Source of the DNA: a virus
Virus record (IMG/VR): IMGVR_UViG_3300036820_000017
Coordinates: 1 to 64,000 of that record
Reading direction: 5' to 3' (one strand)
Length of the DNA stretch: 64,000 bases
Shown: positions 1 to 64,000 of the stretch, piece by piece
Numbering within the stretch: position 1 is the first letter of the stretch
Layout of the letters: every line of letters starts with the position of its first letter
Notes under the pieces: generated by a model
The model's database searches: none
Told to the model about the DNA's origin: nothing
What the model saw: only the letters and a program-made list of their open reading frames with translations
Translations under genes and position numbers: made by a program

Positions 1-1
1 T

Positions 2-121
2 CCTGCCGACAGGGAGGGCGGCTCGTGCTGTGGAAGCCCTGGCGGCTGTCCGTCAGCCAACGGCTGCCCCGACTGCGGCAGGGCGCTGGCTCCTTACCAC
101 CCGGCAGGTTCCGATGCTTAG
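2..121 (+). CDS. 3' end of a Cys-rich protein (partial)
   Basis: A frame open from the window edge ends at TAG 119-121. It encodes a Gly/Cys-rich tail with CC, then CPSANGCPDCG, which looks like a zinc-ribbon remnant (CxxC spaced Cys pairs). Codon use matches the neighbouring small genes and it runs in the same direction. The start lies outside the window, so function is unknown. It could be chance reading frame because only about 39 codons are visible. Confidence 0.4.
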   Translation, partial: PADREGGSCCGSPGGCPSANGCPDCGRALAPYHPAGSDA

Positions 122-142
122 AGACGAGAGGAAGGCTGTGTA

Positions 143-376
143 ATGGACAGGATCGGGAACTTGACATCGGCTCTCCCGGGCGAGGTGTGCCCGCGGGCGC
201 TCTGGGAATGCTTGCAACTCTCGGGAGCTGACGTGTCCGAGTACGCGCATGAGACGAATACGCCCGAGGGGCGTGAGGCTGGTTACCAGCAGTGGATGCG
301 CAGCGGCAGCGTCGCGGAGGTGGTCGAGGCGGTACGCCAATTGCGCGCCGACTACGACGAGCTGGCCGAGGCTTGA
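143..376 (+). CDS. Small hypothetical protein, 77 aa
   Basis: It starts at an ATG preceded by a purine-rich GAGAGGAAGG Shine-Dalgarno-like stretch. The product is acidic, with a predicted helical C-terminus (VAEVVEAVRQLRADYDELAEA) that may form a short coiled coil. No family is recognised. It is the first complete gene of a tightly packed run of small early genes, in the position where phages carry host-takeover genes. Confidence 0.65.
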   Translation: MDRIGNLTSALPGEVCPRALWECLQLSGADVSEYAHETNTPEGREAGYQQWMRSGSVAEVVEAVRQLRADYDELAEA

Positions 377-378
377 TC

Positions 379-567
379 ATGTGGGATTTCATCACTCCTC
401 GCAACCTGATCGACTGGCAGCGCGAAGCCGCGTTCAAAGAGATGGGCCAACGCGCACGCAAGCTGCTCGCGGAGGGGTATGCGAGCGAGGCGGACAGTCT
501 GCTGGACGAGATGGCTGCTCGCCGGCAGGAGTGGCAGCGCGAACAGGACGAACGGGAGGCAGCATGA
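379..567 (+). CDS. Small hypothetical helical protein, 62 aa
   Basis: I chose ATG 379, two bases after the previous stop, over more upstream in-frame starts. The product (MWDFITPRN...) is mostly charged helix (EAAFKEMGQRARKLLAEGYASEADSLLDEM), suggesting a small dimerising or protein-binding factor. Its stop overlaps the next ATG as ATGA, indicating translational coupling. No family is recognised. Confidence 0.6.
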   Translation: MWDFITPRNLIDWQREAAFKEMGQRARKLLAEGYASEADSLLDEMAARRQEWQREQDEREAA

Positions 568-821
568 CGAACACCGAGCAAACCGATACCCCGAACATCT
601 CGGAGACCCCGAACCTCGCGGCGTTGAGGGCCTGGGCCGACGCCCGTGGGCTCTCCGTGCACGCATCCTCGGGCAGCCAGCGAGAGCCGGAGAACGTTGT
701 GGCCGTCAAGTTCGGAGGGGGCTTCGGGACCACGCTCCTGAGCCGGTCCAGTCTTGACTCGATCGACACCGCTGCGATGTACCTGGTCAACGTCATCGAC
801 CGCCTGCGGCTGGAGGACTGA
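564..821 (+). CDS. Hypothetical protein, 85 aa
   Basis: It starts at an ATG overlapping the previous stop (ATGA). Longer upstream in-frame starts exist but would read through the preceding genes, so they were rejected. The sequence has a helix (NLAALRAWADARGLSV) followed by a beta-rich part (VVAVKFGGGFGTTLL). No family is recognised. It belongs to the early small-gene operon. Confidence 0.6.
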   Translation: MTNTEQTDTPNISETPNLAALRAWADARGLSVHASSGSQREPENVVAVKFGGGFGTTLLSRSSLDSIDTAAMYLVNVIDRLRLED

Positions 822-855
822 CGCTGATGAGTCAAGGCGATAGCCAGGGTCGACG

Positions 856-1362
856 GTGACCCTCGTCGGCTTCAACGCGATGAACCACCCCCAGCAGATC
901 GCACGTCGAGGCGCGCGCCCGGAGGTCGACGACCGAGCTACGGCGCCGGAGGTGTTTGGCCCGCTGCATGATCGGTTCGGTTTCTCGATCGACGTGGCGG
1001 CACTCTCACACAACGCGAAGTGCGAGCGGTACTGCACACCTCAAGAGAACGGGCTGGTTCAGCCATGGGCAGGCGAGCGCGTCTGGTGCAATCCGCCCTA
1101 CTCGAACATTGAGCCGTGGCTCGAGAAGGCGTGGAGCGAGTGGCGCCTAGGGACCGTCGATCTGATCGTGATGCTCCTCCCTGCGAACCGAACCGAGCAG
1201 GGATGGTGGCAGCGACAGGTCGAGGCGTTCCGACGCGCTGGCGGCGTCCGCGTTGAGTTCCTGCCCGGCCGGATCCGCTTCATCGCTCATGACGCGACGG
1301 AGATCAAGCCGAACGAGCGACCGCCCTTCGGGTGTTGTCTCGTGATCTGGGGTGAAGGATGA
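856..1362 (+). CDS. Phage DNA N-6-adenine methyltransferase (Dam-type)
   Basis: The 168-residue protein carries the catalytic NPPY motif at residues 79-82 and an FSIDVAA segment near residue 43, in the order seen in phage Dam-type adenine methyltransferases. This family transfers a methyl group from S-adenosylmethionine to N6 of adenine in DNA. Length fits the short phage versions, which lack a long target-recognition domain. The GTG at 856 is used here; ATG 880 (MNHPQQ) is an alternative start. Its stop overlaps the next gene as ATGA. The likely role is to mask phage DNA from host restriction or alter its regulation; the recognised site cannot be read from sequence. Confidence 0.85.
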   Translation: MTLVGFNAMNHPQQIARRGARPEVDDRATAPEVFGPLHDRFGFSIDVAALSHNAKCERYCTPQENGLVQPWAGERVWCNPPYSNIEPWLEKAWSEWRLGTVDLIVMLLPANRTEQGWWQRQVEAFRRAGGVRVEFLPGRIRFIAHDATEIKPNERPPFGCCLVIWGEG

Positions 1363-1583
1363 CGCTTTCAGGCGATAGCGCAAAACGGGTGGAGTTGTTC
1401 GCCGCCATGGAGCACGGCAGACTTAGAGTGTTCGCGAAGCTGCGCGGTCCGATCCTCATGAACCGAACAGACATTGCCCACGAGGACATCACAGACTCGT
1501 TCGCGCGGCTGGCGGGAACAGTTGGGCCGACGCTGGCCCGACCAAGCGGAACGCAGGGATTCGACTCGGGGCGTATGCCATGA
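1359..1583 (+). CDS. Hypothetical protein, 74 aa
   Basis: It starts with ATG overlapping the methyltransferase stop. The sequence has a short helical N-terminal half (GDSAKRVELFAAMEHGRL) and a low-complexity C-terminus. No family is recognised. The overlap on both sides supports it being translated as part of the operon. Confidence 0.5.
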   Translation: MTLSGDSAKRVELFAAMEHGRLRVFAKLRGPILMNRTDIAHEDITDSFARLAGTVGPTLARPSGTQGFDSGRMP

Positions 1584-1888
1584 CTTCGGGCAGTAGCGAT
1601 ACTCCGATGCAGCCAGACCTAAGCACGTATGACCGATTGGACTGTGCTGTCAGCGGCTACTTGGCCCAGTACGGCGATAGGTCCATCGGCGAGCAACATC
1701 CCGATCTGCCCAGCGGCTGCATCGGTCGCGTCGAGAGCCTGGTCGACGCATCCATCGCCGCCGCTGGAGACGGTCGCAGGCTTCTGGCTGCTGTCAAGTG
1801 GGTGCTCGCACTCCACGACGCAGGGAGTCACTCCGGCCTGGACGCGGCGTTACGGAGCTTGCGCATCCTCGTGGATGGTGATCGCTGA
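1580..1888 (+). CDS. Hypothetical protein, 102 aa
   Basis: It overlaps the upstream gene by four bases (ATGA) and the downstream gene by one base. The second half is helical (SLVDASIAAAGDGRRLLAAVKWVLALHD). No catalytic motif or known fold is recognised. Coupled translation with its neighbours is likely. Confidence 0.6.
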   Translation: MTSGSSDTPMQPDLSTYDRLDCAVSGYLAQYGDRSIGEQHPDLPSGCIGRVESLVDASIAAAGDGRRLLAAVKWVLALHDAGSHSGLDAALRSLRILVDGDR

Positions 1889-2085
1889 TGTCCAGCCAAA
1901 GCAGCGAGTCGACGCCCTACACCCAGCGCGTCGAGGTCGGCGCGTACTACACCGACGGGGCCGATCTATGGCGCGTCGTGACCGTGAGCGAACTCGGCTG
2001 TGTCGACCTGATCAACGAGTCGACCGGCCGGCAGCGCTTGCTCGGCATCGACAGCTTCCGACGCTTGATGTGGAGGGCTCGCTGA
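1888..2085 (+). CDS. Hypothetical beta-rich protein, 65 aa
   Basis: The small product has alternating beta-like segments (VEVGAYYTDGADLWRVVTVSELGCVDLINEST), suggesting a compact barrel. No family is recognised. The first residues (MSSQSSESTP) resemble those of the next gene (MPEQSSEWTP), possibly an ancient duplication of the start region. Confidence 0.55.
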   Translation: MSSQSSESTPYTQRVEVGAYYTDGADLWRVVTVSELGCVDLINESTGRQRLLGIDSFRRLMWRAR

Positions 2086-2270
2086 TGCCCGAGCAAAGTA
2101 GCGAGTGGACGCCCGCGTGGTGTGGCTACTGCAAGTGCTACGTCCCGCTGGAGCGAGAGCCACACGTCTCTCCCCATAACCGCCTGCCGCATAACGCCAA
2201 GGACCAGCCGTGGAAGGGCCTCGGTAACGATGGTCCGCTCTTGCCCGAACCCGAGGAGACGCGCCCTTGA
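2085..2270 (+). CDS. Small Cys-rich hypothetical protein, 61 aa
   Basis: The ATG overlaps the previous stop (TGATG). Residues 12-19 read WCGYCKCY, a Cys cluster that could bind zinc, with a nearby His-containing segment (HVSPHNRLPHN). No family is recognised. It sits in the coupled run of small early genes. Confidence 0.55.
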   Translation: MPEQSSEWTPAWCGYCKCYVPLEREPHVSPHNRLPHNAKDQPWKGLGNDGPLLPEPEETRP

Positions 2271-2479
2271 GTCGAGACAGCGAAAAACATCGGCCCAGCC
2301 TCGCACGTCCGCGCCGGCTGACGCTGGAAGGTCACGTCCACACCGACGGCGACTGCATCTACGTCAACGGGATGATCCTCGCCAACGTGATCGGTGCCGC
2401 GTTGCCGGAAGACGACATGCCGGACGGCTGCAAGCGGGACTACGGTTACCTGTCGATCAGCGTGGAGCGGCGCCCATGA
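2267..2479 (+). CDS. Hypothetical protein, 70 aa
   Basis: It starts at TTG 2267, which overlaps the previous stop TGA. The C-terminal half is beta-rich (DGDCIYVNGMILANVIGAALPEDDMP...YGYLSISVERRP). No family is recognised. The start depends on the overlap pattern and is moderately certain. Confidence 0.55.
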   Translation: MSRDSEKHRPSLARPRRLTLEGHVHTDGDCIYVNGMILANVIGAALPEDDMPDGCKRDYGYLSISVERRP

Positions 2480-2685
2480 CCCCGCCTTCACGCGACAGCA
2501 GCGGCATTCACATATGCGGGTGTGACGAGGGCTCATCCGGATGGTTCCGCTCACGATCCGATCCGGACTGGTGGTCTTGTGCCGACTGCGACGGACGTAC
2601 CCAGAAGCTCACCAAGGCCGAGAAGGCGGAGATGGCTCGTCGGCCTGGCGCTGGAAATGGACAGAAAGAGCGAGGTTCTGAGTGA
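2476..2685 (+). CDS. Small zinc-ribbon-like protein, 69 aa
   Basis: Starting at ATG 2476 (overlapping the previous stop), it encodes C-G-C near residue 15 and C-A-D-C near residue 35, separated by Trp-rich sequence (DPDWWSC). The two Cys pairs fit a small zinc ribbon. A charged helix follows (TKAEKAEMARR). The partner and function are unknown. Confidence 0.6.
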   Translation: MTPPSRDSSGIHICGCDEGSSGWFRSRSDPDWWSCADCDGRTQKLTKAEKAEMARRPGAGNGQKERGSE

Positions 2686-3164
2686 CGAGCGCGGTCTTTG
2701 AGCCTCTGCGGATGCGCGGCTTCTGCGGGATCGGTATCGAGCGCAGCAAGACGGCGATCAACGTCGGAACGCTCTGGCGCTCGGCGGCGATCCTCGGGGC
2801 CGACTTCATTTTCACCGTCGGCAAGCGCTATCCACAGCAGGCGTCGGACACCGTGAAGGCGTGGCGGCACATCCCGTATTGGGAGTTCGAGGATCTCGAC
2901 GACCTGCGGACGCCGTACGACTGCCGGCTGATCGGGGTCGAGATGGATCCACGAGCGAAGATGGTCTCGGCCTTCACGCACCCCGACCGCGCCGTCTATT
3001 TGCTCGGCGCCGAGGACCACGGGCTCACCAGAGCCGCGCTGGACCGCTGCCACGCGCTGATCCAGCTACCCGGCGCGTACAGCCTCAACGTGGCTGTAGC
3101 GGGCTCCATAGTCCTCCACGACCGCGCCTCCAAGCTCAGAGCCTCCGAGGCGGTGGCGGCATGA
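2682..3164 (+). CDS. TrmH/SpoU-family RNA 2'-O-methyltransferase
   Basis: The 160-residue protein has the three SPOUT motifs of the TrmH branch in order. These are an Asn/Arg motif (NVGTLWRSA, residues 27-35), LGAEDHGL (108-115) and SLNVAVAGSIVLHD (134-147). The last two form the knotted S-adenosylmethionine site. The family methylates ribose 2'-OH groups of tRNA or rRNA and works as a dimer; the length matches the minimal catalytic domain without an added RNA-binding domain. It begins at a GTG overlapping the previous stop. Its presence in a phage early operon is unusual and suggests tRNA or rRNA modification during infection. The substrate cannot be deduced. Confidence 0.85.
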   Translation: MTSAVFEPLRMRGFCGIGIERSKTAINVGTLWRSAAILGADFIFTVGKRYPQQASDTVKAWRHIPYWEFEDLDDLRTPYDCRLIGVEMDPRAKMVSAFTHPDRAVYLLGAEDHGLTRAALDRCHALIQLPGAYSLNVAVAGSIVLHDRASKLRASEAVAA

Positions 3165-3319
3165 CGTGGTGCCAGAGCTGCGGCGCACAGTACACCGGCG
3201 CGACGCATAACTGCGGTTGGGCGACGATCACGAAGGACCGGCTGCGCGAGCTGATCGAGGCCGAGCGGAAGCTGAATTCCGATGCTCCTAGAGGGACGCA
3301 GGGCGGTTCTGAGGGCTGA
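3161..3319 (+). CDS. Small zinc-finger-like protein, 52 aa
   Basis: ATG 3161 overlaps the stop of the RNA methyltransferase gene. The product begins MTWCQSCGAQY and has THNCGW shortly after, so three Cys and a His could hold a zinc ion. A basic/acidic helix follows (KDRLRELIEAERKL). It is coupled to the excisionase-like gene downstream. Function is unknown. Confidence 0.55.
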   Translation: MTWCQSCGAQYTGATHNCGWATITKDRLRELIEAERKLNSDAPRGTQGGSEG

Positions 3320-3534
3320 TGAACGCGACCGTTCACGGGCTGCAGGTCCCCGCCGTCGAGCGGTACGTGTCGCGCGCCGAGCTGGCTGAAATGATGGGCG
3401 TCAGCGTGAAGACGATCGACCGCCTCGTTGCCGCCGGGATGCCCTCCGAAACCTGGGGCCTGCGAACCCGGCGGTTCCTGGCCAGCCGAGCCCTCCAATG
3501 GGCCCGCGCGAGAGACGGAGGAGACGACCAGTGA
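3319..3534 (+). CDS. Excisionase-like HTH DNA-binding protein
   Basis: The 71-residue product contains a MerR/excisionase-type helix-turn-helix, with YVSRAELAEMMGVSVKTIDRLVAAGMPSE-like spacing at residues 16-45. That fold binds DNA as a small winged helix. It directly precedes and overlaps the integrase gene, the usual place for a recombination directionality factor. A role in excision is therefore likely, though a transcriptional regulator is possible. Confidence 0.75.
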   Translation: MNATVHGLQVPAVERYVSRAELAEMMGVSVKTIDRLVAAGMPSETWGLRTRRFLASRALQWARARDGGDDQ

Positions 3535-4646
3535 CCATCGCCAAGCTGCCATCCGGCCGCTACCGCGTCCGCGTCTGGCATAACGGCCGCGACGTCGCCG
3601 CAGCTCCCATCCTCGGACTCCCCGACGGCTACTCGTGGGAGCGAAAGCGCGGCGCTGGCGGCGCGCTCGAGGCCGAGGCCAAGGCCCGCGAGATCCTCCG
3701 CGGCAACGCCGCCCAGGCCGTCACCGTCGCCGACTTCCACCGCCGGTGGACGACCGACCCGCTGTTCCTGCGTCCCAAGCAGTCCACCAACATCCACAAC
3801 GAGGAGCGCACCCGCGCGTTTGTCGCGCGGTACGGCAGCCTCCTGATGCGTCAGGTCAGCGACCAGATCGTCGCCGAATGGGTCGCCGGCGGCCAGCGCA
3901 ACAGCACCGTGCCTGCGCTGCGCGCGATGTTCAACGACGCCGCGAGCGCCAAGGCTGGCCGCCTGGTGCTGATCAACCCGTTCGCCGACCTCGGGATCCG
4001 CAAGACGAAGGGCAACAAGGCCAAGCGACCCCCGTCGCTCGAGCAGATGGAGAACATGGTGCTCACCGCCCGGCAGATCACCCCTCCGAGCTTCGCCGCC
4101 TACCTCGAGTTCGCGTGCCTCACCGCTGGCCGGCCGAGCGAGCTTGACGCGTTGCGGTGGGCCGCCGTCCGGTTTGACGACGGCGAGGTTGATCTCGTCG
4201 AGCAGTGGAACGCCAAGGTCCGCGACTTCACCGAGCCCAAGTACGGCCCCTACACGGTCGCGCTCGTCGACCGTGCCCGGAGGCTGCTTCAGGGAATGAA
4301 GCGTGCCGCTGGCGCCGGCGAGTTCGTGTTTAGCACCGACCGCGGCACCCACTACACCCCGAGCGCGCGACACCATCACTGGGATCGCGTGCGGTGCTCG
4401 ATCGGGACGCCCGACCTGACCCTCTACCTTGCCTCCCGCCACTTCTTCGCGAGCTACTCGCTCAATGTTCTGGATCTCCCGCCGCACGTCATCGCGGAGC
4501 AGCTGGGGCATAAGGATGGCGGCAAGCTGATCGTCCAGCTCTACGGTCATCCCGACGCGAAGATTGCGCGACGGCAGATCCGCGACGCGTGGGATACCGC
4601 TGCGACGGTGCGGCATCTGCGGTCCGTGAAGGATGACTTGGCGTGA
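3531..4646 (+). CDS. int: Tyrosine integrase
   Basis: GTG 3531 overlaps the upstream stop and has a GGAGGAG Shine-Dalgarno, giving 371 residues. An N-terminal AP2-like arm-binding segment (SGRYRVRVWHNGRD), a core-binding region and a C-terminal catalytic domain are visible. Catalytic candidates are R201 (GRPSELDALRW), K237, R303, H327 (LGH) and nucleophile Y338. The usual box II His three residues before R303 is Leu here (LASR instead of HxxR), which is odd but seen in some divergent members. The protein should integrate the phage at attP/attB. The attP candidate lies immediately downstream. Confidence 0.9.
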   Translation: MTIAKLPSGRYRVRVWHNGRDVAAAPILGLPDGYSWERKRGAGGALEAEAKAREILRGNAAQAVTVADFHRRWTTDPLFLRPKQSTNIHNEERTRAFVARYGSLLMRQVSDQIVAEWVAGGQRNSTVPALRAMFNDAASAKAGRLVLINPFADLGIRKTKGNKAKRPPSLEQMENMVLTARQITPPSFAAYLEFACLTAGRPSELDALRWAAVRFDDGEVDLVEQWNAKVRDFTEPKYGPYTVALVDRARRLLQGMKRAAGAGEFVFSTDRGTHYTPSARHHHWDRVRCSIGTPDLTLYLASRHFFASYSLNVLDLPPHVIAEQLGHKDGGKLIVQLYGHPDAKIARRQIRDAWDTAATVRHLRSVKDDLA

Positions 4647-4900
4647 CGAACTCGCCACATCCTCGCCACGAGTGCCCGATTTGCAGGGCAGATATCCTGT
4701 CTCCCCGACTACGACCCGTATGGGGACGCTCCGGGACCCGAGGGGTCTCGGAGCCCGCGAATCCGCAGCGGCACCGGGCGATCCGAGTCGATGATGCCCG
4801 TGATTGTTGGGGGCGCCCCCGAAGGGTTTCTCGGCGGAACTCGCCACGGACTCGCCACGCGCCGGCGCCGCTGACTCACCACGCGCTCGAGGGCGTCTGA
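4643..4900 (+). CDS. Doubtful ORF across the attP candidate
   Basis: A GTG start overlaps the integrase stop in the same GTGA style as neighbouring genes. The 85-residue product has one CPIC motif and is otherwise Arg/Pro-rich low-complexity sequence. The DNA holds paired CTCGCCAC repeats and a 12-bp palindrome, so it is more likely a recombination site than a gene. I list it only because of the overlapping start. Confidence 0.25.
   Translation: MTNSPHPRHECPICRADILSPRLRPVWGRSGTRGVSEPANPQRHRAIRVDDARDCWGRPRRVSRRNSPRTRHAPAPLTHHALEGV
4651..4858 (+). repeat. Paired CTCGCCAC repeats: attP/arm-site candidate
   Basis: The octamer CTCGCCAC occurs four times, at 4651-4658, 4662-4669, 4840-4847 and 4851-4858. 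Both pairs have an 11-bp period, about one DNA turn, and share the context AACTCGCCACnnnCTCGCCAC. A perfect 12-bp palindrome GGGGGCGCCCCC lies between them at 4809-4820. Two repeat pairs flanking about 180 bp just downstream of an integrase match the layout of arm-type integrase or excisionase sites around an attP core. The core itself cannot be identified without the host attB. Confidence 0.6.
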
Positions 4901-4960
4901 TGTCCAGCCAACGAGCGGAGGAGCGCTATGAGTGAAGGCGCACATAAGGAGGTACTGACC

Positions 4961-5158
4961 ATGGCTACGATCGAGATCAAGATCGCTGACTACGATCCCG
5001 TCCGGCTCATTCTTTCGGCGGCGGCGGAGTTGGTGGCAGCCGTTGCCGACCATCTGGAGCTTGTCGGTGTCGATCCGCGCGATCCCGACGCGCCAGAGTC
5101 CGAGCGCGGTCTTTGTGACGCGCTGATGGTGTTCAAGGCGACGGTGGAGGGGTCGTGA
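4961..5158 (+). CDS. Hypothetical protein, 65 aa
   Basis: ATG 4961 has a near-perfect AAGGAGGT Shine-Dalgarno at 4947-4954. An in-frame ATG at 4928 with GGAGGAG is an alternative that would add 11 residues. The product (MATIEIKIADYDPVRLILSAAAELVAAVADHLE...) is acidic with a long helix. No family is recognised. It opens a new small operon after the attP candidate. Confidence 0.65.
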   Translation: MATIEIKIADYDPVRLILSAAAELVAAVADHLELVGVDPRDPDAPESERGLCDALMVFKATVEGS

Positions 5159-5481
5159 GCCAGCGCACGGAGTTTCGCGTGGTCTGGACTCGCGAGGGCC
5201 GGCGACAGTCGACCCGGATCTACCAGGGCTGGTCCTCTGCGTGCCGCAAGGCGCAGGGAATCCTTGCGCTGGAGGCCGTGAAGGCCGAGACGAGATTCGA
5301 GACGATGCCTGATCTCGTCGAGCCTCCGGTCATTCAGCAGCGCACCGTCGGTGACTGGGAGCAGAACCCGTACTACGAGCCGAGCGAGCCGAGCGAGGGC
5401 ACGAAGAAGGAGATGCTCTACATCTACGGCGACGGTGACGCGCCGACGGAGCCGAAGGAGGCCGCCGATGTCCCGTTCTGA
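5155..5481 (+). CDS. Hypothetical protein, 108 aa
   Basis: GTG 5155 overlaps the upstream stop. The N-terminal half is basic and beta-rich (FRVVWTREGRRQSTRIYQGWSSACRKAQ); the C-terminal third is acidic and probably disordered (EPSEPSEGTKKEM). No family is recognised. Confidence 0.6.
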   Translation: MSQRTEFRVVWTREGRRQSTRIYQGWSSACRKAQGILALEAVKAETRFETMPDLVEPPVIQQRTVGDWEQNPYYEPSEPSEGTKKEMLYIYGDGDAPTEPKEAADVPF

Positions 5482-5602
5482 TTCAAATTGTGGAGTCGTG
5501 ACCGGTCTGGTCTGCAGTCTCGGGAACGCGATCGTCGGCGTGGCGCTGTGGGCCGCGGCGTGCGTGCAGGTGGCATGGGATCAGCTATGGGGTGACGGAT
5601 GA
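5468..5602 (+). CDS. Small membrane protein, 44 aa
   Basis: This short gene starts at ATG 5468 inside the end of the preceding one and ends at 5602, overlapping the next start. A single hydrophobic stretch (VVTGLVCSLGNAIVGVALW) predicts one membrane helix. Such tiny phage membrane proteins often act on host envelope or division machinery, but nothing here says which. Confidence 0.5.
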   Translation: MSRSDSNCGVVTGLVCSLGNAIVGVALWAAACVQVAWDQLWGDG

Positions 5603-5874
5603 CCGCGTCCTTCATCCGCCGCGAGCGTCGCAAGCGGCCATGCCCGTGCGGGTGCGGCACCGTCGGGTTCTGCCCCGATCACGCCGAGTTGATCGCTGGC
5701 ATCCGCGACGACTTCAAAGCGAAACGCGCCGCGAAGTCCCGTGATGGTCTGCGAGCCCGATCGACCCGACGTCCGCAATGCTGCCGACCCGGGTGCAGCC
5801 ATGATCGGACACCACCCGCAGCGTTCTGCGATCAGTGCACCGAGGACGGCTGGGAAGACGGGGTCGGGGAGTGA
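5599..5874 (+). CDS. Cys-rich zinc-binding-like protein, 91 aa
   Basis: Starting at ATG 5599, it has two Cys clusters: CPCGCGTVGFCPDH near residues 15-27 and CCRPGCSHD...FCDQC near residues 61-80. They would support two zinc sites. The middle is basic, consistent with nucleic-acid binding. No exact family is recognised. It ends the first rightward gene block. Confidence 0.65.
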   Translation: MTASFIRRERRKRPCPCGCGTVGFCPDHAELIAGIRDDFKAKRAAKSRDGLRARSTRRPQCCRPGCSHDRTPPAAFCDQCTEDGWEDGVGE

Positions 5875-5964
5875 ACGGAACGTGCCCGAGTCCCGCTGAA
5901 TAGACATACCGAAACGCTCCGACCCCGTCGCGACTCCCGCGATGACCCCACATTCGGTGCGAAG

Positions 5965-6032
5965 TGTGGTGCCATCGCGCCACGTTTCCAGGCGTCCCCG
6001 CGTCCGTCAAACTGTGATGCCATCGCGCCGCG
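5965..6032 (+). repeat. 20-bp direct repeat upstream of second recombinase
   Basis: TGTGGTGCCATCGCGCCACG (5965-5984) recurs as TGTGATGCCATCGCGCCGCG (6013-6032), 18 of 20 identical and 48 bp apart. Each copy is itself an imperfect dyad. They lie in the 173-bp gap before the second recombinase gene and abut its GCCGATAT box. Operators or recombinase core sites are both possible. Confidence 0.55.
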
Positions 6033-6046
6033 CCGATATACGGGAG
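6030..6046 (+). promoter_or_regulatory. GCCGATAT-box promoter candidate, copy 1
   Basis: The motif GCGCCGATATACGGGAG ends one base before GTG 6048. The core GCCGATAT matches the -10 box known for FliA/SigD-type sigma factors. If it is a -10, transcription would begin at or near the start codon, giving a leaderless mRNA. No TAAA-type -35 is visible at the usual spacing. The same motif recurs before three other genes. Confidence 0.55.
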
Positions 6047-6047
6047 A

Positions 6048-6635
6048 GTGCCGCCCCGCAAGCTCCCCAAGACGCTGACCGCTGACGAGGCCACCGCGCT
6101 GCTCGGGCGCCCGAACATCGACTGCCCGACCGGCCTGCGGAACAGGGCCATGTTGGAGTTGATGCTCGGCAACGGATTGCGCGTCAGCGAGTGCTGCGGG
6201 GTGCATCTGCGCGATGTCGACTGGAAGACCCGACGGCTGCGGCTCCGGTCCGAGGTAGCCAAAGGTGGACGCGAGGCCGTGCTCCCGCTCGCCCCCGATG
6301 TCATCGACTGGTTGGACAGGTGGAAGCCCGTCCGGCGCGAATATGCCGCCGGCGCTCCGTGGATGTTCGTCACCCTTCGCGGCGGCAAGGTCGATCGGCA
6401 CTACGTATGGGAGATGGTCAGCCGCTACGCCCGCAAGGCCGGGATCGAGTGGCCCGTTCATCCTCACGTTCTCCGCCACACCTTCGGAACCGACCTGCTG
6501 CGCAGCGGCGAGTTCGATATCCGCGAGGTCCAGGAGATGCTCCGTCACGCCGACGTGCGGACGACGATGGTCTACACCCACGTCGCGCCGGAGCGACTGG
6601 CGGAGAAGATGAACCGCCGCCGCCGCGCCGCCTGA
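6048..6635 (+). CDS. Minimal XerC/D-like tyrosine recombinase
   Basis: The 195-residue protein is essentially only a catalytic domain: R45 (GLRVSE), K72, H140-R143 (HVLRH), H167 (LRHADVRTT) and nucleophile Y176 (YTHV) are all present. The usual SAM-like core-binding domain of about 100 residues is missing. Such short recombinases may act as invertases or resolvases, or with a partner protein. It is unlike the larger integrase at 3531-4646 in sequence and completeness of its active site. It starts at GTG directly after a GCCGATAT box. Confidence 0.85.
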   Translation: MPPRKLPKTLTADEATALLGRPNIDCPTGLRNRAMLELMLGNGLRVSECCGVHLRDVDWKTRRLRLRSEVAKGGREAVLPLAPDVIDWLDRWKPVRREYAAGAPWMFVTLRGGKVDRHYVWEMVSRYARKAGIEWPVHPHVLRHTFGTDLLRSGEFDIREVQEMLRHADVRTTMVYTHVAPERLAEKMNRRRRAA

Positions 6636-6698
6636 CCGGTGACGACGGTACGGCCGAGTACCATGTGCGGCGGGACTGGTGCAGGGATCGGGAGGGCA

Positions 6699-6932
6699 AT
6701 GGACGCCGCACACGGGATAGAGGCAAGCTTCTCGCTGGTGGGGCACCAACTGCGGAAGCTGATGCAGGAGCGCGCCGACCGGACGGTCATCAACGCGCTC
6801 GGCGTCGCGCTATGCCTCGAAGCGGGATTCTCACCCACCGAGATCGAGACGCGGCTGACGCTCACCAAGGATGAGTACCGCGAGGCGCATATCTGGGCCC
6901 GATGGGCGATCGCGGATCTGGCGCGCTCCTAG
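6699..6932 (+). CDS. Hypothetical protein with possible HTH, 77 aa
   Basis: ATG 6699 follows GGGAGGGCA; GTG 6639 would add 20 low-quality residues. The C-terminal half (LCLEAGFSPTEIETRLTLTKDEYREAHIWARWAI) has helix-turn-helix-like spacing. It lies between two recombination/sigma-type genes, so a DNA-binding accessory role is plausible but unproven. Confidence 0.55.
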   Translation: MDAAHGIEASFSLVGHQLRKLMQERADRTVINALGVALCLEAGFSPTEIETRLTLTKDEYREAHIWARWAIADLARS

Positions 6933-6945
6933 CCTGCGGGCTGTT

Positions 6946-6962
6946 GCGCCGATATACGGGAG
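6946..6962 (+). promoter_or_regulatory. GCCGATAT-box promoter candidate, copy 2
   Basis: GCGCCGATATACGGGAG, identical to copy 1 over 17 bases, ends three bases before ATG 6966 in a 33-bp intergenic gap. It lies just after the stop of the preceding gene, as expected of an internal promoter. Confidence 0.55.
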
Positions 6963-6965
6963 CGG

Positions 6966-7391
6966 ATGCCTCTCGGGGTGACAGTCGAGCTCCACGATGT
7001 CCGCGATGTCGACGGCTTCGTCAACGCGGCGATCAACCGGCTGGGGTTGCGGTTGTCGCGGGATGCGCGGGAGGAGATGGAGCTCGATGGGTTCGAGATC
7101 ATGTGCGAGCTGGCGTCTCGGTTCACGCCGACGCATGCCCGTCGCGGGTCGTTCAGCGGGTACGCCGGCGAGTTTCTGCCACGCAGGCTGTTGACGGCGT
7201 GGCATAAGGCGAACCGCGGGAGTCATGTCCGGACGCGGAACGGTGAGGGGAAATGCGTGTGGGAGTATCGCCCGGCTGCGGCGAGCTTGGATCAGCTGGT
7301 TTCGACGCCGGGGTTCACCGAGCGTGGCGTCGCGACGATCACGCGGTTTCAGAAGCCACCGCGGGTGACCGCGGCTCAAGCTGCTGCCTGA
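6966..7391 (+). CDS. Sigma-70 region 2-like protein
   Basis: The segment GFEIMCELASRFTP...RRGSFSGYAGEFLPRRLLTAWHK (about residues 42-80) resembles region 2 of sigma-70 proteins. There an acidic helix, a DPxxG turn, FxxYA and an Arg-rich helix bind core polymerase and the -10 box. A later SLDQLV recalls the start of region 3, but no region 4 HTH follows, so at 141 residues it is at best a partial sigma factor. It could be a decoy, a polymerase-binding regulator or one half of a split sigma. The assignment is by eye and moderately certain. Confidence 0.5.
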   Translation: MPLGVTVELHDVRDVDGFVNAAINRLGLRLSRDAREEMELDGFEIMCELASRFTPTHARRGSFSGYAGEFLPRRLLTAWHKANRGSHVRTRNGEGKCVWEYRPAAASLDQLVSTPGFTERGVATITRFQKPPRVTAAQAAA

Positions 7392-7527
7392 GCCCGGCGA
7401 TGTGCCGTCGCATGCACGGGATCGCGGCTTCCCAGTCGGCGAGCTGATTCTCGATCTGGTTTAGCTCCCGGCACAGGCTGTCGTCGGTGATGAAGGGAAT
7501 CGGTATCGGCTGGTGGTCGTCGGCCAA
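7339..7527 (-). CDS. Small leftward helical protein, 62 aa
   Basis: On the minus strand, TTG 7527 has a perfect AGGAGG seven bases upstream, which decides the start; a GTG at 7575 is in frame but lacks one. The product contains a clear coiled-coil-like helix (RELNQIENQLADWEAAIPCMRRHIAGLRQQLE). It overlaps the 3' end of the sigma-like gene by 53 bp and runs against its neighbours. Its orientation opposite to the main early genes suggests independent, perhaps lysogenic, expression. Confidence 0.6.
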   Translation of the reverse strand: MADDHQPIPIPFITDDSLCRELNQIENQLADWEAAIPCMRRHIAGLRQQLEPRSPAVASETA

Positions 7528-7586
7528 CGTGATGCCTCCTCGGATCGCGAGTCGCCTTGAAATGGTAGGGGTCACCCCCGATGTGA

Positions 7587-7604
7587 CGCAACCTGAGGGT
7601 TGCG
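7587..7604. promoter_or_regulatory. Inverted repeat between divergent genes
   Basis: CGCAACC and GGTTGCG form a perfect 7-bp stem with a TGAG tetraloop. It sits between the leftward gene starting at 7527 and the rightward gene at 7632. An operator or a hairpin controlling the leftward leader are both possible. Confidence 0.4.
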
Positions 7605-7613
7605 TGGAGGGGT

Positions 7614-7630
7614 GCGCCGATAGACGAGGG
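7614..7630 (+). promoter_or_regulatory. GCCGATAG-box promoter candidate, copy 3
   Basis: GCGCCGATAGACGAGGG ends one base before GTG 7632. It differs from copies 1 and 2 at three positions while keeping the GCGCCGATA core and the seven-base spacing from GATAGA to the start codon. Confidence 0.5.
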
Positions 7631-7631
7631 C

Positions 7632-8321
7632 GTGGACGACGATCTGGTCATCCGGCATGTCCGGCTGTGCGAGTGCGGGAAACGCGCCGGGCACGACAGC
7701 ATCTGCCGACCCGGCCGCGCACCAGCCGGCCTTGACCCCGACCCCGAAGTCCAGCCCGTCGACCCCGAGGTCGAGAAGGAGTTCGCGCGCCGCAGCGAAG
7801 GCCGGTTCGAGCGGCGCCGCCAAACGTTCGACGCGGAACGCCGCGAACGCAGAGCGACCACCGACACGTTCGAGCTGCACCGCCACGCGAGAGAGCGCGC
7901 GCTCGTGCTCAGCACCGTCGGCGGCAGCGCAATCAGCCGCGGCGCGCCGAACAGCGAAAGCCAGCGGATCGGCCCGGGGCGCCAACAGCAACTCGACGAC
8001 GACCCACGGTGGCGCGAACACTGGGATGTCATCCGGTCGCGGCTCGGCCGGGTGCTCGACCTGCTCGACGAATACGAGGGGCACGGCACCGTCGCCGGCA
8101 CCACACAGCTGCTCGGCGTCGAGAAGAAAAAGCGGGTGATCCGCGACGGCGCGGGCCTGTCACCGCTCGCCGTCGTGGAGAAGCTCGGGCGTGACATCAC
8201 CGGCAGTCCGCGGACGGTGGCGCTCGACCGCGAGGAAGCGGGCGTCTGCGTCCGCGACGGCACCCACCCGCACGAAGGGTGCCGCTGCAAGATCTGCCGC
8301 CAACACGAGCCCGGCATTTAG
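7632..8321 (+). CDS. Hypothetical protein with Cys motifs, 229 aa
   Basis: The N-terminus has CECGKRAGHDSIC and the C-terminus has HEGCRCKICRQH, so zinc-binding clusters flank a highly charged helical middle (residues 45-110). A second helical part (REHWDVIRSRLGRVLDLLDEYEG) follows. No family is recognised. It is driven by a GCCGATAG box and precedes the sigma-factor genes. Confidence 0.6.
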   Translation: MDDDLVIRHVRLCECGKRAGHDSICRPGRAPAGLDPDPEVQPVDPEVEKEFARRSEGRFERRRQTFDAERRERRATTDTFELHRHARERALVLSTVGGSAISRGAPNSESQRIGPGRQQQLDDDPRWREHWDVIRSRLGRVLDLLDEYEGHGTVAGTTQLLGVEKKKRVIRDGAGLSPLAVVEKLGRDITGSPRTVALDREEAGVCVRDGTHPHEGCRCKICRQHEPGI

Positions 8322-8398
8322 GACTAGGCATTTTCGGTGCGCCCGTACCCTGTTCTGTCGCTGGGCAAACTTCGCCCGCAGCCTCGCCGGCAAGCCGC

Positions 8399-8818
8399 AT
8401 GACCGCCCCCGCTTCCGGCTCACGCTACCCGCAGCTGCGCGACCTCGCCTGGTGGCGTCAGCACGGCAGCCTGAGCAACATCGCCATTTCGGAGATGCTC
8501 GGCGCTGGCCGCGAGACCGTCCGTCTCGCGCGCCGCGACATCGGCATCGCCGCACTCCCTCGCGGTCGCGCCCGCGGCGCAACGATCCGCGCAGCCACCA
8601 CGCACACCCTGGAGTCCATCGAGGACATCCTGGTGGCTCGCATCAGCCGAGAGCGACGCAAGCTCTCAGCCACCGAGGATCTCCTCGTCGCTCGCCTCCG
8701 CGCGGCGCACGAAGCGCGCGCCGCGGGCGACGACCCCGCTTACGACGACGCGCTACTCGGCGTCAGCAGCGCCGCCGCGCTGATCGTCGACCACCGCCGC
8801 AAGCTCAGGGCCGCGTGA
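8399..8818 (+). CDS. HTH DNA-binding protein, 139 aa
   Basis: From ATG 8399 the product has WWRQHGSLSNIAISEMLGAGRETVRLARRDIGI near residues 18-50, a helix-turn-helix. A long helical region follows (SIEDILVARISRERRKLSATEDLLVARLRAAHEARAA). The layout, HTH then coiled coil, resembles small regulators and small terminase subunits, but a separate small-terminase candidate lies at 9767. Earlier in-frame starts are low complexity and were not used. Confidence 0.6.
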   Translation: MTAPASGSRYPQLRDLAWWRQHGSLSNIAISEMLGAGRETVRLARRDIGIAALPRGRARGATIRAATTHTLESIEDILVARISRERRKLSATEDLLVARLRAAHEARAAGDDPAYDDALLGVSSAAALIVDHRRKLRAA

Positions 8819-8821
8819 CCC

Positions 8822-9037
8822 GTGGGCCTCACGTTCCCGACCGGCCACCGCGGCTACCTCGCGCCGCCCGGCATGCCAGACCGAGCGAGCCACTGCCAGT
8901 GCGAACGCGGACCGATGCTCCTCCGCGGCCACGACGCGTGCCTGAACTGCGGCCGCTACCCCAAGGACACGATCGCCGAGACATGGACACAGCGAGCCCA
9001 AGAGATCGCCGCCGGCCGCGCGAAACGCAAACGCTGA
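8822..9037 (+). CDS. Small Cys-rich zinc-ribbon-like protein, 71 aa
   Basis: GTG 8822 starts a product with CQCERG and CLNCG spaced about 15 residues apart, fitting a zinc ribbon. The C-terminus is basic (AGRAKRKR). It overlaps the start of the sigma factor gene by 55 bp in another frame, suggesting coupled expression. Confidence 0.55.
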   Translation: MGLTFPTGHRGYLAPPGMPDRASHCQCERGPMLLRGHDACLNCGRYPKDTIAETWTQRAQEIAAGRAKRKR

Positions 9038-9756
9038 CCGCCGCCGACCGCGACCAGCTTGTCGTCGACCACCGGTATCTCGCCGAAACGCTCGCGTGGC
9101 GCTACGTCCAGCGGGTCCGCGGCGGAATCGACGTCGACGACCTGATCTCCGACGGATACCACGGCCTGTCACGCGCCGCCCGCACCTACGACCCGTCGCT
9201 CGGAGGCTTCCAGACGTTCGCGTGGCCCTGCATCAAAGGCGCAATCCTCGATGGTGTCCGCCGCCGCGACCACGCCAGCCGCGGCCTGCGAAGCGCGGAC
9301 CTACGGATGCAGCGCGCGCGCTACCGGTTCGCGTCGCGTGAGCACCGATTCCCGACCGACCGCGAGCTCGCCGACGAACTCGGGTGGACAGCCACGCAGG
9401 TTCACAAGTGGCGCACCCGACTACTCGCCGCCGACCCACTGTCGATCCACGCGCCGGCACCCAGCGAGGATCCGGACGGCATCCCGATCGAGGACGGCGA
9501 CGCGATCCGCGACCCGTCCGCCGACACCGAAGCCGACGCGCTCGCAGCGATCGCTGCCGGGGAGGCCAGCGAACTCGCGCGGCTCGTGCAACTACTTCCC
9601 GGCCGCCAGCAGCAGGTGCTGCGCCTGTACTTCTGGGGTGAGATGACGCTCAGCGAGATCGGCGACCTGCTCGGCGTGCATGAGTCGCGGGTCTGTCAGT
9701 TGAAGACTCTCGCGTTGAGCCGCCTGCGGGTCCTGATCGAGCCGCTGGCGGCGTGA
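8983..9756 (+). CDS. FliA/WhiG-like RNA polymerase sigma factor
   Basis: From ATG 8983 the 257-residue protein shows region 2 at about residues 26-97 (IDVDDLISDGYHGLSRAARTYDP...FQTFA...AILD), region 3 at about 119-146 and region 4 at about 199-250. The region 4 HTH (LSEIGDLLGVHESRVCQLKTLALSRLR) is characteristic of FliA, SigD and WhiG. Known members recognise a GCCGATAA/T -10 box. Four genes in this window have a GCCGATA box right before their start. It lies just upstream of the terminase genes, so a role in switching to middle or late expression is likely. Confidence 0.88.
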   Translation: MDTASPRDRRRPRETQTLTAADRDQLVVDHRYLAETLAWRYVQRVRGGIDVDDLISDGYHGLSRAARTYDPSLGGFQTFAWPCIKGAILDGVRRRDHASRGLRSADLRMQRARYRFASREHRFPTDRELADELGWTATQVHKWRTRLLAADPLSIHAPAPSEDPDGIPIEDGDAIRDPSADTEADALAAIAAGEASELARLVQLLPGRQQQVLRLYFWGEMTLSEIGDLLGVHESRVCQLKTLALSRLRVLIEPLAA

Positions 9757-9766
9757 AGGACTAGCA

Positions 9767-10459
9767 GTGGCCGTCTTTGACCCCGACAAGCACTGCGGTG
9801 CTCAGCGACCCAACCAGCCCGTCGGGACGCTCTGCACCCGCCCGAAAGGGTGGGGGACGCCGCATCCCGGTGTCGGGCACTGCAAGCGGCACGGCGGATC
9901 GACTGCGGCGCAGTCCAAGGCGGCCGAGGTGGAGATCGCGCGGCGCGAGTGTGACCGGCTCGGCATCCCCGTCGAGATCGACCCCGGCGAAGCGCTGATG
10001 CAGGAGTTGTGGGAGACGGCCGGCAATGTGGCGTTCTACCGCGCGCTCGTGCAGCAACTCCCCACGCATCCCGAGCCTGACGTGTTCGTCACCGGCGGCG
10101 CCGACGATGCTGGCGACTACACGCTCGCGCACTGGGAGCGAGGCGCGCCGGGCGTGTACGGCCGCATGTACCACGAGAGCGGACTGCCGACCGGCGAAGC
10201 TAGGCCGCACGTGCTGGTCACGCTGTACAACGCTGAGCGCAAGCATCTGACCGACGTCGCGACCGCTGCGCTGCGCGCTGGCGTGGAGGAACGCCGCGTG
10301 CGGATGGCTGAGGCTGACGCAGCGCGGATCTTCGGCGCGCAGGTCGCCGCGCTGGCAGCGATCGGCATGGGGGACCGCCTTGATGACTTCCGCCGAGCTT
10401 TCGCCGACGCCCTCCGCCGCAGAGAGCCCCCTGCTCTCGGCGCTGCTGGCGCAGGCTGA
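9767..10459 (+). CDS. Terminase small subunit-like protein
   Basis: The 230-residue protein begins with a Cys/His segment (CTRPKGWGTPHPGVGHCKRHGG, read in two parts at residues 23-44) typical of small-terminase-like proteins of actinophages. A helical body and an Ala-rich C-terminus (RRVRMAEADAARIFGAQVAALAAIG) follow. It sits directly upstream of and overlaps the large terminase gene. The expected role is recognition of phage DNA ends for packaging. Confidence 0.7.
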   Translation: MAVFDPDKHCGAQRPNQPVGTLCTRPKGWGTPHPGVGHCKRHGGSTAAQSKAAEVEIARRECDRLGIPVEIDPGEALMQELWETAGNVAFYRALVQQLPTHPEPDVFVTGGADDAGDYTLAHWERGAPGVYGRMYHESGLPTGEARPHVLVTLYNAERKHLTDVATAALRAGVEERRVRMAEADAARIFGAQVAALAAIGMGDRLDDFRRAFADALRRREPPALGAAGAG

Positions 10460-11210
10460 ACCCGCGTCGCAGGAGTGGGCGTGGCTCGAGCACGCCCGTC
10501 CGGAGCAGCTTGCGCCTGCGGGCGACTGGTTTGTGTGGCTGATCATGGCCGGCCGCGGGTTCGGGAAGACCCGAACCGGCGCCGAGTGGCTCGCGCGGCA
10601 GGCGACCGTCAACGGCGGCCTGCACTGGGCGGTTGTCGCGAGGTCGACGCAGGACTGCCGCGAGGTGTGCGTCGAAGGGCCATCCGGACTGCTGAAAGCG
10701 CTCGGGTTGACGCTCGACTCGCCGGGCTATAACCGCACGACGGGTGAGATCCGGCTGCCGGGCGGCAGCGTGATCCACTCGTACAGCGCGGAGAAGCCCG
10801 ATCGGATGCGCGGCCCGAACCTTGCTGGCGCGTGGTGCGACGAGATCGGCACGTGGCGGTATGTGGAGGCGTGGACCGAGGGTCTCGTGCCCGCACTGCG
10901 GATCGGTGATCCGCGCGTCGTGGTGACCACGACGCCGCGGCGGACGCCGCTGATCAAGGATCTACTCAGCCGCGATGACGGCAGCGTGAACCTGACGCGC
11001 GGGTCGACGTTCCACAACGCGGCCAACCTCTCGGCGTCAGCGCTGGCGGAGCTGAAACGCCGGTACGAAGGCACCCGGCTGGGTCGCCAGGAGCTGTACG
11101 GCGAGATGGTCGACGATGTCGAGGGCGCGTTGTGGACCCGCGACATGCTCGAATCGCGCGCGCGGTTTGAGATCGAACTCGTCCCGGGTGCCTTCAGGAT
11201 GGGGTCATAG
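10383..11210 (+). CDS. Terminase large subunit, ATPase half
   Basis: The product has Walker A AGRGFGKT (residues 56-63), a Walker B-type LAGAWCDEIG with acidic D153-E154 and the coupling motif TTTP (182-185). This is the packaging ATPase. It stops at residue 275, after ALWTRDMLESRARFEIE, exactly where the nuclease domain should begin. That domain continues in a separate reading frame at 11783 beyond an inserted HNH gene. Start is ATG 10383; TTG 10380 is one codon upstream. The likely product is a separate motor domain that works with the downstream half. Confidence 0.9.
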   Translation: MTSAELSPTPSAAESPLLSALLAQAEPASQEWAWLEHARPEQLAPAGDWFVWLIMAGRGFGKTRTGAEWLARQATVNGGLHWAVVARSTQDCREVCVEGPSGLLKALGLTLDSPGYNRTTGEIRLPGGSVIHSYSAEKPDRMRGPNLAGAWCDEIGTWRYVEAWTEGLVPALRIGDPRVVVTTTPRRTPLIKDLLSRDDGSVNLTRGSTFHNAANLSASALAELKRRYEGTRLGRQELYGEMVDDVEGALWTRDMLESRARFEIELVPGAFRMGS

Positions 11211-11244
11211 GCGTATCGTCCGACCCAGGCCCTACAGTGTGGGG

Positions 11245-11835
11245 ATGGCGCCTCCGAAGAAACTACCAACGAAGTGCCGTATCAGCTGGTGCGACCAGCA
11301 GGCCGCCATCGGACGCAAGGGCTGGTGCAGCCTCCACTACCAGAAATGGCGCAGGCACGGCGACCCCGAGCGCGTCGTCATCATCCGCCAGCACCCCGAC
11401 GTCTGCACGCTCGAAGGATGCGACGAGCCCTACTACGCCCGGCACTACTGCAAGACGCACTACCGGCGCTGGAAGGCCCACGGCGACCCGCACATCGTGC
11501 TCGCGAGCCATCCCGGTGCGTCTTGGATCAGCACAGAGGGCTATCGCTTCCTGTATCGGCCCGAGCATCCGAACGCCAGCAGGAAGGGCACCATCGCCGA
11601 ACACCGGCTGGTCATGGCCGAAAAGCTCGGCCGCCCTCTGCTGCTGGGCGAAACGGTGCATCACTGCAACGGCGACAAGCTGGACAATCGGCCGGAGAAC
11701 GTCGCCCTCCGCGTTGGCCGCCATGGCAAGGGCGCGGACGTGGATGCGCTCGTCGAGTGGGCCCGGGAGGTGCTTCGTCGCTATGACTCGGACGATTCAC
11801 CCGTGGGACCTCGGCCGCATATGCGTGGCGGTTGA
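11245..11835 (+). CDS. HNH homing endonuclease inserted in terminase
   Basis: The 196-residue protein has two Cys/His repeats (C11, C16, C28, H31 and C54, C59, C69, H72, each ending HYxxW..HGDP). An HNH domain follows with H139-H140, N148 and N152 (VHHCNGDKLDNRPENV). It cuts DNA and probably promotes its own copying into terminase genes lacking it. TACAGT lies six bases before the ATG and there is no Shine-Dalgarno, suggesting a leaderless transcript. Its last 53 bases overlap the start of the nuclease half of the terminase. Confidence 0.88.
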   Translation: MAPPKKLPTKCRISWCDQQAAIGRKGWCSLHYQKWRRHGDPERVVIIRQHPDVCTLEGCDEPYYARHYCKTHYRRWKAHGDPHIVLASHPGASWISTEGYRFLYRPEHPNASRKGTIAEHRLVMAEKLGRPLLLGETVHHCNGDKLDNRPENVALRVGRHGKGADVDALVEWAREVLRRYDSDDSPVGPRPHMRGG

Positions 11836-12343
11836 TCCGGCGACGACGTCCGGTGAGTCGGCGGACGACACCGGGATCATCGTCGCTGGCCTCGGCCGTG
11901 ACGGCGACGGGTACGTCCTCGACGACCTCACGTGCCACCTCTCGCCGGATGGGTGGGCGAAACGCGTCAAGTTCGGCTACGACAAATGGCAGGCCGACCG
12001 TGTGATCGCGGAGGCCAACAACGGCGGCGAGCTCGTCCGCACCGTCCTGATGACCCAGGACGAGAACATGCCGCTCACGCTCGTGCATGCATCCCGGGGG
12101 AAGCTGACCCGCGCTGAGCCGGTCGCTGCGTTGTATGAGCAGGGCCGGGTGCATCACGTCGGGATGTTCCCCGAGCTTGAGGATCAGTTGTGCGAGTGGG
12201 TGCCGGGCGATTCGGATTCGCCGGACCGGTTGGATGCGTTGGTGTGGGCGTTGACGGAGTTGATGGTGCGTCCGTCGATGTCGATGCCGGAGGACGCGTC
12301 GTTCTGGTCTGAGCCGCCCACGCCGTCGCGCTGGGCGAGCTAG
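11783..12343 (+). CDS. Terminase large subunit, nuclease half
   Basis: ATG 11783, with GGGAGGTG upstream at 11764-11771, gives 186 residues. They contain the RNase H-like nuclease motifs of large terminases: D18 (VAVDPATTSGESADD), E77 (AEANNGG) and D151 (RLDALVWALTEL). These acidic residues bind the metals that cut concatemer DNA. The domain has no ATPase part of its own; that is encoded at 10383-11210. The split falls at the domain boundary, so the two products could act in trans. Confidence 0.85.
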   Translation: MTRTIHPWDLGRICVAVDPATTSGESADDTGIIVAGLGRDGDGYVLDDLTCHLSPDGWAKRVKFGYDKWQADRVIAEANNGGELVRTVLMTQDENMPLTLVHASRGKLTRAEPVAALYEQGRVHHVGMFPELEDQLCEWVPGDSDSPDRLDALVWALTELMVRPSMSMPEDASFWSEPPTPSRWAS

Positions 12344-12344
12344 G

Positions 12345-12465
12345 CGGCTCCGGCAAGGGCCTCACCCTTGCGACCTCCGAGCCACTCGGCGCTCTTCTGC
12401 TCCCCGTCGGCCTCTTGCGCAGTCGGCCGGCGGATCACTGCGAGACGGGCTGAGCTACGGAGCCG
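12345..12465 (+). ncRNA. Structured RNA candidate between terminase and portal
   Basis: The gap between stop 12343 and the next Shine-Dalgarno folds by eye into a multibranched structure. The closing helix is CGGCTCCG (12345-12352) with CGGAGCCG (12458-12465), 8 bp perfect. A stacked hairpin GCAAGGG/CCCTTGC (12353-12371) and a hairpin CCGAG/CTCGG (12377-12389) lie inside. A long arm has GCTC/GAGC, CCCGTC/GACGGG (12403-12408 with 12444-12449) and CGCAGT/ACTGCG (12418-12423 with 12437-12442). No open frame fits. High GC makes chance pairing easier, but four nested helices in the only sizeable gap here are notable. No known RNA family is recognised. Confidence 0.4.
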
Positions 12466-12517
12466 ACCCCGTGAAGTATCTCACCCACCACGGCGCCACC
12501 GGCGCGAAGGAGGACAC

Positions 12518-13096
12518 ATGTTCCAACGCAAGCGCACCCCGCGCGACCCGCACACCGTCGCCGTCGAACTCCGACTGCACCACACCGGGGCGCCCAACTA
12601 CCTGTCTCACCCGATGCTTCTGTTCGCGCCCGACGCTCCTGCGGCAGACCGGACGCTCGCGATGGAGTGGCTCAAGGCTTGGACTGCGGCGCAGTCCAAG
12701 CCGGACGCTCCCAAGCCCAAGACGGAGACGATCGGCCACGTCACGCTGGAGATCGAGCCGGTGCTCACCAGCACGTCGGAGCGGGCCATCCGCAAGCTCG
12801 TCCGCGACGAGATCCGCGCTGCCAAGCGCGAGACCGGCGAGTGCATCGGCGAGGCCACGCTCGAACTCAAGGCCGACACCGGCCGACTCGACGCCGACCT
12901 TGCCGCGGCCGAGGAGAAGGTCGCCGCCTCGATCGAGCGCATGCGGAAGATGCTGCAGTCCGTCGGCGCGCCCGGCAGCGAGGACAACCCTGTCGTCGTC
13001 AGGCTCGAGCGCGACGTCCGGTACCAGCAGGTCGGCGGCAACTTCGCGTACGGCGGCATCGTCCCGGCCGGCGCAACGCCGTCCGCCAGCGACTGA
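12518..13096 (+). CDS. Hypothetical protein with tape-measure-like module
   Basis: ATG 12518 has a GAAGGAGG Shine-Dalgarno. The 192-residue product contains GEATLELKADTGRLDADL followed by AAAEEKVAASIERM around residues 110-142. This closely resembles the first 40 residues of the tape measure protein at 38284 (GSATLELDTDQAPLDSGL...). The C-terminus is Gly-rich (YGGIVPAGATPSASD). A head or packaging role is suggested only by its place between terminase and portal. Confidence 0.6.
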   Translation: MFQRKRTPRDPHTVAVELRLHHTGAPNYLSHPMLLFAPDAPAADRTLAMEWLKAWTAAQSKPDAPKPKTETIGHVTLEIEPVLTSTSERAIRKLVRDEIRAAKRETGECIGEATLELKADTGRLDADLAAAEEKVAASIERMRKMLQSVGAPGSEDNPVVVRLERDVRYQQVGGNFAYGGIVPAGATPSASD

Positions 13097-13110
13097 GCCG
13101 GGAGGGCCCG

Positions 13111-15555
13111 TTGCCACAAGCACGCCGCAACACCAGCAGCCAAAGCAAAGGGCCCAAACCGCCGACCGAGATCGCGTCGAACGCCGGCTTCCTCGCACCC
13201 GCACCCCGCCGCCTCGCCCGCACCGGCGGCCCGATCGGCGACGCGTTCAGCGAAATCGGCACCAGCGGCCTGCGGCAATACGGCGGCTACGTCCTCGAGG
13301 AATGGCTCAACAAGCTCCAAGGGCGCCGTGCCGCATGGGTGTGGCGCGAAATGCTGGACAACGATCCGACGGTCGGCGCGGTCATTTTCGCGATCAAATG
13401 GCTCGCCCGCGGCGTCGAATGGCGCGTCGAAGAGGGCAACCAGCCCGAGGCCGCCGAGTTCGTCGAAGAGTGCATGCATGACATGTCGCACACGTGGGGC
13501 GACTTCGTGAGCGAGGTGCTGTCGTTCCTGCCGTACGGGTGGAGCTTCCACGAGCTGGTGTACAAGCGCCGGCAGGGCGCCGGGCCCGCGAAGCCGATGA
13601 CCCCGCCGGACGAGTTCGCGGGGCAGGGCGCCGAGACCGAGGAGGACGACAGCAACCCCGCGAGCAGCGCGTACACGGACGGGAAGATCGGCTGGCGGAA
13701 AATCCCGGTCCGCGCCCAGGAAACACTGCTGCACTGGGAATTTTCAGGCTACAGCGGAATTTCAGGGATGAACCAGATTGACTATCACGGCGGGAAGCAC
13801 ATCATCCCGATCGAGAAAGCCGTCCTGTTCCGCACGCAGACCACCCGGAACAACCCCGAGGGCAGGTCCGTCCTCCGCAACGCGTTCACGAGCTACGACC
13901 TCCTGAAGGGCATCAAGCAGATCGAGGCGATCGGCATCGAACGCGATCTCGCGGGCATCCCGATGGTCAAGGCGCCCGACGGCGTCGACATTTTCAGTCC
14001 GACCCAGAGCGCGCTGTTCAGCAAGATCAAGCAGATGGTCACGGGGATCCGCCGTGACGAGTATGAGGGGCTGATCTTCCCGTTCGGCTGGGAGTTCGAG
14101 CTCGTGTCCAGCGGCGGGTCGCGGCAGATTGATACGGACGCGATCATCCGCCGGTACCGGCAGGACATCGCCACGAGCATGCTCGCGGACTTCGTGCTGA
14201 TCGGCCAGGATGCTGTCGGCAGCTTCGCGATGGTCGACGTGAAATCGGACCTGTTTGGTGTCGCGATCGACGGGGTGCTGGACCTGGTGTGCGAGGTGAT
14301 GAACCGGTACGCGATCCCGCGGCTGCTCGCGATGAACGGGATGGACGTGACCGAGCCGCCGGAGATCCATCACGGGTCAGCCGGCCGGATTGATCTGGAG
14401 AAGGTCGGCGGGTTCCTGTTCCAGCTGGCCGGCAGTGGCGCGCCGATCCCGTGGTCGGTGCCGTTGCTGGAGTCGCTGTTTAGCGAGGCGGGGTTGCCGA
14501 CGAACTTTGAGGAGGCGACCGAGGATCCGATCCCGAAGGCGCCGAAGCCGGAGCCTGATCCGAACGATCCCGCGACACAGCCGGTCGGGCCGCCGAAGCT
14601 GACGCCGGGTGAGGAGCCGTTCGCGCGTGAGGCGCATCTCGGCACGGCAGCGCCACCGCCGCCCGCGCCCGCGGCTGCCAAGCCGCCCGCAGCCGACCCG
14701 AAAGCGAAGGCCAAGCCGCCGGTGCAGAAGGCCGACACCGACAACGACCACGTGTGGGACACCAGTCTCGGCCGCGCGATCAACGTCGCCCCGAAACTCC
14801 AAGAGCGTCACGCCATCCTGTCCGCCCAACTCGAGCAGGAGATCACCGCCGCGCTCGGACAACTCGGCGAGCAAGCCGCATCCAGCTTCCGCGGGATCGC
14901 GCACAAGTCAGCGGGCGGCAGCATGCTGCACCGCCTCGTCGGCCGTGTCGTCCGCAGCCTGAACCTGCCCTTGTGGATCAACCTGCATCTCAAGCCGATC
15001 CTTGCCAACCACGCCGGCCGGGTTGCCGCTGACACGCTGCGGACCCTCCAGGCCGAGGTCGGGTTGGAAATGCAGGTGGGTGAGCAGGACGCGCAGAAGC
15101 TCGCCGACACAGCCGGGACCGGGCTCGGGATGCGGGACATCGAGCCGCAGGTCCGCCAGTCGATCATGCAAGCGATCCGCGACGGCCTGAACGCGGGCGA
15201 GAACCCCGTCAAGACGGCTGACCGGATTCGCGCGCAGGTGCCGGCTGGCCGGTTCGTGAACGCCGGCGCGAAATACCGGTCACGTTTGATCGCGCGCGAC
15301 GCGACCGCGAACCTGCAACGCACGGCCGCGATCGCGGCGTACCGCTCTAACGATCACATCACCGGCGTGCAATTGGTCGACGGGATCTACGGGCCACCCC
15401 GCTCGGATGCGGCGTGCATGAGCCGCAGCGGGCAGACACTCCCGATCGACGAAGCCGACGACGCGCAGCCGAACCACCCTTTGTGCACGCTGGCGGTCAA
15501 CCCGATCGTGTCGGGGTCGCTCAGCAGCGACCGCGAGCCCGCGCTCGCCGCCTAA
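13111..15555 (+). CDS. Portal protein fused to MuF-like minor head protein
   Basis: TTG 13111, after a GGGAGGG Shine-Dalgarno, gives 814 residues. The first ~480 are portal-like (DUF935/gp29-like sequence with RRAAWVWREMLDNDPTVGAVIFAIKW, and QDIATSMLADFVLIGQDAVGSFA). A Pro/Ala/Lys-rich linker at about 485-555 joins a C-terminal Mu F-like head-morphogenesis domain that ends in the family's RDATANLQRTAAIAAYR and NHPLCTL motifs. The portal forms the dodecameric DNA channel at the capsid vertex, while MuF domains are carried inside the head. A single fused polypeptide is uncommon but known in some phages. Confidence 0.85.
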   Translation: MPQARRNTSSQSKGPKPPTEIASNAGFLAPAPRRLARTGGPIGDAFSEIGTSGLRQYGGYVLEEWLNKLQGRRAAWVWREMLDNDPTVGAVIFAIKWLARGVEWRVEEGNQPEAAEFVEECMHDMSHTWGDFVSEVLSFLPYGWSFHELVYKRRQGAGPAKPMTPPDEFAGQGAETEEDDSNPASSAYTDGKIGWRKIPVRAQETLLHWEFSGYSGISGMNQIDYHGGKHIIPIEKAVLFRTQTTRNNPEGRSVLRNAFTSYDLLKGIKQIEAIGIERDLAGIPMVKAPDGVDIFSPTQSALFSKIKQMVTGIRRDEYEGLIFPFGWEFELVSSGGSRQIDTDAIIRRYRQDIATSMLADFVLIGQDAVGSFAMVDVKSDLFGVAIDGVLDLVCEVMNRYAIPRLLAMNGMDVTEPPEIHHGSAGRIDLEKVGGFLFQLAGSGAPIPWSVPLLESLFSEAGLPTNFEEATEDPIPKAPKPEPDPNDPATQPVGPPKLTPGEEPFAREAHLGTAAPPPPAPAAAKPPAADPKAKAKPPVQKADTDNDHVWDTSLGRAINVAPKLQERHAILSAQLEQEITAALGQLGEQAASSFRGIAHKSAGGSMLHRLVGRVVRSLNLPLWINLHLKPILANHAGRVAADTLRTLQAEVGLEMQVGEQDAQKLADTAGTGLGMRDIEPQVRQSIMQAIRDGLNAGENPVKTADRIRAQVPAGRFVNAGAKYRSRLIARDATANLQRTAAIAAYRSNDHITGVQLVDGIYGPPRSDAACMSRSGQTLPIDEADDAQPNHPLCTLAVNPIVSGSLSSDREPALAA

Positions 15556-15593
15556 CCCAGCTTCGACAACCAGCCCTGACCGGGAGGTCACCC

Positions 15594-15833
15594 ATGGCAA
15601 TCCGCGCCGACCAGGAAGGCTCCGTCCTCCTGCACGACCAGAACGACCTCGTCGTCCGCAAGGACGGCACCAAGCTGTCAACCAGCGCGCACGGCGTCAC
15701 CACCGGGTTTACCGCCGCGACCGGCACCACCGTCGTGTCCGGTTCGACGTTCACCGGGAACATCGGCTCGACCGCGTACACGCTCAGCGACATTGTTGCG
15801 GCGCTGAAGACCCTCGGCGCGCTCGCACCCTGA
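15594..15833 (+). CDS. Head-fibre-like small structural protein, 79 aa
   Basis: ATG 15594 has a GGGAGGTCACCC leader. The product is beta-rich and Thr/Ser-rich and ends with a short helix (YTLSDIVAALKTLGALAP). That C-terminal pattern is common in small phage head-fibre and trimeric fibre proteins. It heads a cluster of appendage genes placed between portal and scaffold. Confidence 0.5.
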   Translation: MAIRADQEGSVLLHDQNDLVVRKDGTKLSTSAHGVTTGFTAATGTTVVSGSTFTGNIGSTAYTLSDIVAALKTLGALAP

Positions 15834-15839
15834 CCGCGG

Positions 15840-16427
15840 ATGGCTGAGATCACGATCAGCGTGCCGGTCGGGACGCTCAGCGGCGACCCGCAACGCGGCG
15901 GCGAGGTCGCTGCCGCCCCCGGCTTCGGGATCAACACCAGCGGCAAGGCGTACTTCAGTCCGAGCGGCGCGACCGCTGGGCAGGCCGCGTGGCTGCGCAT
16001 GTCCCCCGAGGGGCATTTAAAGCTCGTGCAGAGCACCACCACCTCGATGGACTACAGCCTCGTGGAGGGTGACGTCCGCCCGCTCGAGCTGCCGGACTCG
16101 GTGACCGTGGAGATCCGCGAGAAGGCGGGGAACAGTCCCGCGCCGCCGGCCTATCGGATGGTTGCGGTTCTCCCGTGCGATGGACGGCCCGTCGATGTCG
16201 CTGACTTGCAGACGGTGGCGTTGCGTCACGGCCGCCCACTCGAACTGCCCGATGCGGTGTTGCCTCCGGTGCGGGTGAAGGTCGGCGGGACTGTCGCCCG
16301 CGTGCCCGCGGCGGTCATCTCACCGCAGATCCATGAAGGACGGCCGCTGGAGCTCCCGGGCGCGGTCACCGGCCCGGTCCGGTCAGGCCGCCCGAGCGAA
16401 ACGAACCAGATCGGCATCGGATCATGA
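15840..16427 (+). CDS. Structural protein with RPLELP repeats, 195 aa
   Basis: Three copies of a repeat, RPLELPDSVTVEI, RPLELPDAVLPPV and RPLELPGAVTGPV, fill the second half. The N-terminus is beta-rich (ITISVPVGTLSGD). Repeats of this kind suggest an elongated beta fibre. No known family is recognised. It overlaps the next gene by four bases. Confidence 0.55.
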   Translation: MAEITISVPVGTLSGDPQRGGEVAAAPGFGINTSGKAYFSPSGATAGQAAWLRMSPEGHLKLVQSTTTSMDYSLVEGDVRPLELPDSVTVEIREKAGNSPAPPAYRMVAVLPCDGRPVDVADLQTVALRHGRPLELPDAVLPPVRVKVGGTVARVPAAVISPQIHEGRPLELPGAVTGPVRSGRPSETNQIGIGS

Positions 16428-17314
16428 CCCAGATCGGCATCGTCACCACCGGCCAAGGCGAAACGTCCGGGCAGTCACCCGTCGCCGACGGCGCCGGCGG
16501 ATTCACGTGGGCGACCCCCAGCGGTGGTGGAGGCTCGGCCGTCACGACCCGCAACGCGTCAGGCGCGACCGCGATCACCGTCGCATCATCCGGCGGCGCG
16601 TTCATCGACACGCTCACCGGCAACACCACCTACAGCGCCCCGACCGGCGCCGTAGGTGGCACCGAATGCTCGATCGACATGCAGATCACCCAGGACGGCG
16701 TCGGTGGCCGCACCCTGACCTGGACAGGCATCACGTGGCTCTCCGGGATCGCTCCAACGATGCCAACGGCGCCCGGGTCGATCCTGTACGTCTCGCTGTT
16801 CTCGCTCAACGGCGGCAGCGCCTGGTATGGAACCTACGGGCCGTTCACGCCCGCGCCGTGGCCTAACTCGACGTTCGGCTTCCCGGCGCTCGGCTCGTCA
16901 AACACGGCGTTCACCGCGAACGAGATCGCCGTCGCGGAGGTCGCGATCCCCGGTGCCGCGACCCTGACCGGCGTCTGCGCGCAGAACGGCGCGACCGGCA
17001 CCGGCACCATCATCCCAGTGCTGTACAGCGCGACGGGAACGCTACTGGCTAGCGCCGCGTCAGGTATCGCGCAGGTCGGAGGCAGCGGCCTGCAGCTGTT
17101 CGCATTCTCAGCGCCCTATGCGGCCGCGGCGGGCGCGTACTTCATCGGCCTGATGTTCCTCAGCGCCAGCACCAAGGTGTACTGCTGCTACGCGTGCAGC
17201 ATCTCCGGGCAGGTCGCCGGTGGCGGAACCACCCCGCCGTCGACGATCACCCCGCCGACGCTGCCGGGCGGCAACCCGACCGGCTATCTCGTCCCGGTCA
17301 TGTCGACGTACTGA
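16424..17314 (+). CDS. Appendage protein with shared N-terminal module, 296 aa
   Basis: The N-terminus (MTQIGIVTTGQGETSGQSPV) followed by ADGAGGFTW is nearly the same as that of the spike protein at 18791. It is probably a shared anchor to the virion. The rest is Gly/Ser/Thr-rich beta sequence ending in a Pro-rich segment (TTPPSTITPPTLPGG). No enzyme motif is seen. It is likely a fibre or baseplate/head appendage subunit. Confidence 0.6.
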   Translation: MTQIGIVTTGQGETSGQSPVADGAGGFTWATPSGGGGSAVTTRNASGATAITVASSGGAFIDTLTGNTTYSAPTGAVGGTECSIDMQITQDGVGGRTLTWTGITWLSGIAPTMPTAPGSILYVSLFSLNGGSAWYGTYGPFTPAPWPNSTFGFPALGSSNTAFTANEIAVAEVAIPGAATLTGVCAQNGATGTGTIIPVLYSATGTLLASAASGIAQVGGSGLQLFAFSAPYAAAAGAYFIGLMFLSASTKVYCCYACSISGQVAGGGTTPPSTITPPTLPGGNPTGYLVPVMSTY

Positions 17315-18753
17315 TGCGCGGAGCTCTACGCCGCAGCGGCACCTACCCCGCGTCGAGCCGATGGACAACCCAGAGCCCCTGGGATCTCCTGCCGAACGGG
17401 CATAAAGCCAAGGGCGTCACCATCTTTGACCGCAACTGGTACGGCGTCGCACCCGAAACGTATGTGCCGACGCATCTCGCGGACTTCTGGAACACCTGGG
17501 AGTGGTCCGCCGCGGGCGCGTTCGGCGCGGCCGGGAACTGGATCAAACCCCAGATCGACCTGGCGATCAGCATCGGCTGCAACTTCATCCGATTCTGCGG
17601 GACCGTCATCGGCCGCGACGCCAACGCCGGCTACACCAGCGGGTCGGGCGGCGGGATCATCCCCGACGCCCAGTATTTCCCGCAGTGGGCGCAGGTGCTG
17701 CAGTACTGCCGGTCGAACGGGATCTACTGCCAGCCGACGTTCGAGATCGATACCAGCCCATCCACATCGGGTCGCGCGTCCTATTCGACCACGAACGCGT
17801 GGCGGGTCCCGGAATGGAAGCGGCTGCTGCAACTGTTCCAGGCGTATCTCGACGTGGTGATGTGCGTCGACCTGCTGAACGAAGGGTATGGCTGGTGCTC
17901 GTCGACGAGCGATACGAGCTACGGCAATCCGGGCGGGAACACGTACAACTCGGTGATCATCTACGACGCGTTGAAGCCGACCGCGGGCGTGATCCCGTTG
18001 ACGGTCTCGACGTATTTCAAGGCGACCCCGAACCTGTCGAATCCGTGGGTGTCCAATAGCGGCGGGCAGCGACTCCCGACCAGCGGCGTGTTCGACTACT
18101 ACGACACGCACCTGTACTACGACCCCGTCAGCCCAGCCGAATATGACGGCCTGTTTCAGTCGGGGCTGCCGGTGCTGATGGGCGAGTTTGGGCAGAACAT
18201 GTCGGTCGGGACACCAGACCGGCAGCTGCGGTACAACAGCGCGCTCGCGATGGCTGAGCGGTCATCGAACGTTCCACCGCCCGCGTATCTCACGACGGCC
18301 GCGACGGGCGGGACGGTTCTGGCCGGCACCTATCAGGTCGAGATCACCTATGTCACCGCCGCGGGCGAGACGGTCGGATCGTTCGCGCAGAGCATCGTCA
18401 CGACCGGGAGCACGTCGACGATTGTGATCCAGTCCCCGCCGGCGGTGTCGGGCGCGACGGGCTGGTACGCGTATGTGACGCAGGCGGCCGGTTCGACGTT
18501 CACGCGGCAGCAGACGGCTGGCAGCCCAACGGCGATCAGCACGAACCTGACGGTGACCGCTCCACCGTCATCGTCGGGCGCGAACCCTCCCGGATCGGAC
18601 ACGAGCGGACTCGCGGCGCGGCACATGGCCGGCGCGAGCGCGTGGTGCATGGTCGACCACGACACGCAGACCAACGACGAGTGGGGGATCGCTGACGCCA
18701 GCGGAAACCTGCGGTCAGACGTGACCAGCATTTTCGAGAGCCTCCCGTCATGA
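17314..18753 (+). CDS. GH5-like glycoside hydrolase on virion appendage
   Basis: The 479-residue product has the TIM-barrel signature of clan A glycoside hydrolases. The acid/base motif is DLLNEGYGW with N189-E190, DTHLYYD carries H266, and the nucleophile motif is LMGEFGQ with E291. A beta-sandwich with GTYQVEITYVTAAGETVGSF follows at about residues 330-410, inserted before the barrel's last strand segment (WCMVDHDTQTNDEWGI). This predicts an endo-acting polysaccharide hydrolase that could clear capsule or surface glycan. No signal peptide is seen. It lies between two genes sharing an anchor module and overlaps the first as TGATG. Confidence 0.78.
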   Translation: MRGALRRSGTYPASSRWTTQSPWDLLPNGHKAKGVTIFDRNWYGVAPETYVPTHLADFWNTWEWSAAGAFGAAGNWIKPQIDLAISIGCNFIRFCGTVIGRDANAGYTSGSGGGIIPDAQYFPQWAQVLQYCRSNGIYCQPTFEIDTSPSTSGRASYSTTNAWRVPEWKRLLQLFQAYLDVVMCVDLLNEGYGWCSSTSDTSYGNPGGNTYNSVIIYDALKPTAGVIPLTVSTYFKATPNLSNPWVSNSGGQRLPTSGVFDYYDTHLYYDPVSPAEYDGLFQSGLPVLMGEFGQNMSVGTPDRQLRYNSALAMAERSSNVPPPAYLTTAATGGTVLAGTYQVEITYVTAAGETVGSFAQSIVTTGSTSTIVIQSPPAVSGATGWYAYVTQAAGSTFTRQQTAGSPTAISTNLTVTAPPSSSGANPPGSDTSGLAARHMAGASAWCMVDHDTQTNDEWGIADASGNLRSDVTSIFESLPS

Positions 18754-18790
18754 GCCGTCAACGCATGGATCGCAGATCAAGGGGGCACCG

Positions 18791-20653
18791 ATGACGCAGA
18801 TCACGCTCGTCACAACGGGGCAGGGCGAATCGGCGAGCCAAGTCCCGATCGCGGACGGGCTCGGCGGGTTTACGTGGGGTGCCGGCGGCGGCGGGAGTTT
18901 CACCCCGACTGGCGACCTCGGAGGCACCAGCGGCAACACGGTCGTCGAAACGGTTCTCGGCGGCAGCAAGCCGACCGTCGTCGGCTCCAAAGAGGTCTAC
19001 GCGCCAGTCGCGACAGGGACCGCTGCGACGGACTCAGCGAACCTCACGGCTGCGATCTCTGTAACTCCCGCTGGTGGCACGCTCTGGCTTGATGGGCATT
19101 ACAAGGTCAATGTGGTCCCGACGTTCCCGACGTCGATCACCGTGCTCGGCCGTCAGAAGATCACCTACTCCGGACTCAGTGCACTGCCCTCTGGACCGAA
19201 CTCGCTGAGCGACATCAGCGCCACAATCATTGAGCAGACCGTTGCCGGCAATGACGGCATCGATGTGACGATTACCGGCGGCACGTTCCATATGCATGAC
19301 ATCTGCGTCGCCTTCTCCACGGGCCTTGCATCCACCGGCCACGGGATCAACATGGCGCCAACGACCAACGTGGTGGGAGTCTACGGAGGCTCGATCGATG
19401 GCTGCATGGTCTACGGCCACGACGGCAATCACTATGCGCTCGTGCTCAACAATGAGCTTGAGGTCACGACCCGTAACTTCCGTTGGTCGGGCGGCGGTGG
19501 CATGCTAACCATCTGCCAGGCGAGTCTTGGGTTCAACACCGGCAACAACGTCCACATTCACCCGTACGGCGTCCTCAGCGCGTCAGGCACCGCGCACGGG
19601 TACGCGCACTCGTCGGCGGCGAACAGCGGCGCGAGCGGCATCCTGAACCTCATCACCTACGTCCGGCCGCAGGTGAACATCACCGGCGCGGCCGGGACGG
19701 CCGGGACGCAGAAGCTGTGGACCGACAGTGCGGGCGCATCCAACCCGCTGTACATCAACGTGATCGGCGCCGACCTCGAAGCGTCCGGCTACGCGAACAC
19801 GCTCGACTATGGGCCGTCGACGAACTTCATCGGCGGCACGTACGTCGCGAGCACCGCGACGATCAACCTGCTCAACTCGGTCAACACTGCGCTCGGCCCC
19901 CAGGCGCTGGCATTGGCGGGGCAGAACGCTGGGACGCAGCAGAAGACCGTCGCGATCGGCCAGGGCGCGTGCGCGGCGCAGACAACCGCGACCGCGACCG
20001 TCGGTGTCGGCTACTTCGCGTTGAACGCGGCAACGGGAGCTCAGAACACAGCGCTTGGCTACGAGGCTGGCGGTGCGGTGGTGGCTGGTGCTGCTGGCGT
20101 GTTTATCGGTAATGCCGCTGGATACAAGGGCGCGGGCACCTCGGGGAACGCGACGGTCGCGTCGAACTATGCGACAGCGATCGGCTATCAGGCGGGTCCG
20201 GGCAGCACTGGCGATCCCGCCAGCTACGTCGCGATCGGAAAGAACGCGACGGTCGGCAGCGCCTCGAGCGGAACGCAGGTCGGCACCTACGGCATCGCGA
20301 TCGGTGCTGGCACTGCCGCACAGTACAACGGGTCTGTCGCTATCGGCGTGAACCACAGCGGCGTAGCGGCGACCGCGACGGCGCAGGACATGATCGCGCT
20401 CGGCGGCCTCACCCACACCACCGTGTTCGGCGCCGGCTCGGGCACGTTCTCCGGCGGCGTGGTCCTCAACGGCTCAGGCTCGGCGCTGGCGACCAACGCC
20501 ACGAGCGGGTTCACCTACGTCCCAACGTGCGCCGGCGCACCGACCGGAACGCCGACCCTGTATACGGGGACTGTCCCGCTCGTGTTCGACACCACCGATG
20601 CGCGCCTGTACGTCTACAACTCGGGAGCGTGGACTGATGCCTTCACCGCCTAG
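18791..20653 (+). CDS. Tail-spike-like beta-helix protein with YadA-like roll
   Basis: The 620-residue protein starts with the anchor module also found at 16424 (MTQITLVTTGQGES...). A beta-helix-like region typical of spikes follows (ATDSANLTAAISVTPAGGTLWLDGHYKVN). The second half has repeated YadA/trimeric-autotransporter head motifs (VGVGYFALNAATGAQNTALGY, VFIGNAAGYKG, ATAIGYQAG), which form left-handed trimeric beta rolls. It ends with GSGSALATNATSGFTYVPTC, a common fibre C-terminus. The predicted role is receptor binding. Confidence 0.75.
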   Translation: MTQITLVTTGQGESASQVPIADGLGGFTWGAGGGGSFTPTGDLGGTSGNTVVETVLGGSKPTVVGSKEVYAPVATGTAATDSANLTAAISVTPAGGTLWLDGHYKVNVVPTFPTSITVLGRQKITYSGLSALPSGPNSLSDISATIIEQTVAGNDGIDVTITGGTFHMHDICVAFSTGLASTGHGINMAPTTNVVGVYGGSIDGCMVYGHDGNHYALVLNNELEVTTRNFRWSGGGGMLTICQASLGFNTGNNVHIHPYGVLSASGTAHGYAHSSAANSGASGILNLITYVRPQVNITGAAGTAGTQKLWTDSAGASNPLYINVIGADLEASGYANTLDYGPSTNFIGGTYVASTATINLLNSVNTALGPQALALAGQNAGTQQKTVAIGQGACAAQTTATATVGVGYFALNAATGAQNTALGYEAGGAVVAGAAGVFIGNAAGYKGAGTSGNATVASNYATAIGYQAGPGSTGDPASYVAIGKNATVGSASSGTQVGTYGIAIGAGTAAQYNGSVAIGVNHSGVAATATAQDMIALGGLTHTTVFGAGSGTFSGGVVLNGSGSALATNATSGFTYVPTCAGAPTGTPTLYTGTVPLVFDTTDARLYVYNSGAWTDAFTA

Positions 20654-20813
20654 CCCGGTCAGCGTCTCGACCGCCAAGATCGCGCTCGCGGCGATGGGCA
20701 ACCTGACGCTCACCGTCGGCGCCCCAGACTTCGATCAGGCGCTCGCTGACGTGCTCCGCGCCCGCCAGGAACTCCAGGCGATCATCGACAGCGCAGGACC
20801 ACCAGCCAGCTAG
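20637..20813 (+). CDS. Small hypothetical protein, 58 aa
   Basis: ATG 20637 overlaps the end of the spike gene by 17 bases. The product (MPSPPSPVSVSTAKIALAAMGN...DFDQALADVLRARQELQAIIDSAG) has a helical C-terminal half. It may be a spike chaperone or cap, by position only. Confidence 0.5.
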   Translation: MPSPPSPVSVSTAKIALAAMGNLTLTVGAPDFDQALADVLRARQELQAIIDSAGPPAS

Positions 20814-20822
20814 CGGCTGAGA

Positions 20823-20842
20823 GCGCGGACTGCAATCCGCGC
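20823..20842 (+). terminator. Hairpin without U tract
   Basis: GCGCGGA and TCCGCGC form a perfect 7-bp stem around CTGCAA in the 67-bp gap after the appendage genes, followed by CCCCC. It could stall or process transcripts, but it lacks a T run. Confidence 0.4.
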
Positions 20843-20880
20843 CCCCAGCCTGTCGCAGCCCCCGTGAAGGGAGGGCCACG

Positions 20881-21798
20881 ATGCGGACCAGACTTGCCCG
20901 ATGGACGCTCCTTGCCGCCAGCGCGGGAGCTTTTGCAACGGTTCTCCTGATCAAACCTGCCGCGACCCCCGACCCGTGGAACCGCGGGATCGGCCCAATC
21001 CGGCCAGCCAGCAGCGTGACCGCCAGCGCGTGGGATCGGCCAGCGATGACCAGCCCGATAACAGTCGTGTTATCAGACAGCAACCGGAATCTGAAGCTCA
21101 GCCAAACCCAGGACTACATCCTGCAGTGCGTCAACCCCGAAACGGTCACGTGGGGACTCGTCGTCTGGGGCGGCCACAACATCGAACTCCAAGACTGCGA
21201 CTGGGACAACAGCGCCGCCAGCTACGGCGCGCAATTCAAAGATCAGACCGGCACGCTGTACCTCCACGACGACCACTTCGCCGGCCCAGCACTAGCCGAG
21301 GGCATCGACCTGCAAGAGCCCGGGAACGTCACCGTCGTGATGCGCGACATCCTGATCGACACCGTCCACGGATCGCAGTCCACCAACCACGCCGACTGCC
21401 TCCAACTCTGGTCCGGGCCGCAACGACTCCTCGTCGACGGGTTCACGTGCACCACCACATATCAGGGGTTCTTCCTGCTGCCGAACAACCAGGACGCCAG
21501 CACGATCGAGAGTATCTACGACTTCCGGAACGTCAACATTCACGCCACCGGCGCGTACCCATGGACGCTCGCGGACGTCGGCCCGAGCTACCTCGGCACC
21601 GTTGACCTGTGGACGCAGAACATCTGGGTCGACGGCGCCGGCGAACCGCGCATGTACCCGGGCGATGACGGGTTCGAGGACGTGCAGACCGGGACGCCAC
21701 CGTACGGCGATTTCGTGACCGCCGCGTCAACCGGTGCGACCGGTGTCGACGAGCCAGCGAACGGGATCGATCCCGCGCCGCTACTCGGCGAGCAGTAG
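20881..21798 (+). CDS. Secreted beta-helix protein, 305 aa
   Basis: The N-terminus (MRTRLARWTLLAASAGAFATVLLI) is a signal peptide or anchor: two Arg then a hydrophobic stretch. Short repeated strands follow (WGLVVWGGHNIELQDCDWDNSA, GTLYLHDDHFAG, NVTVVMRDILIDTVHG, LLVDGFTCTTTYQG), typical of a right-handed parallel beta helix as in pectate lyases. A polysaccharide lyase or binding role is plausible. The signal peptide means it is exported rather than simply assembled in the cytoplasm, which is unusual next to virion genes. The Shine-Dalgarno is GGGAGGG. Confidence 0.65.
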   Translation: MRTRLARWTLLAASAGAFATVLLIKPAATPDPWNRGIGPIRPASSVTASAWDRPAMTSPITVVLSDSNRNLKLSQTQDYILQCVNPETVTWGLVVWGGHNIELQDCDWDNSAASYGAQFKDQTGTLYLHDDHFAGPALAEGIDLQEPGNVTVVMRDILIDTVHGSQSTNHADCLQLWSGPQRLLVDGFTCTTTYQGFFLLPNNQDASTIESIYDFRNVNIHATGAYPWTLADVGPSYLGTVDLWTQNIWVDGAGEPRMYPGDDGFEDVQTGTPPYGDFVTAASTGATGVDEPANGIDPAPLLGEQ

Positions 21799-21818
21799 CA
21801 CCGATCACAGGGGGAGCG

Positions 21819-22103
21819 ATGCTGACGATTCTCGCCGCGTGCTTCTCGATGTTCGTCCGTGACGGGCTCGGGACGATGCTGACCGTCGCCGAGGCGCGCG
21901 GCCAGGCCATCCTGGCGGGCGCGATGGACGCGTTCGGTGACATCGCGAGCATCGCCGTCACCTACTTCGGTCTGGACGCGCTGCTCACCCACGGCCTGGA
22001 CGCGCACACGATCCTGCTGCTCGCCTGCATTTTCCTGACGTCGTTCGCAGGGACGACGATGTGGACGAAGGTCAGCCGCCGGATCCCCGAGGTCGGGCTA
22101 TGA
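21819..22103 (+). CDS. Small membrane protein, 94 aa
   Basis: Hydrophobic segments near residues 1-12, 38-56 and 64-80 (SIAVTYFGLDALL, TILLLACIFLTSFAG) suggest two or three membrane helices. A basic C-terminus follows (TKVSRRIPEV). It has a GGGGAGCG Shine-Dalgarno and is coupled to the next membrane gene. A holin-like function is possible; no family is certain. Confidence 0.6.
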   Translation: MLTILAACFSMFVRDGLGTMLTVAEARGQAILAGAMDAFGDIASIAVTYFGLDALLTHGLDAHTILLLACIFLTSFAGTTMWTKVSRRIPEVGL

Positions 22104-22510
22104 CCGCCCGGCGCAGCATCGCCCGCGAACTGATGCTCGGCGCCGCGATCGCCGCGCTCGGGACGCTCCTGATCGTCGCCGCGATCGTGCTGTGGCACTG
22201 GCTGCGGAGCATCGGCTGGCTGTGGCATCCCCTCGGCGAATGCGTCGGCACGCCAGCCGCCGTCGTGCGATGCCGCTCATATAACTGGTGGAGTGGCCTG
22301 TCGGGCTCGGACATCACCGTCCCGTTCAGCACGATCTTCGCGGTGACCGTCTGGTACCTGCACCACCAGTGCGAAGAGCCCGGCTGCCTACGGATGGGCC
22401 ACCCGCACAACGAGCACGGACGCCCAGTCTGCCGCTCGCACTACCTCACCCATCAGCCACCTCAGGCCGGAGACCCCGCCATGCCGACAACTGCACACGA
22501 TGAGCGATGA
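22100..22510 (+). CDS. Membrane protein with Cys/His tail, 136 aa
   Basis: ATG 22100 overlaps the preceding stop. One strong membrane helix (LGAAIAALGTLLIVAAIVLWHWL) is followed by a second hydrophobic part (TVPFSTIFAVTVWYLHH). The tail C-EEPGC...GHPHNEHGRPVCRSHYLTH could bind zinc. Function is unknown. Confidence 0.55.
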   Translation: MTARRSIARELMLGAAIAALGTLLIVAAIVLWHWLRSIGWLWHPLGECVGTPAAVVRCRSYNWWSGLSGSDITVPFSTIFAVTVWYLHHQCEEPGCLRMGHPHNEHGRPVCRSHYLTHQPPQAGDPAMPTTAHDER

Positions 22511-22811
22511 TGTGGAAACCCGGCTCGCGAGGGTGGAACAGCGTGTCTCCGACATCGACGCGCGGCTGATTGCGATGGTCCCGGTCACCGCGAGCGTCAT
22601 CCAGCTCACCGAACGCGTCGAGGTGCTCCGCCGCGACTTGCGCGGATACGCGTCGCAGGTCTCCAAGCTTGACGACGAGATCGAGCAGCGCGAACGCGAA
22701 ACGCGGCAGGAACGCCGGCAGGCCCGCGCGGCGATGTGGGGGCTGACCGCAACGATCGTCGCTGCGCTGATCGTCGCTGCCGTGACGATCCTCACCTCCG
22801 GAGTGCACTGA
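22500..22811 (+). CDS. Coiled-coil protein with C-terminal membrane helix
   Basis: The 103-residue product is a long coiled coil (ETRLARVEQRVSDIDARLIAMV...VSKLDDEIEQRERETRQERRQ) ending in one membrane helix (LTATIVAALIVAAVTILT). This layout matches XhlA-like/holin-associated proteins and membrane spacers. A second protein of the same layout occurs at 53074 next to the holin. Confidence 0.6.
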   Translation: MSDDVETRLARVEQRVSDIDARLIAMVPVTASVIQLTERVEVLRRDLRGYASQVSKLDDEIEQRERETRQERRQARAAMWGLTATIVAALIVAAVTILTSGVH

Positions 22812-23122
22812 TGCATGAGCCGACATCAAACCGGATGCTGCTCTTGGGGTTTATCGCGCTTGCGCTCGCGCTGCTCGCAGTGATCGTCGGCGGCACGCTC
22901 TTGTTCATCCGCATCCAGAACCAGTCGGCCAGCCAAACCCAGTTGCAGCGCGTTCAGGCCGATAGCTGCCACGTCTTCCAGTTCGTGGATCAGCGATTCC
23001 TCGCGCCGACGAAGACCGAGACCGCCGCGCAAAAGCAGGTCACCGCCGAGTTCGCAGGCCAGTTGCATCAGGCGGTCGCGGACTGCGTGCGGGCCGGCTA
23101 TTCCGTGTTGCCGCCGCGCTGA
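22811..23122 (+). CDS. Membrane-anchored hypothetical protein, 103 aa
   Basis: An N-terminal membrane helix (MLLLGFIALALALLAVIVGGTLLF) is followed by an exported-type domain with two Cys (DSCHVF, VADCVRA) that could form a disulfide. It is coupled to the coiled-coil gene upstream. No family is recognised. Confidence 0.55.
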   Translation: MHEPTSNRMLLLGFIALALALLAVIVGGTLLFIRIQNQSASQTQLQRVQADSCHVFQFVDQRFLAPTKTETAAQKQVTAEFAGQLHQAVADCVRAGYSVLPPR

Positions 23123-23154
23123 AGCTCCACAAGCCCTAGCCGGAAAGGACCCCC

Positions 23155-23736
23155 ATGGCCAAGCTGTCCACTGCCGATCGTAAGGCGCTGCCCGCCAGCG
23201 ACTTCGTTTTCCCCGACACCCGCGCGTACCCGATCAATGATGAGGGTCACGCCCGTGACGCGCTCGCTCGCTCCAGCGGCAAGCCGGAGGAGGCGAAGGT
23301 CCGCGCCGCGGTGAAGCGCCGCTATCCCGGGATGGACGTCGCGAAATGGGAGATCCCGCTGTGGAAGGACGACAGCAAGCGGATCGTGTACGGCGTCGTC
23401 CTGAACCCCGGGATGCCCGACAGCCAGGGCGACATCGTCGAGCCGGAGGACATCGAGACGGCCGCTCACCGGTGGCTGACCCGGTACCGCAAGCACGACG
23501 TCCAGCACGGCGAGATCACCACCAACTTCGACGGGCAGCCGATCGCGGAGGTCGTCGAGTCCTACATCGCGCCGGCTGACATGGAGATCGCCGGCGAGCA
23601 GGTCCTCAAGGGCGCATGGGTGCTCGCAGCGAAGGTGCATGACGCGGTGACGTGGGAGGGGATCCAGAAGGGCGAGCTGACCGGCTGGAGCGTCGGTGGG
23701 TCGGGGATTCGCGAGCCGGTCGCGGCCGCCGCTTAG
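23155..23736 (+). CDS. XkdF-like serine protease / head maturation protein
   Basis: The 193-residue protein begins with a KLSTADRKALPASDFVFP module common at the N-terminus of head-gene-associated phage proteins. It continues with the XkdF-like region: DSQGDIVEPEDIETAAHRW (residues 86-104) and VLKGAWVLAAKVHDAVTWEGI. GELTGWSVGG lies near the end. XkdF-family proteins are putative prohead proteases that trim scaffold and capsid. The scaffold and capsid genes follow only after the 7-kb sugar module. Confidence 0.75.
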   Translation: MAKLSTADRKALPASDFVFPDTRAYPINDEGHARDALARSSGKPEEAKVRAAVKRRYPGMDVAKWEIPLWKDDSKRIVYGVVLNPGMPDSQGDIVEPEDIETAAHRWLTRYRKHDVQHGEITTNFDGQPIAEVVESYIAPADMEIAGEQVLKGAWVLAAKVHDAVTWEGIQKGELTGWSVGGSGIREPVAAAA

Positions 23737-23741
23737 CGGTT

Positions 23742-23758
23742 GCGCCGATAGACGGGAG
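23742..23758 (+). promoter_or_regulatory. GCCGATAG-box promoter candidate, copy 4
   Basis: GCGCCGATAGACGGGAG ends one base before ATG 23760 and starts six bases after the protease stop. It would place the following gene and the glycosyltransferase module under the same control as the early GCCGATA genes. Confidence 0.55.
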
Positions 23759-23759
23759 C

Positions 23760-24140
23760 ATGACCCCACAACGGTTTCAGAACGGCGGCGATCCTCTCGG
23801 TCGCGCGCTCGAGCAGGCGAAGGCTCAGCAGCGGGCGCAGGAGCAGATGCAGCAGGTGATGCTGAACGCGCTGAACGCGCCGCACACCCTTGAGGTGACG
23901 CAGATCAGCTTGGCGGTTCTCGCGCCGGGCGAGCCGGGGCAGGCGCGCGTGTTGATGGTCGCGACCCCGGACGGGAAGCGCCGCGACATCGTGCTGAGCC
24001 CGCAGGCGCTCGCCGCGATCGCTCAGGCCGCCAGCGAGCAGGCCGCGGTCCAGGCGCAGGAGCAGACGGCCGCGGTCGATGAGGCTGTCGCCGCTGCCGT
24101 CCCGGATGAGTCTCAGGCCGACGCGGGGCTCGCCGCGTGA
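23760..24140 (+). CDS. Gln/Ala-rich hypothetical protein, 126 aa
   Basis: ATG 23760 follows a GCCGATAG box. The N-terminus is Gln-rich helix (LEQAKAQQRAQEQMQQVMLNAL). A beta hairpin is in the middle (ISLAVLAPGEPGQARVLMVATPDGKRRDIVLSP), and the C-terminus is Ala-rich. No family is recognised. It overlaps the first glycosyltransferase gene. Confidence 0.55.
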   Translation: MTPQRFQNGGDPLGRALEQAKAQQRAQEQMQQVMLNALNAPHTLEVTQISLAVLAPGEPGQARVLMVATPDGKRRDIVLSPQALAAIAQAASEQAAVQAQEQTAAVDEAVAAAVPDESQADAGLAA

Positions 24141-25180
24141 AAGTTCGCGTCCACCCCGGCGACCAGCGGGGAGTGGGCTTTTGCCGCATGACGTGGCCGG
24201 CGCAGGCCGCGCAACGCGAAGGCATCGACATTGAGATCGCCGACGGCGTGCCGATCCTCCGGCGCCCCAGCCCGCGAGGCGACCTCATCAAAGCCGCGCC
24301 ACTCGACGCGGACGTGCTCGTGTTCCAGCGGATCAGCGACCCCGAGGTTCTCGCGATCATCCCCGACCTTCAGGCTCGCGGGCACGCGATCGTGGTCGAC
24401 GTCGACGACGACCTGCATAGCGTCCCGAAGACGAACGCCGCCTATGGGTTTGAGCGGCCGCGGAACGTGCTGAAGGCGTGCGCGCTCGCGGATCTCGTGA
24501 CCGTCACCACCCCGGCATTGGCTCGCCGGTATGCGCCGCATGGCCGCGTCGCGATCCTCCCGAACTGCGTCCCCGAAGCGGTCCTGTACCTGCCCAGGGA
24601 TAGCGACGGGCGGACGGTCGGATGGGGCGGCTGGGCTGGCTCGCATCCCGGCGACCTGGAGATCACGCGCGGTGGTGTCGCCGACGCGGTCGACCGCGCC
24701 GACGCGAGGTTTCATGTCGTCGGTCCTGCTGACTATGTCGCGGAGCGTCTCGGGCTGAGCTGCGAGCCGACCGCGACCGGCCCGTTGATGAACGTCGCTG
24801 GCTACGAGTTCGAGCGGGCGCTCGGCGCGCTGGATGTCGGGATCGTCCCGTTGGCGGACACGACGTTCAACCAGGCGAAAAGCACGCTGAAGGGCTTGCA
24901 GTACGCCGCGCGGGGTGTCGCGTTCGTCGCATCGCCGGTCGCGGAGTATCAGCGGCTCGCCGGCGACGGGATCGGCGTGACAGCGGGATGGCGGTCGCGT
25001 AGCTGGCGCGGCCGGATCCTGGAGTTGCTGACCGACGATCACCGCCGCAACGAGCTCGCCGCCCAAGCGAAGGCGCTCGTCGCTGAGCGTCACACCTACG
25101 AGGGGAACGCATGGCGATGGGCTGAGGCGTGGTCAGAGGCGCTTGCTCGTCGCCGGTCGCTCGGGAGGGCCGCAGCGTGA
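24137..25180 (+). CDS. GT-B glycosyltransferase (GT4-like)
   Basis: The 347-residue protein has two Rossmann-like halves. The N-terminal half holds ADVLVFQRIS and a DVDDDLHSVP segment. The C-terminal half has VGWGGWAGSHPGDLEI, then the donor-binding stretch LDVGIVPLADTTFNQAKSTLKGLQYAARGVAFVASPV. The latter corresponds to the E/K-x7-E-like region of group 1 glycosyltransferases. It probably transfers a sugar from a nucleotide sugar to a phage or surface acceptor. It opens the sugar module inside the head genes. Confidence 0.82.
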   Translation: MKVRVHPGDQRGVGFCRMTWPAQAAQREGIDIEIADGVPILRRPSPRGDLIKAAPLDADVLVFQRISDPEVLAIIPDLQARGHAIVVDVDDDLHSVPKTNAAYGFERPRNVLKACALADLVTVTTPALARRYAPHGRVAILPNCVPEAVLYLPRDSDGRTVGWGGWAGSHPGDLEITRGGVADAVDRADARFHVVGPADYVAERLGLSCEPTATGPLMNVAGYEFERALGALDVGIVPLADTTFNQAKSTLKGLQYAARGVAFVASPVAEYQRLAGDGIGVTAGWRSRSWRGRILELLTDDHRRNELAAQAKALVAERHTYEGNAWRWAEAWSEALARRRSLGRAAA

Positions 25181-25671
25181 AGATCGTCGTCCCGTACACG
25201 AAGCTGAGTGTCGAGACCGAGGAGGCGCTCGCCGGACTCAGGGTCGAGTACGTCGACGTCAGCGCCGAGCTCACCAGCTACTTCGATCTGCTCAACGAGT
25301 TGTGGCTCGCGTGCGAGGACCTGATCATCGTCGAGCAGGACATCGTGATCAACGGCGGCACGATCCCCGGGTTCATTCGCTGCAACAGCCTGTGGTGCGC
25401 CGCCCCGTACCCGTACCTGGGTGCTGGCGTATACGCCGGTCTGGGGTGCGTGCGGTTCCGCAAGGCGCTGATGGAAGCGCACCCCGACCTGATGGCCGAT
25501 GTCGCGACCCACGACTACCCGGGTCACAGTCCGATGCACTGGTGCACGCTCGACGCCGCGATCCAACGGGAGTTGTGGGCGCGCCGCCGGCATGCGTGCT
25601 GTAACCATCGGCCCGTCGGGCATCTGCATGACTGGCCGACTCACGGCTGTGTGGAGGGCGCGCCCGCATGA
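25177..25671 (+). CDS. Glycosyltransferase-like protein, 164 aa
   Basis: GTG 25177 overlaps the previous stop. The central IIVEQDIVINGGTIPGFIRC contains an EQDI acidic motif in the place of the GT-A DxD. The surrounding sequence fits small glycosyltransferase-like proteins of actinophages. A His-rich C-terminal region (HDYPGHSPMHWC, HACCNHRPVGHLHDW) may bind metal. Donor and acceptor are unknown. Confidence 0.55.
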   Translation: MKIVVPYTKLSVETEEALAGLRVEYVDVSAELTSYFDLLNELWLACEDLIIVEQDIVINGGTIPGFIRCNSLWCAAPYPYLGAGVYAGLGCVRFRKALMEAHPDLMADVATHDYPGHSPMHWCTLDAAIQRELWARRRHACCNHRPVGHLHDWPTHGCVEGAPA

Positions 25672-25751
25672 GTCGCGCTCGACCGGGTCACCGGCACCGG
25701 TGGCAGACGTCGCGATCCCACTGCAACTCCCGCGATAGGAGCCGTCCATGA
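25668..25751 (+). CDS. Tiny basic ORF, 27 aa (doubtful)
   Basis: An ATG overlapping the previous stop (ATGA) opens a 27-codon frame whose stop overlaps the next ATG. The product is Arg/His-rich (MSRARPGHRHRWQTSRSHCN). It may be a coupling peptide or a real small protein. It is listed because overlaps exist at both ends. Confidence 0.3.
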   Translation: MSRARPGHRHRWQTSRSHCNSRDRSRP

Positions 25752-25960
25752 CCGACTGGGCAGTGATCACCACCAGCCCGTATGGCGGACGCCCGGCCTA
25801 CGCCTACTACGCGTTTGACGAGTCAGCCGACGATCAGGCCGGTAAGCCGTTCGACGAGCAGACCGCCCGGCAGCTGGCGGCCAACATCAACCAGTTTCAT
25901 CAGACGCGCGGGTGGGCGTACGCGCTGCCGCTCCAACAGACCCTCCAGCCGGGGGTGTGA
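25748..25960 (+). CDS. Hypothetical protein, 70 aa
   Basis: ATG 25748 has a GATAGGAG Shine-Dalgarno. The product is aromatic-rich and compact (WAVITTSPYGGRPAYAYYAFDES), then helical. No family is recognised. It lies among the glycosyltransferase genes. Confidence 0.55.
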   Translation: MTDWAVITTSPYGGRPAYAYYAFDESADDQAGKPFDEQTARQLAANINQFHQTRGWAYALPLQQTLQPGV

Positions 25961-25962
25961 CC

Positions 25963-26154
25963 GTGGCGTCCAGCGAAGCTAAGCAGCTTGCCGAGGACGC
26001 GCTGAAGTGCGCGCAGGCCGCCAACGGGGCGATGAACGAGATCGACCAGGCGGCGTTGCCGAAGGGCGTCTGGGATGTCCTGTACCAGCAGAACGAGGCG
26101 ATCAGCCAACTGGCGATCGGGCTGCTGTTCCTAGCGAGCGAGCGGAACGGATGA
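25963..26154 (+). CDS. Small helical protein, 63 aa
   Basis: GTG 25963 is chosen because the upstream in-frame ATG at 25912 lies inside the preceding gene. The product (MASSEAKQLAEDALKCAQAANGAMNEIDQAALP...) is helical and may dimerise. Function is unknown. Confidence 0.5.
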   Translation: MASSEAKQLAEDALKCAQAANGAMNEIDQAALPKGVWDVLYQQNEAISQLAIGLLFLASERNG

Positions 26155-26393
26155 AATCGCTTCGCGGCTGCGCTCGCTGTGGCGGCGCGCACGTCGACAC
26201 GATCGAGTGGCGCCTACTCACGCGGCCGATCATCGACGGCGACGGCACGACATGGACGCACTGGTGCCCGTGCCCGACCAACGGCGAGCCGATCCTCATG
26301 CGGAAGGCCCCAACGGTCACAGGCTCGACTCCGGGCACGCCCGCGAACCCGATCATCGTAAACATGACCATTCGGCCGCCGGAGAACACATGA
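26151..26393 (+). CDS. Cys-containing hypothetical protein, 80 aa
   Basis: ATG 26151 overlaps the previous stop. CARCGG near residue 7 and HWCPCP near residue 37 make a four-Cys zinc-ribbon candidate. The C-terminus is Pro/Thr-rich. Its stop overlaps the next glycosyltransferase start. Confidence 0.55.
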   Translation: MKSLRGCARCGGAHVDTIEWRLLTRPIIDGDGTTWTHWCPCPTNGEPILMRKAPTVTGSTPGTPANPIIVNMTIRPPENT

Positions 26394-27049
26394 GCATCGC
26401 GGTTCTCACCCCGTCTCGCAGCCGCCCCGCCCAACTCGTCGAGATGGTCGAGGCGATCCACCGCACCGCGTGGGAACCAGTCGCCATCTACGTCGGCCTC
26501 GACGACGACGACGCCGAGAACTACACGCTGCCGGTCGGCGTGACATGTCTCATCCGGCCGCGGATGCAGCTGGCACCATGGACGAACCTGCTCGCCGATC
26601 AGGCGCTCGCTGACGGCCACGAGATCCTCGCGTCGTTCGGGGATGACCACCGTCCCCGCACCTCCGGGTGGGACGCGATCGTCCAGACGACGTTCGAGGT
26701 GATGGGCCCCGGGCTGGTGTACACCCGCGACGGCCTCCAAGACGAACGGCTACCCACCGCACCGTTCTGGTCCGCCGACATCATCCGCGCGCTCGGCTGG
26801 TACTTCCCGCCCGGCCAAAAGCACCTGTACGCCGACGACTTCTGGCTCGCGTTCGCCCGCGCGCTCGACCGCCGCCGGTACCTCCCGAACGTCCTCATCG
26901 AGCACCTGCACCCGAGCGCCGGGAAGGCCGAGGCGGACGCGATCAACGCCGACAACGACTCGCACTACGACGCCGACCGCCAAGCATTCGAGGCGTACCT
27001 CGCCGACGGGTTCGCTGCCGATGTCGAGCGCGTCAAGGCGGCGCTCTAG
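26390..27049 (+). CDS. GT-A glycosyltransferase-like protein, 219 aa
   Basis: The N-terminus SIAVLTPSRSRPAQLVEMVEAI is typical of GT2-type enzymes. YVGLDDDDAENY and ILASFGDDHRPRTSGWD supply the acidic nucleotide-sugar and metal motifs. HLYADDFWLAFA is consistent with a C-terminal catalytic acid segment. It probably transfers a sugar to a phage acceptor. It is coupled on both sides in the module. Confidence 0.72.
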   Translation: MSIAVLTPSRSRPAQLVEMVEAIHRTAWEPVAIYVGLDDDDAENYTLPVGVTCLIRPRMQLAPWTNLLADQALADGHEILASFGDDHRPRTSGWDAIVQTTFEVMGPGLVYTRDGLQDERLPTAPFWSADIIRALGWYFPPGQKHLYADDFWLAFARALDRRRYLPNVLIEHLHPSAGKAEADAINADNDSHYDADRQAFEAYLADGFAADVERVKAAL

Positions 27050-27621
27050 TGGAGGTCCAGTTCTTCGAGCCCGGCACCGTCCCGGAGTGGACGACCCCGG
27101 AGTGGTATGCACAGCGGGAACGCGCGCCGCACCTCGAGCAGGACGGCCACCGCGACCGACTGTTCCTCGCCGCCGACTTCGTGAACAGCTTCGAGATGGA
27201 CCCCGCCGCGTACACGGTCTCTGACATGGGCTGCGGAGATGGCGGCCTGCTGTCGCTGCTGACCGAGTGCTTCTACTGCTGGGGGTATGACCTTCAGCCG
27301 TCCAACGTGGAGGGCGCCCGAGAGCGCGGCGTCGATGTCCGTCTCGGGAACGCGCTCACCGACGATGTGGAGTGGGGCGACGTCGCGGTCTGCACCGAAG
27401 TGCTCGAACACCTGATCGACCCGCACGCGTTCGTCCGCAACATCCCGTCGCGCGTCCTCATCGCCTCGTCGCCAGACGGCGAAACACTCGACCAGCGCTA
27501 CGAATTCCACACCTTCGGCTGGGACATGGACGGGTATCGCGCGCTGATCGAACAGGGCGGCTACCGCGTCGTCAGACACGAGTCGATCGGCTTCCAAGTC
27601 CTGATGGGAGTACGCGAATGA
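27049..27621 (+). CDS. SAM-dependent methyltransferase (class I)
   Basis: The 190-residue protein has motif I VSDMGCGDGGLLSL at residues 57-70 and the acidic loop YDLQPSNVEGA. A post-I motif (CTEVLEHLIDPHAFV) follows, as in small sugar or natural-product methyltransferases. It starts at a GTG overlapping the upstream stop. In this context it most likely methylates a sugar attached by the neighbouring transferases. Confidence 0.8.
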   Translation: MEVQFFEPGTVPEWTTPEWYAQRERAPHLEQDGHRDRLFLAADFVNSFEMDPAAYTVSDMGCGDGGLLSLLTECFYCWGYDLQPSNVEGARERGVDVRLGNALTDDVEWGDVAVCTEVLEHLIDPHAFVRNIPSRVLIASSPDGETLDQRYEFHTFGWDMDGYRALIEQGGYRVVRHESIGFQVLMGVRE

Positions 27622-28520
27622 ACGTGCTGATCACCGGCCACCGCGGGTTCATCGGCCGGCACCTCCACGCCGCGCTCGCCGCCCAGCATCATCACGTCGT
27701 CGGCCTTGACCTCGTTGACGGCCGCGACTGCCGCGACGAGTTCCGGTACGGCCGCACCCCATACGACCTCGTGTTCCACTGCGCCGCGACCGTCGGCGGC
27801 CGCGAAGGGATCGACTACAACGCGGCGCTGCTCGGCGCCAGCAACCTCCAACTCGACGGCGGCCTGTTCGACTGGGCGCTGCGCACCCGCCCCAGCCGAA
27901 TCGTGTACTTCAGCAGCGCAGCGTCCTACCCGGTCAGCCTGCAAAACGGCACGTACGCCAGCACCGGCTACCGGCTGCACGAGCGCGACATCGACCTGCG
28001 CAACCGGATCGGGATGCCCGACAACACGTACGGGTGGGCGAAAGTCACCGGCGAGATCCTCGCCGAGCACGTCCGCAAAGCCGGCGTCCCGGTCACCGTC
28101 GTCCGACCGTTCTCCAGCTACGACTGGGATCAGGATCCGGCGTATCCGTGGCATCAGTTCGCACTCCGCGCGCACCGCCAGGACGATCCGTTCATCGTGT
28201 GGGGCGACGGAACACAGGTCCGCGACTTCATCCACATCGACGACATCGTCGGTGCCGTCCTCACGCTCGTCGACAAGCGTATCGACGGGCCCGTGAACCT
28301 CGGGACCGGAGTTGGAATGAGCATGGACGATCTCGCCCGACTGTTCATGGCCGCAGCTGGCTACCAAGCGCCAATCCGGCACCTGGAGGATAAGCCGATG
28401 GGCGTTATGCATCGGGTTTGCGACAACACGCTGCTGCGCCGCTACTACCAGCCGAAATTCAGCGTCGAAGAGGGCATCCGCCGGTCGCTCGCAGCGTTGG
28501 CTCAGCCGCCTGTCGTGTAG
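27618..28520 (+). CDS. NAD-dependent sugar epimerase/dehydratase (SDR)
   Basis: The 300-residue protein has the dinucleotide-binding GHRGFIG (residues 7-13), an active-site Ser in YFSSAASYP and the YxxxK pair Y138/K142 (YGWAK). A C-terminal substrate half carries RDFIHIDDIVGAVLTLVD. These are hallmarks of extended short-chain dehydrogenases acting on nucleotide sugars. It would supply a modified sugar donor for the neighbouring transferases. Confidence 0.88.
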   Translation: MNVLITGHRGFIGRHLHAALAAQHHHVVGLDLVDGRDCRDEFRYGRTPYDLVFHCAATVGGREGIDYNAALLGASNLQLDGGLFDWALRTRPSRIVYFSSAASYPVSLQNGTYASTGYRLHERDIDLRNRIGMPDNTYGWAKVTGEILAEHVRKAGVPVTVVRPFSSYDWDQDPAYPWHQFALRAHRQDDPFIVWGDGTQVRDFIHIDDIVGAVLTLVDKRIDGPVNLGTGVGMSMDDLARLFMAAAGYQAPIRHLEDKPMGVMHRVCDNTLLRRYYQPKFSVEEGIRRSLAALAQPPVV

Positions 28521-28521
28521 C

Positions 28522-28588
28522 TAAAATGCGTGGACCGGGCGGCGCGTGAACGCCCCCGGTCCCGGCCAAACCTAGCGAGAGGTTCGAC
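28522..28588 (+). ncRNA. Promoter and bulged-hairpin leader of HNH gene (copy A)
   Basis: TAAAAT (28522-28527) is followed by a hairpin: lower stem GGACCGGG (28532-28539) with CCCGGTCC (28555-28562), a bulged C (28540), upper stem GGCG/CGCC (28541-28554) and loop CGTGAA. A second small hairpin AACCT/AGGTT (28569-28584) presents GAGAGG before the ATG. The HNH gene at 52532 has a leader of the same architecture, with one compensatory pair change in the upper stem, so the structure is probably functional. It could control expression or serve as a recognition element. Confidence 0.6.
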
Positions 28589-29329
28589 ATGGCGCAGGAT
28601 ATCTGCTCGGTCGTTGAGAACGACCAGCGGTGCAGCACCGTTGTGTACGCGCGCGAGATGTGCGAGAGGCACTACGCCCGCTGGAGGAGGCACGGCGATC
28701 CGCTCCTCGGATCGCGCAAGCCCAGCACGCGGACGTGTTCAGTTGTCGAGCGCCAGACGAGATGTCACGCGCCGCACTACGCACGGGGTATGTGCGAGAA
28801 GCACTACAAGCGCTGGAAGACCGCGGGCGACCCGCTTATCGTCAAGTGCCCGAAGGGCGTCCCTGTGGCGGATCGCTTCTGGGCCAAGGTTGACAAGGAC
28901 GGTCCCGTGCCGGTCCATCGTCCGGATCTGGGCCCGTGTTGGGTTTGGACGGCGGGACGATTCGACTCCGGTTACGGCGCGTTTGGCATCGGCGGTGGAA
29001 AGCTGCTCAGGGCCCACCGCTATGCCTATGAGCAGGTCGTCGGTCCGATCCCCGCGGGACTCGTACTCGATCACCTCTGCCGCAATCACCCTTGCGTCAA
29101 TCCTGCGCATCTTGAGCCGGTCACAGACCAGGAGAACCTCCTGCGGGGAACGGGCGCACCAGCTCGCAATGCCCGCAAGACGCACTGCAAGCACGGCCAC
29201 GAGTTCACGCCGGAGAACACGCATCTCGACAAGGACGGGTACCGAGCATGTCGCGCTTGCTGGGCTATAAGGGCAGTGGCGAAGCGTGAGCGCGCGGTTC
29301 GACCCCCCGATCTTCCTCAATTGTCGTGA
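28589..29329 (+). CDS. HNH homing endonuclease (HNH_3-like)
   Basis: The 246-residue protein has two Cys/His repeats at residues 6-37 and 50-81 (each CxxHYxxW...GDP). An HNH_3-type domain follows with D161-H162, N171 and H174 (LDHLCRNHPCVNPAHLEPVT). A C-terminal CKHGHEFTPENT...CRAC zinc motif ends it. It nicks or cuts DNA and probably spreads by homing. Its own TAAAAT box and hairpin leader precede it, and its end overlaps the next glycosyltransferase start by 44 bases, consistent with insertion into the module. Confidence 0.88.
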   Translation: MAQDICSVVENDQRCSTVVYAREMCERHYARWRRHGDPLLGSRKPSTRTCSVVERQTRCHAPHYARGMCEKHYKRWKTAGDPLIVKCPKGVPVADRFWAKVDKDGPVPVHRPDLGPCWVWTAGRFDSGYGAFGIGGGKLLRAHRYAYEQVVGPIPAGLVLDHLCRNHPCVNPAHLEPVTDQENLLRGTGAPARNARKTHCKHGHEFTPENTHLDKDGYRACRACWAIRAVAKRERAVRPPDLPQLS

Positions 29330-29963
29330 CCGACTAAGCCCGCTGCGGGCGCTCGTCGACTGGCTCGAACGCGCCGGCCACCAACGCATCGTCCTCGTCG
29401 ACAACGCCAGCACATACGAGCCGCTGCTCGCGTACCTCGCCGACACCGCGCATGACGTCATCCGTCTCGCTCACAATGCGGGCGCCCGCAGCATCTGGGA
29501 GTTCGGCATGGTCCCCCAAAACGACTGGTTCGCGTACTCCGACCCTGACATCGTCCCGACCGACGAGTGCCCACTCGACGCCGTCCAGTATCTCCACGGC
29601 CTCCTGGACCGCCACGCCGAGTACACGAAAGCCGGTCTTGGGCTGTACCTCGACGACGTTCCCCCGAGCATGCCGTCGCTGGGATGGGAGCGCGGCCCGG
29701 AGATCAACGGGTCCGCGATCGAACCGGGTGCGCGCCGGTCGCTGATCGACACCACCTTCGCGTTGCATCGCCCCGGCACCCAGTTCCTGCTCGAGGCGAT
29801 CCGAACCACCAGCCCGTATCTCGCGCGGCATGTCAGCCCGTCGTGGTATTGCCTCGACGCCCCGAACGTCGAGGATGCGTACTACCTCGCGCACGCGAAG
29901 TCGGGCCCGCGGTTCTCCAGCTGGAAAGGCCCCGACCCCGAAGACGAAGCCGAGGCCGCGTGA
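29286..29963 (+). CDS. GT-A glycosyltransferase-like protein, 225 aa
   Basis: IVLVDNASTYEPLLAYL is the classic GT2 N-terminal motif and WFAYSDPDIVP supplies the DxD (D-P-D). PEINGSAIEPGARRSLIDTTFALH and the C-terminal NVEDAYYLAHAKSG fit glycosyltransferase-like proteins. The GTG start lies inside the end of the HNH gene, so the original promoter or start may have been displaced by that insertion. Confidence 0.7.
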   Translation: MSARFDPPIFLNCRDRLSPLRALVDWLERAGHQRIVLVDNASTYEPLLAYLADTAHDVIRLAHNAGARSIWEFGMVPQNDWFAYSDPDIVPTDECPLDAVQYLHGLLDRHAEYTKAGLGLYLDDVPPSMPSLGWERGPEINGSAIEPGARRSLIDTTFALHRPGTQFLLEAIRTTSPYLARHVSPSWYCLDAPNVEDAYYLAHAKSGPRFSSWKGPDPEDEAEAA

Positions 29964-30601
29964 CCGTCGCTCACTGGTTTCACTGCTACGCCGCCGGGGA
30001 GTGGGAAGAGCCCGTCGCCGAGCACATGAGCGCCCTCGACGCCTCCGGGTTCGACGGACCGTTCCACGTCGGGATCGTCGGCACAGAGGAACAGCGCACC
30101 GAAGCGCTCTACCAGCTGATGACCCTCCGCCCGATCGACAGCATCCACGCCGCCGACACCGGCTGGGAGCAAGTCACCCTCCGCCCCCTCCGCCGGTACG
30201 CACTCAAGCACGACGACGCGATCCTGTACGCGCACACCAAAGGCGCGCACGACCCCTCCACGATCAACATCGCGTGGCGGCGCAGCATGTCGTGGCACTT
30301 GGTGCGCGGGTGGCAGGCTGCCGCCGAGGCGCTCGACCACGGGTATGACGCCGTCGGCTGCCACTGGCTGACCCACGAGCAGTTCGGCCATCCCGACGGG
30401 GTGCCGTTGCCGTGCTTCGGCGGGAACTATTGGATGGCGACCGCCGCCTATTTGCGGCGCCTGCCGTGCTGTCCGGTCACATCGCGGCATGACGCCGAGG
30501 GATGGGTCGGCGGTGCTGACCCGCGGGTGCTGGATCTGATGCCGGGCTGGCCGGGGAACTTCGGGCCGGTCAAGTACGGCCGGCTGTTCGCTGGCCGATA
30601 G
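29960..30601 (+). CDS. Glycosyltransferase-like protein, 213 aa
   Basis: GTG 29960 overlaps the previous stop. The sequence has HVGIVGTEEQRTEALYQL, DDAILYAHTKGAHDPS and CFGGNYWMATAAYLRRLP. The last resembles the acceptor-side GGN(W/Y)W motif of certain phage and capsule glycosyltransferase families. No strict DxD is seen. Its stop codon overlaps the antisense tRNA gene by three bases. Confidence 0.5.
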   Translation: MTVAHWFHCYAAGEWEEPVAEHMSALDASGFDGPFHVGIVGTEEQRTEALYQLMTLRPIDSIHAADTGWEQVTLRPLRRYALKHDDAILYAHTKGAHDPSTINIAWRRSMSWHLVRGWQAAAEALDHGYDAVGCHWLTHEQFGHPDGVPLPCFGGNYWMATAAYLRRLPCCPVTSRHDAEGWVGGADPRVLDLMPGWPGNFGPVKYGRLFAGR

Positions 30602-30670
30602 CGCAGGCCGGACTCGAACCGACGTCTCGGGCTTATGAGGCCCGTGTGCTGGCCGCTGCACCACCGCGCA
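30599..30670 (-). tRNA. tRNA-Met (CAT)
   Basis: The minus strand folds as a 72-nt tRNA. The D stem is GTGC/GCAC with a GG-containing loop, the anticodon stem is CGGGC/GCCCG around loop CTCATAA (anticodon CAT), and the variable loop has five bases. The T stem is GTCGG/CCGGC with the canonical loop TTCGAGT. The acceptor pairs over six bases (one G-U), with a U-U mismatch at position 1-72. CCA is not encoded. A tRNA-Ile2 read by a lysidine-modified CAT cannot be excluded. It is antisense to all surrounding genes and overlaps the stop of the preceding gene. Confidence 0.85.
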
Positions 30671-30705
30671 GCGACGAAGTTTCGCACCTCAAGGAGACAC
30701 ACCTC

Positions 30706-31539
30706 ATGCCAGAGCAGCACAACCTGCGGAGCCTCGACGTCGAGTTCGTCAGCTTCGTCAACCGGGCCGCCGTGCGCGACCCCCAGAACCCCACCGAGCC
30801 CCAACGATTCCTTGTGTGGAAATCGGAGCGCGGCAGCGGTGACGACCCCACCCCCGATCCCAATGGAGGGACGATGACCGAAGCAGAGATGGTCGCCGCC
30901 GTCGAGAAGGCGGAGCAGGAGCGCGACGACGCCAACACCAAGCTCGCGAAGGCCGAAACCGACCACGCCGCACTCGCCGAGAAGGTCGACGCGCTCGAGA
31001 AGGCCGCGAAGTCCGACGACGAGCCGGCCGAGGTCAACAAGGCCGACCTGTCGCCCGAGGTCCGCGCGCTCGTCGAGAAGGCCGAGAAGGCAGAGCAGGC
31101 CGCCGCTGAGCGGATCGCCAAGGCCGAGAAGGACGCGCAGGAAGCCTCAGACATCGCCAAGGCCGAGCGTGACCAGCGGATCACCCGCGAGTTCGTCGCG
31201 AAGGCCGAAGAGTTCCGTTCGCTGTCCGTCGAGCCCGCCAAGTTCGGTCCCATCCTGAAGTCCGTCAGCGAGAAGCTGACCAAGGAAGAGGTCGACGAGC
31301 TCGATCGCGTCCTGAAGGCCGCGGACGAGCAGCTGCGTCAGAGCGGCATCTTCAAGGAAGCCGGCGTCAGCGGCGACCCGCGGACCGGCGGCACCAGCGA
31401 GGAGCAGGTCTCCGAGCTTCAGCGCAAGGCCGAGGAGATCCGCAAGACCGACCCGTCCGTGTCGCAGTGGCAGGCGATGGAGCAGGCGCGCCTCGCTGAC
31501 CGCCAGGCGCAGGACGCCTACCTCGCCAGCGTCCGCTGA
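30706..31539 (+). CDS. Capsid scaffold-like coiled-coil protein
   Basis: ATG 30706 has an AAGGAGA Shine-Dalgarno. After an N-terminal DVEFVSFVNRAAVRDP segment typical of scaffold or protease-scaffold proteins, residues 60-185 form a long Lys/Glu/Ala coiled coil (VEKAEQERDDANTKLAKAE). A helical C-terminus then follows. Scaffolds guide capsid assembly and are removed by protease, consistent with the XkdF-like gene upstream and the decoration and capsid genes downstream. Confidence 0.78.
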   Translation: MPEQHNLRSLDVEFVSFVNRAAVRDPQNPTEPQRFLVWKSERGSGDDPTPDPNGGTMTEAEMVAAVEKAEQERDDANTKLAKAETDHAALAEKVDALEKAAKSDDEPAEVNKADLSPEVRALVEKAEKAEQAAAERIAKAEKDAQEASDIAKAERDQRITREFVAKAEEFRSLSVEPAKFGPILKSVSEKLTKEEVDELDRVLKAADEQLRQSGIFKEAGVSGDPRTGGTSEEQVSELQRKAEEIRKTDPSVSQWQAMEQARLADRQAQDAYLASVR

Positions 31540-31577
31540 CCAAACGACCCACCAGGAAAGGAAGGTGAGCTGACCAG

Positions 31578-32009
31578 ATGAGCCAGCTTCCCGCTGTTTC
31601 ACTAGTCCCCGCACACGGCCGGTGGGCGTTTCCTGCCGGTGCCACGAGCCTCGCGCAGTTCCAGTTCGTGGAGATCAACTCGTCCGGCGAACTGATCACG
31701 CCTGCCTCTGCGGGGATCTTCGCTGTCGTGCTCGACGACGCGCCGCAGCTTTCCGGCGCGACGCTCGGAACCGGCGGCGAGTACTCCGGCGGCTACACCG
31801 TCGGCGTGCCCTACGGCGTCGTGTTCCAAGGCGTCCAGAAGGTCATCACGGGCGCGAACCTCACGCCCGGCACCGCGGTCAAGACCGACACGAGCGGCCA
31901 CGCGGTCGCTGCCAGCTCGGCCGGTGACGTGATCCTCGGCTGGACGCTGTTCGCGTCCAACTCCGGCGACCTCGCGCCGATCCTGCTGGACCGTTCGCTG
32001 CACAACTAG
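31578..32009 (+). CDS. Capsid decoration/stabilisation-like protein
   Basis: The 143-residue beta-rich protein (QFQFVEINSSGELITPASAG, VGVPYGVVFQGVQKVITGANLTPGTAVKTD, AAGDVILG-type end) resembles DUF2190/head decoration proteins. These sit between scaffold and major capsid genes and bind the capsid surface. The position fits. Confidence 0.7.
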   Translation: MSQLPAVSLVPAHGRWAFPAGATSLAQFQFVEINSSGELITPASAGIFAVVLDDAPQLSGATLGTGGEYSGGYTVGVPYGVVFQGVQKVITGANLTPGTAVKTDTSGHAVAASSAGDVILGWTLFASNSGDLAPILLDRSLHN

Positions 32010-32146
32010 CCGTCGCAGCACCTCCGGCGCACGCCAACCGCGTGCGTCGTCTCTGAGCGCAGTCCCTTTCTGGACACGGCTCGTCCGACCTGAATCAGCC
32101 GCTACCCGCCCGGTCGACGGAGCCGCGTAGCACCAGAAAGGATGTG

Positions 32147-32231
32147 ATGGCTTACGCCTCAGCCCAGTGCTAACCAGCTACACGTCGACACGTATCTGAC
32201 GGATGTCGCCGTTGCGTGGTCGCAGTCGGAG
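32147..32231 (+). other. Out-of-frame N-terminus of major capsid gene
   Basis: ATG 32147 follows AGAAAGGA and reads MAYASAQC then stops at TAA 32171. In the capsid frame the region is open from 32148 and encodes PSANQLHVDTYLTDV then AVAWSQSE before ATG 32232, with no start codon. Skipping one base (T32159) joins them as MAYAQPSANQLHVDTYLTDV, a normal capsid N-terminus. Either one base is extra in this sequence or a +1 shift is used. Confidence 0.65.
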
Positions 32232-33188
32232 ATGAGCTTCATCGCCGACAAGGTCTTCCCGACCGTGCCGGTGCTCAAAGAATCGGACCTGGTCGCGATC
32301 TACGACCGGGAGTTTTTCTTCCGATTCGGGACTATGCAGGCCCGCGGTCTCGGCGCACGGCCCGCCGCGACCGGGTACGAGATCAAGCAGGCCCGCTACC
32401 AGATCACCGAGTGGGCCGAGGAGCACCTGATCGACGATCGGGTGCGCCAGAACGCCGACCAGCCGCTTGACCCGGATCTCGCCGGGATGCGGCTGCTGAC
32501 CACCCACGCGCTGATTCACCGCGACACGCTCTGGACCCAGCAGTTCTTCAACACCGGGATCTGGGGCACCGACTGGACTGGCGTCGCATCCGGCCCGACC
32601 GGCAACCAGTTCACGCAGTGGGACCAGTCGAACTCCGACCCGATCCAGTTCGTCCGCAACCGCATCAACGATGTCGGCGGGAAGACCGGCTACCGGCCGA
32701 ACGTTGGGGTCATGGGCCCCACCGCGTTTGAGGCCGCCCTAAATCACCCGGATATTGTTGACAGGCTGAAATACACCCAGGGTCCCGCCGGATATCCCGG
32801 CTCGGGAGCGGACGCTGCGAAGAACGTGCTCGCGGCACTGTTCGGCCTGGATCGCATCGAGGTGCCTTACTCGGTGTCGAACACGGCACACGAGGGGCAG
32901 GCGGAGAGCACGGCGTACATCGTCACCCCGACGTCGATGCTGCTCGCCTATGCGGCTGCGGCACCGTCGATCACCGAGCCGTCCGCTGGCTACACGTTCG
33001 CGTATACCGGCCTGTTGCCGGGTGTGACGAACGCGTTCGGTGGCGTGATCGAGCGTGGCCGCGAGGAGCTGGCGCACAGCGATGTGCTGCAGATCCGTGC
33101 CGCGTACGACATGTTGCAGGTCGCGACCGAGCTGGGTGAGTTCTTCCAGACGGTCGTGTCGTCGTCCTATGGCGAGGCGACGTTCTAG
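32232..33188 (+). CDS. Major capsid protein
   Basis: The frame from ATG 32232 (318 residues) reads MSFIADKVFPTVPVLKESD and continues with conserved features of HK97-fold capsid proteins with FIADKVFP-type N-arms. Examples are GYRPNVGVMGPTAFEAALNHPDI, VLAALFGLDRIEVPYS and GGVIERGREELAHSDVLQIRAAYD. Conserved N-arm sequence continues upstream in the same frame without a start, so the true product probably begins at 32147 through a frame change. It forms the icosahedral shell. A strong hairpin follows its stop. Confidence 0.88.
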   Translation: MSFIADKVFPTVPVLKESDLVAIYDREFFFRFGTMQARGLGARPAATGYEIKQARYQITEWAEEHLIDDRVRQNADQPLDPDLAGMRLLTTHALIHRDTLWTQQFFNTGIWGTDWTGVASGPTGNQFTQWDQSNSDPIQFVRNRINDVGGKTGYRPNVGVMGPTAFEAALNHPDIVDRLKYTQGPAGYPGSGADAAKNVLAALFGLDRIEVPYSVSNTAHEGQAESTAYIVTPTSMLLAYAAAAPSITEPSAGYTFAYTGLLPGVTNAFGGVIERGREELAHSDVLQIRAAYDMLQVATELGEFFQTVVSSSYGEATF

Positions 33189-33210
33189 GCACACAGCGTA
33201 GGAGTGAAGT

Positions 33211-33244
33211 CGTTGGGCGAAACCCTCCGGGGTTTCGCCCAACG
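33211..33244 (+). terminator. Very stable hairpin after major capsid gene
   Basis: CGTTGGGCGAAACC (33211-33224) pairs perfectly with GGTTTCGCCCAACG (33231-33244), and a further C-G pair closes a TCCG tetraloop of the stable UNCG class. There is no T tract, so it may act as a partial terminator or an mRNA-stabilising 3' end for the abundant capsid message. Confidence 0.65.
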
Positions 33245-33276
33245 CGTGTCCGCTTGAGTCTCAATAAGCGCGGGAG

Positions 33277-33774
33277 GTGAGCGCACTGACTTGGTCATAT
33301 GCCGGTGATCCGTCCGCGAGCGATGTTGCCGCGGTCCGGTTCGAGATCCAGGACACCAACGTGGCCGCCCAACTCCTCCAGGACGGCGAGATCAGCTACG
33401 CGATCGTGCAGGAGACCGGGCTGACGCCGTCTGACGACAGCGTCACGCAGGGCACCGCGCAGCTGTACTCCAGCGCCGCGAGGTGCTGCGAGGTGCTGGC
33501 CCGCAACTTCGCGATGCAGGCCGACACCGAGGTCGGGCAGATGAAGGTCACGTACAGCCGCACAGCGCAGAACTACGCGGCGCAGGCGACCGCGCTGCGC
33601 ACCCGAGCGGCTGGCTACAACGCGCCGTACTCGGGCGGCCAGTCGATCGGCGAGAAGGAAGGCTGGCGGCAGGACACCGATCTGCCCCGCCCGAAGTTCA
33701 CGCGCGATCAGTTCGATTCACCTTATGTCGTCCGTGGGGACGACAACGGCGCGTTGCCGCCGATGCCGAACTGA
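33277..33774 (+). CDS. Head-tail connector (gp6-like)
   Basis: GTG 33277 has a GGGAGGT Shine-Dalgarno. The 165-residue protein (DVAAVRFEIQDTNVAAQLLQDGEISYAI, SSAARCCEVLARNFAMQADTEVGQMKVTYSRTAQNYAAQA) matches the pattern of connector proteins immediately downstream of capsid genes. It would form a ring beneath the portal. Confidence 0.72.
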   Translation: MSALTWSYAGDPSASDVAAVRFEIQDTNVAAQLLQDGEISYAIVQETGLTPSDDSVTQGTAQLYSSAARCCEVLARNFAMQADTEVGQMKVTYSRTAQNYAAQATALRTRAAGYNAPYSGGQSIGEKEGWRQDTDLPRPKFTRDQFDSPYVVRGDDNGALPPMPN

Positions 33775-33777
33775 CGA

Positions 33778-33930
33778 ATGATGCGACGGCTCGCGGTCGC
33801 GCTCTTCGCGGTGCAGTTCACGTCGCTCGCGTGGCCGCTGCTTGGCATCGCCCGGCTCTGGCATGACCGGCACACGCTCCCTGCGCAACGCCACGCCGTG
33901 CACGCCGCGCTGACCCAGGAGACAACGTGA
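33778..33930 (+). CDS. Small membrane protein, 50 aa
   Basis: ATG 33778, four bases after the connector stop, opens 50 codons with a hydrophobic N-terminal stretch (LAVALFAVQFTSLAWPLLGIA) and a His/Arg tail. Its stop overlaps the next GTG. It is tiny but fits the coupled spacing of the operon. Confidence 0.5.
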   Translation: MMRRLAVALFAVQFTSLAWPLLGIARLWHDRHTLPAQRHAVHAALTQETT

Positions 33931-34316
33931 CCAGCATCCTGGACTACACGCTCGCGAAATCGATGACCCAGCAGGCTGTGATCATCCGCAGCATCAGCGG
34001 CGAAGACGACTACGGCGCGCAACGCACGCCCGTCTGGCAGGCGCACGTCACCGTCCCATGCGCATTCTGGTGGGACAAGGCGACCGGCACCCGCTCAGCG
34101 AACCGCCGGTACGTCAACGTGTCCCGCGACGTGCCCGTGTCCGCCGGCGGGATGGTCATCCCGTCCGGGACCGACGTCACCGAGCAGGATCAGATCAAGC
34201 GGATCCTGAACCTTGACGACAGCGTGTGGGTGGAGGGGATCTTCACGATCGTGGCGGTCCTTGACGAGTTCACGCACATGGAGCTCGACATCGAACGCAC
34301 CGCGCTGGGAGGCTGA
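33927..34316 (+). CDS. Head closure / stopper-like protein
   Basis: The 129-residue beta-rich product (QQAVIIRSISGEDDYGAQRTPVWQAHVTVPCAFWWDK, VTEQDQIKRILNLDDSVW) resembles SPP1 gp16/gp9-like head closure proteins. These lie between connector and tail-completion genes. It starts at GTG 33927 overlapping the previous stop. Confidence 0.65.
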   Translation: MTSILDYTLAKSMTQQAVIIRSISGEDDYGAQRTPVWQAHVTVPCAFWWDKATGTRSANRRYVNVSRDVPVSAGGMVIPSGTDVTEQDQIKRILNLDDSVWVEGIFTIVAVLDEFTHMELDIERTALGG

Positions 34317-34318
34317 CG

Positions 34319-34795
34319 ATGGCCCGGATCGTGTGGAACGGCGGCGCCATCAAAGCGCGCGTCAGCGACGCGGCGGCGCTCGGGATCGACAAGACGATGA
34401 GCGACTGTGTCGCGGACGCCCGCGGCGGCCACGAGGCGTACCCGCCCGCATCAGAGCCAGGGGAGCGGTACGCCAACCGCACCAACTTCGCGGTCGCCGC
34501 GACCGACATCATGGAGCCCGCCTCCCCCGTCGGCGACGGGCATGTGAAAGGCCGGTGGGGGTCACGGGATGAGACCGCCCTGTTCGTCGAGATCGGCACC
34601 AGCCGCAAGGACTCAGGGTTCCCGCGCGCGCAGGCGCGCGAGGCCGCAGCCGACGGCGACATGAACGCCATTCCGCCGCCGTCTGACCCGGCGCTGATGG
34701 AGCCGCGTCCCACCTTGCGTCCCGCCGCGGACGCGCACTACCCCGGCCTGTCGGGCTACATCGGCGCTGCGTACCGCGGAGAGAGTCTCGAATAG
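34319..34795 (+). CDS. HK97 gp10-like tail completion protein
   Basis: The 158-residue protein has the basic N-terminal start (ARIVWNGGAIKARVSDAAALGIDK), and WGSRDETALFVEIGTSRKDSGF resembles the glycine/hydrophobic core FVExGTS of gp10-like neck proteins. Position after the closure protein supports the call. Confidence 0.7.
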   Translation: MARIVWNGGAIKARVSDAAALGIDKTMSDCVADARGGHEAYPPASEPGERYANRTNFAVAATDIMEPASPVGDGHVKGRWGSRDETALFVEIGTSRKDSGFPRAQAREAAADGDMNAIPPPSDPALMEPRPTLRPAADAHYPGLSGYIGAAYRGESLE

Positions 34796-34806
34796 GAGGA
34801 CCGCCC

Positions 34807-35223
34807 ATGGCGCGCACCGACGTGATGCGCTGGTCAGACTGGCGCCGCGACGCAGCCACCCCGTTGCGGCCCGTTCGTGACTGCGCCTGCGGATCGGTCT
34901 TTATCCCCTTCGTCCCGCACCAAGACCGATGCGTCGTCTGCGCCCATGGAACCGCGCTCGCCGAAAAGATCGCACTCCGAGAGCCCGACCAGCGAGAAGC
35001 GGACGCGGTCACGAGACGACTGGACCGATACCGCCGCGCGGCCGGCAACCGGGAGGCCGAGCACATGGAAGTTTGGTGCGAGCACCTGAAGCACGAACTC
35101 CGGGTGGCGCGCCAGCAGCATCGTCCCGCTACCGAGCGCAACCACATCCGAGTCGCCCTGCGCAAACTTCGCGCGGCGCAAGAGCGACTGCTTGACATTC
35201 CCGACCGCGGAGAGAAGCTGTGA
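34807..35223 (+). CDS. Zinc-ribbon and helix hypothetical protein, 138 aa
   Basis: CACGSVFIPFVPHQDRCVVC near residues 26-45 is a clear four-Cys zinc ribbon. The rest is basic coiled-coil helix (READAVTRRLDRYRRAAGNREAEHMEVWCEHLKHELRVARQQ). This composition is unlike neighbouring virion proteins and suggests a DNA-binding insertion between neck genes. Its stop overlaps the tail terminator start. Confidence 0.6.
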   Translation: MARTDVMRWSDWRRDAATPLRPVRDCACGSVFIPFVPHQDRCVVCAHGTALAEKIALREPDQREADAVTRRLDRYRRAAGNREAEHMEVWCEHLKHELRVARQQHRPATERNHIRVALRKLRAAQERLLDIPDRGEKL

Positions 35224-35672
35224 CCACCATCACGACCGCCGACCCGCTCCGCGCCGTCGCCGCCTACCTCAAGGCCAGTCCCGTCGCGCCGATGCTCGAA
35301 CCCGGCCCGCACGGCGCCTCCGTGTACCGGCCGACACTCCCCGAAACCATCCAGGACGACATGCCGTTCGCGTGCATCGTCGTCCGTCCCGCCGGCGGCT
35401 ACACCCTGTTCGGCACCGGCCTACTCCCCGTCGCGGACCCCCGCATCGACTTCACGTGCTACGCCGGCACCCCCCAAGAGTCCTACGAGATCGCGGTCGC
35501 GACCGCCCGCACGCTGAAGCAACTACAGATGAGCGTGTGGGAGAACACCAAGCTGTACTGGGCTCGCGTCGCAGGCGGACCGATCCCGCTGCCCGACACC
35601 GACACTCTGTGGCCGGCGACGTGGCTGTCGGCGCAGGTGATGTACGCCGAGATCGCGACCGCTGGAAACTAG
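35220..35672 (+). CDS. Tail terminator-like protein
   Basis: The 150-residue protein (PLRAVAAYLKASPVAPMLE, IDFTCYAGTPQESYEIAVATARTLKQL) matches the alpha-beta pattern of tail terminators, which cap the finished tail tube. Gene order (after gp10-like, before the major tail protein) fits. Confidence 0.65.
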   Translation: MTTITTADPLRAVAAYLKASPVAPMLEPGPHGASVYRPTLPETIQDDMPFACIVVRPAGGYTLFGTGLLPVADPRIDFTCYAGTPQESYEIAVATARTLKQLQMSVWENTKLYWARVAGGPIPLPDTDTLWPATWLSAQVMYAEIATAGN

Positions 35673-35680
35673 GAGGCCTG

Positions 35681-36010
35681 ATGTCGATCCTCGCCACCCA
35701 GACCGTCACGCAGGCCGGGCTGATTCCCGCGATGACTTCGTGCTCAAGCTCAGGCGACCAGTTTCAGCCGGCGTCGACCACGATCCTGCTGTTCGTCAAC
35801 GACGGCGGGACCGCGGAGGACGTGACCGTCGCCGTGACCGCGACCGCGTACGGGCAGCCGGTCTCCGATGTGGAGGTCGTCGTCCCTGCGGGCGGCCAGG
35901 CGGTCTGTGGCCCGTATGACCCGGGTGAGGTCGCCGCGGCCCAGACGGGACTCGCGTCGATCAGCTACAGCAACGCGACGCCGCTAACCGTCGCGGTCCT
36001 CAGCATCTGA
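35681..36010 (+). CDS. Ig-like small structural protein, 109 aa
   Basis: ATG 35681 has an AGGAGG Shine-Dalgarno. The beta-sandwich-like sequence (TTILLFVNDGGTAEDVTVAVTATAYGQPVSDVEVVVPAGGQAVCGPYDP) resembles small virion Ig-like or decoration proteins. Its 3' end overlaps the leftward gene at 35984 by 27 bp. Confidence 0.55.
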   Translation: MSILATQTVTQAGLIPAMTSCSSSGDQFQPASTTILLFVNDGGTAEDVTVAVTATAYGQPVSDVEVVVPAGGQAVCGPYDPGEVAAAQTGLASISYSNATPLTVAVLSI

Positions 36011-36259
36011 CGTCGCCACGGCGGCCTCGGCGCGCGCCTGCTCCGATTGCAGCCTGCCGGTCTGGACGTGGACGCCACCATCCCTGGCCGCGTAGGCCAA
36101 CTGTATCTCGACGCCGCCGCAGTTCTGGGCATACATCAGGAGGTCCCGGAGCATCGAATGCAGCCAGCGCGGGTCATCGGCATAGCCAGCCTTCTCCGCG
36201 CGAGCTAGTCGCGCCTGCGCCTCGATCAGCGCCACCGGCTCGAACTTCGTCCAGGTCAT
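35984..36259 (-). CDS. Leftward moron gene, 91 aa
   Basis: On the minus strand ATG 36259 follows AAAGGAG at ideal spacing. The product (MTWTKFEPVALIEAQARLARAEKAGYADDPRWLHSMLRDLLMYAQ) is helical. It is the second gene of a two-gene leftward cassette inside the rightward tail genes, so it needs its own promoter and is a candidate lysogenic-conversion gene. No family is recognised. Confidence 0.65.
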   Translation of the reverse strand: MTWTKFEPVALIEAQARLARAEKAGYADDPRWLHSMLRDLLMYAQNCGGVEIQLAYAARDGGVHVQTGRLQSEQARAEAAVATSDAEDRDG

Positions 36260-36275
36260 CGCTTCTCCTTTGACC

Positions 36276-36482
36276 TCAGTCTTGCACTGACCCGGGATCC
36301 TCCGGGAGCGCATCCGGGACGGCTGGATGCATCAGGATCCACGGGCCGTCCGGGTCGCACATCTCCGCAGTCGTAGCGGGATCCGGCGTCCCTAACGGCG
36401 CGCCGAACACAGTCGCTTCCTGCCAGCCATCGCCAACGTCGCGTCCCAACGCGAACTTGACTCGCTGACCGAACCGCAGCAT
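36276..36482 (-). CDS. Leftward moron gene, 68 aa
   Basis: The 68-residue product is beta-like at the N-terminus (MLRFGQRVKFALGRDVGDGWQEATVFGAPLG) and Pro-rich toward the end. The downstream gene starts 16 bases after its stop, so the two form an operon. The start has only a weak GGTAGG upstream. Function is unknown. Confidence 0.6.
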   Translation of the reverse strand: MLRFGQRVKFALGRDVGDGWQEATVFGAPLGTPDPATTAEMCDPDGPWILMHPAVPDALPEDPGSVQD

Positions 36483-36569
36483 CCGGGCAGCCTACCGCGC
36501 CCACCACCCGTCTTTCTCGCGGCCACTTCGGGGCCGCCTCACAAAGCACCGCCCGCGGCCCATCAGGGC

Positions 36570-36612
36570 GAGGGGCAAGCCACCACACCTGAACCAAGGA
36601 GGCAAGCCCCTC
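36570..36612 (+). promoter_or_regulatory. Stem-loop enclosing Shine-Dalgarno of major tail gene
   Basis: GAGGGGC (36570-36576) can pair with GCCCCTC (36606-36612), the base immediately before ATG 36613. The loop holds the strong AAGGAGG (36596-36602). The structure could tune translation of the abundant tail protein. Confidence 0.4.
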
Positions 36613-37224
36613 ATGTCATTGCAGACGAGCACCCCTCAGGAGATCATCGCCACTCCGCTCCAATTGTTTATCGGTCCGCTCGCGACGGCGTACCCGGCGA
36701 TCGACGCGACCCCCACCCAGATCGTCAGCGACGGTTGGACGCTCGTCGGCGCGAACGGCAACGTCGATCAGGACCAGGCGGGCTGCACGATCACCCACAA
36801 CGCGACGTACGCCACGTGGACGAGTGTCGGTAGTACCGCGCCGATCAAGGCATGGCGCACCGCCGAGCAGTTGGAGATCGCGATCACCCTCGCGGACATC
36901 AGCCCGACGACGTACGCGCTCGCGCTGAACGACGTCGCCGTGACGACCATCAACGCGACGACCGGCGTCGCGGGCGAGCAGGACGTTCCGATGCTGCAGG
37001 GCGTCAACGTCGCCGCGTACGCGCTGTGCGCCGTCGGCGTCAGCGCGCTGAACAACAGCCTGCAGGCGATGTACTGCGTCCCGTGCGTGTACCAGTCCGC
37101 GAACGTCGCGCCGGTGTACAAGCTCGGCGCTCCCGCGGAGCTGGCGGTCACGTTCGCGACGCTGCTTGACCCCAACGGCGGCGGGTTCGGCTCGTTCCGT
37201 CAGCAGACCGCAGCGAAGCTCTAA
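36613..37224 (+). CDS. Major tail tube protein
   Basis: The 203-residue protein has the beta-rich composition and start typical of major tail proteins (IIATPLQLFIGPLATAYPAIDATPTQIVSDGWTLVG). ATWTSVGSTAPIKAWRTAEQLEIAITLADIS and AELAVTFATLLDPNG are further matches. It lies between neck genes and the tail chaperones, as expected, and has a strong AAGGAGG Shine-Dalgarno. Confidence 0.8.
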   Translation: MSLQTSTPQEIIATPLQLFIGPLATAYPAIDATPTQIVSDGWTLVGANGNVDQDQAGCTITHNATYATWTSVGSTAPIKAWRTAEQLEIAITLADISPTTYALALNDVAVTTINATTGVAGEQDVPMLQGVNVAAYALCAVGVSALNNSLQAMYCVPCVYQSANVAPVYKLGAPAELAVTFATLLDPNGGGFGSFRQQTAAKL

Positions 37225-37260
37225 CCCGGCCTTCGGGCCCAACGCAGGGCAGGAGGTCGC

Positions 37261-37458
37261 ATGTCCGATTCCGTCATGGCGCGCGCGCAGGCGGATCAGG
37301 CACTCGAACAGGCCGCGCAGGCTTTGAAACGCCATCAGGGAGCCGACCGCAAGGTGCTCCAGGCCATTCGTCAAGCCCAGGCGGTGCTGAAGGGTGTCCG
37401 AGTCGAAACCACAGCCGAAGGAGGCACAGATGGCAGCGAGAACGAAACCGAAGCCTGA
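37261..37458 (+). CDS. Small helical hypothetical protein, 65 aa
   Basis: The product is almost entirely helical (MARAQADQALEQAAQALKRHQGADRKVLQAIRQAQAVL) with an acidic tail. It overlaps the tail chaperone gene by 29 bp. It is possibly an accessory chaperone, by position only. The Shine-Dalgarno is AGGAGGT. Confidence 0.6.
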   Translation: MSDSVMARAQADQALEQAAQALKRHQGADRKVLQAIRQAQAVLKGVRVETTAEGGTDGSENETEA

Positions 37459-37915
37459 CCCCGTCGACGTAGAACAGCCCGTGCTCGCGCAGACCGCCGA
37501 GCAGGCGGCCGCGCCGCCCGCGAAGAAGATCGAGCCGCTGATCGACCTCGACGACATCGCGCCGGAGCGTCCCACGATCCGGTTCAAAGGCGCCCTGGTC
37601 GAGATGCGCGACATCGACGACTTCGGGATCGAGGATCACCAGCGGCTCAACCGCGACGGCGCGGAGTTCTTCGAGCTGTACTCCAGCACGAAGGAACTGT
37701 CCAAGGTGGAGTCGCAGCGTCTGCGGATGCTGCTCGAGCGCCTGTACGCGAAGGTGTGTCCTGACGAGCTGGCCGACGCGGGCTTGTCGGATGCTCAGAA
37801 GGCGCAGGTGATCTTGGGTTTCAGGCTGGCGCCACTCGCTCGTCGGATGGCGCAGGACGAACAGGCACAGACGGACCAGGAGCCGCGGATCGACGCCCCG
37901 ACTACGGGGAGTTGA
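37430..37915 (+). CDS. Tail assembly chaperone, upstream part (G-like)
   Basis: ATG 37430 has GGAGG. The 161-residue product begins with a disordered basic part. The body, FKGALVEMRDIDDFGIEDHQRLNRDGAEFFELY...LRMLLERLYAKVCPDELADAGLSDAQKAQVILGF, is typical of the first tail chaperone. Near its end GGGG (37906-37909) allows a -1 slip into the next frame, a known means of making the longer G-T product. Confidence 0.78.
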   Translation: MAARTKPKPDPVDVEQPVLAQTAEQAAAPPAKKIEPLIDLDDIAPERPTIRFKGALVEMRDIDDFGIEDHQRLNRDGAEFFELYSSTKELSKVESQRLRMLLERLYAKVCPDELADAGLSDAQKAQVILGFRLAPLARRMAQDEQAQTDQEPRIDAPTTGS

Positions 37916-38262
37916 TTCCGCGGCTTTTGCGGTTCTACGGCCGCGCGCCCGGCCCCGCAGGGGACTGGTTGAAGGTGCCCGCGAAATGGTTTTGGGCGCA
38001 CGTGCAGATGATGGGCCGCCTGGATGCCGAGGAGGCGCTGGGGCAGCTCAGCCGGATCGCTGCTGGGAACGGGCTGATGGAGGAACGCGACCAGCGTCAG
38101 TATCGCCGTGATCTGGCGCGTGCGGCGTCGGGTGGCCGGCAGGTCGGGGTGGAGAAGGCGAACGCGGCGTCGTTGTCGATGCTCGGGATCAAGGTTGTCG
38201 ACGAGCCAATGTCGGGCGGCGGCGTGGTTTTGCCGCCGGGCGTGGACGTGTCAAACAAGTAG
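37912..38262 (+). CDS. Tail assembly chaperone, downstream frame (T-like)
   Basis: Its own start would be TTG 37912 inside the previous stop region. The same frame is open just upstream and reads DYGELIPRLLRFYGRAPGP across the junction, which looks like the natural protein. It is more likely expressed by a -1 shift from the upstream chaperone than by a separate start. It directly precedes the tape measure, as T does. Confidence 0.7.
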   Translation: MIPRLLRFYGRAPGPAGDWLKVPAKWFWAHVQMMGRLDAEEALGQLSRIAAGNGLMEERDQRQYRRDLARAASGGRQVGVEKANAASLSMLGIKVVDEPMSGGGVVLPPGVDVSNK

Positions 38263-38283
38263 CGGGGCCGGGGAGGTGAGGGC

Positions 38284-41200
38284 GTGAGCGGAGAACTTCT
38301 CGGCAGCGCAACGCTCGAGCTCGATACCGATCAGGCGCCGCTTGACTCGGGCCTAGACAAAGCCGAGGCGAGGGTCGCGGCGAAGGTCGCGGCGATGCAG
38401 TCGATCGCTGACTCGTTGCACCTTGACATCAAGGTCAATCTCGACACCAGCGAGGCCGAGGCGAAGCTCGCCGCGTTGCAGGGCGGCAGCGCGGCTGTCG
38501 GTAGCGGCGGCGGGGCGACGGCCCCGAACATCAACCGTAGCGGCGGCGGCACGGGCTTGTGGGGTGTCCGCGGGCCCGAGCAGGCCGGGTCGCGGCAGAA
38601 CCCGGTGGTCATGGTCATGGAGGCGGCGAAGTACACGCCGCTGGGGACGATGGCCGCCGCGGTCGGCGAGACCGACCAGGCCGATGAGACGCGCACGTCA
38701 GGGTCGGCGCTGTCAGACGCGTCGAACTACAACGCGTTGCGCGGTCAGCTTGACCGGATCGCGCAGAGCATGTCGCCGACGGCGCGGCTGGCGGCGGAGG
38801 GTCAGAACGGGCTTGGCGTGCCGCAGATGCCGGCAGCTGCCGCCGCGACGTCGAACAGCACCGGGGATGTGGCGTCGATCGCGGCGTTGCAGCAGGCCGC
38901 GGACGCGCTGTCGAAGATCAACGGGCGGCTGACGGCGGCGGAGCAGCGCGCGGTCGCGGCGCCGGTGCCGTCTGAGACGCGCACGTCGACCAGCAACAAC
39001 CGCACCATCATCTATGACTACGCCGGGTCCGGCACGAACGCGTACGGCGGGTCTGGGGCAGCTTCTCGCAGCGGTGGGGGTCCGGCGACGGCGGCCGGCG
39101 GTAGCGCTGGCGGCTCGGGCGGCGGCGGGCAGGGCGGTCCTCCATTCGCGTTTGACGCCGGCAGCGGCGGCGGCGGCGGCGGGAACCGGCGCGTCGACAT
39201 CTACCACCACTCCTCGGGCGAAGGCGGCGGTGGCGGCGGCGGGTCGCGGTTTCAGTGGAACCCATTCAGCGGCTCGCGGTCTAACGCGGACTCGGATGCC
39301 GCGAGCGCGTTCTCGTTCGCGAACCTGTTTAAGGGCGACGGCGGCCGCGGCGGCGCGTTCGGGCTCCCCGGGTTCGGCTCCATCGGCTCGCTCGCGGGGC
39401 TCGGGCTGGAGCACTGGATCCTGTCGGGGCTCGGCGTCGGCGCGTCAGCGACCGCCGGCGTCGCTGGCGCCGGGCTGCTCGGCACCGCCGGGCTGACCCA
39501 GATGCTCGTCGGGTCCGGCTCCAACGCGCTGGTCAACAAGGCGACCGAGAGTCAGATCCAGGCAACGACCCAGGACTACTACGCGCTGCAGTCCGCGGTC
39601 GCGGAGTACGGCAAGGGATCGAAGCAGGCCGTCGAGGCGCAGAACCTCCTGAACTATTCGATCGCGCAGATGGGCGGCGGTCCGGCGCAGGCCGCTGAGA
39701 TGCAGGTGTACGCCAACGTCAAGGCGCTCAAGGCGATGTTCGACACCGAGTCCAACGGTGCGCGTGCCATGTCGGCTGACGTGATGGACCAGGTCGTGAA
39801 GCTCGCGACGAGCTACACGCCGCTGGTGGTCGCCGCGGCGCAGAAGAACCTCGGGATTATCAACAGTGGCCTCAAGCCGCTGTTCGCGTGGCTGCAGGGC
39901 CCCGAAGGGAAGGGCATCTTCGAGACGCTCGAGAACGCGTTCTCCCGCGATCTGCCCGTCTCGATCCACGCGTTCGATATGGGCCTCGAGGATTTCCTGC
40001 GGCTCATGGCTGTCGCGTCGCAGTACACCGGCGGTCTCGCCCGGTCCCTCGACAACCTGTTCACCGAGAAGAACGGCGAGTCGACGGTTCAGTACGAGGC
40101 GGAGGTGCACAAGCTCGTCGGCGACTTCGATGAGTGGAAGAGTCTGCTGGAGGTCCTCGGCGAGGATCTCGACCTGATCTTCAAGCAGGACGCCGGGACC
40201 GCGAACAGCATCGTCGGGTCGTTGACGGACATGCTGGTCAAGCTGCACGCGTGGGAGGAGTCGACCACCGGGCAGACCGACCTGCAGAACATCTTCTACG
40301 TCCACAAGCAGGAGATCCTGGCGCTGCTGAAGCTGCTGCCGGATCTGATGAACGGGTACGGGTCGTTCTATCTGAAGGTCGCGCCACCGTTGGTTTCGGC
40401 GCTGACGAACATCGCCGGCGCGGTCGCTGACATCGCGAGCGCGGTGGAGAAGCTTCCGGGCGGTGCGGACCTGCTCGGGCTGCTGATCGTGATGCGGAAG
40501 CTCAGCATCCTCGGCCCTGGGCTCAAGCTCGCGGCTGGTGCGCTCGGCTTGTTCGCCAAGAGCGAGGATGCCGTCGGGGCTGCCAGTGGCGCTGCGGCGG
40601 CCGGGGAGACGGCGGCTGGAGGAGCAGCGGCAGCGGGTGGAGCTGGCGGCGTCGTCGGGATGCTCGGCGGTCTTGGCGCGGCTGGCGCGAGCGATGTCGG
40701 CGCCGGACTTACCGCTGCGGGGATCGCAGCCGCCGCGGCGGCTGCGCTGCCGATCGTGCTCGGAAGCGCAGCGGCCATCGGGGCGGTCGATGTCGTCTTC
40801 GGACACCTTCTCAACGACACCACGACCGCGACCTGGAGCCAGGGACACATCTCGGGGCTTCCGCATGCCCCGACCGTCCAGCAGGGCGCGACCAGCGGCG
40901 GCGGCCGCTTCGGCGGCATCAATGCGCCCGCTCCGGCGAGCGGCCTCGGTGCGCTCAGCGGAGGCACTCTCAACATCAAAAAGGTCGGTGACTTCGCCAA
41001 CGACTCCGCTGCTGAGCTGCGCGGCCTGATCTCCACGCTCAAGGACGTCAACAACGTCAACCTCAAGGTCAACGGGCTCGGCGAGACGAAGACTGAGGTG
41101 CTCGGGCTCGCGGACGCAGCGCTCAAGGCGAAGCTGTCGTGGGACAGCAACTTCAGCGAGGCGTGGAAGGCCGTCGACACGTTCACGCGCGACAGCGGCC

Positions 41201-44200
41201 GCAGCCTCGGGGATCTCAAGGACGACTTCGCGTCGAACTTCCGGCTGATCGAACAGACCGTCGGGACCGGGTCGGCCGCCGGCCAGCATCTCATGGCCGA
41301 GAACGTCAGCAAGATGGTGTTCGACGTCACCAATGGGATGCTCGCCGGGCAGATCAGCGTCAAGTCCGGGATGGCCGCGATCAACAGCGCGCTGAAGCAG
41401 GGCTTGCAGACCGGCGCGATCAGCTGGACGCAGGACTGGACGTCGATGTTCTCGACCGTCACCGCCCTGTACAACCAGCACAAGATCGACACCAAGCAGT
41501 ATCAGGCGGACCTGCGGTCGATCATGAGCCAGGGCGACCAGCGGATCAAATCCGACACGGAGTCGACCTACCAGGGGATCGTCCAGACCCTCAAGACGCA
41601 GCTGAACGCGGGGGAGATCACCCACCAGCAGTTCGTGTCCAAGGTCCATCAGGCCGACGTGCAGATGGGCTCGCAAGCCAAGAGCGACATGGCGGATTTC
41701 GCTGCGCAGGTCGTCGGCGGGTTCGCGACGGTGACCGCGGGTGGCGCGAGGGGCTTGCAGGATCTCATCGCCAGCGTCAACAGCGCGCTGAAGCTCCTCG
41801 GTCAGAAGCAGCTGACGGGCTTGCAGGTGTCGGTCATGTCGTCCAACTACGGGCAGACGACCGGGACGGGCGCGTCGAACCTGAACAAGTCCGCGGCGGC
41901 CGGCGGCGGCCAGCTGCATGCCGGCGGCGGCCTGGTGCAGATCGGCAAGCCCGGACAGGCGGGCCGCGACACGGTCCCCCTCACTGTGAACGGCGTCGCG
42001 ACCGCTACTGTCGCGCCGGGCGAGAAACTGGCGGTGATCAATCGTCACCAGTCGCCGCTGCTTGACTACGCCGTCGCGAACACGTTTGGCGTCTCGGGCC
42101 TCGACGGGTTCTTCGCGAAGAACAAGACGCCGAACTTCATGGCGTCCGGCGGGATGGTCCCCGGGTTCGCTGGCGGCGGCACCCTGTCCTACAGCCAGCT
42201 GGAGGGCCTGTGGGATCAGGCGGGCGGCCCGTCGAACATGGCCGCGCTGATGGCCGCGATCGCGCTCGCGGAGTCCGGCGGTGACCCCACGATCGTCAAC
42301 AGCATCGGCGCGTCCGGACTGTGGCAGATCCATCCCGGCGAACCCGGCGACCTCAACCCGCTGACGAACGCCCGCGACGCCGTCGCGAAATACACGTCGC
42401 AGGGCCTCGACGCGTGGACGACGTACACGTCCGGGGCGTACAAGCAGTTCCTGAACGGCAGCGTCCCCGCGTCCGCGGGCGCGGCGATCGCGCAGATCCT
42501 CGCGCCGCACGTCAAGGGCGGCGGGACGCTCGGGTCGATGACGCAGGCCGCGTTGGACGAGGTCACCAAAGCCACCAACCAGTATCTCGCCAGCAAAGCC
42601 CCCGCCGGCGGCGCCGGCGCAGCGGGCGGCACCCCCAACTTCCCCGTGTCCAAAGGCCCGGTCCCCGCCGCGGTGCAGGTCGCGCTGGAGGCCGCGAAGT
42701 CGCTGCTCGGCCGCCCGTACCTCGACGACGGCAGCCCGGGCGGCTACGGGTTCGGTGCCGCGGGCCTTGACTGCTCCGGGTTCGTGTCGACGGTCCTGAA
42801 CGCCGCGGGCTTGGTTCCCGGCCACCAGCTGTCGGGCTACTACGAAACGTACGGCGACCCGGGGCCCGGCAAGTACATCACCACCGGCGCGCTCGGCCCC
42901 TACTCAGGGCCGCTCGGGCACGTGATGATGGAGATCGACGGGACCTACTTCGAGTCGGGCGGCCCGACCGGCCAAGGCCCCCACATCGACCAGGGGTGGT
43001 CCAGCCCATTCACGTACTACCGTCACCCGCACGGGTACGGCGCCGGCGGGACCGTCGGCAGCCCGCAGCATCAGTTGACGCTCGCGGAGCTCGCGCGGAT
43101 CGCGGCGGGGCAGCCGACCACGAACGCGCAGAAGATGTTTCTCGCGAGCGCGGCGACCAAGCCGAAGAAGAAGGCGGCCGCTCCGAAGAAGCCGAAGGCG
43201 CTGACCGGGACCGCGACGCTGACGATGGGGTCCGGGTCGACGCTCGGCGCGGACGGACCGCTGCCGTTCTTCACCGGTGATCTCTCCCCGATCAACGAGA
43301 TGCTGTCGGTGATCCTCGGCATCGACGGCGGCAGCGGCTCGTCGCCCAGCTCGGGGGCCGCCGGAGGGGGGGCGTTCGGTCTCGGGGTCGGGAACAGCAG
43401 CAACGCCAACACGCTCGGGAACCTCATGCAGTGGTACACCAACCTTTGGGGATCCGGACTGAACCCTCCGCCGACACTCCCCGGCGGCTCGGACATCTTC
43501 CCCGGCTGGAACTCCCCTGGCGACTTCGTGATCAGCGCCGACGCGCTCGGGAACACCATCAGCCCGTACCTGTCGCCGAACTTGGACACGGTCGTGGGGC
43601 AGCTATCGCAGATGCTCGGCTGGCAGGGCGGCATCGTCGGCGATCTCGGGTCCGCGCTGACCGGCTCCCAGAACCTGGTCAAGCCGCTGCAGGCCGCCAT
43701 CAAACGCCGCGTCGATCAGGTCGCCGCGATCCGCAAGCGCGTGCTGGCGAACGTCGCGAAGATCAAGGCGCTGCGCGCGAAGAAGACCGCCGAGAACAAG
43801 AAGAACCCGCCATACGCCAAGCCGAAGACGAGCGCTCAGCGCGCTGCGAACACCTCGTTTGACAACGCGCGCAAGACGAAGATCGCCGGATGGAACAAAG
43901 AGATCGCGTCGCTGCAGGCCGAGAATCAGCAGTTGGCCGGCAACGAGGATTCCGTCGGCTCCGGCGGCGAACTCCATGCGATCAGCAACCAGCTCGGGAC
44001 GAGTGCTGGCACCGGCGCGCTCGGCACCGTCGAAGGATCGAACAACAACAGCAGCGGCCTGTACTCGGTGCTTGACCAGGTGCAGGGCTGGGAGACGCTG
44101 CTTGGCGGGACCGGCGGCGCGATCAGCGGCCAGCAGCTGCAATACCAGCTCTACCAGCAGGGGCTCGCCGGACTCGCGCCCGGCGCGAGCACTGCGCTGG

Positions 44201-44676
44201 CGGCGGCGGTTGCGAGCGCTGCGACAGCGTCGGCTACGAGCCAGAACACCAATCCGCTGACGGGGACCGTCGGGTTCGCGTTCCAGGGTCAGAACTATGC
44301 GGCGACGCTGCTCGCTCCGCTGGTGCAGGCGGTCGGGGCGGCGCTCCCGCCATTCGGCGGCACGTTCCATCAGGGCGGCGTGGTGCCGGGGCCTGTCGGC
44401 GCGGAGCGGATGATCCTCGCGCAGGGCGGCGAGGTGGTCTCGCCCCTCGGCGGGCGCGCCGGAGCGGGAGCTAACGAGTCGATCGACCGTCTCGTGTCCG
44501 CGCTCGGGGACCATCAGAAGAGTGTCGCCGCGCTGACTCAGGCGACATGTGCGAACACTTCAGCGATCAGCTCGACCGGCGGTCACAACGGCGCGAGATA
44601 CAGCTACGGGCGCGCGTCGGCGTACGACCCGTCGTCGTCGTCGGATGATTTGACGCTACTGGGGGTGGGCTCGTGA
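38284..44676 (+). CDS. Tape measure protein with two murein-cleaving domains
   Basis: The 2130-residue protein sets tail length. The N-terminus has a GSATLELDTDQAPLDSGL module, then Gly-rich low complexity. Hydrophobic segments lie near residues 365-410 and 740-850, and long helical parts follow. A lytic-transglycosylase-like domain at about residues 1300-1405 has IALAESGGDPTIVN and GASGLWQIHPGEPG. An NlpC/P60-like peptidase at about 1459-1580 has the catalytic Cys in LDCSGFVSTVL and a His in GPLGHVMMEI. These could open the wall during DNA entry. It starts at GTG with GGGAGGTGAGG upstream and overlaps the next gene. Confidence 0.92.
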   Translation: MSGELLGSATLELDTDQAPLDSGLDKAEARVAAKVAAMQSIADSLHLDIKVNLDTSEAEAKLAALQGGSAAVGSGGGATAPNINRSGGGTGLWGVRGPEQAGSRQNPVVMVMEAAKYTPLGTMAAAVGETDQADETRTSGSALSDASNYNALRGQLDRIAQSMSPTARLAAEGQNGLGVPQMPAAAAATSNSTGDVASIAALQQAADALSKINGRLTAAEQRAVAAPVPSETRTSTSNNRTIIYDYAGSGTNAYGGSGAASRSGGGPATAAGGSAGGSGGGGQGGPPFAFDAGSGGGGGGNRRVDIYHHSSGEGGGGGGGSRFQWNPFSGSRSNADSDAASAFSFANLFKGDGGRGGAFGLPGFGSIGSLAGLGLEHWILSGLGVGASATAGVAGAGLLGTAGLTQMLVGSGSNALVNKATESQIQATTQDYYALQSAVAEYGKGSKQAVEAQNLLNYSIAQMGGGPAQAAEMQVYANVKALKAMFDTESNGARAMSADVMDQVVKLATSYTPLVVAAAQKNLGIINSGLKPLFAWLQGPEGKGIFETLENAFSRDLPVSIHAFDMGLEDFLRLMAVASQYTGGLARSLDNLFTEKNGESTVQYEAEVHKLVGDFDEWKSLLEVLGEDLDLIFKQDAGTANSIVGSLTDMLVKLHAWEESTTGQTDLQNIFYVHKQEILALLKLLPDLMNGYGSFYLKVAPPLVSALTNIAGAVADIASAVEKLPGGADLLGLLIVMRKLSILGPGLKLAAGALGLFAKSEDAVGAASGAAAAGETAAGGAAAAGGAGGVVGMLGGLGAAGASDVGAGLTAAGIAAAAAAALPIVLGSAAAIGAVDVVFGHLLNDTTTATWSQGHISGLPHAPTVQQGATSGGGRFGGINAPAPASGLGALSGGTLNIKKVGDFANDSAAELRGLISTLKDVNNVNLKVNGLGETKTEVLGLADAALKAKLSWDSNFSEAWKAVDTFTRDSGRSLGDLKDDFASNFRLIEQTVGTGSAAGQHLMAENVSKMVFDVTNGMLAGQISVKSGMAAINSALKQGLQTGAISWTQDWTSMFSTVTALYNQHKIDTKQYQADLRSIMSQGDQRIKSDTESTYQGIVQTLKTQLNAGEITHQQFVSKVHQADVQMGSQAKSDMADFAAQVVGGFATVTAGGARGLQDLIASVNSALKLLGQKQLTGLQVSVMSSNYGQTTGTGASNLNKSAAAGGGQLHAGGGLVQIGKPGQAGRDTVPLTVNGVATATVAPGEKLAVINRHQSPLLDYAVANTFGVSGLDGFFAKNKTPNFMASGGMVPGFAGGGTLSYSQLEGLWDQAGGPSNMAALMAAIALAESGGDPTIVNSIGASGLWQIHPGEPGDLNPLTNARDAVAKYTSQGLDAWTTYTSGAYKQFLNGSVPASAGAAIAQILAPHVKGGGTLGSMTQAALDEVTKATNQYLASKAPAGGAGAAGGTPNFPVSKGPVPAAVQVALEAAKSLLGRPYLDDGSPGGYGFGAAGLDCSGFVSTVLNAAGLVPGHQLSGYYETYGDPGPGKYITTGALGPYSGPLGHVMMEIDGTYFESGGPTGQGPHIDQGWSSPFTYYRHPHGYGAGGTVGSPQHQLTLAELARIAAGQPTTNAQKMFLASAATKPKKKAAAPKKPKALTGTATLTMGSGSTLGADGPLPFFTGDLSPINEMLSVILGIDGGSGSSPSSGAAGGGAFGLGVGNSSNANTLGNLMQWYTNLWGSGLNPPPTLPGGSDIFPGWNSPGDFVISADALGNTISPYLSPNLDTVVGQLSQMLGWQGGIVGDLGSALTGSQNLVKPLQAAIKRRVDQVAAIRKRVLANVAKIKALRAKKTAENKKNPPYAKPKTSAQRAANTSFDNARKTKIAGWNKEIASLQAENQQLAGNEDSVGSGGELHAISNQLGTSAGTGALGTVEGSNNNSSGLYSVLDQVQGWETLLGGTGGAISGQQLQYQLYQQGLAGLAPGASTALAAAVASAATASATSQNTNPLTGTVGFAFQGQNYAATLLAPLVQAVGAALPPFGGTFHQGGVVPGPVGAERMILAQGGEVVSPLGGRAGAGANESIDRLVSALGDHQKSVAALTQATCANTSAISSTGGHNGARYSYGRASAYDPSSSSDDLTLLGVGS

Positions 44677-46436
44677 CGACGCTACAGATCGGGCGTGTGA
44701 CGCTCGGCGGCCCAGGCGCCGCGATCAGCGAGCAGGTCGGCGACCCCGTCGCGACCCTCGGCGGCGCGGTCGTGTCCGCACCCCGGGTCGCGTTGCAAGC
44801 GCAGATTCAGCTCGCGACCCTCGCCGGTGCCAGCACGACGCTCGCCCAGGCGCAGGCGCTGCGCCGCCGGATGCGGTCGATGCTTGGCAACACCCCGTTG
44901 AAACTCGGCGCGTTCCTGTACGTCGTCTACTCCGACGACCTTGAGATGGATGGCTGGTATGTGCCCGATCAGACCAGTCTCGCAAGCTATGACACCGCCT
45001 CGTGGCTGGCCGTCGGTTTGTGGGTGACGCAGGCGAGCACTTGGTATGCCGCTGGACATCGACGCACGCACCGCGAGGGCAGACAGATCTGGCTGAAGGA
45101 CCTCGCGACCGGCCTGTACGCCCGCGACGCGCTCGGCTGGATCCTCTCCACCGACTTCAGCGCGCTGCCGCAGCTGCCGCTCAACGTGCTCGCGAACGGC
45201 GCAACCTCGATCCAGGACACCGTGACCGCGAACGTCGTGTCCGGCGCGCCGCTGCCGAGCGGCCGCGACGGCGGCCAATGCCAAGTCGTCGAAGGCCTCA
45301 CCGACCTCACCGTCCTCTCCTACGAGCGGGCCGAGAGCGCGCTGAACCTGTCCGACGTGATCGTCTATGACCGCCGCGGCGCCGGCGATGACCCGACCAC
45401 CGGCCCCGGCTCGACCTGGGAAGAGGTCTACGGGCCCGACTACCCATGGAACTGGCAGACCAGCGGCCAGCCCGCCGACAGCCCCGTCCTGGATAACGGC
45501 CTCGTCCGCGTCCGCTACGACGGCGCCACCGGCAAGCCCGGATTCCGCGTCGATGTGTGGAACGGCTCCGCCTACGTCGAGCAGGGCAAGATGACCGTTG
45601 AGCGCGTCGGCGACAGCACCGGGTTCGACAACACGTTCGTGTCCGCCAGCCTGGTCGAATGGACGCCCGAGCGGGCCGTGATGCAGGTCATCCTCGCCAA
45701 CAGCGCCGACGCCTACAGCCGCGAGCGAATCTTCGTCACGATGCAACGCGGCGAGGTCGGCGTTGCCTTCGAGTGCTATCCCGCACCGAAGGCCGCCGGC
45801 ACGATCGCCGACGCCTACCTCGTCTGGACCCCCGACGGACCCGACTCCAACGACAGCCTGGTGTTCGAGCCGAGCGTCAGCCAGCCGCCGGCGATCCACA
45901 CCGACAGCATCTGGTCGACCGCGTCGAGCACCTGGACCAGCGCGTCGGGCACGTTCTCCGGGACGACCGCGAACTTCCTGTCGATCCTGCGGTGCATCGG
46001 AGGCGCGAGCACCGTCGGGCCCTACCAGACCAACCTCGTCGTCGTCCAACAGAGCGTCCAGTTCACCGGCGTCAACGACAGCAACGCCTACGGCGGGACC
46101 GCCCAGCCAGCTGTCTACCTGAAGGGCACCGGCGGGATGGGCTACCTCCAGGCGCAGGTCAGCTTCACCGCAACGCAATCCGATCAGGTCAAGGGGTCCG
46201 GCAGCTTCACCTCAACGCAGGCGAGCCAATACCGCGTGTTCGGCCTCGTGACCACCACTTGGACCGACTATGGCGAGTACACCGGCACGTCGGTCTCGAC
46301 GGGCAGCAGCACCCGAGTCGAGGCGCACCTCACGCAGGACCGGACGCGCAATGGCGCGATCTACTCCGGCTGCCGCGACGCCGGGCAGTGCGCCCTATAC
46401 GACTCGAGGCAACTCGGCTGCCTCGTCACCAGGTGA
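44673..46436 (+). CDS. Minor tail / distal tail protein, 587 aa
   Basis: The first ~130 residues (TLQIGRVTLGGPGAAISEQVG, LRRRMRSMLGNTPLKLGAFLYVVYSDDLEMDGWYVPD) look like a distal tail protein. A large beta-sandwich part follows (NGLVRVRYDGATGKPGFRVDVWNGSAY). It ends CRDAGQCALYDSRQLGCLVTR. It lies directly after the tape measure, where the distal tail and baseplate hub are encoded. Its last 11 bases overlap the leftward gene at 46426. Confidence 0.72.
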   Translation: MTTLQIGRVTLGGPGAAISEQVGDPVATLGGAVVSAPRVALQAQIQLATLAGASTTLAQAQALRRRMRSMLGNTPLKLGAFLYVVYSDDLEMDGWYVPDQTSLASYDTASWLAVGLWVTQASTWYAAGHRRTHREGRQIWLKDLATGLYARDALGWILSTDFSALPQLPLNVLANGATSIQDTVTANVVSGAPLPSGRDGGQCQVVEGLTDLTVLSYERAESALNLSDVIVYDRRGAGDDPTTGPGSTWEEVYGPDYPWNWQTSGQPADSPVLDNGLVRVRYDGATGKPGFRVDVWNGSAYVEQGKMTVERVGDSTGFDNTFVSASLVEWTPERAVMQVILANSADAYSRERIFVTMQRGEVGVAFECYPAPKAAGTIADAYLVWTPDGPDSNDSLVFEPSVSQPPAIHTDSIWSTASSTWTSASGTFSGTTANFLSILRCIGGASTVGPYQTNLVVVQQSVQFTGVNDSNAYGGTAQPAVYLKGTGGMGYLQAQVSFTATQSDQVKGSGSFTSTQASQYRVFGLVTTTWTDYGEYTGTSVSTGSSTRVEAHLTQDRTRNGAIYSGCRDAGQCALYDSRQLGCLVTR

Positions 46437-46704
46437 GCCACTTGATCTCCCAGACCGTCTCCTTGCGGCGCGGTCGCTGCATGCCGGCGCAGATCACCTG
46501 GCCGTCCTGAAACTCCTCGACGTAGGTCGGTCGGGTGACCCCGATTGCCGGGCACGCCGGCAGCACCGTCACCGGTCGGCCTTGCGCCTGCGGAGGCGCC
46601 TGCGGCCCCGGCTGCCCATGAGCGGCCGCGGGCAATGCGCTGGCGCCGATGACCAGCAGCGAAACGACTAGTCCGAACATCCTTGCCCCTATACGCTTCC
46701 GCAT
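46426..46704 (-). CDS. Leftward secreted small protein, 92 aa
   Basis: On the minus strand an ATG follows GGGAGGT at seven-base spacing. The N-terminus (RKRIGARMFGLVVSLLVIGASALPAAAHGQ) is a clear signal peptide with a likely AAA cleavage site. The mature part is short, Pro/Gln-rich and carries two Cys (LPACPAIG, VICAGM). It sits between two minor tail genes on the opposite strand, so it is a separate transcription unit and a candidate lysogen-expressed exported protein. Confidence 0.75.
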   Translation of the reverse strand: MRKRIGARMFGLVVSLLVIGASALPAAAHGQPGPQAPPQAQGRPVTVLPACPAIGVTRPTYVEEFQDGQVICAGMQRPRRKETVWEIKWLTW

Positions 46705-46851
46705 TGTTCTACCTCCCTAGTTAGGTAGAGCCATGCCCCGGGGCGGTGTCAGCCGTCGCCGGGGCGCTTACTTCGGCCCCGTTATGTAGCGCGTTGATCT
46801 TCCCACCGCGCTCAGTCGAAGTCAACGCAGTACCGGCCGAGAGGAGGTCGC

Positions 46852-49611
46852 GTGCCCAATCTCGAGCCCGTGGTCCTCCAGCAGGACCAGGTCAAGATCC
46901 GGCTGATCGGTCCGAAGGCGTCGGTCTGGCCGGCGCCGCCGGCGGACGTGCAGACCTTCAGCGTGCTGGGCTGCGACACGATGGTCGCGCGGCCGTTGCC
47001 CGTATCGAACGTGCCGGCGAGCCCCGACTTCGTGTCGGGCTACTGGACCGGCCGGCTCGACGATGCCGGCGAGGCGCAGCTCGTGTTCCCCAATGCGACC
47101 AGCAGCGACGGGACGCCGTGGCGACAGCGGTTCGACCCGACCGGGCACCTGCAGTGGATCGAGATCTACTTCAACGGCTACCTCGATTTCTGCGGCGTGA
47201 TCGACCAGGTCACCCCTGATCAGCAGTCGGTGACCGTCCACGCCTACGACCCGTTCTGGGTGCTCAAGAAGGCCTACGTCCGCGACTGGATTGTCACGCA
47301 GGCGCCGCGGGACGTGATCGAACGCGGGACGAAGCTGTGGGTGCCGACCGCTGTCGACAACTTCCCCGCGGGTTCGATCAGTTCGCAGTGGACGGTGTCG
47401 ACCTCGGGTGGTGGCACGGCTGCGATTGGACCGAACGGCGGCTTGAACCTCGCGATCCCGGCATCAACGGGGCAGGTCATCGTCGAAAGCGCGGCCGTGG
47501 CGTGCGACTCGACTTCGGTCTGGTCGGCGAGCTGCACCCTCCAGAACGCCAACATCGGCATCAACTTCATGACCTGGATGGTCAAGGAGTCCAGCGGCCA
47601 CGAGTACATGCTGCAGATGTTCAGCGGCATCATGACCTTTGATGCCAGCGGCCTGAGCTTCGTGACTCAGATGCCGTTCCCGGCGGCTCCCAGCTATGAG
47701 TTCCTGATCGAATCCGACGGCGAATGGGTATCGGGGTATGTGAACGGCCAACTGGTGGGCTGTATCCGCCGTTTGGATGCGGCGGCTACCTCACTCCAGG
47801 CTGAGATCAACTTCTTCAGCGACGGGGGTGGCGCCGCCAATCTAACCGTCACGGGCGTCCTTGCGGAGACCCTCCAGCCATTCCTGATGGTGGGCTCAGA
47901 CAAGGGCGACTATGTCCTCGCAGGAGACGCCAGCACCTACCCGAGCGGCGGCCTGACCGCTCGATATTTCAACGATCTCGACCTCGTGGCCGACTCGAAC
48001 GCTCTCTACAAGGTCCTATCTCCGCCGCGCACCCAGGCATATGGCGGCTCATCGCCAGCCGAGTATCAGGACCAGCAGGACGCCACGATCGCCAATCAGG
48101 ACAACCCCACGCCCGGCGCGGCCACCTCCAACTGGTCGGTTAAATGGTTCGGCGCGATCTACCTCAAGCTCAGCGCCGGCAACTACAGCTTCGAGATTGA
48201 AAACCCCGCGACCTCCGGATGCGCCGTCCGCGTGTGGGTCGGCAAGACCCAGTTCGGGACGCAACTCGTGGACGAATGGACGTTCGGTACGCAGGCGCAG
48301 ATCTTTGGGTTCACGGTGAGCGCCACCACGCTGGCGGGCACCAACTCCGACGGGTCGACATCCGCGAAGGATGGCTGGTATCCGATCGTCATCGAGTACG
48401 CGGTCGGGTCGACCGCGCTGCAGGCACCCTTGCTGGCCCTCCTCAGCAGCCCGGCGGCCTACACCGATCCCGGGGGCACCGCGATCGCCGCCGGCTCGCA
48501 GAACATCGTCGTCCCGTCAACATCGCTCTCGCCGCTCGGCTGCATCGACCAGCGCTACCAAGGCGTCGCGCACTTCGACCTCGTCCAGCAAACCCTCCAG
48601 GCCGTCAACGCGTCCAGCAGCACCCATCCCCAGCAACTCGAAGCCAGCACCATCGCGTTCCCTGGGGTGCTCGCCCCGCGGATCCGAGAGGGGCAGGACA
48701 CCGACGTCGTCCTGCAACCCGACCTCGGGGCGCGCCAGGACGCCGAAGGGCTGCTCAACTACTCGTCGACCCTGGACTCCAGCGACTTCGCGACCTCGAT
48801 GCAGGGCAACGGTGCCGGCACGCAGACCGGAACCACCGGACAGCTGCAGGCGATGGTCTACGACGCGCCCACGATGCAGGCAGCGCTGTTCGATGCGCAG
48901 CAATGGCAGGACTTCTCCGATGCGTCATTTGTGCAGCTTCTGCAGGCTCTGCTCAACGCGCAACTCGGCCTGTCGCTCACCCCCTGGCAGCTGTTGTCTG
49001 CCGACCCGAACGGCCGACCGCGGAAGGCGTATGCGTGGCCGATCACCGGCGCGACCCTGCAGATGCGTTGGCGTCCCGGCTTCGGCCTGCGCGTCCAGGC
49101 GCCACTGATCAACGTCTATGACACCAGTCCGCGGCAGCTACTGGTCATCACGCGGAACGTCGGCCCCTTCGGGTACGTCAGCACGCAGGGCACGTTCGCG
49201 GACCGCCCGAAGAACCCAGCGCGCACCCTCAAACGGCAGCTCTACACCGTGACGCGCCTGCAGCGCAACTATCAACGCGGGGCGCTGCGGCTCACGGGCA
49301 ACAGCCAGTTCTCGTCGATCGCCGCCTCGACCCTGGACTCCGGGCTCACGATCGTCCCGCTCTCCCCAGGCGACAAGATCATCGGAGCCACCCTCTATAT
49401 CGCCGTCAACACCGGCAACGTCCACGTCTATATCAACGGCAGCGATGAGACGACTGCGCTCAACGGCCCATGGACCGGAGAGCCCGTTGTGATTCCAATC
49501 GGCCCTGTAGCAGTCCCGGGTGTCGGCAACACCCTCTTCGCCCAGCTTTACAACGCCAGCGGCTCTGCGATCACCGTCCGCTACCAACTCGTCGCTGACG
49601 TTCTCCGCTAG
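46852..49611 (+). CDS. Minor tail protein with PA14-like insertion, 919 aa
   Basis: GTG 46852 has GAGGAGGT. The N-terminal part (residues 1-150, LDFCGVIDQVTPDQQSVTVHAYDPFWVL) resembles baseplate hub/tail-associated proteins. A LamG-like beta segment lies at about 170-300 (YEFLIESDGEWVSGYVNGQLVG). A PA14-like domain at about 360-545 has GGLTARYFNDLDL, AIYLKLSAGNYSFEIEN and DGWYPIVIEYAVG, and could bind carbohydrate. The C-terminal part returns to a hub-like sequence. A host-surface contact role is likely. Confidence 0.75.
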   Translation: MPNLEPVVLQQDQVKIRLIGPKASVWPAPPADVQTFSVLGCDTMVARPLPVSNVPASPDFVSGYWTGRLDDAGEAQLVFPNATSSDGTPWRQRFDPTGHLQWIEIYFNGYLDFCGVIDQVTPDQQSVTVHAYDPFWVLKKAYVRDWIVTQAPRDVIERGTKLWVPTAVDNFPAGSISSQWTVSTSGGGTAAIGPNGGLNLAIPASTGQVIVESAAVACDSTSVWSASCTLQNANIGINFMTWMVKESSGHEYMLQMFSGIMTFDASGLSFVTQMPFPAAPSYEFLIESDGEWVSGYVNGQLVGCIRRLDAAATSLQAEINFFSDGGGAANLTVTGVLAETLQPFLMVGSDKGDYVLAGDASTYPSGGLTARYFNDLDLVADSNALYKVLSPPRTQAYGGSSPAEYQDQQDATIANQDNPTPGAATSNWSVKWFGAIYLKLSAGNYSFEIENPATSGCAVRVWVGKTQFGTQLVDEWTFGTQAQIFGFTVSATTLAGTNSDGSTSAKDGWYPIVIEYAVGSTALQAPLLALLSSPAAYTDPGGTAIAAGSQNIVVPSTSLSPLGCIDQRYQGVAHFDLVQQTLQAVNASSSTHPQQLEASTIAFPGVLAPRIREGQDTDVVLQPDLGARQDAEGLLNYSSTLDSSDFATSMQGNGAGTQTGTTGQLQAMVYDAPTMQAALFDAQQWQDFSDASFVQLLQALLNAQLGLSLTPWQLLSADPNGRPRKAYAWPITGATLQMRWRPGFGLRVQAPLINVYDTSPRQLLVITRNVGPFGYVSTQGTFADRPKNPARTLKRQLYTVTRLQRNYQRGALRLTGNSQFSSIAASTLDSGLTIVPLSPGDKIIGATLYIAVNTGNVHVYINGSDETTALNGPWTGEPVVIPIGPVAVPGVGNTLFAQLYNASGSAITVRYQLVADVLR

Positions 49612-49660
49612 CTCCCTGACCGTTCTGCGGTCCTAGCCCGAACCCCGGACCGGAGGTCCC

Positions 49661-50746
49661 ATGCATCCCAAGCGCCTTCTCGGCGTCGCTGCCGCCTGCG
49701 CGCTCGCGCTCGCCGCGACCGCCAGCGCCGCCACGCCCCCATCGTGCACCCCCGGCAACTACTACATGCAGTGCGCCGCCAACGCGCCCGGCCAGACCCC
49801 CCCGACACAGCTTGGCGCAACCGCCGGAACGTTCGGCGTTGACAGCTACGGCGCCGCGAACCCAGGGATCGCCGCGACCTTCGACTGCACGTACCTATCC
49901 GGCTCGCCCGGAGGTAAGGACTGGACCGCCAGCGGACGTGCCGCCTGGGTCGCGCGCGGAAAGAAAACCTGCGTCGTCTGGGAGACCTACGCCAACCGGG
50001 CCGAGTTCGGGTACGGCGCCGGCCAAGACGACGCGCGCGCCGCGCGCGCCGAAGCGGCCGCTGTCGGCTTCCCGACCTACGTCCCGATCCGCTTCGCCGT
50101 CGACACCGACACGTCAGCCGCGAACGTCGCCGCGTACTTCGAGGGTGTCAAGTCGATCCTCGGCGACCGGACCGGCGCGTACGGCTCCTACACCATCGTG
50201 ACCGGCCTCGAGGCACGCGGGATCACGACGCCACGAAACGACTGGCAAACCATCGCGTGGTCGTACGGGAACCGCAGCCGGGCGTGCCTGTACCAGTCGT
50301 CGATCAACGACACGCTCGACGGCGAGAGCGTCGACTACGACACCGCGTCGTGCGCCGACTTCGGCCAGGACCCCTACGCGCAGACCCCCAAGACGGTCTG
50401 CTTCGGCAAGCACGCTCAGGGGTCGAAGGCGTGCCAGGCAATCCATGCCGACGTGCGGAAGTGGCAGGCCGCGGTCAAGTCCAGCAACGGCGCCTATGAC
50501 GCCCGCGGGTGCGTGGCGCTGACCAAGACCCGCAACACGCTCAACGCGCGATGGGACTGGTTCTGGACCCAGCTGCGAGAGCACCCGAAGGTCAAGACCG
50601 CGTATCGCAAGGCCGCGCTCGCGTCGACCGGCCGGGCGGTCAACAGCGTCCGGCGTGTCATCACCGGCCGCGCGTGCCTCACGTTCTCCGGCCGCGTCTC
50701 CTATTTCACGGCCCTCATCCAAGCCACGGAGCGCAAGTACACATGA
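49661..50746 (+). CDS. Secreted DUF1906 glycoside-hydrolase-like endolysin candidate
   Basis: The 361-residue protein has a signal peptide (KRLLGVAAACALALAATASA, cleavage after about residue 23). A DUF1906/GH25-like TIM-barrel domain follows: FGVDSYGAANPGIAATFDCTYLSG, VPIRFAVDTDTSAANVAAYFEGV, GAYGSYTIVTGLEARG and TIAWSYGNRS. The family is thought to act on peptidoglycan. A Cys-containing C-terminal region follows. A Sec signal would let it leave the cell without a holin. It leads the lysis cluster. Confidence 0.75.
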   Translation: MHPKRLLGVAAACALALAATASAATPPSCTPGNYYMQCAANAPGQTPPTQLGATAGTFGVDSYGAANPGIAATFDCTYLSGSPGGKDWTASGRAAWVARGKKTCVVWETYANRAEFGYGAGQDDARAARAEAAAVGFPTYVPIRFAVDTDTSAANVAAYFEGVKSILGDRTGAYGSYTIVTGLEARGITTPRNDWQTIAWSYGNRSRACLYQSSINDTLDGESVDYDTASCADFGQDPYAQTPKTVCFGKHAQGSKACQAIHADVRKWQAAVKSSNGAYDARGCVALTKTRNTLNARWDWFWTQLREHPKVKTAYRKAALASTGRAVNSVRRVITGRACLTFSGRVSYFTALIQATERKYT

Positions 50747-51258
50747 CTCTCACCACACCGCAACGCGACGCGATCGTCCAGGTCGCCGACCTGTTCATCG
50801 CCAACGCCAGCCCGATCACCTACCCGGCGCCCGACCAGGTGATCCGCCCGCACGTCTACCGGACGGTCGACTGGCTGCAGGGCTACTGGAAGACCGGACA
50901 TCACAGCGTGTGGGACTGCTCGATCGCGGTCCAGCAGGTCCTGTACTGCGCGGGGAACAACGGGCAGACGATCGCTGACCCGTCCGGCTTTGAGTACGAG
51001 GGGTGGGGCGACACGCAGTCGTGGCAGGACGCGCTGCCGCACTACACCAGCCCGGTCGATGCGCACGCGGGCGCGCTGGTGGTGTTCAACGCCGGCGGCC
51101 CGGTCGAGGAGCAGCACGGCTGCATCGTGATCACGCCCGGCTCTGATCCGGTCCTGTTCTCGCACGGCAGCGCTGCGGGGCCGCTGCGGATCAGCTTGTC
51201 AGAGGAGCAGACGGCGCACACCGGAAGCACCGTGTTCCTGGACGTCAGTTCGCTCTGA
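50743..51258 (+). CDS. NlpC/P60- or CHAP-like cysteine peptidase
   Basis: The 171-residue protein has VWDCSIAVQQVLYCAG with candidate catalytic C59. A His follows in EEQHGCIVIT (H125), after HAGALVVFNAGG, the usual order in NlpC/P60 and CHAP amidases. It probably cleaves cell-wall peptides and is coupled to the DUF1906 gene. No signal peptide is present, so it would need the holin. Confidence 0.72.
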   Translation: MTLTTPQRDAIVQVADLFIANASPITYPAPDQVIRPHVYRTVDWLQGYWKTGHHSVWDCSIAVQQVLYCAGNNGQTIADPSGFEYEGWGDTQSWQDALPHYTSPVDAHAGALVVFNAGGPVEEQHGCIVITPGSDPVLFSHGSAAGPLRISLSEEQTAHTGSTVFLDVSSL

Positions 51259-51485
51259 TGACGCACCGGTACATCCGGGCGATGCTCCGCTCCGCGACCG
51301 CGGAGAAGTACCTGCACGGCTGGCAGGGCCCGCACGCGCCGTATCGCAGCTACACGATGACCCCGCAAGCAGCGCCGTGCGTCGAAACGTCGCTCGCCGA
51401 AACCGTCGGGTACGTCCACGCGCTCGAGAGCGCTGGCGTGCAGCCGCTGTACCGCGACAGCGAACCCATCGGGATCTACGAATGA
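51258..51485 (+). CDS. Hypothetical protein, 75 aa
   Basis: ATG 51258 overlaps the peptidase stop. The sequence (MTHRYIRAMLRSATAEKYLHGWQGPHAPYRSYTMTP) shows no known motif. It belongs to the lysis operon by overlap on both sides. Confidence 0.55.
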   Translation: MTHRYIRAMLRSATAEKYLHGWQGPHAPYRSYTMTPQAAPCVETSLAETVGYVHALESAGVQPLYRDSEPIGIYE

Positions 51486-51667
51486 GCCCGGACATCGCCG
51501 CTGAGATCGAAGCGTACGCCGCGAAGCTCAACGGCCGCCCGCGCGCCGCCGACCAACTCCGCCACGAAGAACTCGAGCTCTACGACGCCGACCTCGCGAA
51601 GGCCCGCGCCCGGATGGAGCAGGCGTACCTGGAGAACCAACCCACCCGAGAGGACCGCACCGCATGA
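51482..51667 (+). CDS. Small helical hypothetical protein, 61 aa
   Basis: ATG 51482 overlaps the previous stop and its end overlaps the next start. The product is charged and helical (AAEIEAYAAKLNGRPRAADQLRHEELELYDADLAKARARMEQ). Function is unknown. Confidence 0.5.
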   Translation: MSPDIAAEIEAYAAKLNGRPRAADQLRHEELELYDADLAKARARMEQAYLENQPTREDRTA

Positions 51668-52458
51668 CGCTCTACACCGGCAAGCTGCCCGCCACCCCCG
51701 ACAGCCGCGACCTGATGTTCGACCAGTACATCGACGCGAGCGTCATCAACCTCAACGAGGCGCCGCCCGTCAAGACGCCCGGGCACGCCTCCAAGATGCC
51801 CGCGCCGCGGCTGATGCTCGGCAACGGGCCCGACAACAGCGTCCGGCCCGGCTTCCAGGGCGCCGGCAACTGCGTGTTCGCCGGGCTGACGAACTATCAG
51901 CGGCTCGCATGGGCGATCAGCGGGAAGGGCCTGTTCCCCGCGACCGGCCTGACCGCGATCCAGAACTACAGCGAGGTCACCGGCTACGTCATCGGCGACC
52001 CGTCCACCGACCAGGGCACCAACATGCGGACCGCGATGAACTGGATGGTCAAGACGGGCTACAAGGACGCGAAGGGCGCGCGCCACCGGTTCGGCGCGTA
52101 CGCCGCGGTCCAGTTCTCCAACGTCAACCACCTGCTGTGGGCGCTGTATCTCAGCGACGAGGGGATCCTCACCGGCATCCGGTTCGGGAACGGGAACATG
52201 GTCCAGTTCGACGAGAACAAGCCGTGGGCGCCCGTCGCCGACGCGGACGACGGCCACTGCATCCTGCTCGACTACTGGATCCGGGCGGAGTCATGGGCGC
52301 GCGACGAGCCGTGCACCGAGCCGTTCGTGCTCGGCCCCCGCTCCCAAGTCGACGAGGCCTTCTTCTCTATTGATGAAGAAGGACTTGTCAATGGCAAATC
52401 GGTTGAAGGCTTCGATTCCCAACAGCTCCTGTCTGATGCCAAGGCTCTCGCGGCGTAA
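51664..52458 (+). CDS. Papain-like (C1-type) cysteine peptidase
   Basis: The 264-residue protein has the propeptide-like opening TPDSRDLMFDQY, a catalytic Cys at C70 (GAGNCVFAGLTNYQRL) and a catalytic His at H198 (DADDGHCILLDYW). NYSEVTGYVIGDPSTDQGTNMRTAMNWM also matches bacterial and phage C1-like peptidases. It may cleave cell-wall bridge peptides or host surface proteins. It stands just before an inserted HNH gene. Confidence 0.72.
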   Translation: MTLYTGKLPATPDSRDLMFDQYIDASVINLNEAPPVKTPGHASKMPAPRLMLGNGPDNSVRPGFQGAGNCVFAGLTNYQRLAWAISGKGLFPATGLTAIQNYSEVTGYVIGDPSTDQGTNMRTAMNWMVKTGYKDAKGARHRFGAYAAVQFSNVNHLLWALYLSDEGILTGIRFGNGNMVQFDENKPWAPVADADDGHCILLDYWIRAESWARDEPCTEPFVLGPRSQVDEAFFSIDEEGLVNGKSVEGFDSQQLLSDAKALAA

Positions 52459-52531
52459 ACTGTGGGGAAACGCAAAAGCGGGCCGGCGACGCTGTGAACG
52501 TCCCGGCCCTGGACACCCGGAGGTAGCCCGG
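52456..52531 (+). ncRNA. Promoter and bulged-hairpin leader of HNH gene (copy B)
   Basis: TAAACT (52456-52461) is followed by a hairpin: lower stem GGGCCGG (52480-52486) with CCGGCCC (52503-52509), a bulged C (52487), upper stem GACG/CGTC (52488-52502) and loop CTGTGAA. The architecture is the same as at 28522-28588: the bulge is on the same side and the loop ends in TGAA. One upper-stem pair differs by compensation (G-C there, A-T here). A strong GGAGG lies before ATG 52532. Confidence 0.6.
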
Positions 52532-53071
52532 ATGCCGAGCAGCACGATACCCGTGGGGTTCTGTCAGTGTGGATGCGGCGGCCGTACGCCGATCGCCAAG
52601 AAGAACGACGCCTCGAAGGGCTATGTGCGTGGCCAGCCCGTTCGGTTCCTGCCACAGCACGGTGCGAGGGTGCCGAAGCCGCTTGTGCAGCGGCTCGAAG
52701 CACACGTCAATCGCACCGACGATGGCTGCTGGATCTGGACCGGTTCGATCCGTCCCAACGGATATGGGCAGATCGCGGTGGATGTGGATGGGCGCCGACT
52801 TCCGCGTCAGGTGCATCGCGTCGCATACGAACTATTCGTCGGGCCGATCCCGGATGGTCTTGACCTAGATCATCTCTGCCGCAACCGCGCCTGCTTCAAC
52901 CCGGCGCATCTCGAGCCGGTAACCCGGCGTGAGAACGCCCGTCGCGGCATCAAGGGGATCTTGACGACGCATTGTCCCAAGGGGCATCCATACGACGAGG
53001 CGAACACGTACGTCAGGCCCAATGGTCACCGGGGTTGTCGCGCATGTCGTGCGCAGAAGGGACCCAGCTGA
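52532..53071 (+). CDS. HNH homing endonuclease (HNH_3-like)
   Basis: The 179-residue protein has an N-terminal Cys cluster (CQCGCGG), a GCWIWTGSIRPNGYGQI core and the HNH_3 motif LDHLCRNRACFNPAHLEPVT. A C-terminal zinc motif (HCPKGHPYDEANTY...CRACRAQ) follows. It lacks the paired Cys/His repeats of the copies at 11245 and 28589. It is inserted between the cysteine peptidase and the coiled-coil membrane gene and has its own leader. Confidence 0.88.
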   Translation: MPSSTIPVGFCQCGCGGRTPIAKKNDASKGYVRGQPVRFLPQHGARVPKPLVQRLEAHVNRTDDGCWIWTGSIRPNGYGQIAVDVDGRRLPRQVHRVAYELFVGPIPDGLDLDHLCRNRACFNPAHLEPVTRRENARRGIKGILTTHCPKGHPYDEANTYVRPNGHRGCRACRAQKGPS

Positions 53072-53073
53072 CC

Positions 53074-53295
53074 ATGGCTGACCAGGAACTTCGCGCAGAG
53101 CTTCACGACTGCCAGCGCCGCCTCGGTGCCGTCGAGCATGACGTGACCGTGCTGCAAACCCAGGCGTCCGATCAGGCTGGCGCGCAGGCCGCGTCGACCA
53201 GCGGCCGGGACTTCTGGATCACGACGGCGCTCGCGGTCGTGTCGACCGTCGCGTTCGTGCTCGCGCTGCTGCCCGCCTTCGGCATCCGGCTCTAA
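53074..53295 (+). CDS. Coiled-coil protein with C-terminal membrane helix, 73 aa
   Basis: From ATG 53074 a coiled coil (LRAELHDCQRRLGAVEHDVTVLQTQA) leads to one membrane helix (TALAVVSTVAFVLALLPAF). This matches the layout of holin-associated proteins and of the protein at 22500. It lies just upstream of the likely holin. Confidence 0.65.
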   Translation: MADQELRAELHDCQRRLGAVEHDVTVLQTQASDQAGAQAASTSGRDFWITTALAVVSTVAFVLALLPAFGIRL

Positions 53296-53345
53296 CCCTC
53301 AACTCTCAACCCGTCTGACCCTCTACCTGAGAAGGAGACTTACCC

Positions 53346-53732
53346 ATGGTTTTCACCAACAAGCTCGCTGTCCTGCTCGGCGTCGCCCTCGCGGTCGTCG
53401 CAGCCATCATCTCGTTCCTGGACCTCTCCGGCGTCTGGACCGCCGGCCTGCAGGGAGCCGTCATCATCCTCGGCGCGTTCGGCGTGCAGATGCTGTCGCC
53501 GTCGCAGATCGCCGCGAAGATCCCCGCGCACGTCGCCGCGATCGTGTCCGCCGTCCTGACCGCCGCCAACCTGTTCCTGCAGGCCGACGTTTCGATGCCG
53601 ACGCTCGCTCACGCGCTGATCGGTGCCGCGTTCGCGATCGCTGCCGCGCTCGGGATCACCGTCACCGGCATCGCGATGTCTAACGCCGTGAAGGCGCTGC
53701 AGCCCGCGAAGACCGCCCGGAAGCGCTCGTGA
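53346..53732 (+). CDS. Holin candidate, 128 aa
   Basis: The product has hydrophobic helices near residues 6-24, 30-46, 62-78 and 85-105 and ends in a basic tail (KTARKRS). It has the size, topology and lysis-cluster position of phage holins. The Shine-Dalgarno is AAGGAGA. Confidence 0.7.
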   Translation: MVFTNKLAVLLGVALAVVAAIISFLDLSGVWTAGLQGAVIILGAFGVQMLSPSQIAAKIPAHVAAIVSAVLTAANLFLQADVSMPTLAHALIGAAFAIAAALGITVTGIAMSNAVKALQPAKTARKRS

Positions 53733-54733
53733 CCGACGACCTGATCCTCGACCGGATCGCCGCGCAGCCTGAGTCCGTCGAGCTGGGGAGCATTCCCTGG
53801 CCCGACGGGCTCAAGCCCGTCCCGTCGCGGCCGCCGAAGACGATCAGCGGGGCGCTGCCGTCGGTCGATGTGGTGGTGCTGACGTACACGCAGGCGGAGC
53901 GCGAGGCCGCGGCGGACGTGCTCACCCCGGGCGTGCATCACACCGACTGGGCGGACTACACGCACAAGTGGGCTAGCTATGAGAGTCAGCTGACCGGCCG
54001 GTCCCCAGCACGCGATGAGCGGTGCATGGCGAGCGTGTGCGTCACCCAGATCGGCTCCCAGTCGGTGCTTGTCGCCGGCTCGAACCTGCATCTCAGCACG
54101 GATGGGCCGTCGATGCCGGTGCGGCAGCTCGTGGAGCAGATCGCGCAGGAGACGGGCTGCCGTCTGTTCATTACGACCGGGACCGCTGGCGGTGTCGGCG
54201 CTGGCGAGGTGCTCGGCGATGTGATCGTCGGGGAGGCCGTGAAGTTCAACCTGGCGAAGAGCCAGTGGGCGAACGAGCCGTACGCGCAGGAACGGTTCCC
54301 GTCGACCGGGCAGCTCGGCTATGAGCAGCGCGGCGAGCTCGATATCACGTTCGAGACGCTGATCCCCGCGGCGATCGGCGATCACCTGAAGTCGTCGGGG
54401 TATGCGCCGCGGGCGCCGCAGCTGGTGCTCGGGAAGGACATCGAGACGGTCGGGTATTTCGCTTTTGCGGACACGGCCGACAGCTATGGGGTCGTGAAGA
54501 ACGACCCGAATGTCGGCGTCGAGGAGATGGACGACGCCGCGGTCGCGATGGCGCTCCGCGATCTTTACCAGGCTCCGGCGTGGCTGGCGGTGAGGAACGC
54601 GTCGGACCCGCAGATGGGTTCCGGCCCGCTGGCCAAGCAGAAGGCCCAGGCCGAGCGGCTCTACGAGCGGTTCGGCTACTACACGACGGTCTGCTCAGCG
54701 CTGGCGTGCTGGGCGATCATCGCCGGCAACTGA
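53729..54733 (+). CDS. Nucleoside phosphorylase-like protein
   Basis: The 334-residue protein has the PNP/MTA-nucleosidase fold pattern: VVVLTYTQAEREAAADVL at residues 48-65, phosphate/ribose-site glycines in TTGTAGGVGAGEVLGDVIVG (149-168), VEEMDDAAVAMA (264-275) and AVRNASDP (287-294). The last two correspond to the ribose-binding Glu and base-side Asp motifs of the family. Such domains cleave or phosphorolyse nucleosides and also occur as effectors in nucleotide-depletion defence. It is the last gene of the late operon and starts inside the holin stop. Confidence 0.75.
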   Translation: MTDDLILDRIAAQPESVELGSIPWPDGLKPVPSRPPKTISGALPSVDVVVLTYTQAEREAAADVLTPGVHHTDWADYTHKWASYESQLTGRSPARDERCMASVCVTQIGSQSVLVAGSNLHLSTDGPSMPVRQLVEQIAQETGCRLFITTGTAGGVGAGEVLGDVIVGEAVKFNLAKSQWANEPYAQERFPSTGQLGYEQRGELDITFETLIPAAIGDHLKSSGYAPRAPQLVLGKDIETVGYFAFADTADSYGVVKNDPNVGVEEMDDAAVAMALRDLYQAPAWLAVRNASDPQMGSGPLAKQKAQAERLYERFGYYTTVCSALACWAIIAGN

Positions 54734-54756
54734 CCTTCCCGCCCAGTGCGGGAACC

Positions 54757-54788
54757 GCGGGCGCTGGAAGTCGAGGGCCAGCGCCCGC
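54757..54788 (+). terminator. Terminator hairpin 1 after late operon
   Basis: GCGGGCGCTGG (54757-54767) pairs perfectly with CCAGCGCCCGC (54778-54788), followed by AATCCTTTCT. A smaller hairpin TTCCCGC/GCGGGAA lies just before (54736-54754). Confidence 0.6.
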
Positions 54789-54848
54789 AATCCTTTCTGT
54801 CGGCCGGGCGCGGTAGCGTCCCTGACGGTCGAACTCATGCGCAAGTCA

Positions 54849-54882
54849 GGGCCGTCCGGCATCGTGCCGGGCGGCCCTTTTT
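54849..54882 (+). terminator. Rho-independent terminator of late operon
   Basis: GGGCCGTCCGGCA (54849-54861) pairs over 13 positions (one G-T) with TGCCGGGCGGCCC (54865-54877) around a TCG loop, followed by TTTTT. This is a canonical intrinsic terminator for rightward transcription, just before the convergent lipoprotein gene. Confidence 0.9.
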
Positions 54883-54897
54883 GCTGTCTTGGGACGG

Positions 54898-55374
54898 TCA
54901 GGCCGACGAGATCAACCAACGCGACTTCTGCTCGCTCAGCGTCATGACCTCGGGGCTTGCATTGAACGCGACCGTCGCCTGTCTTCCGATGACGACCACC
55001 TTCGAGATCGTCAGACTCGTGAACTTCGACAGTGCTCCCTTGATCTGCTGGTAGGTGGCGCAGGCTTGGCCAGCCTGGCTGTTCCCGGCGCCCTGGCATT
55101 CGGTAGCGGTCGGACCGCCGGTCAGCGCCGTGCACGTGCTTCCGAGCTTGCCGGTTGTCAGCTGGCAGGCTTGGCGAATCTGGTTCTGCCCGAGTTCGAC
55201 GGTGAAGTCGTTCACGACGGTGCGCACTTGCTGGCTGGGGTTTGGCTTGGAGTTCGAGCTCGACCCGCCGCAGCCGGCGACGCCGAGCGCGACCAGCACG
55301 ACGGCGATCGGGACGCCTCTCGTGCCCCGTCTGGACGCTGACTGGACGATTGCTGCAGGACTAGGGACGTTCAA
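54898..55374 (-). CDS. Leftward lipoprotein in immunity region
   Basis: From TTG 55374 (minus) the 158-residue product has a basic start, a hydrophobic helix and a lipobox (VVLVALGVAGC then GGSSSNS). A Cys-rich extracytoplasmic domain with four further Cys follows (QACQLTTGKLGSTC, ATECQGAG, QACATYQQ). It should be lipid-anchored outside the cell. Being next to and in the same direction as the repressor, it is probably expressed in the lysogen. Phage lipoproteins in this position often block superinfecting phages; that role is inferred. Confidence 0.78.
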   Translation of the reverse strand: MNVPSPAAIVQSASRRGTRGVPIAVVLVALGVAGCGGSSSNSKPNPSQQVRTVVNDFTVELGQNQIRQACQLTTGKLGSTCTALTGGPTATECQGAGNSQAGQACATYQQIKGALSKFTSLTISKVVVIGRQATVAFNASPEVMTLSEQKSRWLISSA

Positions 55375-55594
55375 GTGACCCGAATCCCGTGCATAAGCTC
55401 CCGGTCCGATTTCCGGTGTCTTATGTCTCGTTGGGGGCGCCTACTCGGGGGTATCCTGCCCGAAAGGCGGGTGCAGAGGGACAGCCCGTAGAGCCATTGG
55501 GGCGTAGGAGAGTGACGGCGCATGGGCGTTGATCTTGAAGTGCTGCCTGGACATAGAGACCGAGAAACCGTGGAGGCCGAACTGGAAGGGCTGC

Positions 55595-56008
55595 TCATGG
55601 AGTTCGCCGCCTTTTTGCCGGTCGACGAGCCGCTGTACCAGCCGGTTGTTGGACTCGCGGCGGCGCTTGACCTCCGGCTGTCGCGAGCAGCGCTTCGAGC
55701 CTTCGTCCCAGTATCTCTCGGTCCGTTGCTGCTGCCCTGACGGCGGTCTCGAGCGCCGCGACCCGGGTCTCGAAGGTCGCCGCGGTGAAAAAGCCGTTGA
55801 GGGCGAAATCCGGTGGCACGCCCGAGGCGTCGGCGAGCGCAAGCAGTTCATCCAGCGTTGCTTCGTCAGGGTTGCTGCGGGCCAGGATCGCACGCAGCCG
55901 GGTGTAGCTGACGCCGGAATCGGTGGCCAGCGTCTCCTGGTCCTTGAGTGTGTAGCCCCATATCGCGCGTGCGATCCGCGCTCTTTCTAGGGCTCCGTTG
56001 ATCGCCAT
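55595..56008 (-). CDS. cI-like repressor
   Basis: The 137-residue leftward protein has an HTH near residues 19-45 (YTLKDQETLATDSGVSYTRLRAIL), a second helical part, then a coiled-coil-like stretch and a basic Pro/Arg-rich tail. It diverges from the Cro-like gene with only 80 bp between them. It lacks a LexA-like protease domain, so induction would not be by classical self-cleavage. A TATCGT lies six bases before its ATG, suggesting a leaderless transcript. Confidence 0.75.
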   Translation of the reverse strand: MAINGALERARIARAIWGYTLKDQETLATDSGVSYTRLRAILARSNPDEATLDELLALADASGVPPDFALNGFFTAATFETRVAALETAVRAAATDREILGRRLEALLATAGGQAPPRVQQPAGTAARRPAKRRRTP

Positions 56009-56088
56009 GGCGGCGACGATACGCGCGTTTTTGCGCCCTGAGAAGCAAAACTTGACACGCCCAGCGCATTTGCGCTACTGTCCGCAAT
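56009..56088. promoter_or_regulatory. Divergent switch region with operator dyads
   Basis: Rightward: TTGACA (56052-56057) and TACTGT (56076-56081, spacer 18) put the start near A56089, the Cro-like ATG. Between them AGCGCA-TT-TGCGCT (56063-56076) is a perfect inverted repeat. A second dyad TTTTGC...GCAAAA (56029-56050) overlaps the leftward promoter. The half-site TTTGCG recurs, including CGCAAA inside the Cro-like gene. These are the expected operators for repressor and Cro-like protein. Confidence 0.7.
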
Positions 56089-56334
56089 ATGTCGTTGACA
56101 GACGCAAATACACGGGAGGCGCAACGGTCGCCTCTCACCCCCCCCGAGATCAAGGCCGAGCGGCTGAACCGCGGCTACAGCCTCCGGGACCTCGCCCAGG
56201 AGATCCACGTCCCCGAAAAGTCGATCCGTCGACTTGAGAACGGACTGGGCGTCAACCCGTCGAACGCGAAGAAGATCGCCGACTTCTACGGCGTCAAGGT
56301 CACCGACCTCATGCCAGTCGAGGCGGCCGCGTAA
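56089..56334 (+). CDS. Cro-like HTH regulator
   Basis: The 81-residue protein has a complete XRE-type HTH at residues 20-76 (IKAERLNRGYSLRDLAQEIHVPEKSIRRLENGLGVNPSNAKKIADFYGV). It is the first rightward early gene and diverges from the repressor, so it probably promotes lytic growth or early autoregulation. No Shine-Dalgarno precedes the ATG; the promoter -10 is seven bases upstream. Confidence 0.82.
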   Translation: MSLTDANTREAQRSPLTPPEIKAERLNRGYSLRDLAQEIHVPEKSIRRLENGLGVNPSNAKKIADFYGVKVTDLMPVEAAA

Positions 56335-56546
56335 TGCCCGCCGCCCGCAAGCCGCAGCTGCGTCACGTCCCGGTTCGGCTGCGCGTCAGCGTGGACCCGG
56401 ACCAGTGGCGCGCGAGCTACGGCCGCGGCGATGAGATGCTCGCGGAGGTCGACGAAGACGTCCGCGTCTATGTGCTCGGGCAGGTGCAGGAGAGCGCGGC
56501 CTTTCATGAGGGCGCGATCGTCTCCGCGCGAAGGGACGGGACATGA
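56334..56546 (+). CDS. Hypothetical protein, 70 aa
   Basis: ATG 56334 overlaps the previous stop (TAATG). The product is basic at the N-terminus, then acidic and beta-rich (DEMLAEVDEDVRVYVLGQVQESAAFHEGAIVSA). No family is recognised. It is in the early operon. Confidence 0.6.
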   Translation: MPAARKPQLRHVPVRLRVSVDPDQWRASYGRGDEMLAEVDEDVRVYVLGQVQESAAFHEGAIVSARRDGT

Positions 56547-56839
56547 GCCCGACGACGGAACTCATCCGGCGGCAGCTTCCGAGCCTGCTGCGCAAGGGCA
56601 TGTATGACGACGCGCGGCTTGCGGGGATGATCGTCCTGGCTGAGCCTGAGCGCATCGGCGACGAGGCCGTCGGCGACTTCCTCATGCGGACGATCGTCGA
56701 GATCGACCGCGACACCGTGGCCGGGTGGCTCGCGGTGGCGGCCATCAACCCGTGGCGGCGAGGCCGGAATCTAACCGGCGATCAGCGCGATCGGCTCGGG
56801 CGCGAGTTGATCGCGTTCTGGAAGGCCGGCCAGTCGTGA
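56543..56839 (+). CDS. Helical hypothetical protein, 98 aa
   Basis: The product (LIRRQLPSLLRKGMYDDARLAGMIVLAEPERIGDEAVGDFLMRTIVEIDRDTVAGWLAVAA) is mostly helical with no known motif. It overlaps its neighbours by four bases on both sides. Confidence 0.6.
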   Translation: MSPTTELIRRQLPSLLRKGMYDDARLAGMIVLAEPERIGDEAVGDFLMRTIVEIDRDTVAGWLAVAAINPWRRGRNLTGDQRDRLGRELIAFWKAGQS

Positions 56840-57120
56840 GCGCCCATCTGCACCTGGTCGGCGTCGAGGAGGCTCGTGGTGGCCTCTCCTCCTACCTCAC
56901 TGCCACGAGCCTTCTGGGCGCCGCCGATGTGCCCCCACAGGCCTCCCGAGCCCAGCGCCCCTTGGCTCGGGAGGCCGCCCCTCTTTGCGACCGCTGCGGC
57001 GTGGTGTTCGCCGTCGACGGGGCGCTGTGCGAATGCTGCCGCGACCGATGGCTTGACGCGCGTGCTGAGCATGCGGCGCTGGTCAACACTGAGCAGGACG
57101 GAGACCCGCAATGGCTGTGA
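56836..57120 (+). CDS. Small Cys-rich zinc-binding-like protein, 94 aa
   Basis: GTG 56836 overlaps the previous stop. C-terminal CDRCG and CECCRDRW, about 20 residues apart, form a zinc-ribbon candidate. The N-terminal half is low complexity. Function is unknown. Confidence 0.55.
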   Translation: MSAHLHLVGVEEARGGLSSYLTATSLLGAADVPPQASRAQRPLAREAAPLCDRCGVVFAVDGALCECCRDRWLDARAEHAALVNTEQDGDPQWL

Positions 57121-57296
57121 CGACGAGTGCTGTTGTCGCGCTCGCGGCCTGGGGCCTGTTCGCGCTGTTCGTGGTCCTGTCGCTGACGCGCGACCTGGTG
57201 CGGTGGTGGCGCGGCCGTCGGACCGCCCATCTTGACGCGGCGCTGAAGGCGTTCATGGCTGACGATCCGACGCCCGCGGGACGACGGCACCGATGA
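57111..57296 (+). CDS. Small membrane protein, 61 aa
   Basis: One membrane helix (SAVVALAAWGLFALFVVLSL) is followed by a basic segment (RWWRGRRTAHLD), so the tail faces the cytoplasm. It overlaps the previous gene by ten bases and the next by four. Confidence 0.6.
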   Translation: MAVTTSAVVALAAWGLFALFVVLSLTRDLVRWWRGRRTAHLDAALKAFMADDPTPAGRRHR

Positions 57297-57472
57297 TCGC
57301 CCCGTGGATCGTCCCGGCCGCGCTCGCTGGCTACCTGCTGGTCGGCCTGACCGCCGCGCGGCTGCTCGGACTGACCGTGTCCTTGCCCCATAAAGACGCG
57401 GGCGCGCCGCTCGACACGGCCGCCCGCATGTCCCATCCGAGAGGTGACTCGAATGAGCACGCAGGATTTTGA
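57293..57472 (+). CDS. Small membrane protein, 59 aa
   Basis: ATG 57293 overlaps the previous stop. A hydrophobic N-terminal half (IVPAALAGYLLVGLTAARLLGLTV) predicts one membrane helix; the rest is polar. It overlaps the next gene by 20 bases. It pairs with the preceding membrane gene. Confidence 0.55.
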   Translation: MIAPWIVPAALAGYLLVGLTAARLLGLTVSLPHKDAGAPLDTAARMSHPRGDSNEHAGF

Positions 57473-57809
57473 CGCACGCAGCGGCAGCCAGCCAGCGATC
57501 ACGATCGGATTCGTGCTCGCGGCGCCTCCCGCGGGCCTGGCCGCGGCTGCGCGCGAGGCGCAGACCGCACTCAACAACGGGTGGGCTGAAGCCCGCTACG
57601 ACAACGAGGCGCGCGAATACGACACCCCGCCGCCCAGGCTGACCAACAGCGAACTCGCGGACCTCGCGATGGAGCGCATCGCCCGCGATCGGGATCAGCC
57701 CGAACGGCGCGCACCCCGGATCCACTGCCATCGCTGCGGCGACAGCGGCGTCATCCGCGACCAGTACGGCTGGGATGCCTGCCCCGACTGCGAAGGAGAC
57801 CGGCGATGA
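57453..57809 (+). CDS. DnaJ-type zinc-finger-like protein, 118 aa
   Basis: I chose ATG 57453 over GTG 57444. The C-terminus has CHRCGDSGVIRDQYGWDACPDCEGD, a CxxCG-x-G...CxxC-x-G pattern like half of a DnaJ zinc domain. The N-terminus is Ala-rich and helical. The partner is unknown. Confidence 0.62.
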   Translation: MSTQDFDARSGSQPAITIGFVLAAPPAGLAAAAREAQTALNNGWAEARYDNEAREYDTPPPRLTNSELADLAMERIARDRDQPERRAPRIHCHRCGDSGVIRDQYGWDACPDCEGDRR

Positions 57810-58069
57810 CGCTGCTCCCGTTCAACGAGGACCAGGTCCGGGCCCTCCACATCCTCGCCATCAAGGGCTACCGGCTGACGATCGTCCACAGGCACGCTGA
57901 CGGCCAACAGCTGATCCTCGCTGGGCGTGACATCAGCGACGCCCGGCTGATCGGAGCTATGGACGCGCACGGCGGGTTCGGCGGCGAGCTCCCCGATCAC
58001 AAGCCGATGAAGGTCGTCGTGGGTGCCCCTCCCGCCGAGCCGACGCTCCGGGAGGTCGCGCCATGGTGA
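57806..58069 (+). CDS. Hypothetical protein, 87 aa
   Basis: The compact alpha-beta sequence (EDQVRALHILAIKGYRLTIVHRHADGQQLILAGRDISDARLIGAMDAHG) has no recognised motif. It overlaps the upstream gene by four bases. Confidence 0.55.
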   Translation: MTLLPFNEDQVRALHILAIKGYRLTIVHRHADGQQLILAGRDISDARLIGAMDAHGGFGGELPDHKPMKVVVGAPPAEPTLREVAPW

Positions 58070-58278
58070 CCACGACCCGTCCCCGGCTGCGCGACCACCT
58101 GCACATCGGCGCTCGCGTCTTCAACGTGCACCAGTTGCGCGTCTACCGGATCGCCGCGCTGTACGACGAAGATCGCACCGCGCAGATCACCAGGGACCAC
58201 GGCCGGTACACGGTCACCTACGGCGACCTGTACCGCCATTTCCGGATCGTCCAACCGTACGCCGGAAGTGTGCGATGA
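58063..58278 (+). CDS. Hypothetical beta-rich protein, 71 aa
   Basis: The product (HIGARVFNVHQLRVYRIAALYDEDRTAQITRDHGRYTVTYGDLYRHFRIV) looks like a small beta barrel with basic and aromatic residues. It ends inside the start of the annealase gene, suggesting translational coupling. Confidence 0.55.
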   Translation: MVTTTRPRLRDHLHIGARVFNVHQLRVYRIAALYDEDRTAQITRDHGRYTVTYGDLYRHFRIVQPYAGSVR

Positions 58279-59162
58279 CTACCGCTCGGACGAGCCAGCG
58301 CGGAACGGCCACGAACGGCCACCCGCCGGCGGCAGACGCGTTCCCGCTTGACACCTTCCGCGAGGCGGCGCTCCACCTGCGCCGCCCCTTCACCACCGAG
58401 GCGGTCAAGTTCAAGGTGCAGGCTACGTGGCCCAAGGACAACCCGACCGCCGGTCTGGTCGTCTGCTACATCGACGCGCGCCTAGTCGTCGAGCGGCTGA
58501 ACCTGATCATCCCGGACCGGTGGGCCGATGCCTACGAGCCGGTCGGTAAGGACCTGCTCTGCCACCTGACGGTCGACGGGATTACCCGCACCGACATCGG
58601 CCAAGGAACCGGGAAGGGCCTCTATTCCGACGCGCTCAAGCGCGCTGCGGTCAAGTTCGGCATCGGCGTCTCGCTCTACGCCACCCCGAAGATGATCGTC
58701 AAGGTCGACGCTGGCCAAGCCAAGCAGCGCCGCAACCGTGACGGGCTGACGCTGGAGGTCACGCCCAACGGCGAGAAGCACGTTCGAGATCTCTACGCCG
58801 CGTGGCTTGACGTGCGCGGCCAGCAGGCGTTCGGGTTGCCGCTGGATCACGGCGACGTGGAGGGCGCGCAGGGCGACGCCGAAGTGGAAGACGCGCCCGA
58901 ACCCGAGCCGACGCACGCCACTCCGGTCGCGCCGCCTCCCGAGCCGCTTCCGGCGAGCGTGGTGGCCGAACTCCAGGCGGCGCGCAAGGACGCGCAGGTC
59001 GACGAGGGATGGCTGCGGATGCAACTGATCGCCGTCGGTGTCGATGACGTGCCCGACCGGATCACGCTGCCGGTGATCACCCGGCTGACTCCGTCGCAGG
59101 CCAACGACTTGCTCGACGCGCTCAACCAGGTCATCGAGGCGAGGGCGACGGGCGAGTCATGA
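58275..59162 (+). CDS. Rad52/22-like single-strand annealing protein
   Basis: ATG 58275 gives 295 residues. The N-terminal half has the Rad52-family core: VVCYIDARLVVERLNLIIPDRWADAYEPV, HLTVDGITRTDIGQGTGKG and YSDALKRAAVKFGIGVSLY. This binds single strands and pairs complementary DNA. A Glu/Pro-rich linker at about 195-235 leads to a small C-terminal helical domain. A recombination role fits the nuclease genes next to it. Confidence 0.82.
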   Translation: MTTARTSQRGTATNGHPPAADAFPLDTFREAALHLRRPFTTEAVKFKVQATWPKDNPTAGLVVCYIDARLVVERLNLIIPDRWADAYEPVGKDLLCHLTVDGITRTDIGQGTGKGLYSDALKRAAVKFGIGVSLYATPKMIVKVDAGQAKQRRNRDGLTLEVTPNGEKHVRDLYAAWLDVRGQQAFGLPLDHGDVEGAQGDAEVEDAPEPEPTHATPVAPPPEPLPASVVAELQAARKDAQVDEGWLRMQLIAVGVDDVPDRITLPVITRLTPSQANDLLDALNQVIEARATGES

Positions 59163-60070
59163 CCGAGAACGTCCAAACGCTCCCAGAGTTCACGCCCGGC
59201 GCGATGGGCATCATCAAGACGCGGCTGCTGCCCGGCGGCTACCAGGTCGACTTCGAGTTCGCGCCGGCTGGGTTCCTCAAGAAGGACGGCGAGCCGCGCC
59301 GCGCCGACTGGCGCGCCTACTACCTCAGCGTCCCCGCCACGCCGACCGAGAAGCGCGCCCGAGTCGAGTCGGTCACCACGATCTGCGACCGCATCCTGCC
59401 CAAGGACGGCCTGCCGCCCTGGTCAGAGCGGATGGGCATCACCGGCACGCTCGAAGCGTTCCGCCGCGGGCTGCTGACCGCGCACTCCACGCCCGAGGAG
59501 GCGGTCCAGGTCGTGCGCTCCAACAAGCTCGGCGCCGACCGCGCCCGCGACGAAGCCGCCGACCGCGGGCTGAACGTCCACGCGATCCTCGAGGACTACA
59601 TGGCCCACGGTCGGGCGCCGAACCCGGCCGACCACCCGGAGCCGCACCGGCCATTCATCCGCGGCCTCGTGAAGTGGCTGTTGTGGGCCGACCCCGAGCC
59701 GGTCGCCGTTGAGATGCTCGTCGCCGACCCCGAGCGCGGGTACGCCGGCCGCCTGGACCTGCTGGCCAACACGCGCGCCGGCCTGACTCTGGTAGACCTC
59801 AAGACCCAGGAGAACGGCGCGATCTACGAGGCCGCGCACGTCCAGGCTCGGCTGTACCGCGACGCCGAGGAACGCTTCGGCGAGCACCGCATCCAGCACG
59901 GCCTCGTCGTCGTTGTCGACGGCTACGGCGGCTTCCGCGAGATGGACCTCGCAGCCGACGCCGAGCTCTCGACGCACGCCCTGGACTTCTACCGGCGCGT
60001 CAAACCGCTCAGCGCCGGCTGTGACTCCCAGAACCGCGCGATCCGTCAGGCCCTCAAGGCGGCGGCGTGA
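59159..60070 (+). CDS. PD-(D/E)XK nuclease (RecB/Cas4-like)
   Basis: The 303-residue protein carries H141 (RGLNVHAILEDYM), E185, D200 (GYAGRLDLLAN), D213-x-K215 (LVDLKTQ) and Q229...Y233 (VQARLY). This is the ordered active site of RecB-like exonucleases. It probably resects phage DNA ends for the Rad52-like annealase encoded just upstream (four-base overlap). Confidence 0.82.
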   Translation: MTENVQTLPEFTPGAMGIIKTRLLPGGYQVDFEFAPAGFLKKDGEPRRADWRAYYLSVPATPTEKRARVESVTTICDRILPKDGLPPWSERMGITGTLEAFRRGLLTAHSTPEEAVQVVRSNKLGADRARDEAADRGLNVHAILEDYMAHGRAPNPADHPEPHRPFIRGLVKWLLWADPEPVAVEMLVADPERGYAGRLDLLANTRAGLTLVDLKTQENGAIYEAAHVQARLYRDAEERFGEHRIQHGLVVVVDGYGGFREMDLAADAELSTHALDFYRRVKPLSAGCDSQNRAIRQALKAAA

Positions 60071-60090
60071 ACCCCAACCAGGAGGCCCCG

Positions 60091-60459
60091 ATGGCAACCA
60101 CCACCAATGAGACGACCGTCAGCATCGAATACGACGGCAAGAAGACCGAGCCCGTGACGCTCAGCGAGTTCGAGCGCCGCACCGACCAGGCCATCGATCG
60201 TCTCCGCGGCGAGCAACTCAGCTTCGACACCGGCGCTGGGTTCAAAGCCGCGCCCGACTTCGCGACCCTGAAGATCGCCGGCCAGTTCGGCGTCGAGCGA
60301 GACCTTCGCTACAAGGAGGCGGTCACGATCACGGTCACCGACGCGAACGGCGAGCTGCTCACGACGAGTCCGGCCACGATCGGCTGGCCCTCGTTCAAAG
60401 ACAAGACCACCGGTGAACTCACGTTCACCGAGCGCGCGCACACCGCGACGATCGACTGA
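60091..60459 (+). CDS. Hypothetical protein, 122 aa
   Basis: ATG 60091 has an AACCAGGAGG Shine-Dalgarno, so the upstream GTG 60067 is not used. The beta-rich product (TTVSIEYDGKKTEPVTLSEFERRTDQAIDRLRGEQLSF, VTITVTDANGELL) shows no known motif, but its place after the nuclease suggests a single-strand-binding or accessory role. Confidence 0.55.
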   Translation: MATTTNETTVSIEYDGKKTEPVTLSEFERRTDQAIDRLRGEQLSFDTGAGFKAAPDFATLKIAGQFGVERDLRYKEAVTITVTDANGELLTTSPATIGWPSFKDKTTGELTFTERAHTATID

Positions 60460-60460
60460 C

Positions 60461-61060
60461 GTGGCTGTCGTCCCGCCAACGGCCGCACGGCCCTACAGCC
60501 GCTCACGGCGATGCTCTATTGACGGCTGCGGGCGCAAGCACTACGGCCAGGGCTACTGCCAAATGCATCTTGCGCGTCTCCGTCGGCACGGTGACCCAGT
60601 CAACGGTTTCGCGCCTAGGGCGCCCGTTGAGGAACGCTTTTGGGCCAAGGTAGAACGCTCGGGCCCAGTGCCGGAGCACGCACCGCATCTAGGGCCCTGC
60701 TGGCTTTGGACCGGAGCGCTAATCAGCACCGGCTACGGTCATCTGAGCCTCGGCGCCCGCCGCTTCTCGCTAGCGCATCGCTACTCCTACGAGTTGCATG
60801 TCGGACCAATTCCGGAAGGGTTGACGATCGATCATCTCTGCCGAGCCATCCGCTGCGTCAACCCCGCTCATCTGGAGCCGGTCACCAATGCGGAGAACAT
60901 CCGCCGGGCAGCGCTGGCTAATGCTCGGTCGCACTGTCCACACGGTCACGAGTACACGCCCGAGAACAGCTACTTCGACCCGAAGGGTGGACGCCGCTGC
61001 CGCGAATGCCAGCGACTGGCGCAACGCGAGCGTTACCGGGAGAGGCTGGTGCTGCGGTGA
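60461..61060 (+). CDS. HNH homing endonuclease (HNH_3-like)
   Basis: From GTG 60461 the 199-residue protein has one Cys/His repeat (CSIDGCGRKHYGQGYCQMH), a CWLWTGALISTGYGHLSL core and the HNH_3 motif IDHLCRAIRCVNPAHLEPVT. A C-terminal HCPHGHEYTPENSY...CREC zinc motif follows. Unlike the copies at 28589 and 52532 it has no hairpin leader; it begins two bases after the previous stop and is read from the early operon. Confidence 0.88.
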   Translation: MAVVPPTAARPYSRSRRCSIDGCGRKHYGQGYCQMHLARLRRHGDPVNGFAPRAPVEERFWAKVERSGPVPEHAPHLGPCWLWTGALISTGYGHLSLGARRFSLAHRYSYELHVGPIPEGLTIDHLCRAIRCVNPAHLEPVTNAENIRRAALANARSHCPHGHEYTPENSYFDPKGGRRCRECQRLAQRERYRERLVLR

Positions 61061-61431
61061 GCGTTCCACCCGCAGTGATTCATGTGTCGGAGGCGGCTCT
61101 CCAACGCGCGGTGGTTGACTTGGCTCGCACGCTGGGCTGGCGCTGTGCCCATTTCTCAGACTCCCGCAAGCAGGTGCGCGGTGGACGCCTAGTCGGCGAT
61201 CGTGGCGCCGCGGGTGTGCCAGACCTGCTCTGCGTCCGAGGTAGCCGCCTCCTGTTCCTCGAACTCAAGACCGAGAAGGGGAAGCTACGCCCGGCGCAGG
61301 AGGACTGGCTGGCCGACCTGCAGGAGGTCGAGAGCGACGCCGCAGGACGCCTCGTCGTGCGCGTGCTCAGGCCCTCGGACTGGGACTCAGGCGTCATCGC
61401 CCGGCTGCTCGCACGGAGGGTCGAACGGTGA
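61057..61431 (+). CDS. VRR-NUC domain nuclease
   Basis: The 124-residue protein has the VRR-NUC active site: D56 in AAGVPDLLCVRG, E69-x-K71 in FLELKTEKGKL and Q81 in PAQEDWL. These small nucleases are often Holliday-junction resolvases or flap nucleases. It overlaps the HNH gene by four bases, in the recombination and replication cluster. Confidence 0.85.
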   Translation: MSVPPAVIHVSEAALQRAVVDLARTLGWRCAHFSDSRKQVRGGRLVGDRGAAGVPDLLCVRGSRLLFLELKTEKGKLRPAQEDWLADLQEVESDAAGRLVVRVLRPSDWDSGVIARLLARRVER

Positions 61432-61628
61432 CCGACCATGCGACATGTCCGGCGACCGGGAAGCGTCGCTACCTGACCATGGAGAGCGCCGAGCACATGC
61501 TCGCGCACCTCATCCTCCACACGCTCAGCCAGCGCCCCTGCCGCGCGTACGAGTGCCAATTCTGCGGCGGCTGGCATCTCACCAGCAAACAGCGCCACAA
61601 GCCCTACGTCCCGAAGGTGACCGCATGA
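61428..61628 (+). CDS. Small Cys/His zinc-binding-like protein, 66 aa
   Basis: The product has HATCPATGKRRY and RAYECQFCGGWHLTS, giving two Cys, then CxxC and nearby His residues, as in small zinc-finger proteins. It overlaps the nuclease gene by four bases. It may bind DNA or partner proteins in replication. Confidence 0.6.
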   Translation: MTDHATCPATGKRRYLTMESAEHMLAHLILHTLSQRPCRAYECQFCGGWHLTSKQRHKPYVPKVTA

Positions 61629-61644
61629 CGAGCCTCTCCGCATC

Positions 61645-62418
61645 GTGAGCACGATCGAGTTCGACAACCGCGCGCCCGAGAACATCAAGATCGTCGTGGT
61701 CTCCGACCGCGCGTTCCGGCTGTGGTTCAACGCCTGCTGCTACTGCAACCGCAACCTGACCGACGGCCGCGTGCCCGCCGCGCTAATCCAAGGTCTTAGC
61801 GTCACCGCAACCAAGCGGACCGTCGGCGAACTACTCAACGCAAGCCTGCTCGAACGCCTCGACGGTGACACCTTTCTAGTGCACGACTACCTCGACCACA
61901 ACCCATCCCGAGCTGATGTCGAGGAGGAGCGCCGACGCAGCCGCGAGCGCACAGCGAAGTGGCGTTCGGGCCAGGATGTGACACGTCACCAACGCATCAC
62001 GAACGGCATACGTGACGCACACGTAACAATCGCAGACAAAGAAGAGAGTCGTACTACAGAGATAGATAGAGCTACAGAAAAGACTCTCCTCGTCTGCGAT
62101 TCGCTTGCGGCTCAGATCCTTGACCGTGACCCGCAGGCCAGTGTGGCGCCACGCAACGACCGGTGGCTGCGGGAAGCGCGGCTGTTGCTCGAACGCGATC
62201 AGCGTGACCCCGAGCTTGTCATGCAGGTGCTGGCGTGGTTGAAGACGGACACGTTCTGGTCGACGGTCATCCTGTCGACACCGAAGCTGCGTGAGAAATT
62301 CACTCAGCTTGTCGCGAAAATGCGCGCCGCTGAAGGCAACGGGACCGTCGGTCTTGGTGGACGCCGTGAGACGCCGAGCGATCTTCTGCGAGCGATGCGA
62401 GGGGACGCGGCGGCATGA
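61645..62418 (+). CDS. Replication initiator / replisome organiser candidate
   Basis: The 257-residue protein has a winged-helix-like N-terminus (DRAFRLWFNACCYCNRNLTDGRV, VTATKRTVGELLNASLLERLDGDTFLVHDYLDHN) like phage replisome organisers. An AT-richer linker follows, then a DnaD-like C-terminal part (WLREARLLLERDQRDPELVMQVLAWLKTDTFWSTVILSTPKLREKF). Such proteins bind the phage origin and recruit the helicase loader. A large inverted repeat lies within the linker-coding DNA, as in lambda O. Confidence 0.7.
   Translation: MSTIEFDNRAPENIKIVVVSDRAFRLWFNACCYCNRNLTDGRVPAALIQGLSVTATKRTVGELLNASLLERLDGDTFLVHDYLDHNPSRADVEEERRRSRERTAKWRSGQDVTRHQRITNGIRDAHVTIADKEESRTTEIDRATEKTLLVCDSLAAQILDRDPQASVAPRNDRWLREARLLLERDQRDPELVMQVLAWLKTDTFWSTVILSTPKLREKFTQLVAKMRAAEGNGTVGLGGRRETPSDLLRAMRGDAAA
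61978..62101 (+). other. Replication origin candidate inside initiator gene
   Basis: AATCGCAGAC (62028-62037) is the exact complement of GTCTGCGATT (62092-62101), and GAGAGTC (62044-62050) of GACTCTC (62082-62088). Together they form a long hairpin with an AT-rich 31-base loop. Just upstream lie CGTGAC/CACGTCAC-like elements, including GTGAC-AC-GTCAC at 61978-61989 and CACGTAAC near 62019, that could be initiator sites. The base composition is visibly lower in GC than its surroundings. Confidence 0.55.
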
Positions 62419-63062
62419 CTTGGACTCCGGAAGAGCAACGCGAGATAGGGACAGCGTTCCTGGGTTCGTGGCCGGGGACGATGACGGCGTGGGGCAAGGA
62501 GGCGATCGCTGCCTATATCGGCGAGCTTGAGGCGCGCGGCCTAGAAGCGCGGGAGGTGCTGGTCGCGGTTCGTACGTGGCCCGCGGGGAGCGACTTCCCT
62601 CCATCGGCACCGAACCTCGCGGCTGCTGCGCGACGCGATCCGAGCAAGCCGACGTTCGATGAGGCGATCGGTCTTATCCGCGCTGCGCTCCGGGCGTGGA
62701 ACCGGCCGCTGACCGGCAACTTCGCGAACGAGGCTGAGATGCTCAAGGCCCGGGCGCAGCAGGTCACCAACCGCACCCGCGACGTGCACCCACTCGTCGC
62801 GGCGTTCATCCATCGCCGCGGGATTGAGCAACTGCAGAAGGACATCGCCGAGCTGGGTGACGACGAGTGGGGCGGCGCGCGCCGGGCGGAACTGCGCAAG
62901 GCGTGGGAGGAGCACTGCGAGGCATTCGATGGCCGCGAGGCGGCGGCCCTGGTGGCAGGCCGGCGCGGCCAGTTGGGCCAGTTCGACCCGCTGGCCGTGT
63001 TGAACATCAAGCCGGAGCGGGCGCTTCCGTCCGGCGGACCTACTGAAGGAGTTCCAGCATGA
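62415..63062 (+). CDS. Helicase loader candidate
   Basis: The N-terminal 75 residues (GTMTAWGKEAIAAYIGELEARGLEAREVLVAVRTWPAGSDFPPSAPNLAAAARR) match the pattern of SPP1 gp39/DnaI-N-like helicase loaders: a helix bundle, then a FPPSxxxL-type segment. The rest is charged helix. It directly follows the initiator gene with a four-base overlap, the usual order for loader genes. It lacks an AAA+ ATP site, so it would resemble the non-ATPase loaders. Confidence 0.6.
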   Translation: MTWTPEEQREIGTAFLGSWPGTMTAWGKEAIAAYIGELEARGLEAREVLVAVRTWPAGSDFPPSAPNLAAAARRDPSKPTFDEAIGLIRAALRAWNRPLTGNFANEAEMLKARAQQVTNRTRDVHPLVAAFIHRRGIEQLQKDIAELGDDEWGGARRAELRKAWEEHCEAFDGREAAALVAGRRGQLGQFDPLAVLNIKPERALPSGGPTEGVPA

Positions 63063-63424
63063 GCGCGACGTTGACCCGTCCCCCCGATGATCTTCGGACG
63101 CTGCCGCACGCGGCGCCGGAGCGTTCGCTTGAGCAGCGTCAGGCGGCGTTGGCGCATGCCAACGAGGTCCGCTGCCAGCGAGCGCGGCTCAAGCGTGACC
63201 TGAAGGCCGGGCGGCAGTGTGTTCTGGATCTGGTGTGCGATCCGCCGGAGTGGGCGGCGAACATGAAGCTGATCGATCTCCTGATCGCTGTCCCGAAGTT
63301 CGGTTCGGTCAAGGTTCACAACGTGCTGCGGCGCTGTCAGATCTCGCCGAGCAAGACGCTCGGTGGGATGAGTCAACGGCAGCGTGACGAGCTCGTCGGC
63401 CTGCTCATCTGGAGGCTCGGATGA
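63059..63424 (+). CDS. Actinobacterial integration host factor-like protein
   Basis: The 121-residue protein has the mIHF pattern: a basic N-terminal helix (ANEVRCQRARLKRDLKAGRQCVLDLVCD), then an S13-like H2TH part (MKLIDLLIAVPKFGSVKVHNVLRRCQIS). It ends with KTLGGMSQRQRDELVGLLI, matching the family's LGGLG-type DNA-binding end. mIHF bends DNA and supports integration in actinobacteria, for example with mycobacteriophage L5 integrase. A phage-encoded copy could free recombination or replication from the host factor. Confidence 0.8.
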   Translation: MSATLTRPPDDLRTLPHAAPERSLEQRQAALAHANEVRCQRARLKRDLKAGRQCVLDLVCDPPEWAANMKLIDLLIAVPKFGSVKVHNVLRRCQISPSKTLGGMSQRQRDELVGLLIWRLG

Positions 63425-64000
63425 CGCCAGGGCAGCTATCGCTGCTGCTCGGTCCGGCCGAGCTCGAGCCGGTGCCGTGGGGTCCGTCACGCCGGTTGCC
63501 GCTGCTGCGGGTCGTCCCGTCGTGCGAGACGCACTCTCACGCTGTCGCGGAGCCGTCGGGCCGCCGCGTCTCCAGGGTCTGTCAGCCGGGCTACCACAAG
63601 GGCCGCAAGCCGGGGAACGCCGGCAACACCTATCCGCCCGAGCCGGTCACCGTCAAGGATGTGCAGCGGCTGCTCGCCGCCACCGGCCACGGTTACGCCG
63701 GCACCCGCGACCGAGCGCTGTACACGTTCCTGTGGGGCACCGGCGCGCGGATCGCCGAGACGCTCGACCTGCTGCCGCCCGAGATCGACCTTGAGGAGCG
63801 GACGGTCACGATCCTGCGCGGGAAGGGCGGGAAGCGTCGCACCGTTGGCCTGAGCACGCAGACGATCGAGGAGCTTGAGCGGTGGTTTGACCGCCGCGCC
63901 GATCTCGGGCTGACGGACGCGCACCCAGTCTTCCCGGTCATCAGCCAGCCGACGGTCGGCAAGCGCCTGTACGCGTCGTGTGTCCGGGAGCAGTTGCGGG
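63421..64000 (+). CDS. Tyrosine recombinase, third copy (cut by window end)
   Basis: ATG 63421 overlaps the preceding gene's end and the frame stays open to the window edge. After a linker-like N-terminus it reads VKDVQRLLAATGHGYAGTRDRALYTFLWGTGARIAETLDL, with the catalytic Arg in ARIAE, then TVTILRGKGGKRRTVGL with the catalytic Lys. This is a XerC/D-type catalytic domain. Boxes II and the nucleophile Tyr lie beyond the window. It seems to lack a full core-binding domain. Confidence 0.8.
   Translation, partial: MTPGQLSLLLGPAELEPVPWGPSRRLPLLRVVPSCETHSHAVAEPSGRRVSRVCQPGYHKGRKPGNAGNTYPPEPVTVKDVQRLLAATGHGYAGTRDRALYTFLWGTGARIAETLDLLPPEIDLEERTVTILRGKGGKRRTVGLSTQTIEELERWFDRRADLGLTDAHPVFPVISQPTVGKRLYASCVREQLR

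Follow-up and report, generated by a model that had tools for sequence, protein, structure and literature searches.

A putative replication origin within the linker code of a viral initiator gene and a related arrangement in actinophages

The Rep protein of the Staphylococcus plasmid pSK41 binds, with its winged helix, to repeats in the central part of the gene that encodes it; its linker is encoded by the origin, and its C-terminal domain is DnaD-like (PMC5703833). The origin of phage lambda lies in the middle of gene O, where an AT-rich region with purine asymmetry follows the iterons (PMC7466680, PMC5043065). The winged-helix initiator TrfA of RK2 binds one strand of the DNA-unwinding element (DUE) through tandem repeats, and the RK2 work also considered a hairpin on one strand of this element (PMC4081077). 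For the cluster A mycobacterial prophages Miko, Rachaly, and Jeeves, the origin was inferred to be within or next to repA (PMC7157519). The locus described here, located in the 64,000-nucleotide stretch of viral DNA that we refer to as the window, very probably contains an origin of the lambda O and pSK41 Rep kind.

The window comprises bases 1–64,000 of a 65,490-base virus record (IMG/VR IMGVR_UViG_3300036820_000017), in which no terminal direct repeats were found. A gene on the plus strand at positions 61645–62418 is predicted to encode a 257-residue replication initiator with a winged-helix N-terminus, a disordered linker, and a DnaD-like C-terminus, based on PHROG profiles, an AlphaFold2 model, and fold matches to viral proteins. 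The code of the predicted winged-helix DNA-binding domain (about residues 20–90; positions 61702–61914, plus strand) was delimited by pLDDT and the conserved motif TDG...HDYLDH, and the region was modelled confidently, with pLDDT of 85–95 in blocks across residues 21–100. The linker has pLDDT below 50 at residues 121–136 and is predicted to be disordered. The helical C-terminal domain (about residues 170–232; positions 62152–62340, plus strand), assigned from PHROG matches, pLDDT, and alignment with the TDPFWSTNILS segment of Gordonia phage DobbysSock, has pLDDT above 90 over most of its length. The PHROG matches were to replication initiation proteins (E 2e-24), to DnaD-like helicase loaders (phrog_2514, E 1e-17, covering residues 110–232), and to O-like initiators (E 7e-13); the C-terminal half is the part that resembles the DnaD-like loaders and O-like initiators. 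Structure matches among viral proteins included replisome organizers, actinophage helix-turn-helix proteins, and a Replication initiator A family protein. Searches of the PDB by sequence and by fold returned no significant match, and no Pfam match to the RepA_N domain was found at E 0.1.

The initiator gene is part of a replication and recombination module on the plus strand that also encodes an Erf-like annealing protein, a PD-(D/E)XK exonuclease, and HNH and VRR nucleases, and continues beyond the initiator with an orphan open reading frame, an H2TH (S13-like) protein, and a tyrosine integrase. The orphan frame, directly 3' of the initiator gene (62415–63062), has no family matches above the cut-off and no relatives in viral contigs. 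In several relatives, its place immediately after the initiator gene is occupied by a gene for a DnaB-like helicase; no DnaB-like gene was found across the record analysed here. The small protein encoded at 63059–63424 contains an S13-like H2TH domain (PF22525, E 8.5e-8), adjoins the integrase, and is possibly an actinobacterial integration-host-factor-like protein. Integrase-like genes, each with PHROG integrase matches, are located at both ends of the window (3498–4643 and 63421–63999). Elsewhere in the window, the C-terminal part of the protein encoded at 8191–9753 is similar to RNA polymerase sigma factors (phrog_351, E 2e-30), and a perfect 15-bp inverted repeat with a 4-nt loop at 33211–33244, shortly after the major head protein gene (32232–33188), is probably a transcription terminator.

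The stretch from 61978 to about 62101, within the code for the linker of the initiator, is very likely the origin of phage replication. This reading is based on the coincidence of several window-wide extremes, namely the AT-richest 60-mer, a purine tract, the best two-tier stem, a unique cluster of GTNAC sites, and the best match to a (CAGAKA)n repeat, and on the conservation of the arrangement at the same place in relatives. The original prediction had put an origin inside the initiator gene, and that part of it is borne out by the same evidence; its choice of a hairpin as the defining origin element is not, as discussed below. Positions 61978–62101 correspond to codons 112–153, which is the linker region where the hairpin had been placed, and the lower local GC content described there was confirmed (48%, compared with 62% for the initiator gene and 67% for the window).

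The candidate iterons begin with GTGACACGTCAC, a pair of inverted GTGAC/GTCAC elements at 61978–61989. They continue on the plus strand with ACGAAC (61999–62004), a weak candidate proposed from its spacing 11 bp before the next one, ACGTGAC (62010–62016), and ACGTAAC (62021–62027), which follows the previous one after 11 bp. Four GT[ACG]AC sites occur within 50 nt only at 61978–62027 in the whole 64 kb, and this cluster provides repeated candidate initiator sites inside the gene. The GTGAC/GTCAC elements to which the original prediction had drawn attention upstream of the hairpin, at 61978–61989 and 62010–62016, were rightly chosen as probable initiator sites. The iterons of the window are few and imperfect, and a search of the region for 19-bp inverted-repeat iterons of the lambda O type found no such repeat family. 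Clustered GTAAC sites are likewise present in L140, the nearest of the relatives taken from bacterial genomes.

The candidate iterons adjoin an AT-rich, strand-asymmetric region that is a candidate for the site of unwinding. The AT-richest 60-mer of the 64 kb is located at 62024–62083 and may be the DNA-unwinding element. A degenerate, purine-rich (CAGAKA)n tract spans 62033–62080 on the plus strand; its purine content (38 of 52) ranks ninth among 63948 overlapping windows. When both strands of the 64 kb were compared with the (CAGAKA)n model derived from relatives, the tract was the best match at lengths of 24, 30, 42, 48, and 60, and tied for first with one other bin at length 36, in a test that was not blind, because the unit was picked after seeing the relatives and the tract of the window. 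The GT[ACG]AC and (CAGAKA)n tests were both designed after inspection of the region, and the AT-richest 60-mer was found without the use of any motif. The purine tract starts 122–144 nt after the winged-helix anchor, and the arrays of relatives typically start after 130–170 nt. A perfect tandem array is absent from the window (p 0.78 in the per-locus test that the relatives passed).

The comparison of the original prediction with lambdoid phages was apt, but pSK41 Rep is closer, since it shares the winged-helix N-terminus, the linker encoded by the (here candidate) origin, and the DnaD-like C-terminal domain (PMC5703833). The locus differs from the RepA_N plasmid origins in belonging to a phage, in the missing Pfam RepA_N match, and in its AT-rich purine tract, hexamer-like repeats, and hairpin. 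As in lambda, the middle of the initiator gene contains candidate iterons and, after them, AT-rich DNA with purine asymmetry. However, the iterons of lambda are 19-bp inverted repeats, whereas those here are short GTNAC sites with a spacing of about 11 bp between the last three; furthermore, no partner similar to lambda P was identified, and the relatives contain short tandem arrays. The iteron plasmids with TrfA-type initiation resemble the locus in their winged-helix initiator, iterons, and strand-specific repeats within the unwinding element, but RK2 has 13-mer repeats and an initiator of another family, and here the elements are inside the initiator gene. The cluster A RepA is likewise an actinophage initiator with an origin placed within or next to its gene, but it belongs to another RepA family, as described there, and no repeat motifs were found in that study (PMC7157519).

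Relatives were gathered from GenBank phages, IMG/VR, and bacterial genomes, and some 109 phage and prophage loci were tested by comparing the 300 nt after the winged-helix code with other 300-nt stretches of the same locus. The identity of the closest relatives is only 30–41%. Single-protein scans found no close relatives in viral contigs (initiator, frame 62415–63062, and exonuclease) or in genome contigs (initiator alone). Among 36 relatives, the 300-nt region contained the top short tandem repeat of the locus (p ≤ 0.05) in 83% (Fisher 8e-23), iteron-like repeats in 44%, GC dips in 39%, and short-loop stems in 36%. The corresponding values for 73 further relatives from IMG/VR were 75%, 60%, 60%, and 34%; a few phages are present in both sets (L022 and L093, for instance, are both Typha). 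The relatives share ancestry, and the combined p-values therefore overstate independence and surprise; the consistency of the array position is the firmer point. An array run of at least 8 was present in 72 of 90 de-redundified loci, starting at a median of 147 nt after the anchor (interquartile range 130–168).

About 130–170 nt after the winged-helix code, most relatives have AT-rich DNA together with iterons and a tandem array that is short and strand-asymmetric. The array units include ACAGAG (34 loci), ACCCG and CCCGT (12), and many that occur once. According to the list of units, 25 of the 72 arrays have units of 5 or 7 bp, and are therefore not codon repeats. Furthermore, the initiator gene stops before all or part of the elements in TripleJ (L005), L013, L019, Propionibacterium phage E1 (L042), and Arthrobacter liuii (L153). 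The 5- and 7-bp units and the genes ending before the array show selection on the DNA, not on the protein. The locus L057 contains GTCAC and GTAAC sites followed by CAGATA repeats in the AT-richest stretch of its genome, and the AT-richest stretch of DobbysSock is likewise at this spot of the initiator gene. In the initiators of L011, L012, L146, and L044, an HNH-like insertion separates the winged-helix domain from the linker; the test region of L011 and L012 was moved by hand past it, and in these two loci iterons and a 16–17-bp hairpin follow the insertion. In five loci (L078, L086, L094, L097, and L117), an AT-centred palindrome of the GAAGAATATTCTTC type is located where the tandem array would be.

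The nested inverted repeat of the window is as originally described. Its 10-bp outer arms, AATCGCAGAC (62028–62037) and GTCTGCGATT (62092–62101), are exact complements, as are the 7-bp inner arms GAGAGTC (62044–62050) and GACTCTC (62082–62088), all given on the plus strand, and they enclose a 31-nt loop (62051–62081) with 35% GC. About a quarter of relatives have a hairpin abutting the array, with a median gap of 2 nt among the 25 loci with any hairpin there, but it is of another kind. Across 90 linkers, the plus strand contains 24 stems of 7 bp or more whose loops are C(TNC)G or C(TNNC)G, and the minus strand contains none (0.18 expected); there are 3 + 2 such stems elsewhere in 462 kb. The excess of these loops is partly circular, because the pattern was noticed in these data before counting; the circularity does not explain the strand bias or the 8.6-fold enrichment of hairpins in general (8 bp or more) in the linkers of relatives. 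On the opposite strand the loops read C(GNA)G or C(GNNA)G, which we take to be of the extra-stable DNA mini-hairpin type. One example of that type is CGCGAAGCG (PMC10527192). The C(TN1-2C)G hairpin is mostly absent from loci with GMA1-type initiators, and the window likewise lacks it; no short-loop hairpin was detected there (p 0.72). The stem of the window should not be called the conserved hairpin, because it is of another design, with a long loop and no conserved counterpart. The original view of this stem as the defining element of the origin finds no support: the conserved hairpin of relatives has a short loop and comes immediately after the array, and in the linkers of relatives, stems of 9 bp or more with long loops are enriched only 1.9-fold.

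It is slightly more probable than the converse that the region is an origin in which the nested inverted repeat is a functionless by-product of a purine- and AT-rich stretch, a reading that refines the origin assignment and does not compete with it. In addition to the unconserved design and the low enrichment of long-loop stems, its fold energy is ordinary relative to synonymous-codon shuffles (106 of 1000, not significant), and first-order Markov sequences of 64 kb contained a nested 10+7 pair in 3 of 40 cases. However, the site is the strongest of all GC-corrected 90-nt folds across the window, its two-tier 17-bp stem is the best of the window (attained in 1 of 1277 windows), an equally good stem was rare among synonymous-codon shuffles (2 of 200), the pair appeared in only 3 of 2000 Markov sequences at the local 1.1-kb scale, and linker hairpins are enriched across relatives. 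According to these chance counts, the hairpin is real and locally unusual, yet expected somewhere in about one in thirteen sequences of the size of the window. The chance that the nested inverted repeat is a working part of the origin is about even or less.

It is unlikely that the hairpin acts in mRNA, by controlling translation or decay of the initiator message or as part of a transcript needed for origin activation. The gene is transcribed through the hairpin, which folds strongly as RNA (-30.3 kcal/mol, z = -3.8; z = -2.5 when folded as DNA), and the loop-specific hairpins of relatives are confined to the coding strand. However, scans found neither an Rfam match nor a terminator-like site, the hairpin is in the middle of the gene and distant from the start codon, and in several relatives the initiator gene ends upstream of the iterons and array. 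Autoregulation is common among winged-helix proteins, and the iterons could equally serve as operators for repression of the operon by the initiator that it encodes, with the origin located elsewhere. We consider this quite improbable, since the AT-richest DNA, the strand-asymmetric arrays, and the abutting hairpins would be left unexplained, and a search limited to the sigma-70 consensus found no promoter-like match at the site. Least probable, and largely excluded, is that the repeats are just a consequence of encoding a peptide that is disordered and repetitive: the linker is predicted to be disordered and some arrays encode ET repeats, but 5- or 7-bp units, arrays outside the coding frame, iterons in both orientations, and loop-specific hairpins on one strand only are at odds with it.

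For the reading of 61978–62101 as the origin, a mechanism of initiation can be proposed by analogy. The winged-helix domain would bind the GTNAC iterons at 61978–62027 and bend the DNA. The initiator would then melt the adjoining AT-rich, strand-asymmetric tract at 62024–62083, and initiator molecules may hold one strand of the hexamer-like tract as single-stranded DNA. The nested inverted repeat may fold the melted strand so that the purine tract is presented in the loop, which is a guess. The DnaD-like C-terminal domain would recruit the replicative helicase, probably that of the host, because the record yielded no DnaB-like gene. Iteron binding, melting, strand capture, and helicase recruitment each have a precedent or proposed precedent in pSK41 Rep (PMC5703833), TrfA (PMC4081077), or lambda (PMC7466680, PMC5043065). 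The analysis shows the anatomy, the position, and the conservation of the arrangement among relatives; binding, melting, and helicase recruitment are what we infer. The cumulative GC skew of the record has its minimum at 61909, which is consistent with the assignment, but it was rejected as proof of an origin and carries little weight, because eight relatives follow no GC-skew rule at the initiator and two have a maximum there. In G002 and G003 (L045 and L047), the cumulative GC skew, once detrended, has a peak and not a minimum at the initiator.

The array and iteron arrangement shared by these actinophages seems to be undescribed, a provisional statement because the literature covered was open-licence full text; the only work on an origin found there concerns a different RepA family. 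We tentatively propose, with slightly less than even confidence, that many actinophage RepA-like initiators share an undescribed origin design. It would consist of clade-specific iterons about 11–12 bp apart, a strand-asymmetric array of 5–7-bp units, and, in a subset, a hairpin confined to one strand. The loops of this hairpin, C(TNC)G or C(TNNC)G, correspond on the other strand to C(GNA)G or C(GNNA)G, the presumed extra-stable DNA mini-hairpin type, and the hairpin would serve as a single-strand landing site for a primase or helicase loader. As a divergent member of this group, the window would have a long-loop stem presenting the purine tract in place of the mini-hairpin. The origins of integrating actinophages with RepA-like initiators are apparently unmapped in the literature searched, and the GMA1-type initiator has 408 matching records, most of them over the N-terminal domain only. 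The arrangement predicts the position of the origin for hundreds of sequenced phages, many of which have laboratory hosts. Iterons, array, and hairpin vary independently of one another in this family, which would make it useful for addressing how winged-helix initiators melt DNA and how helicase is recruited.
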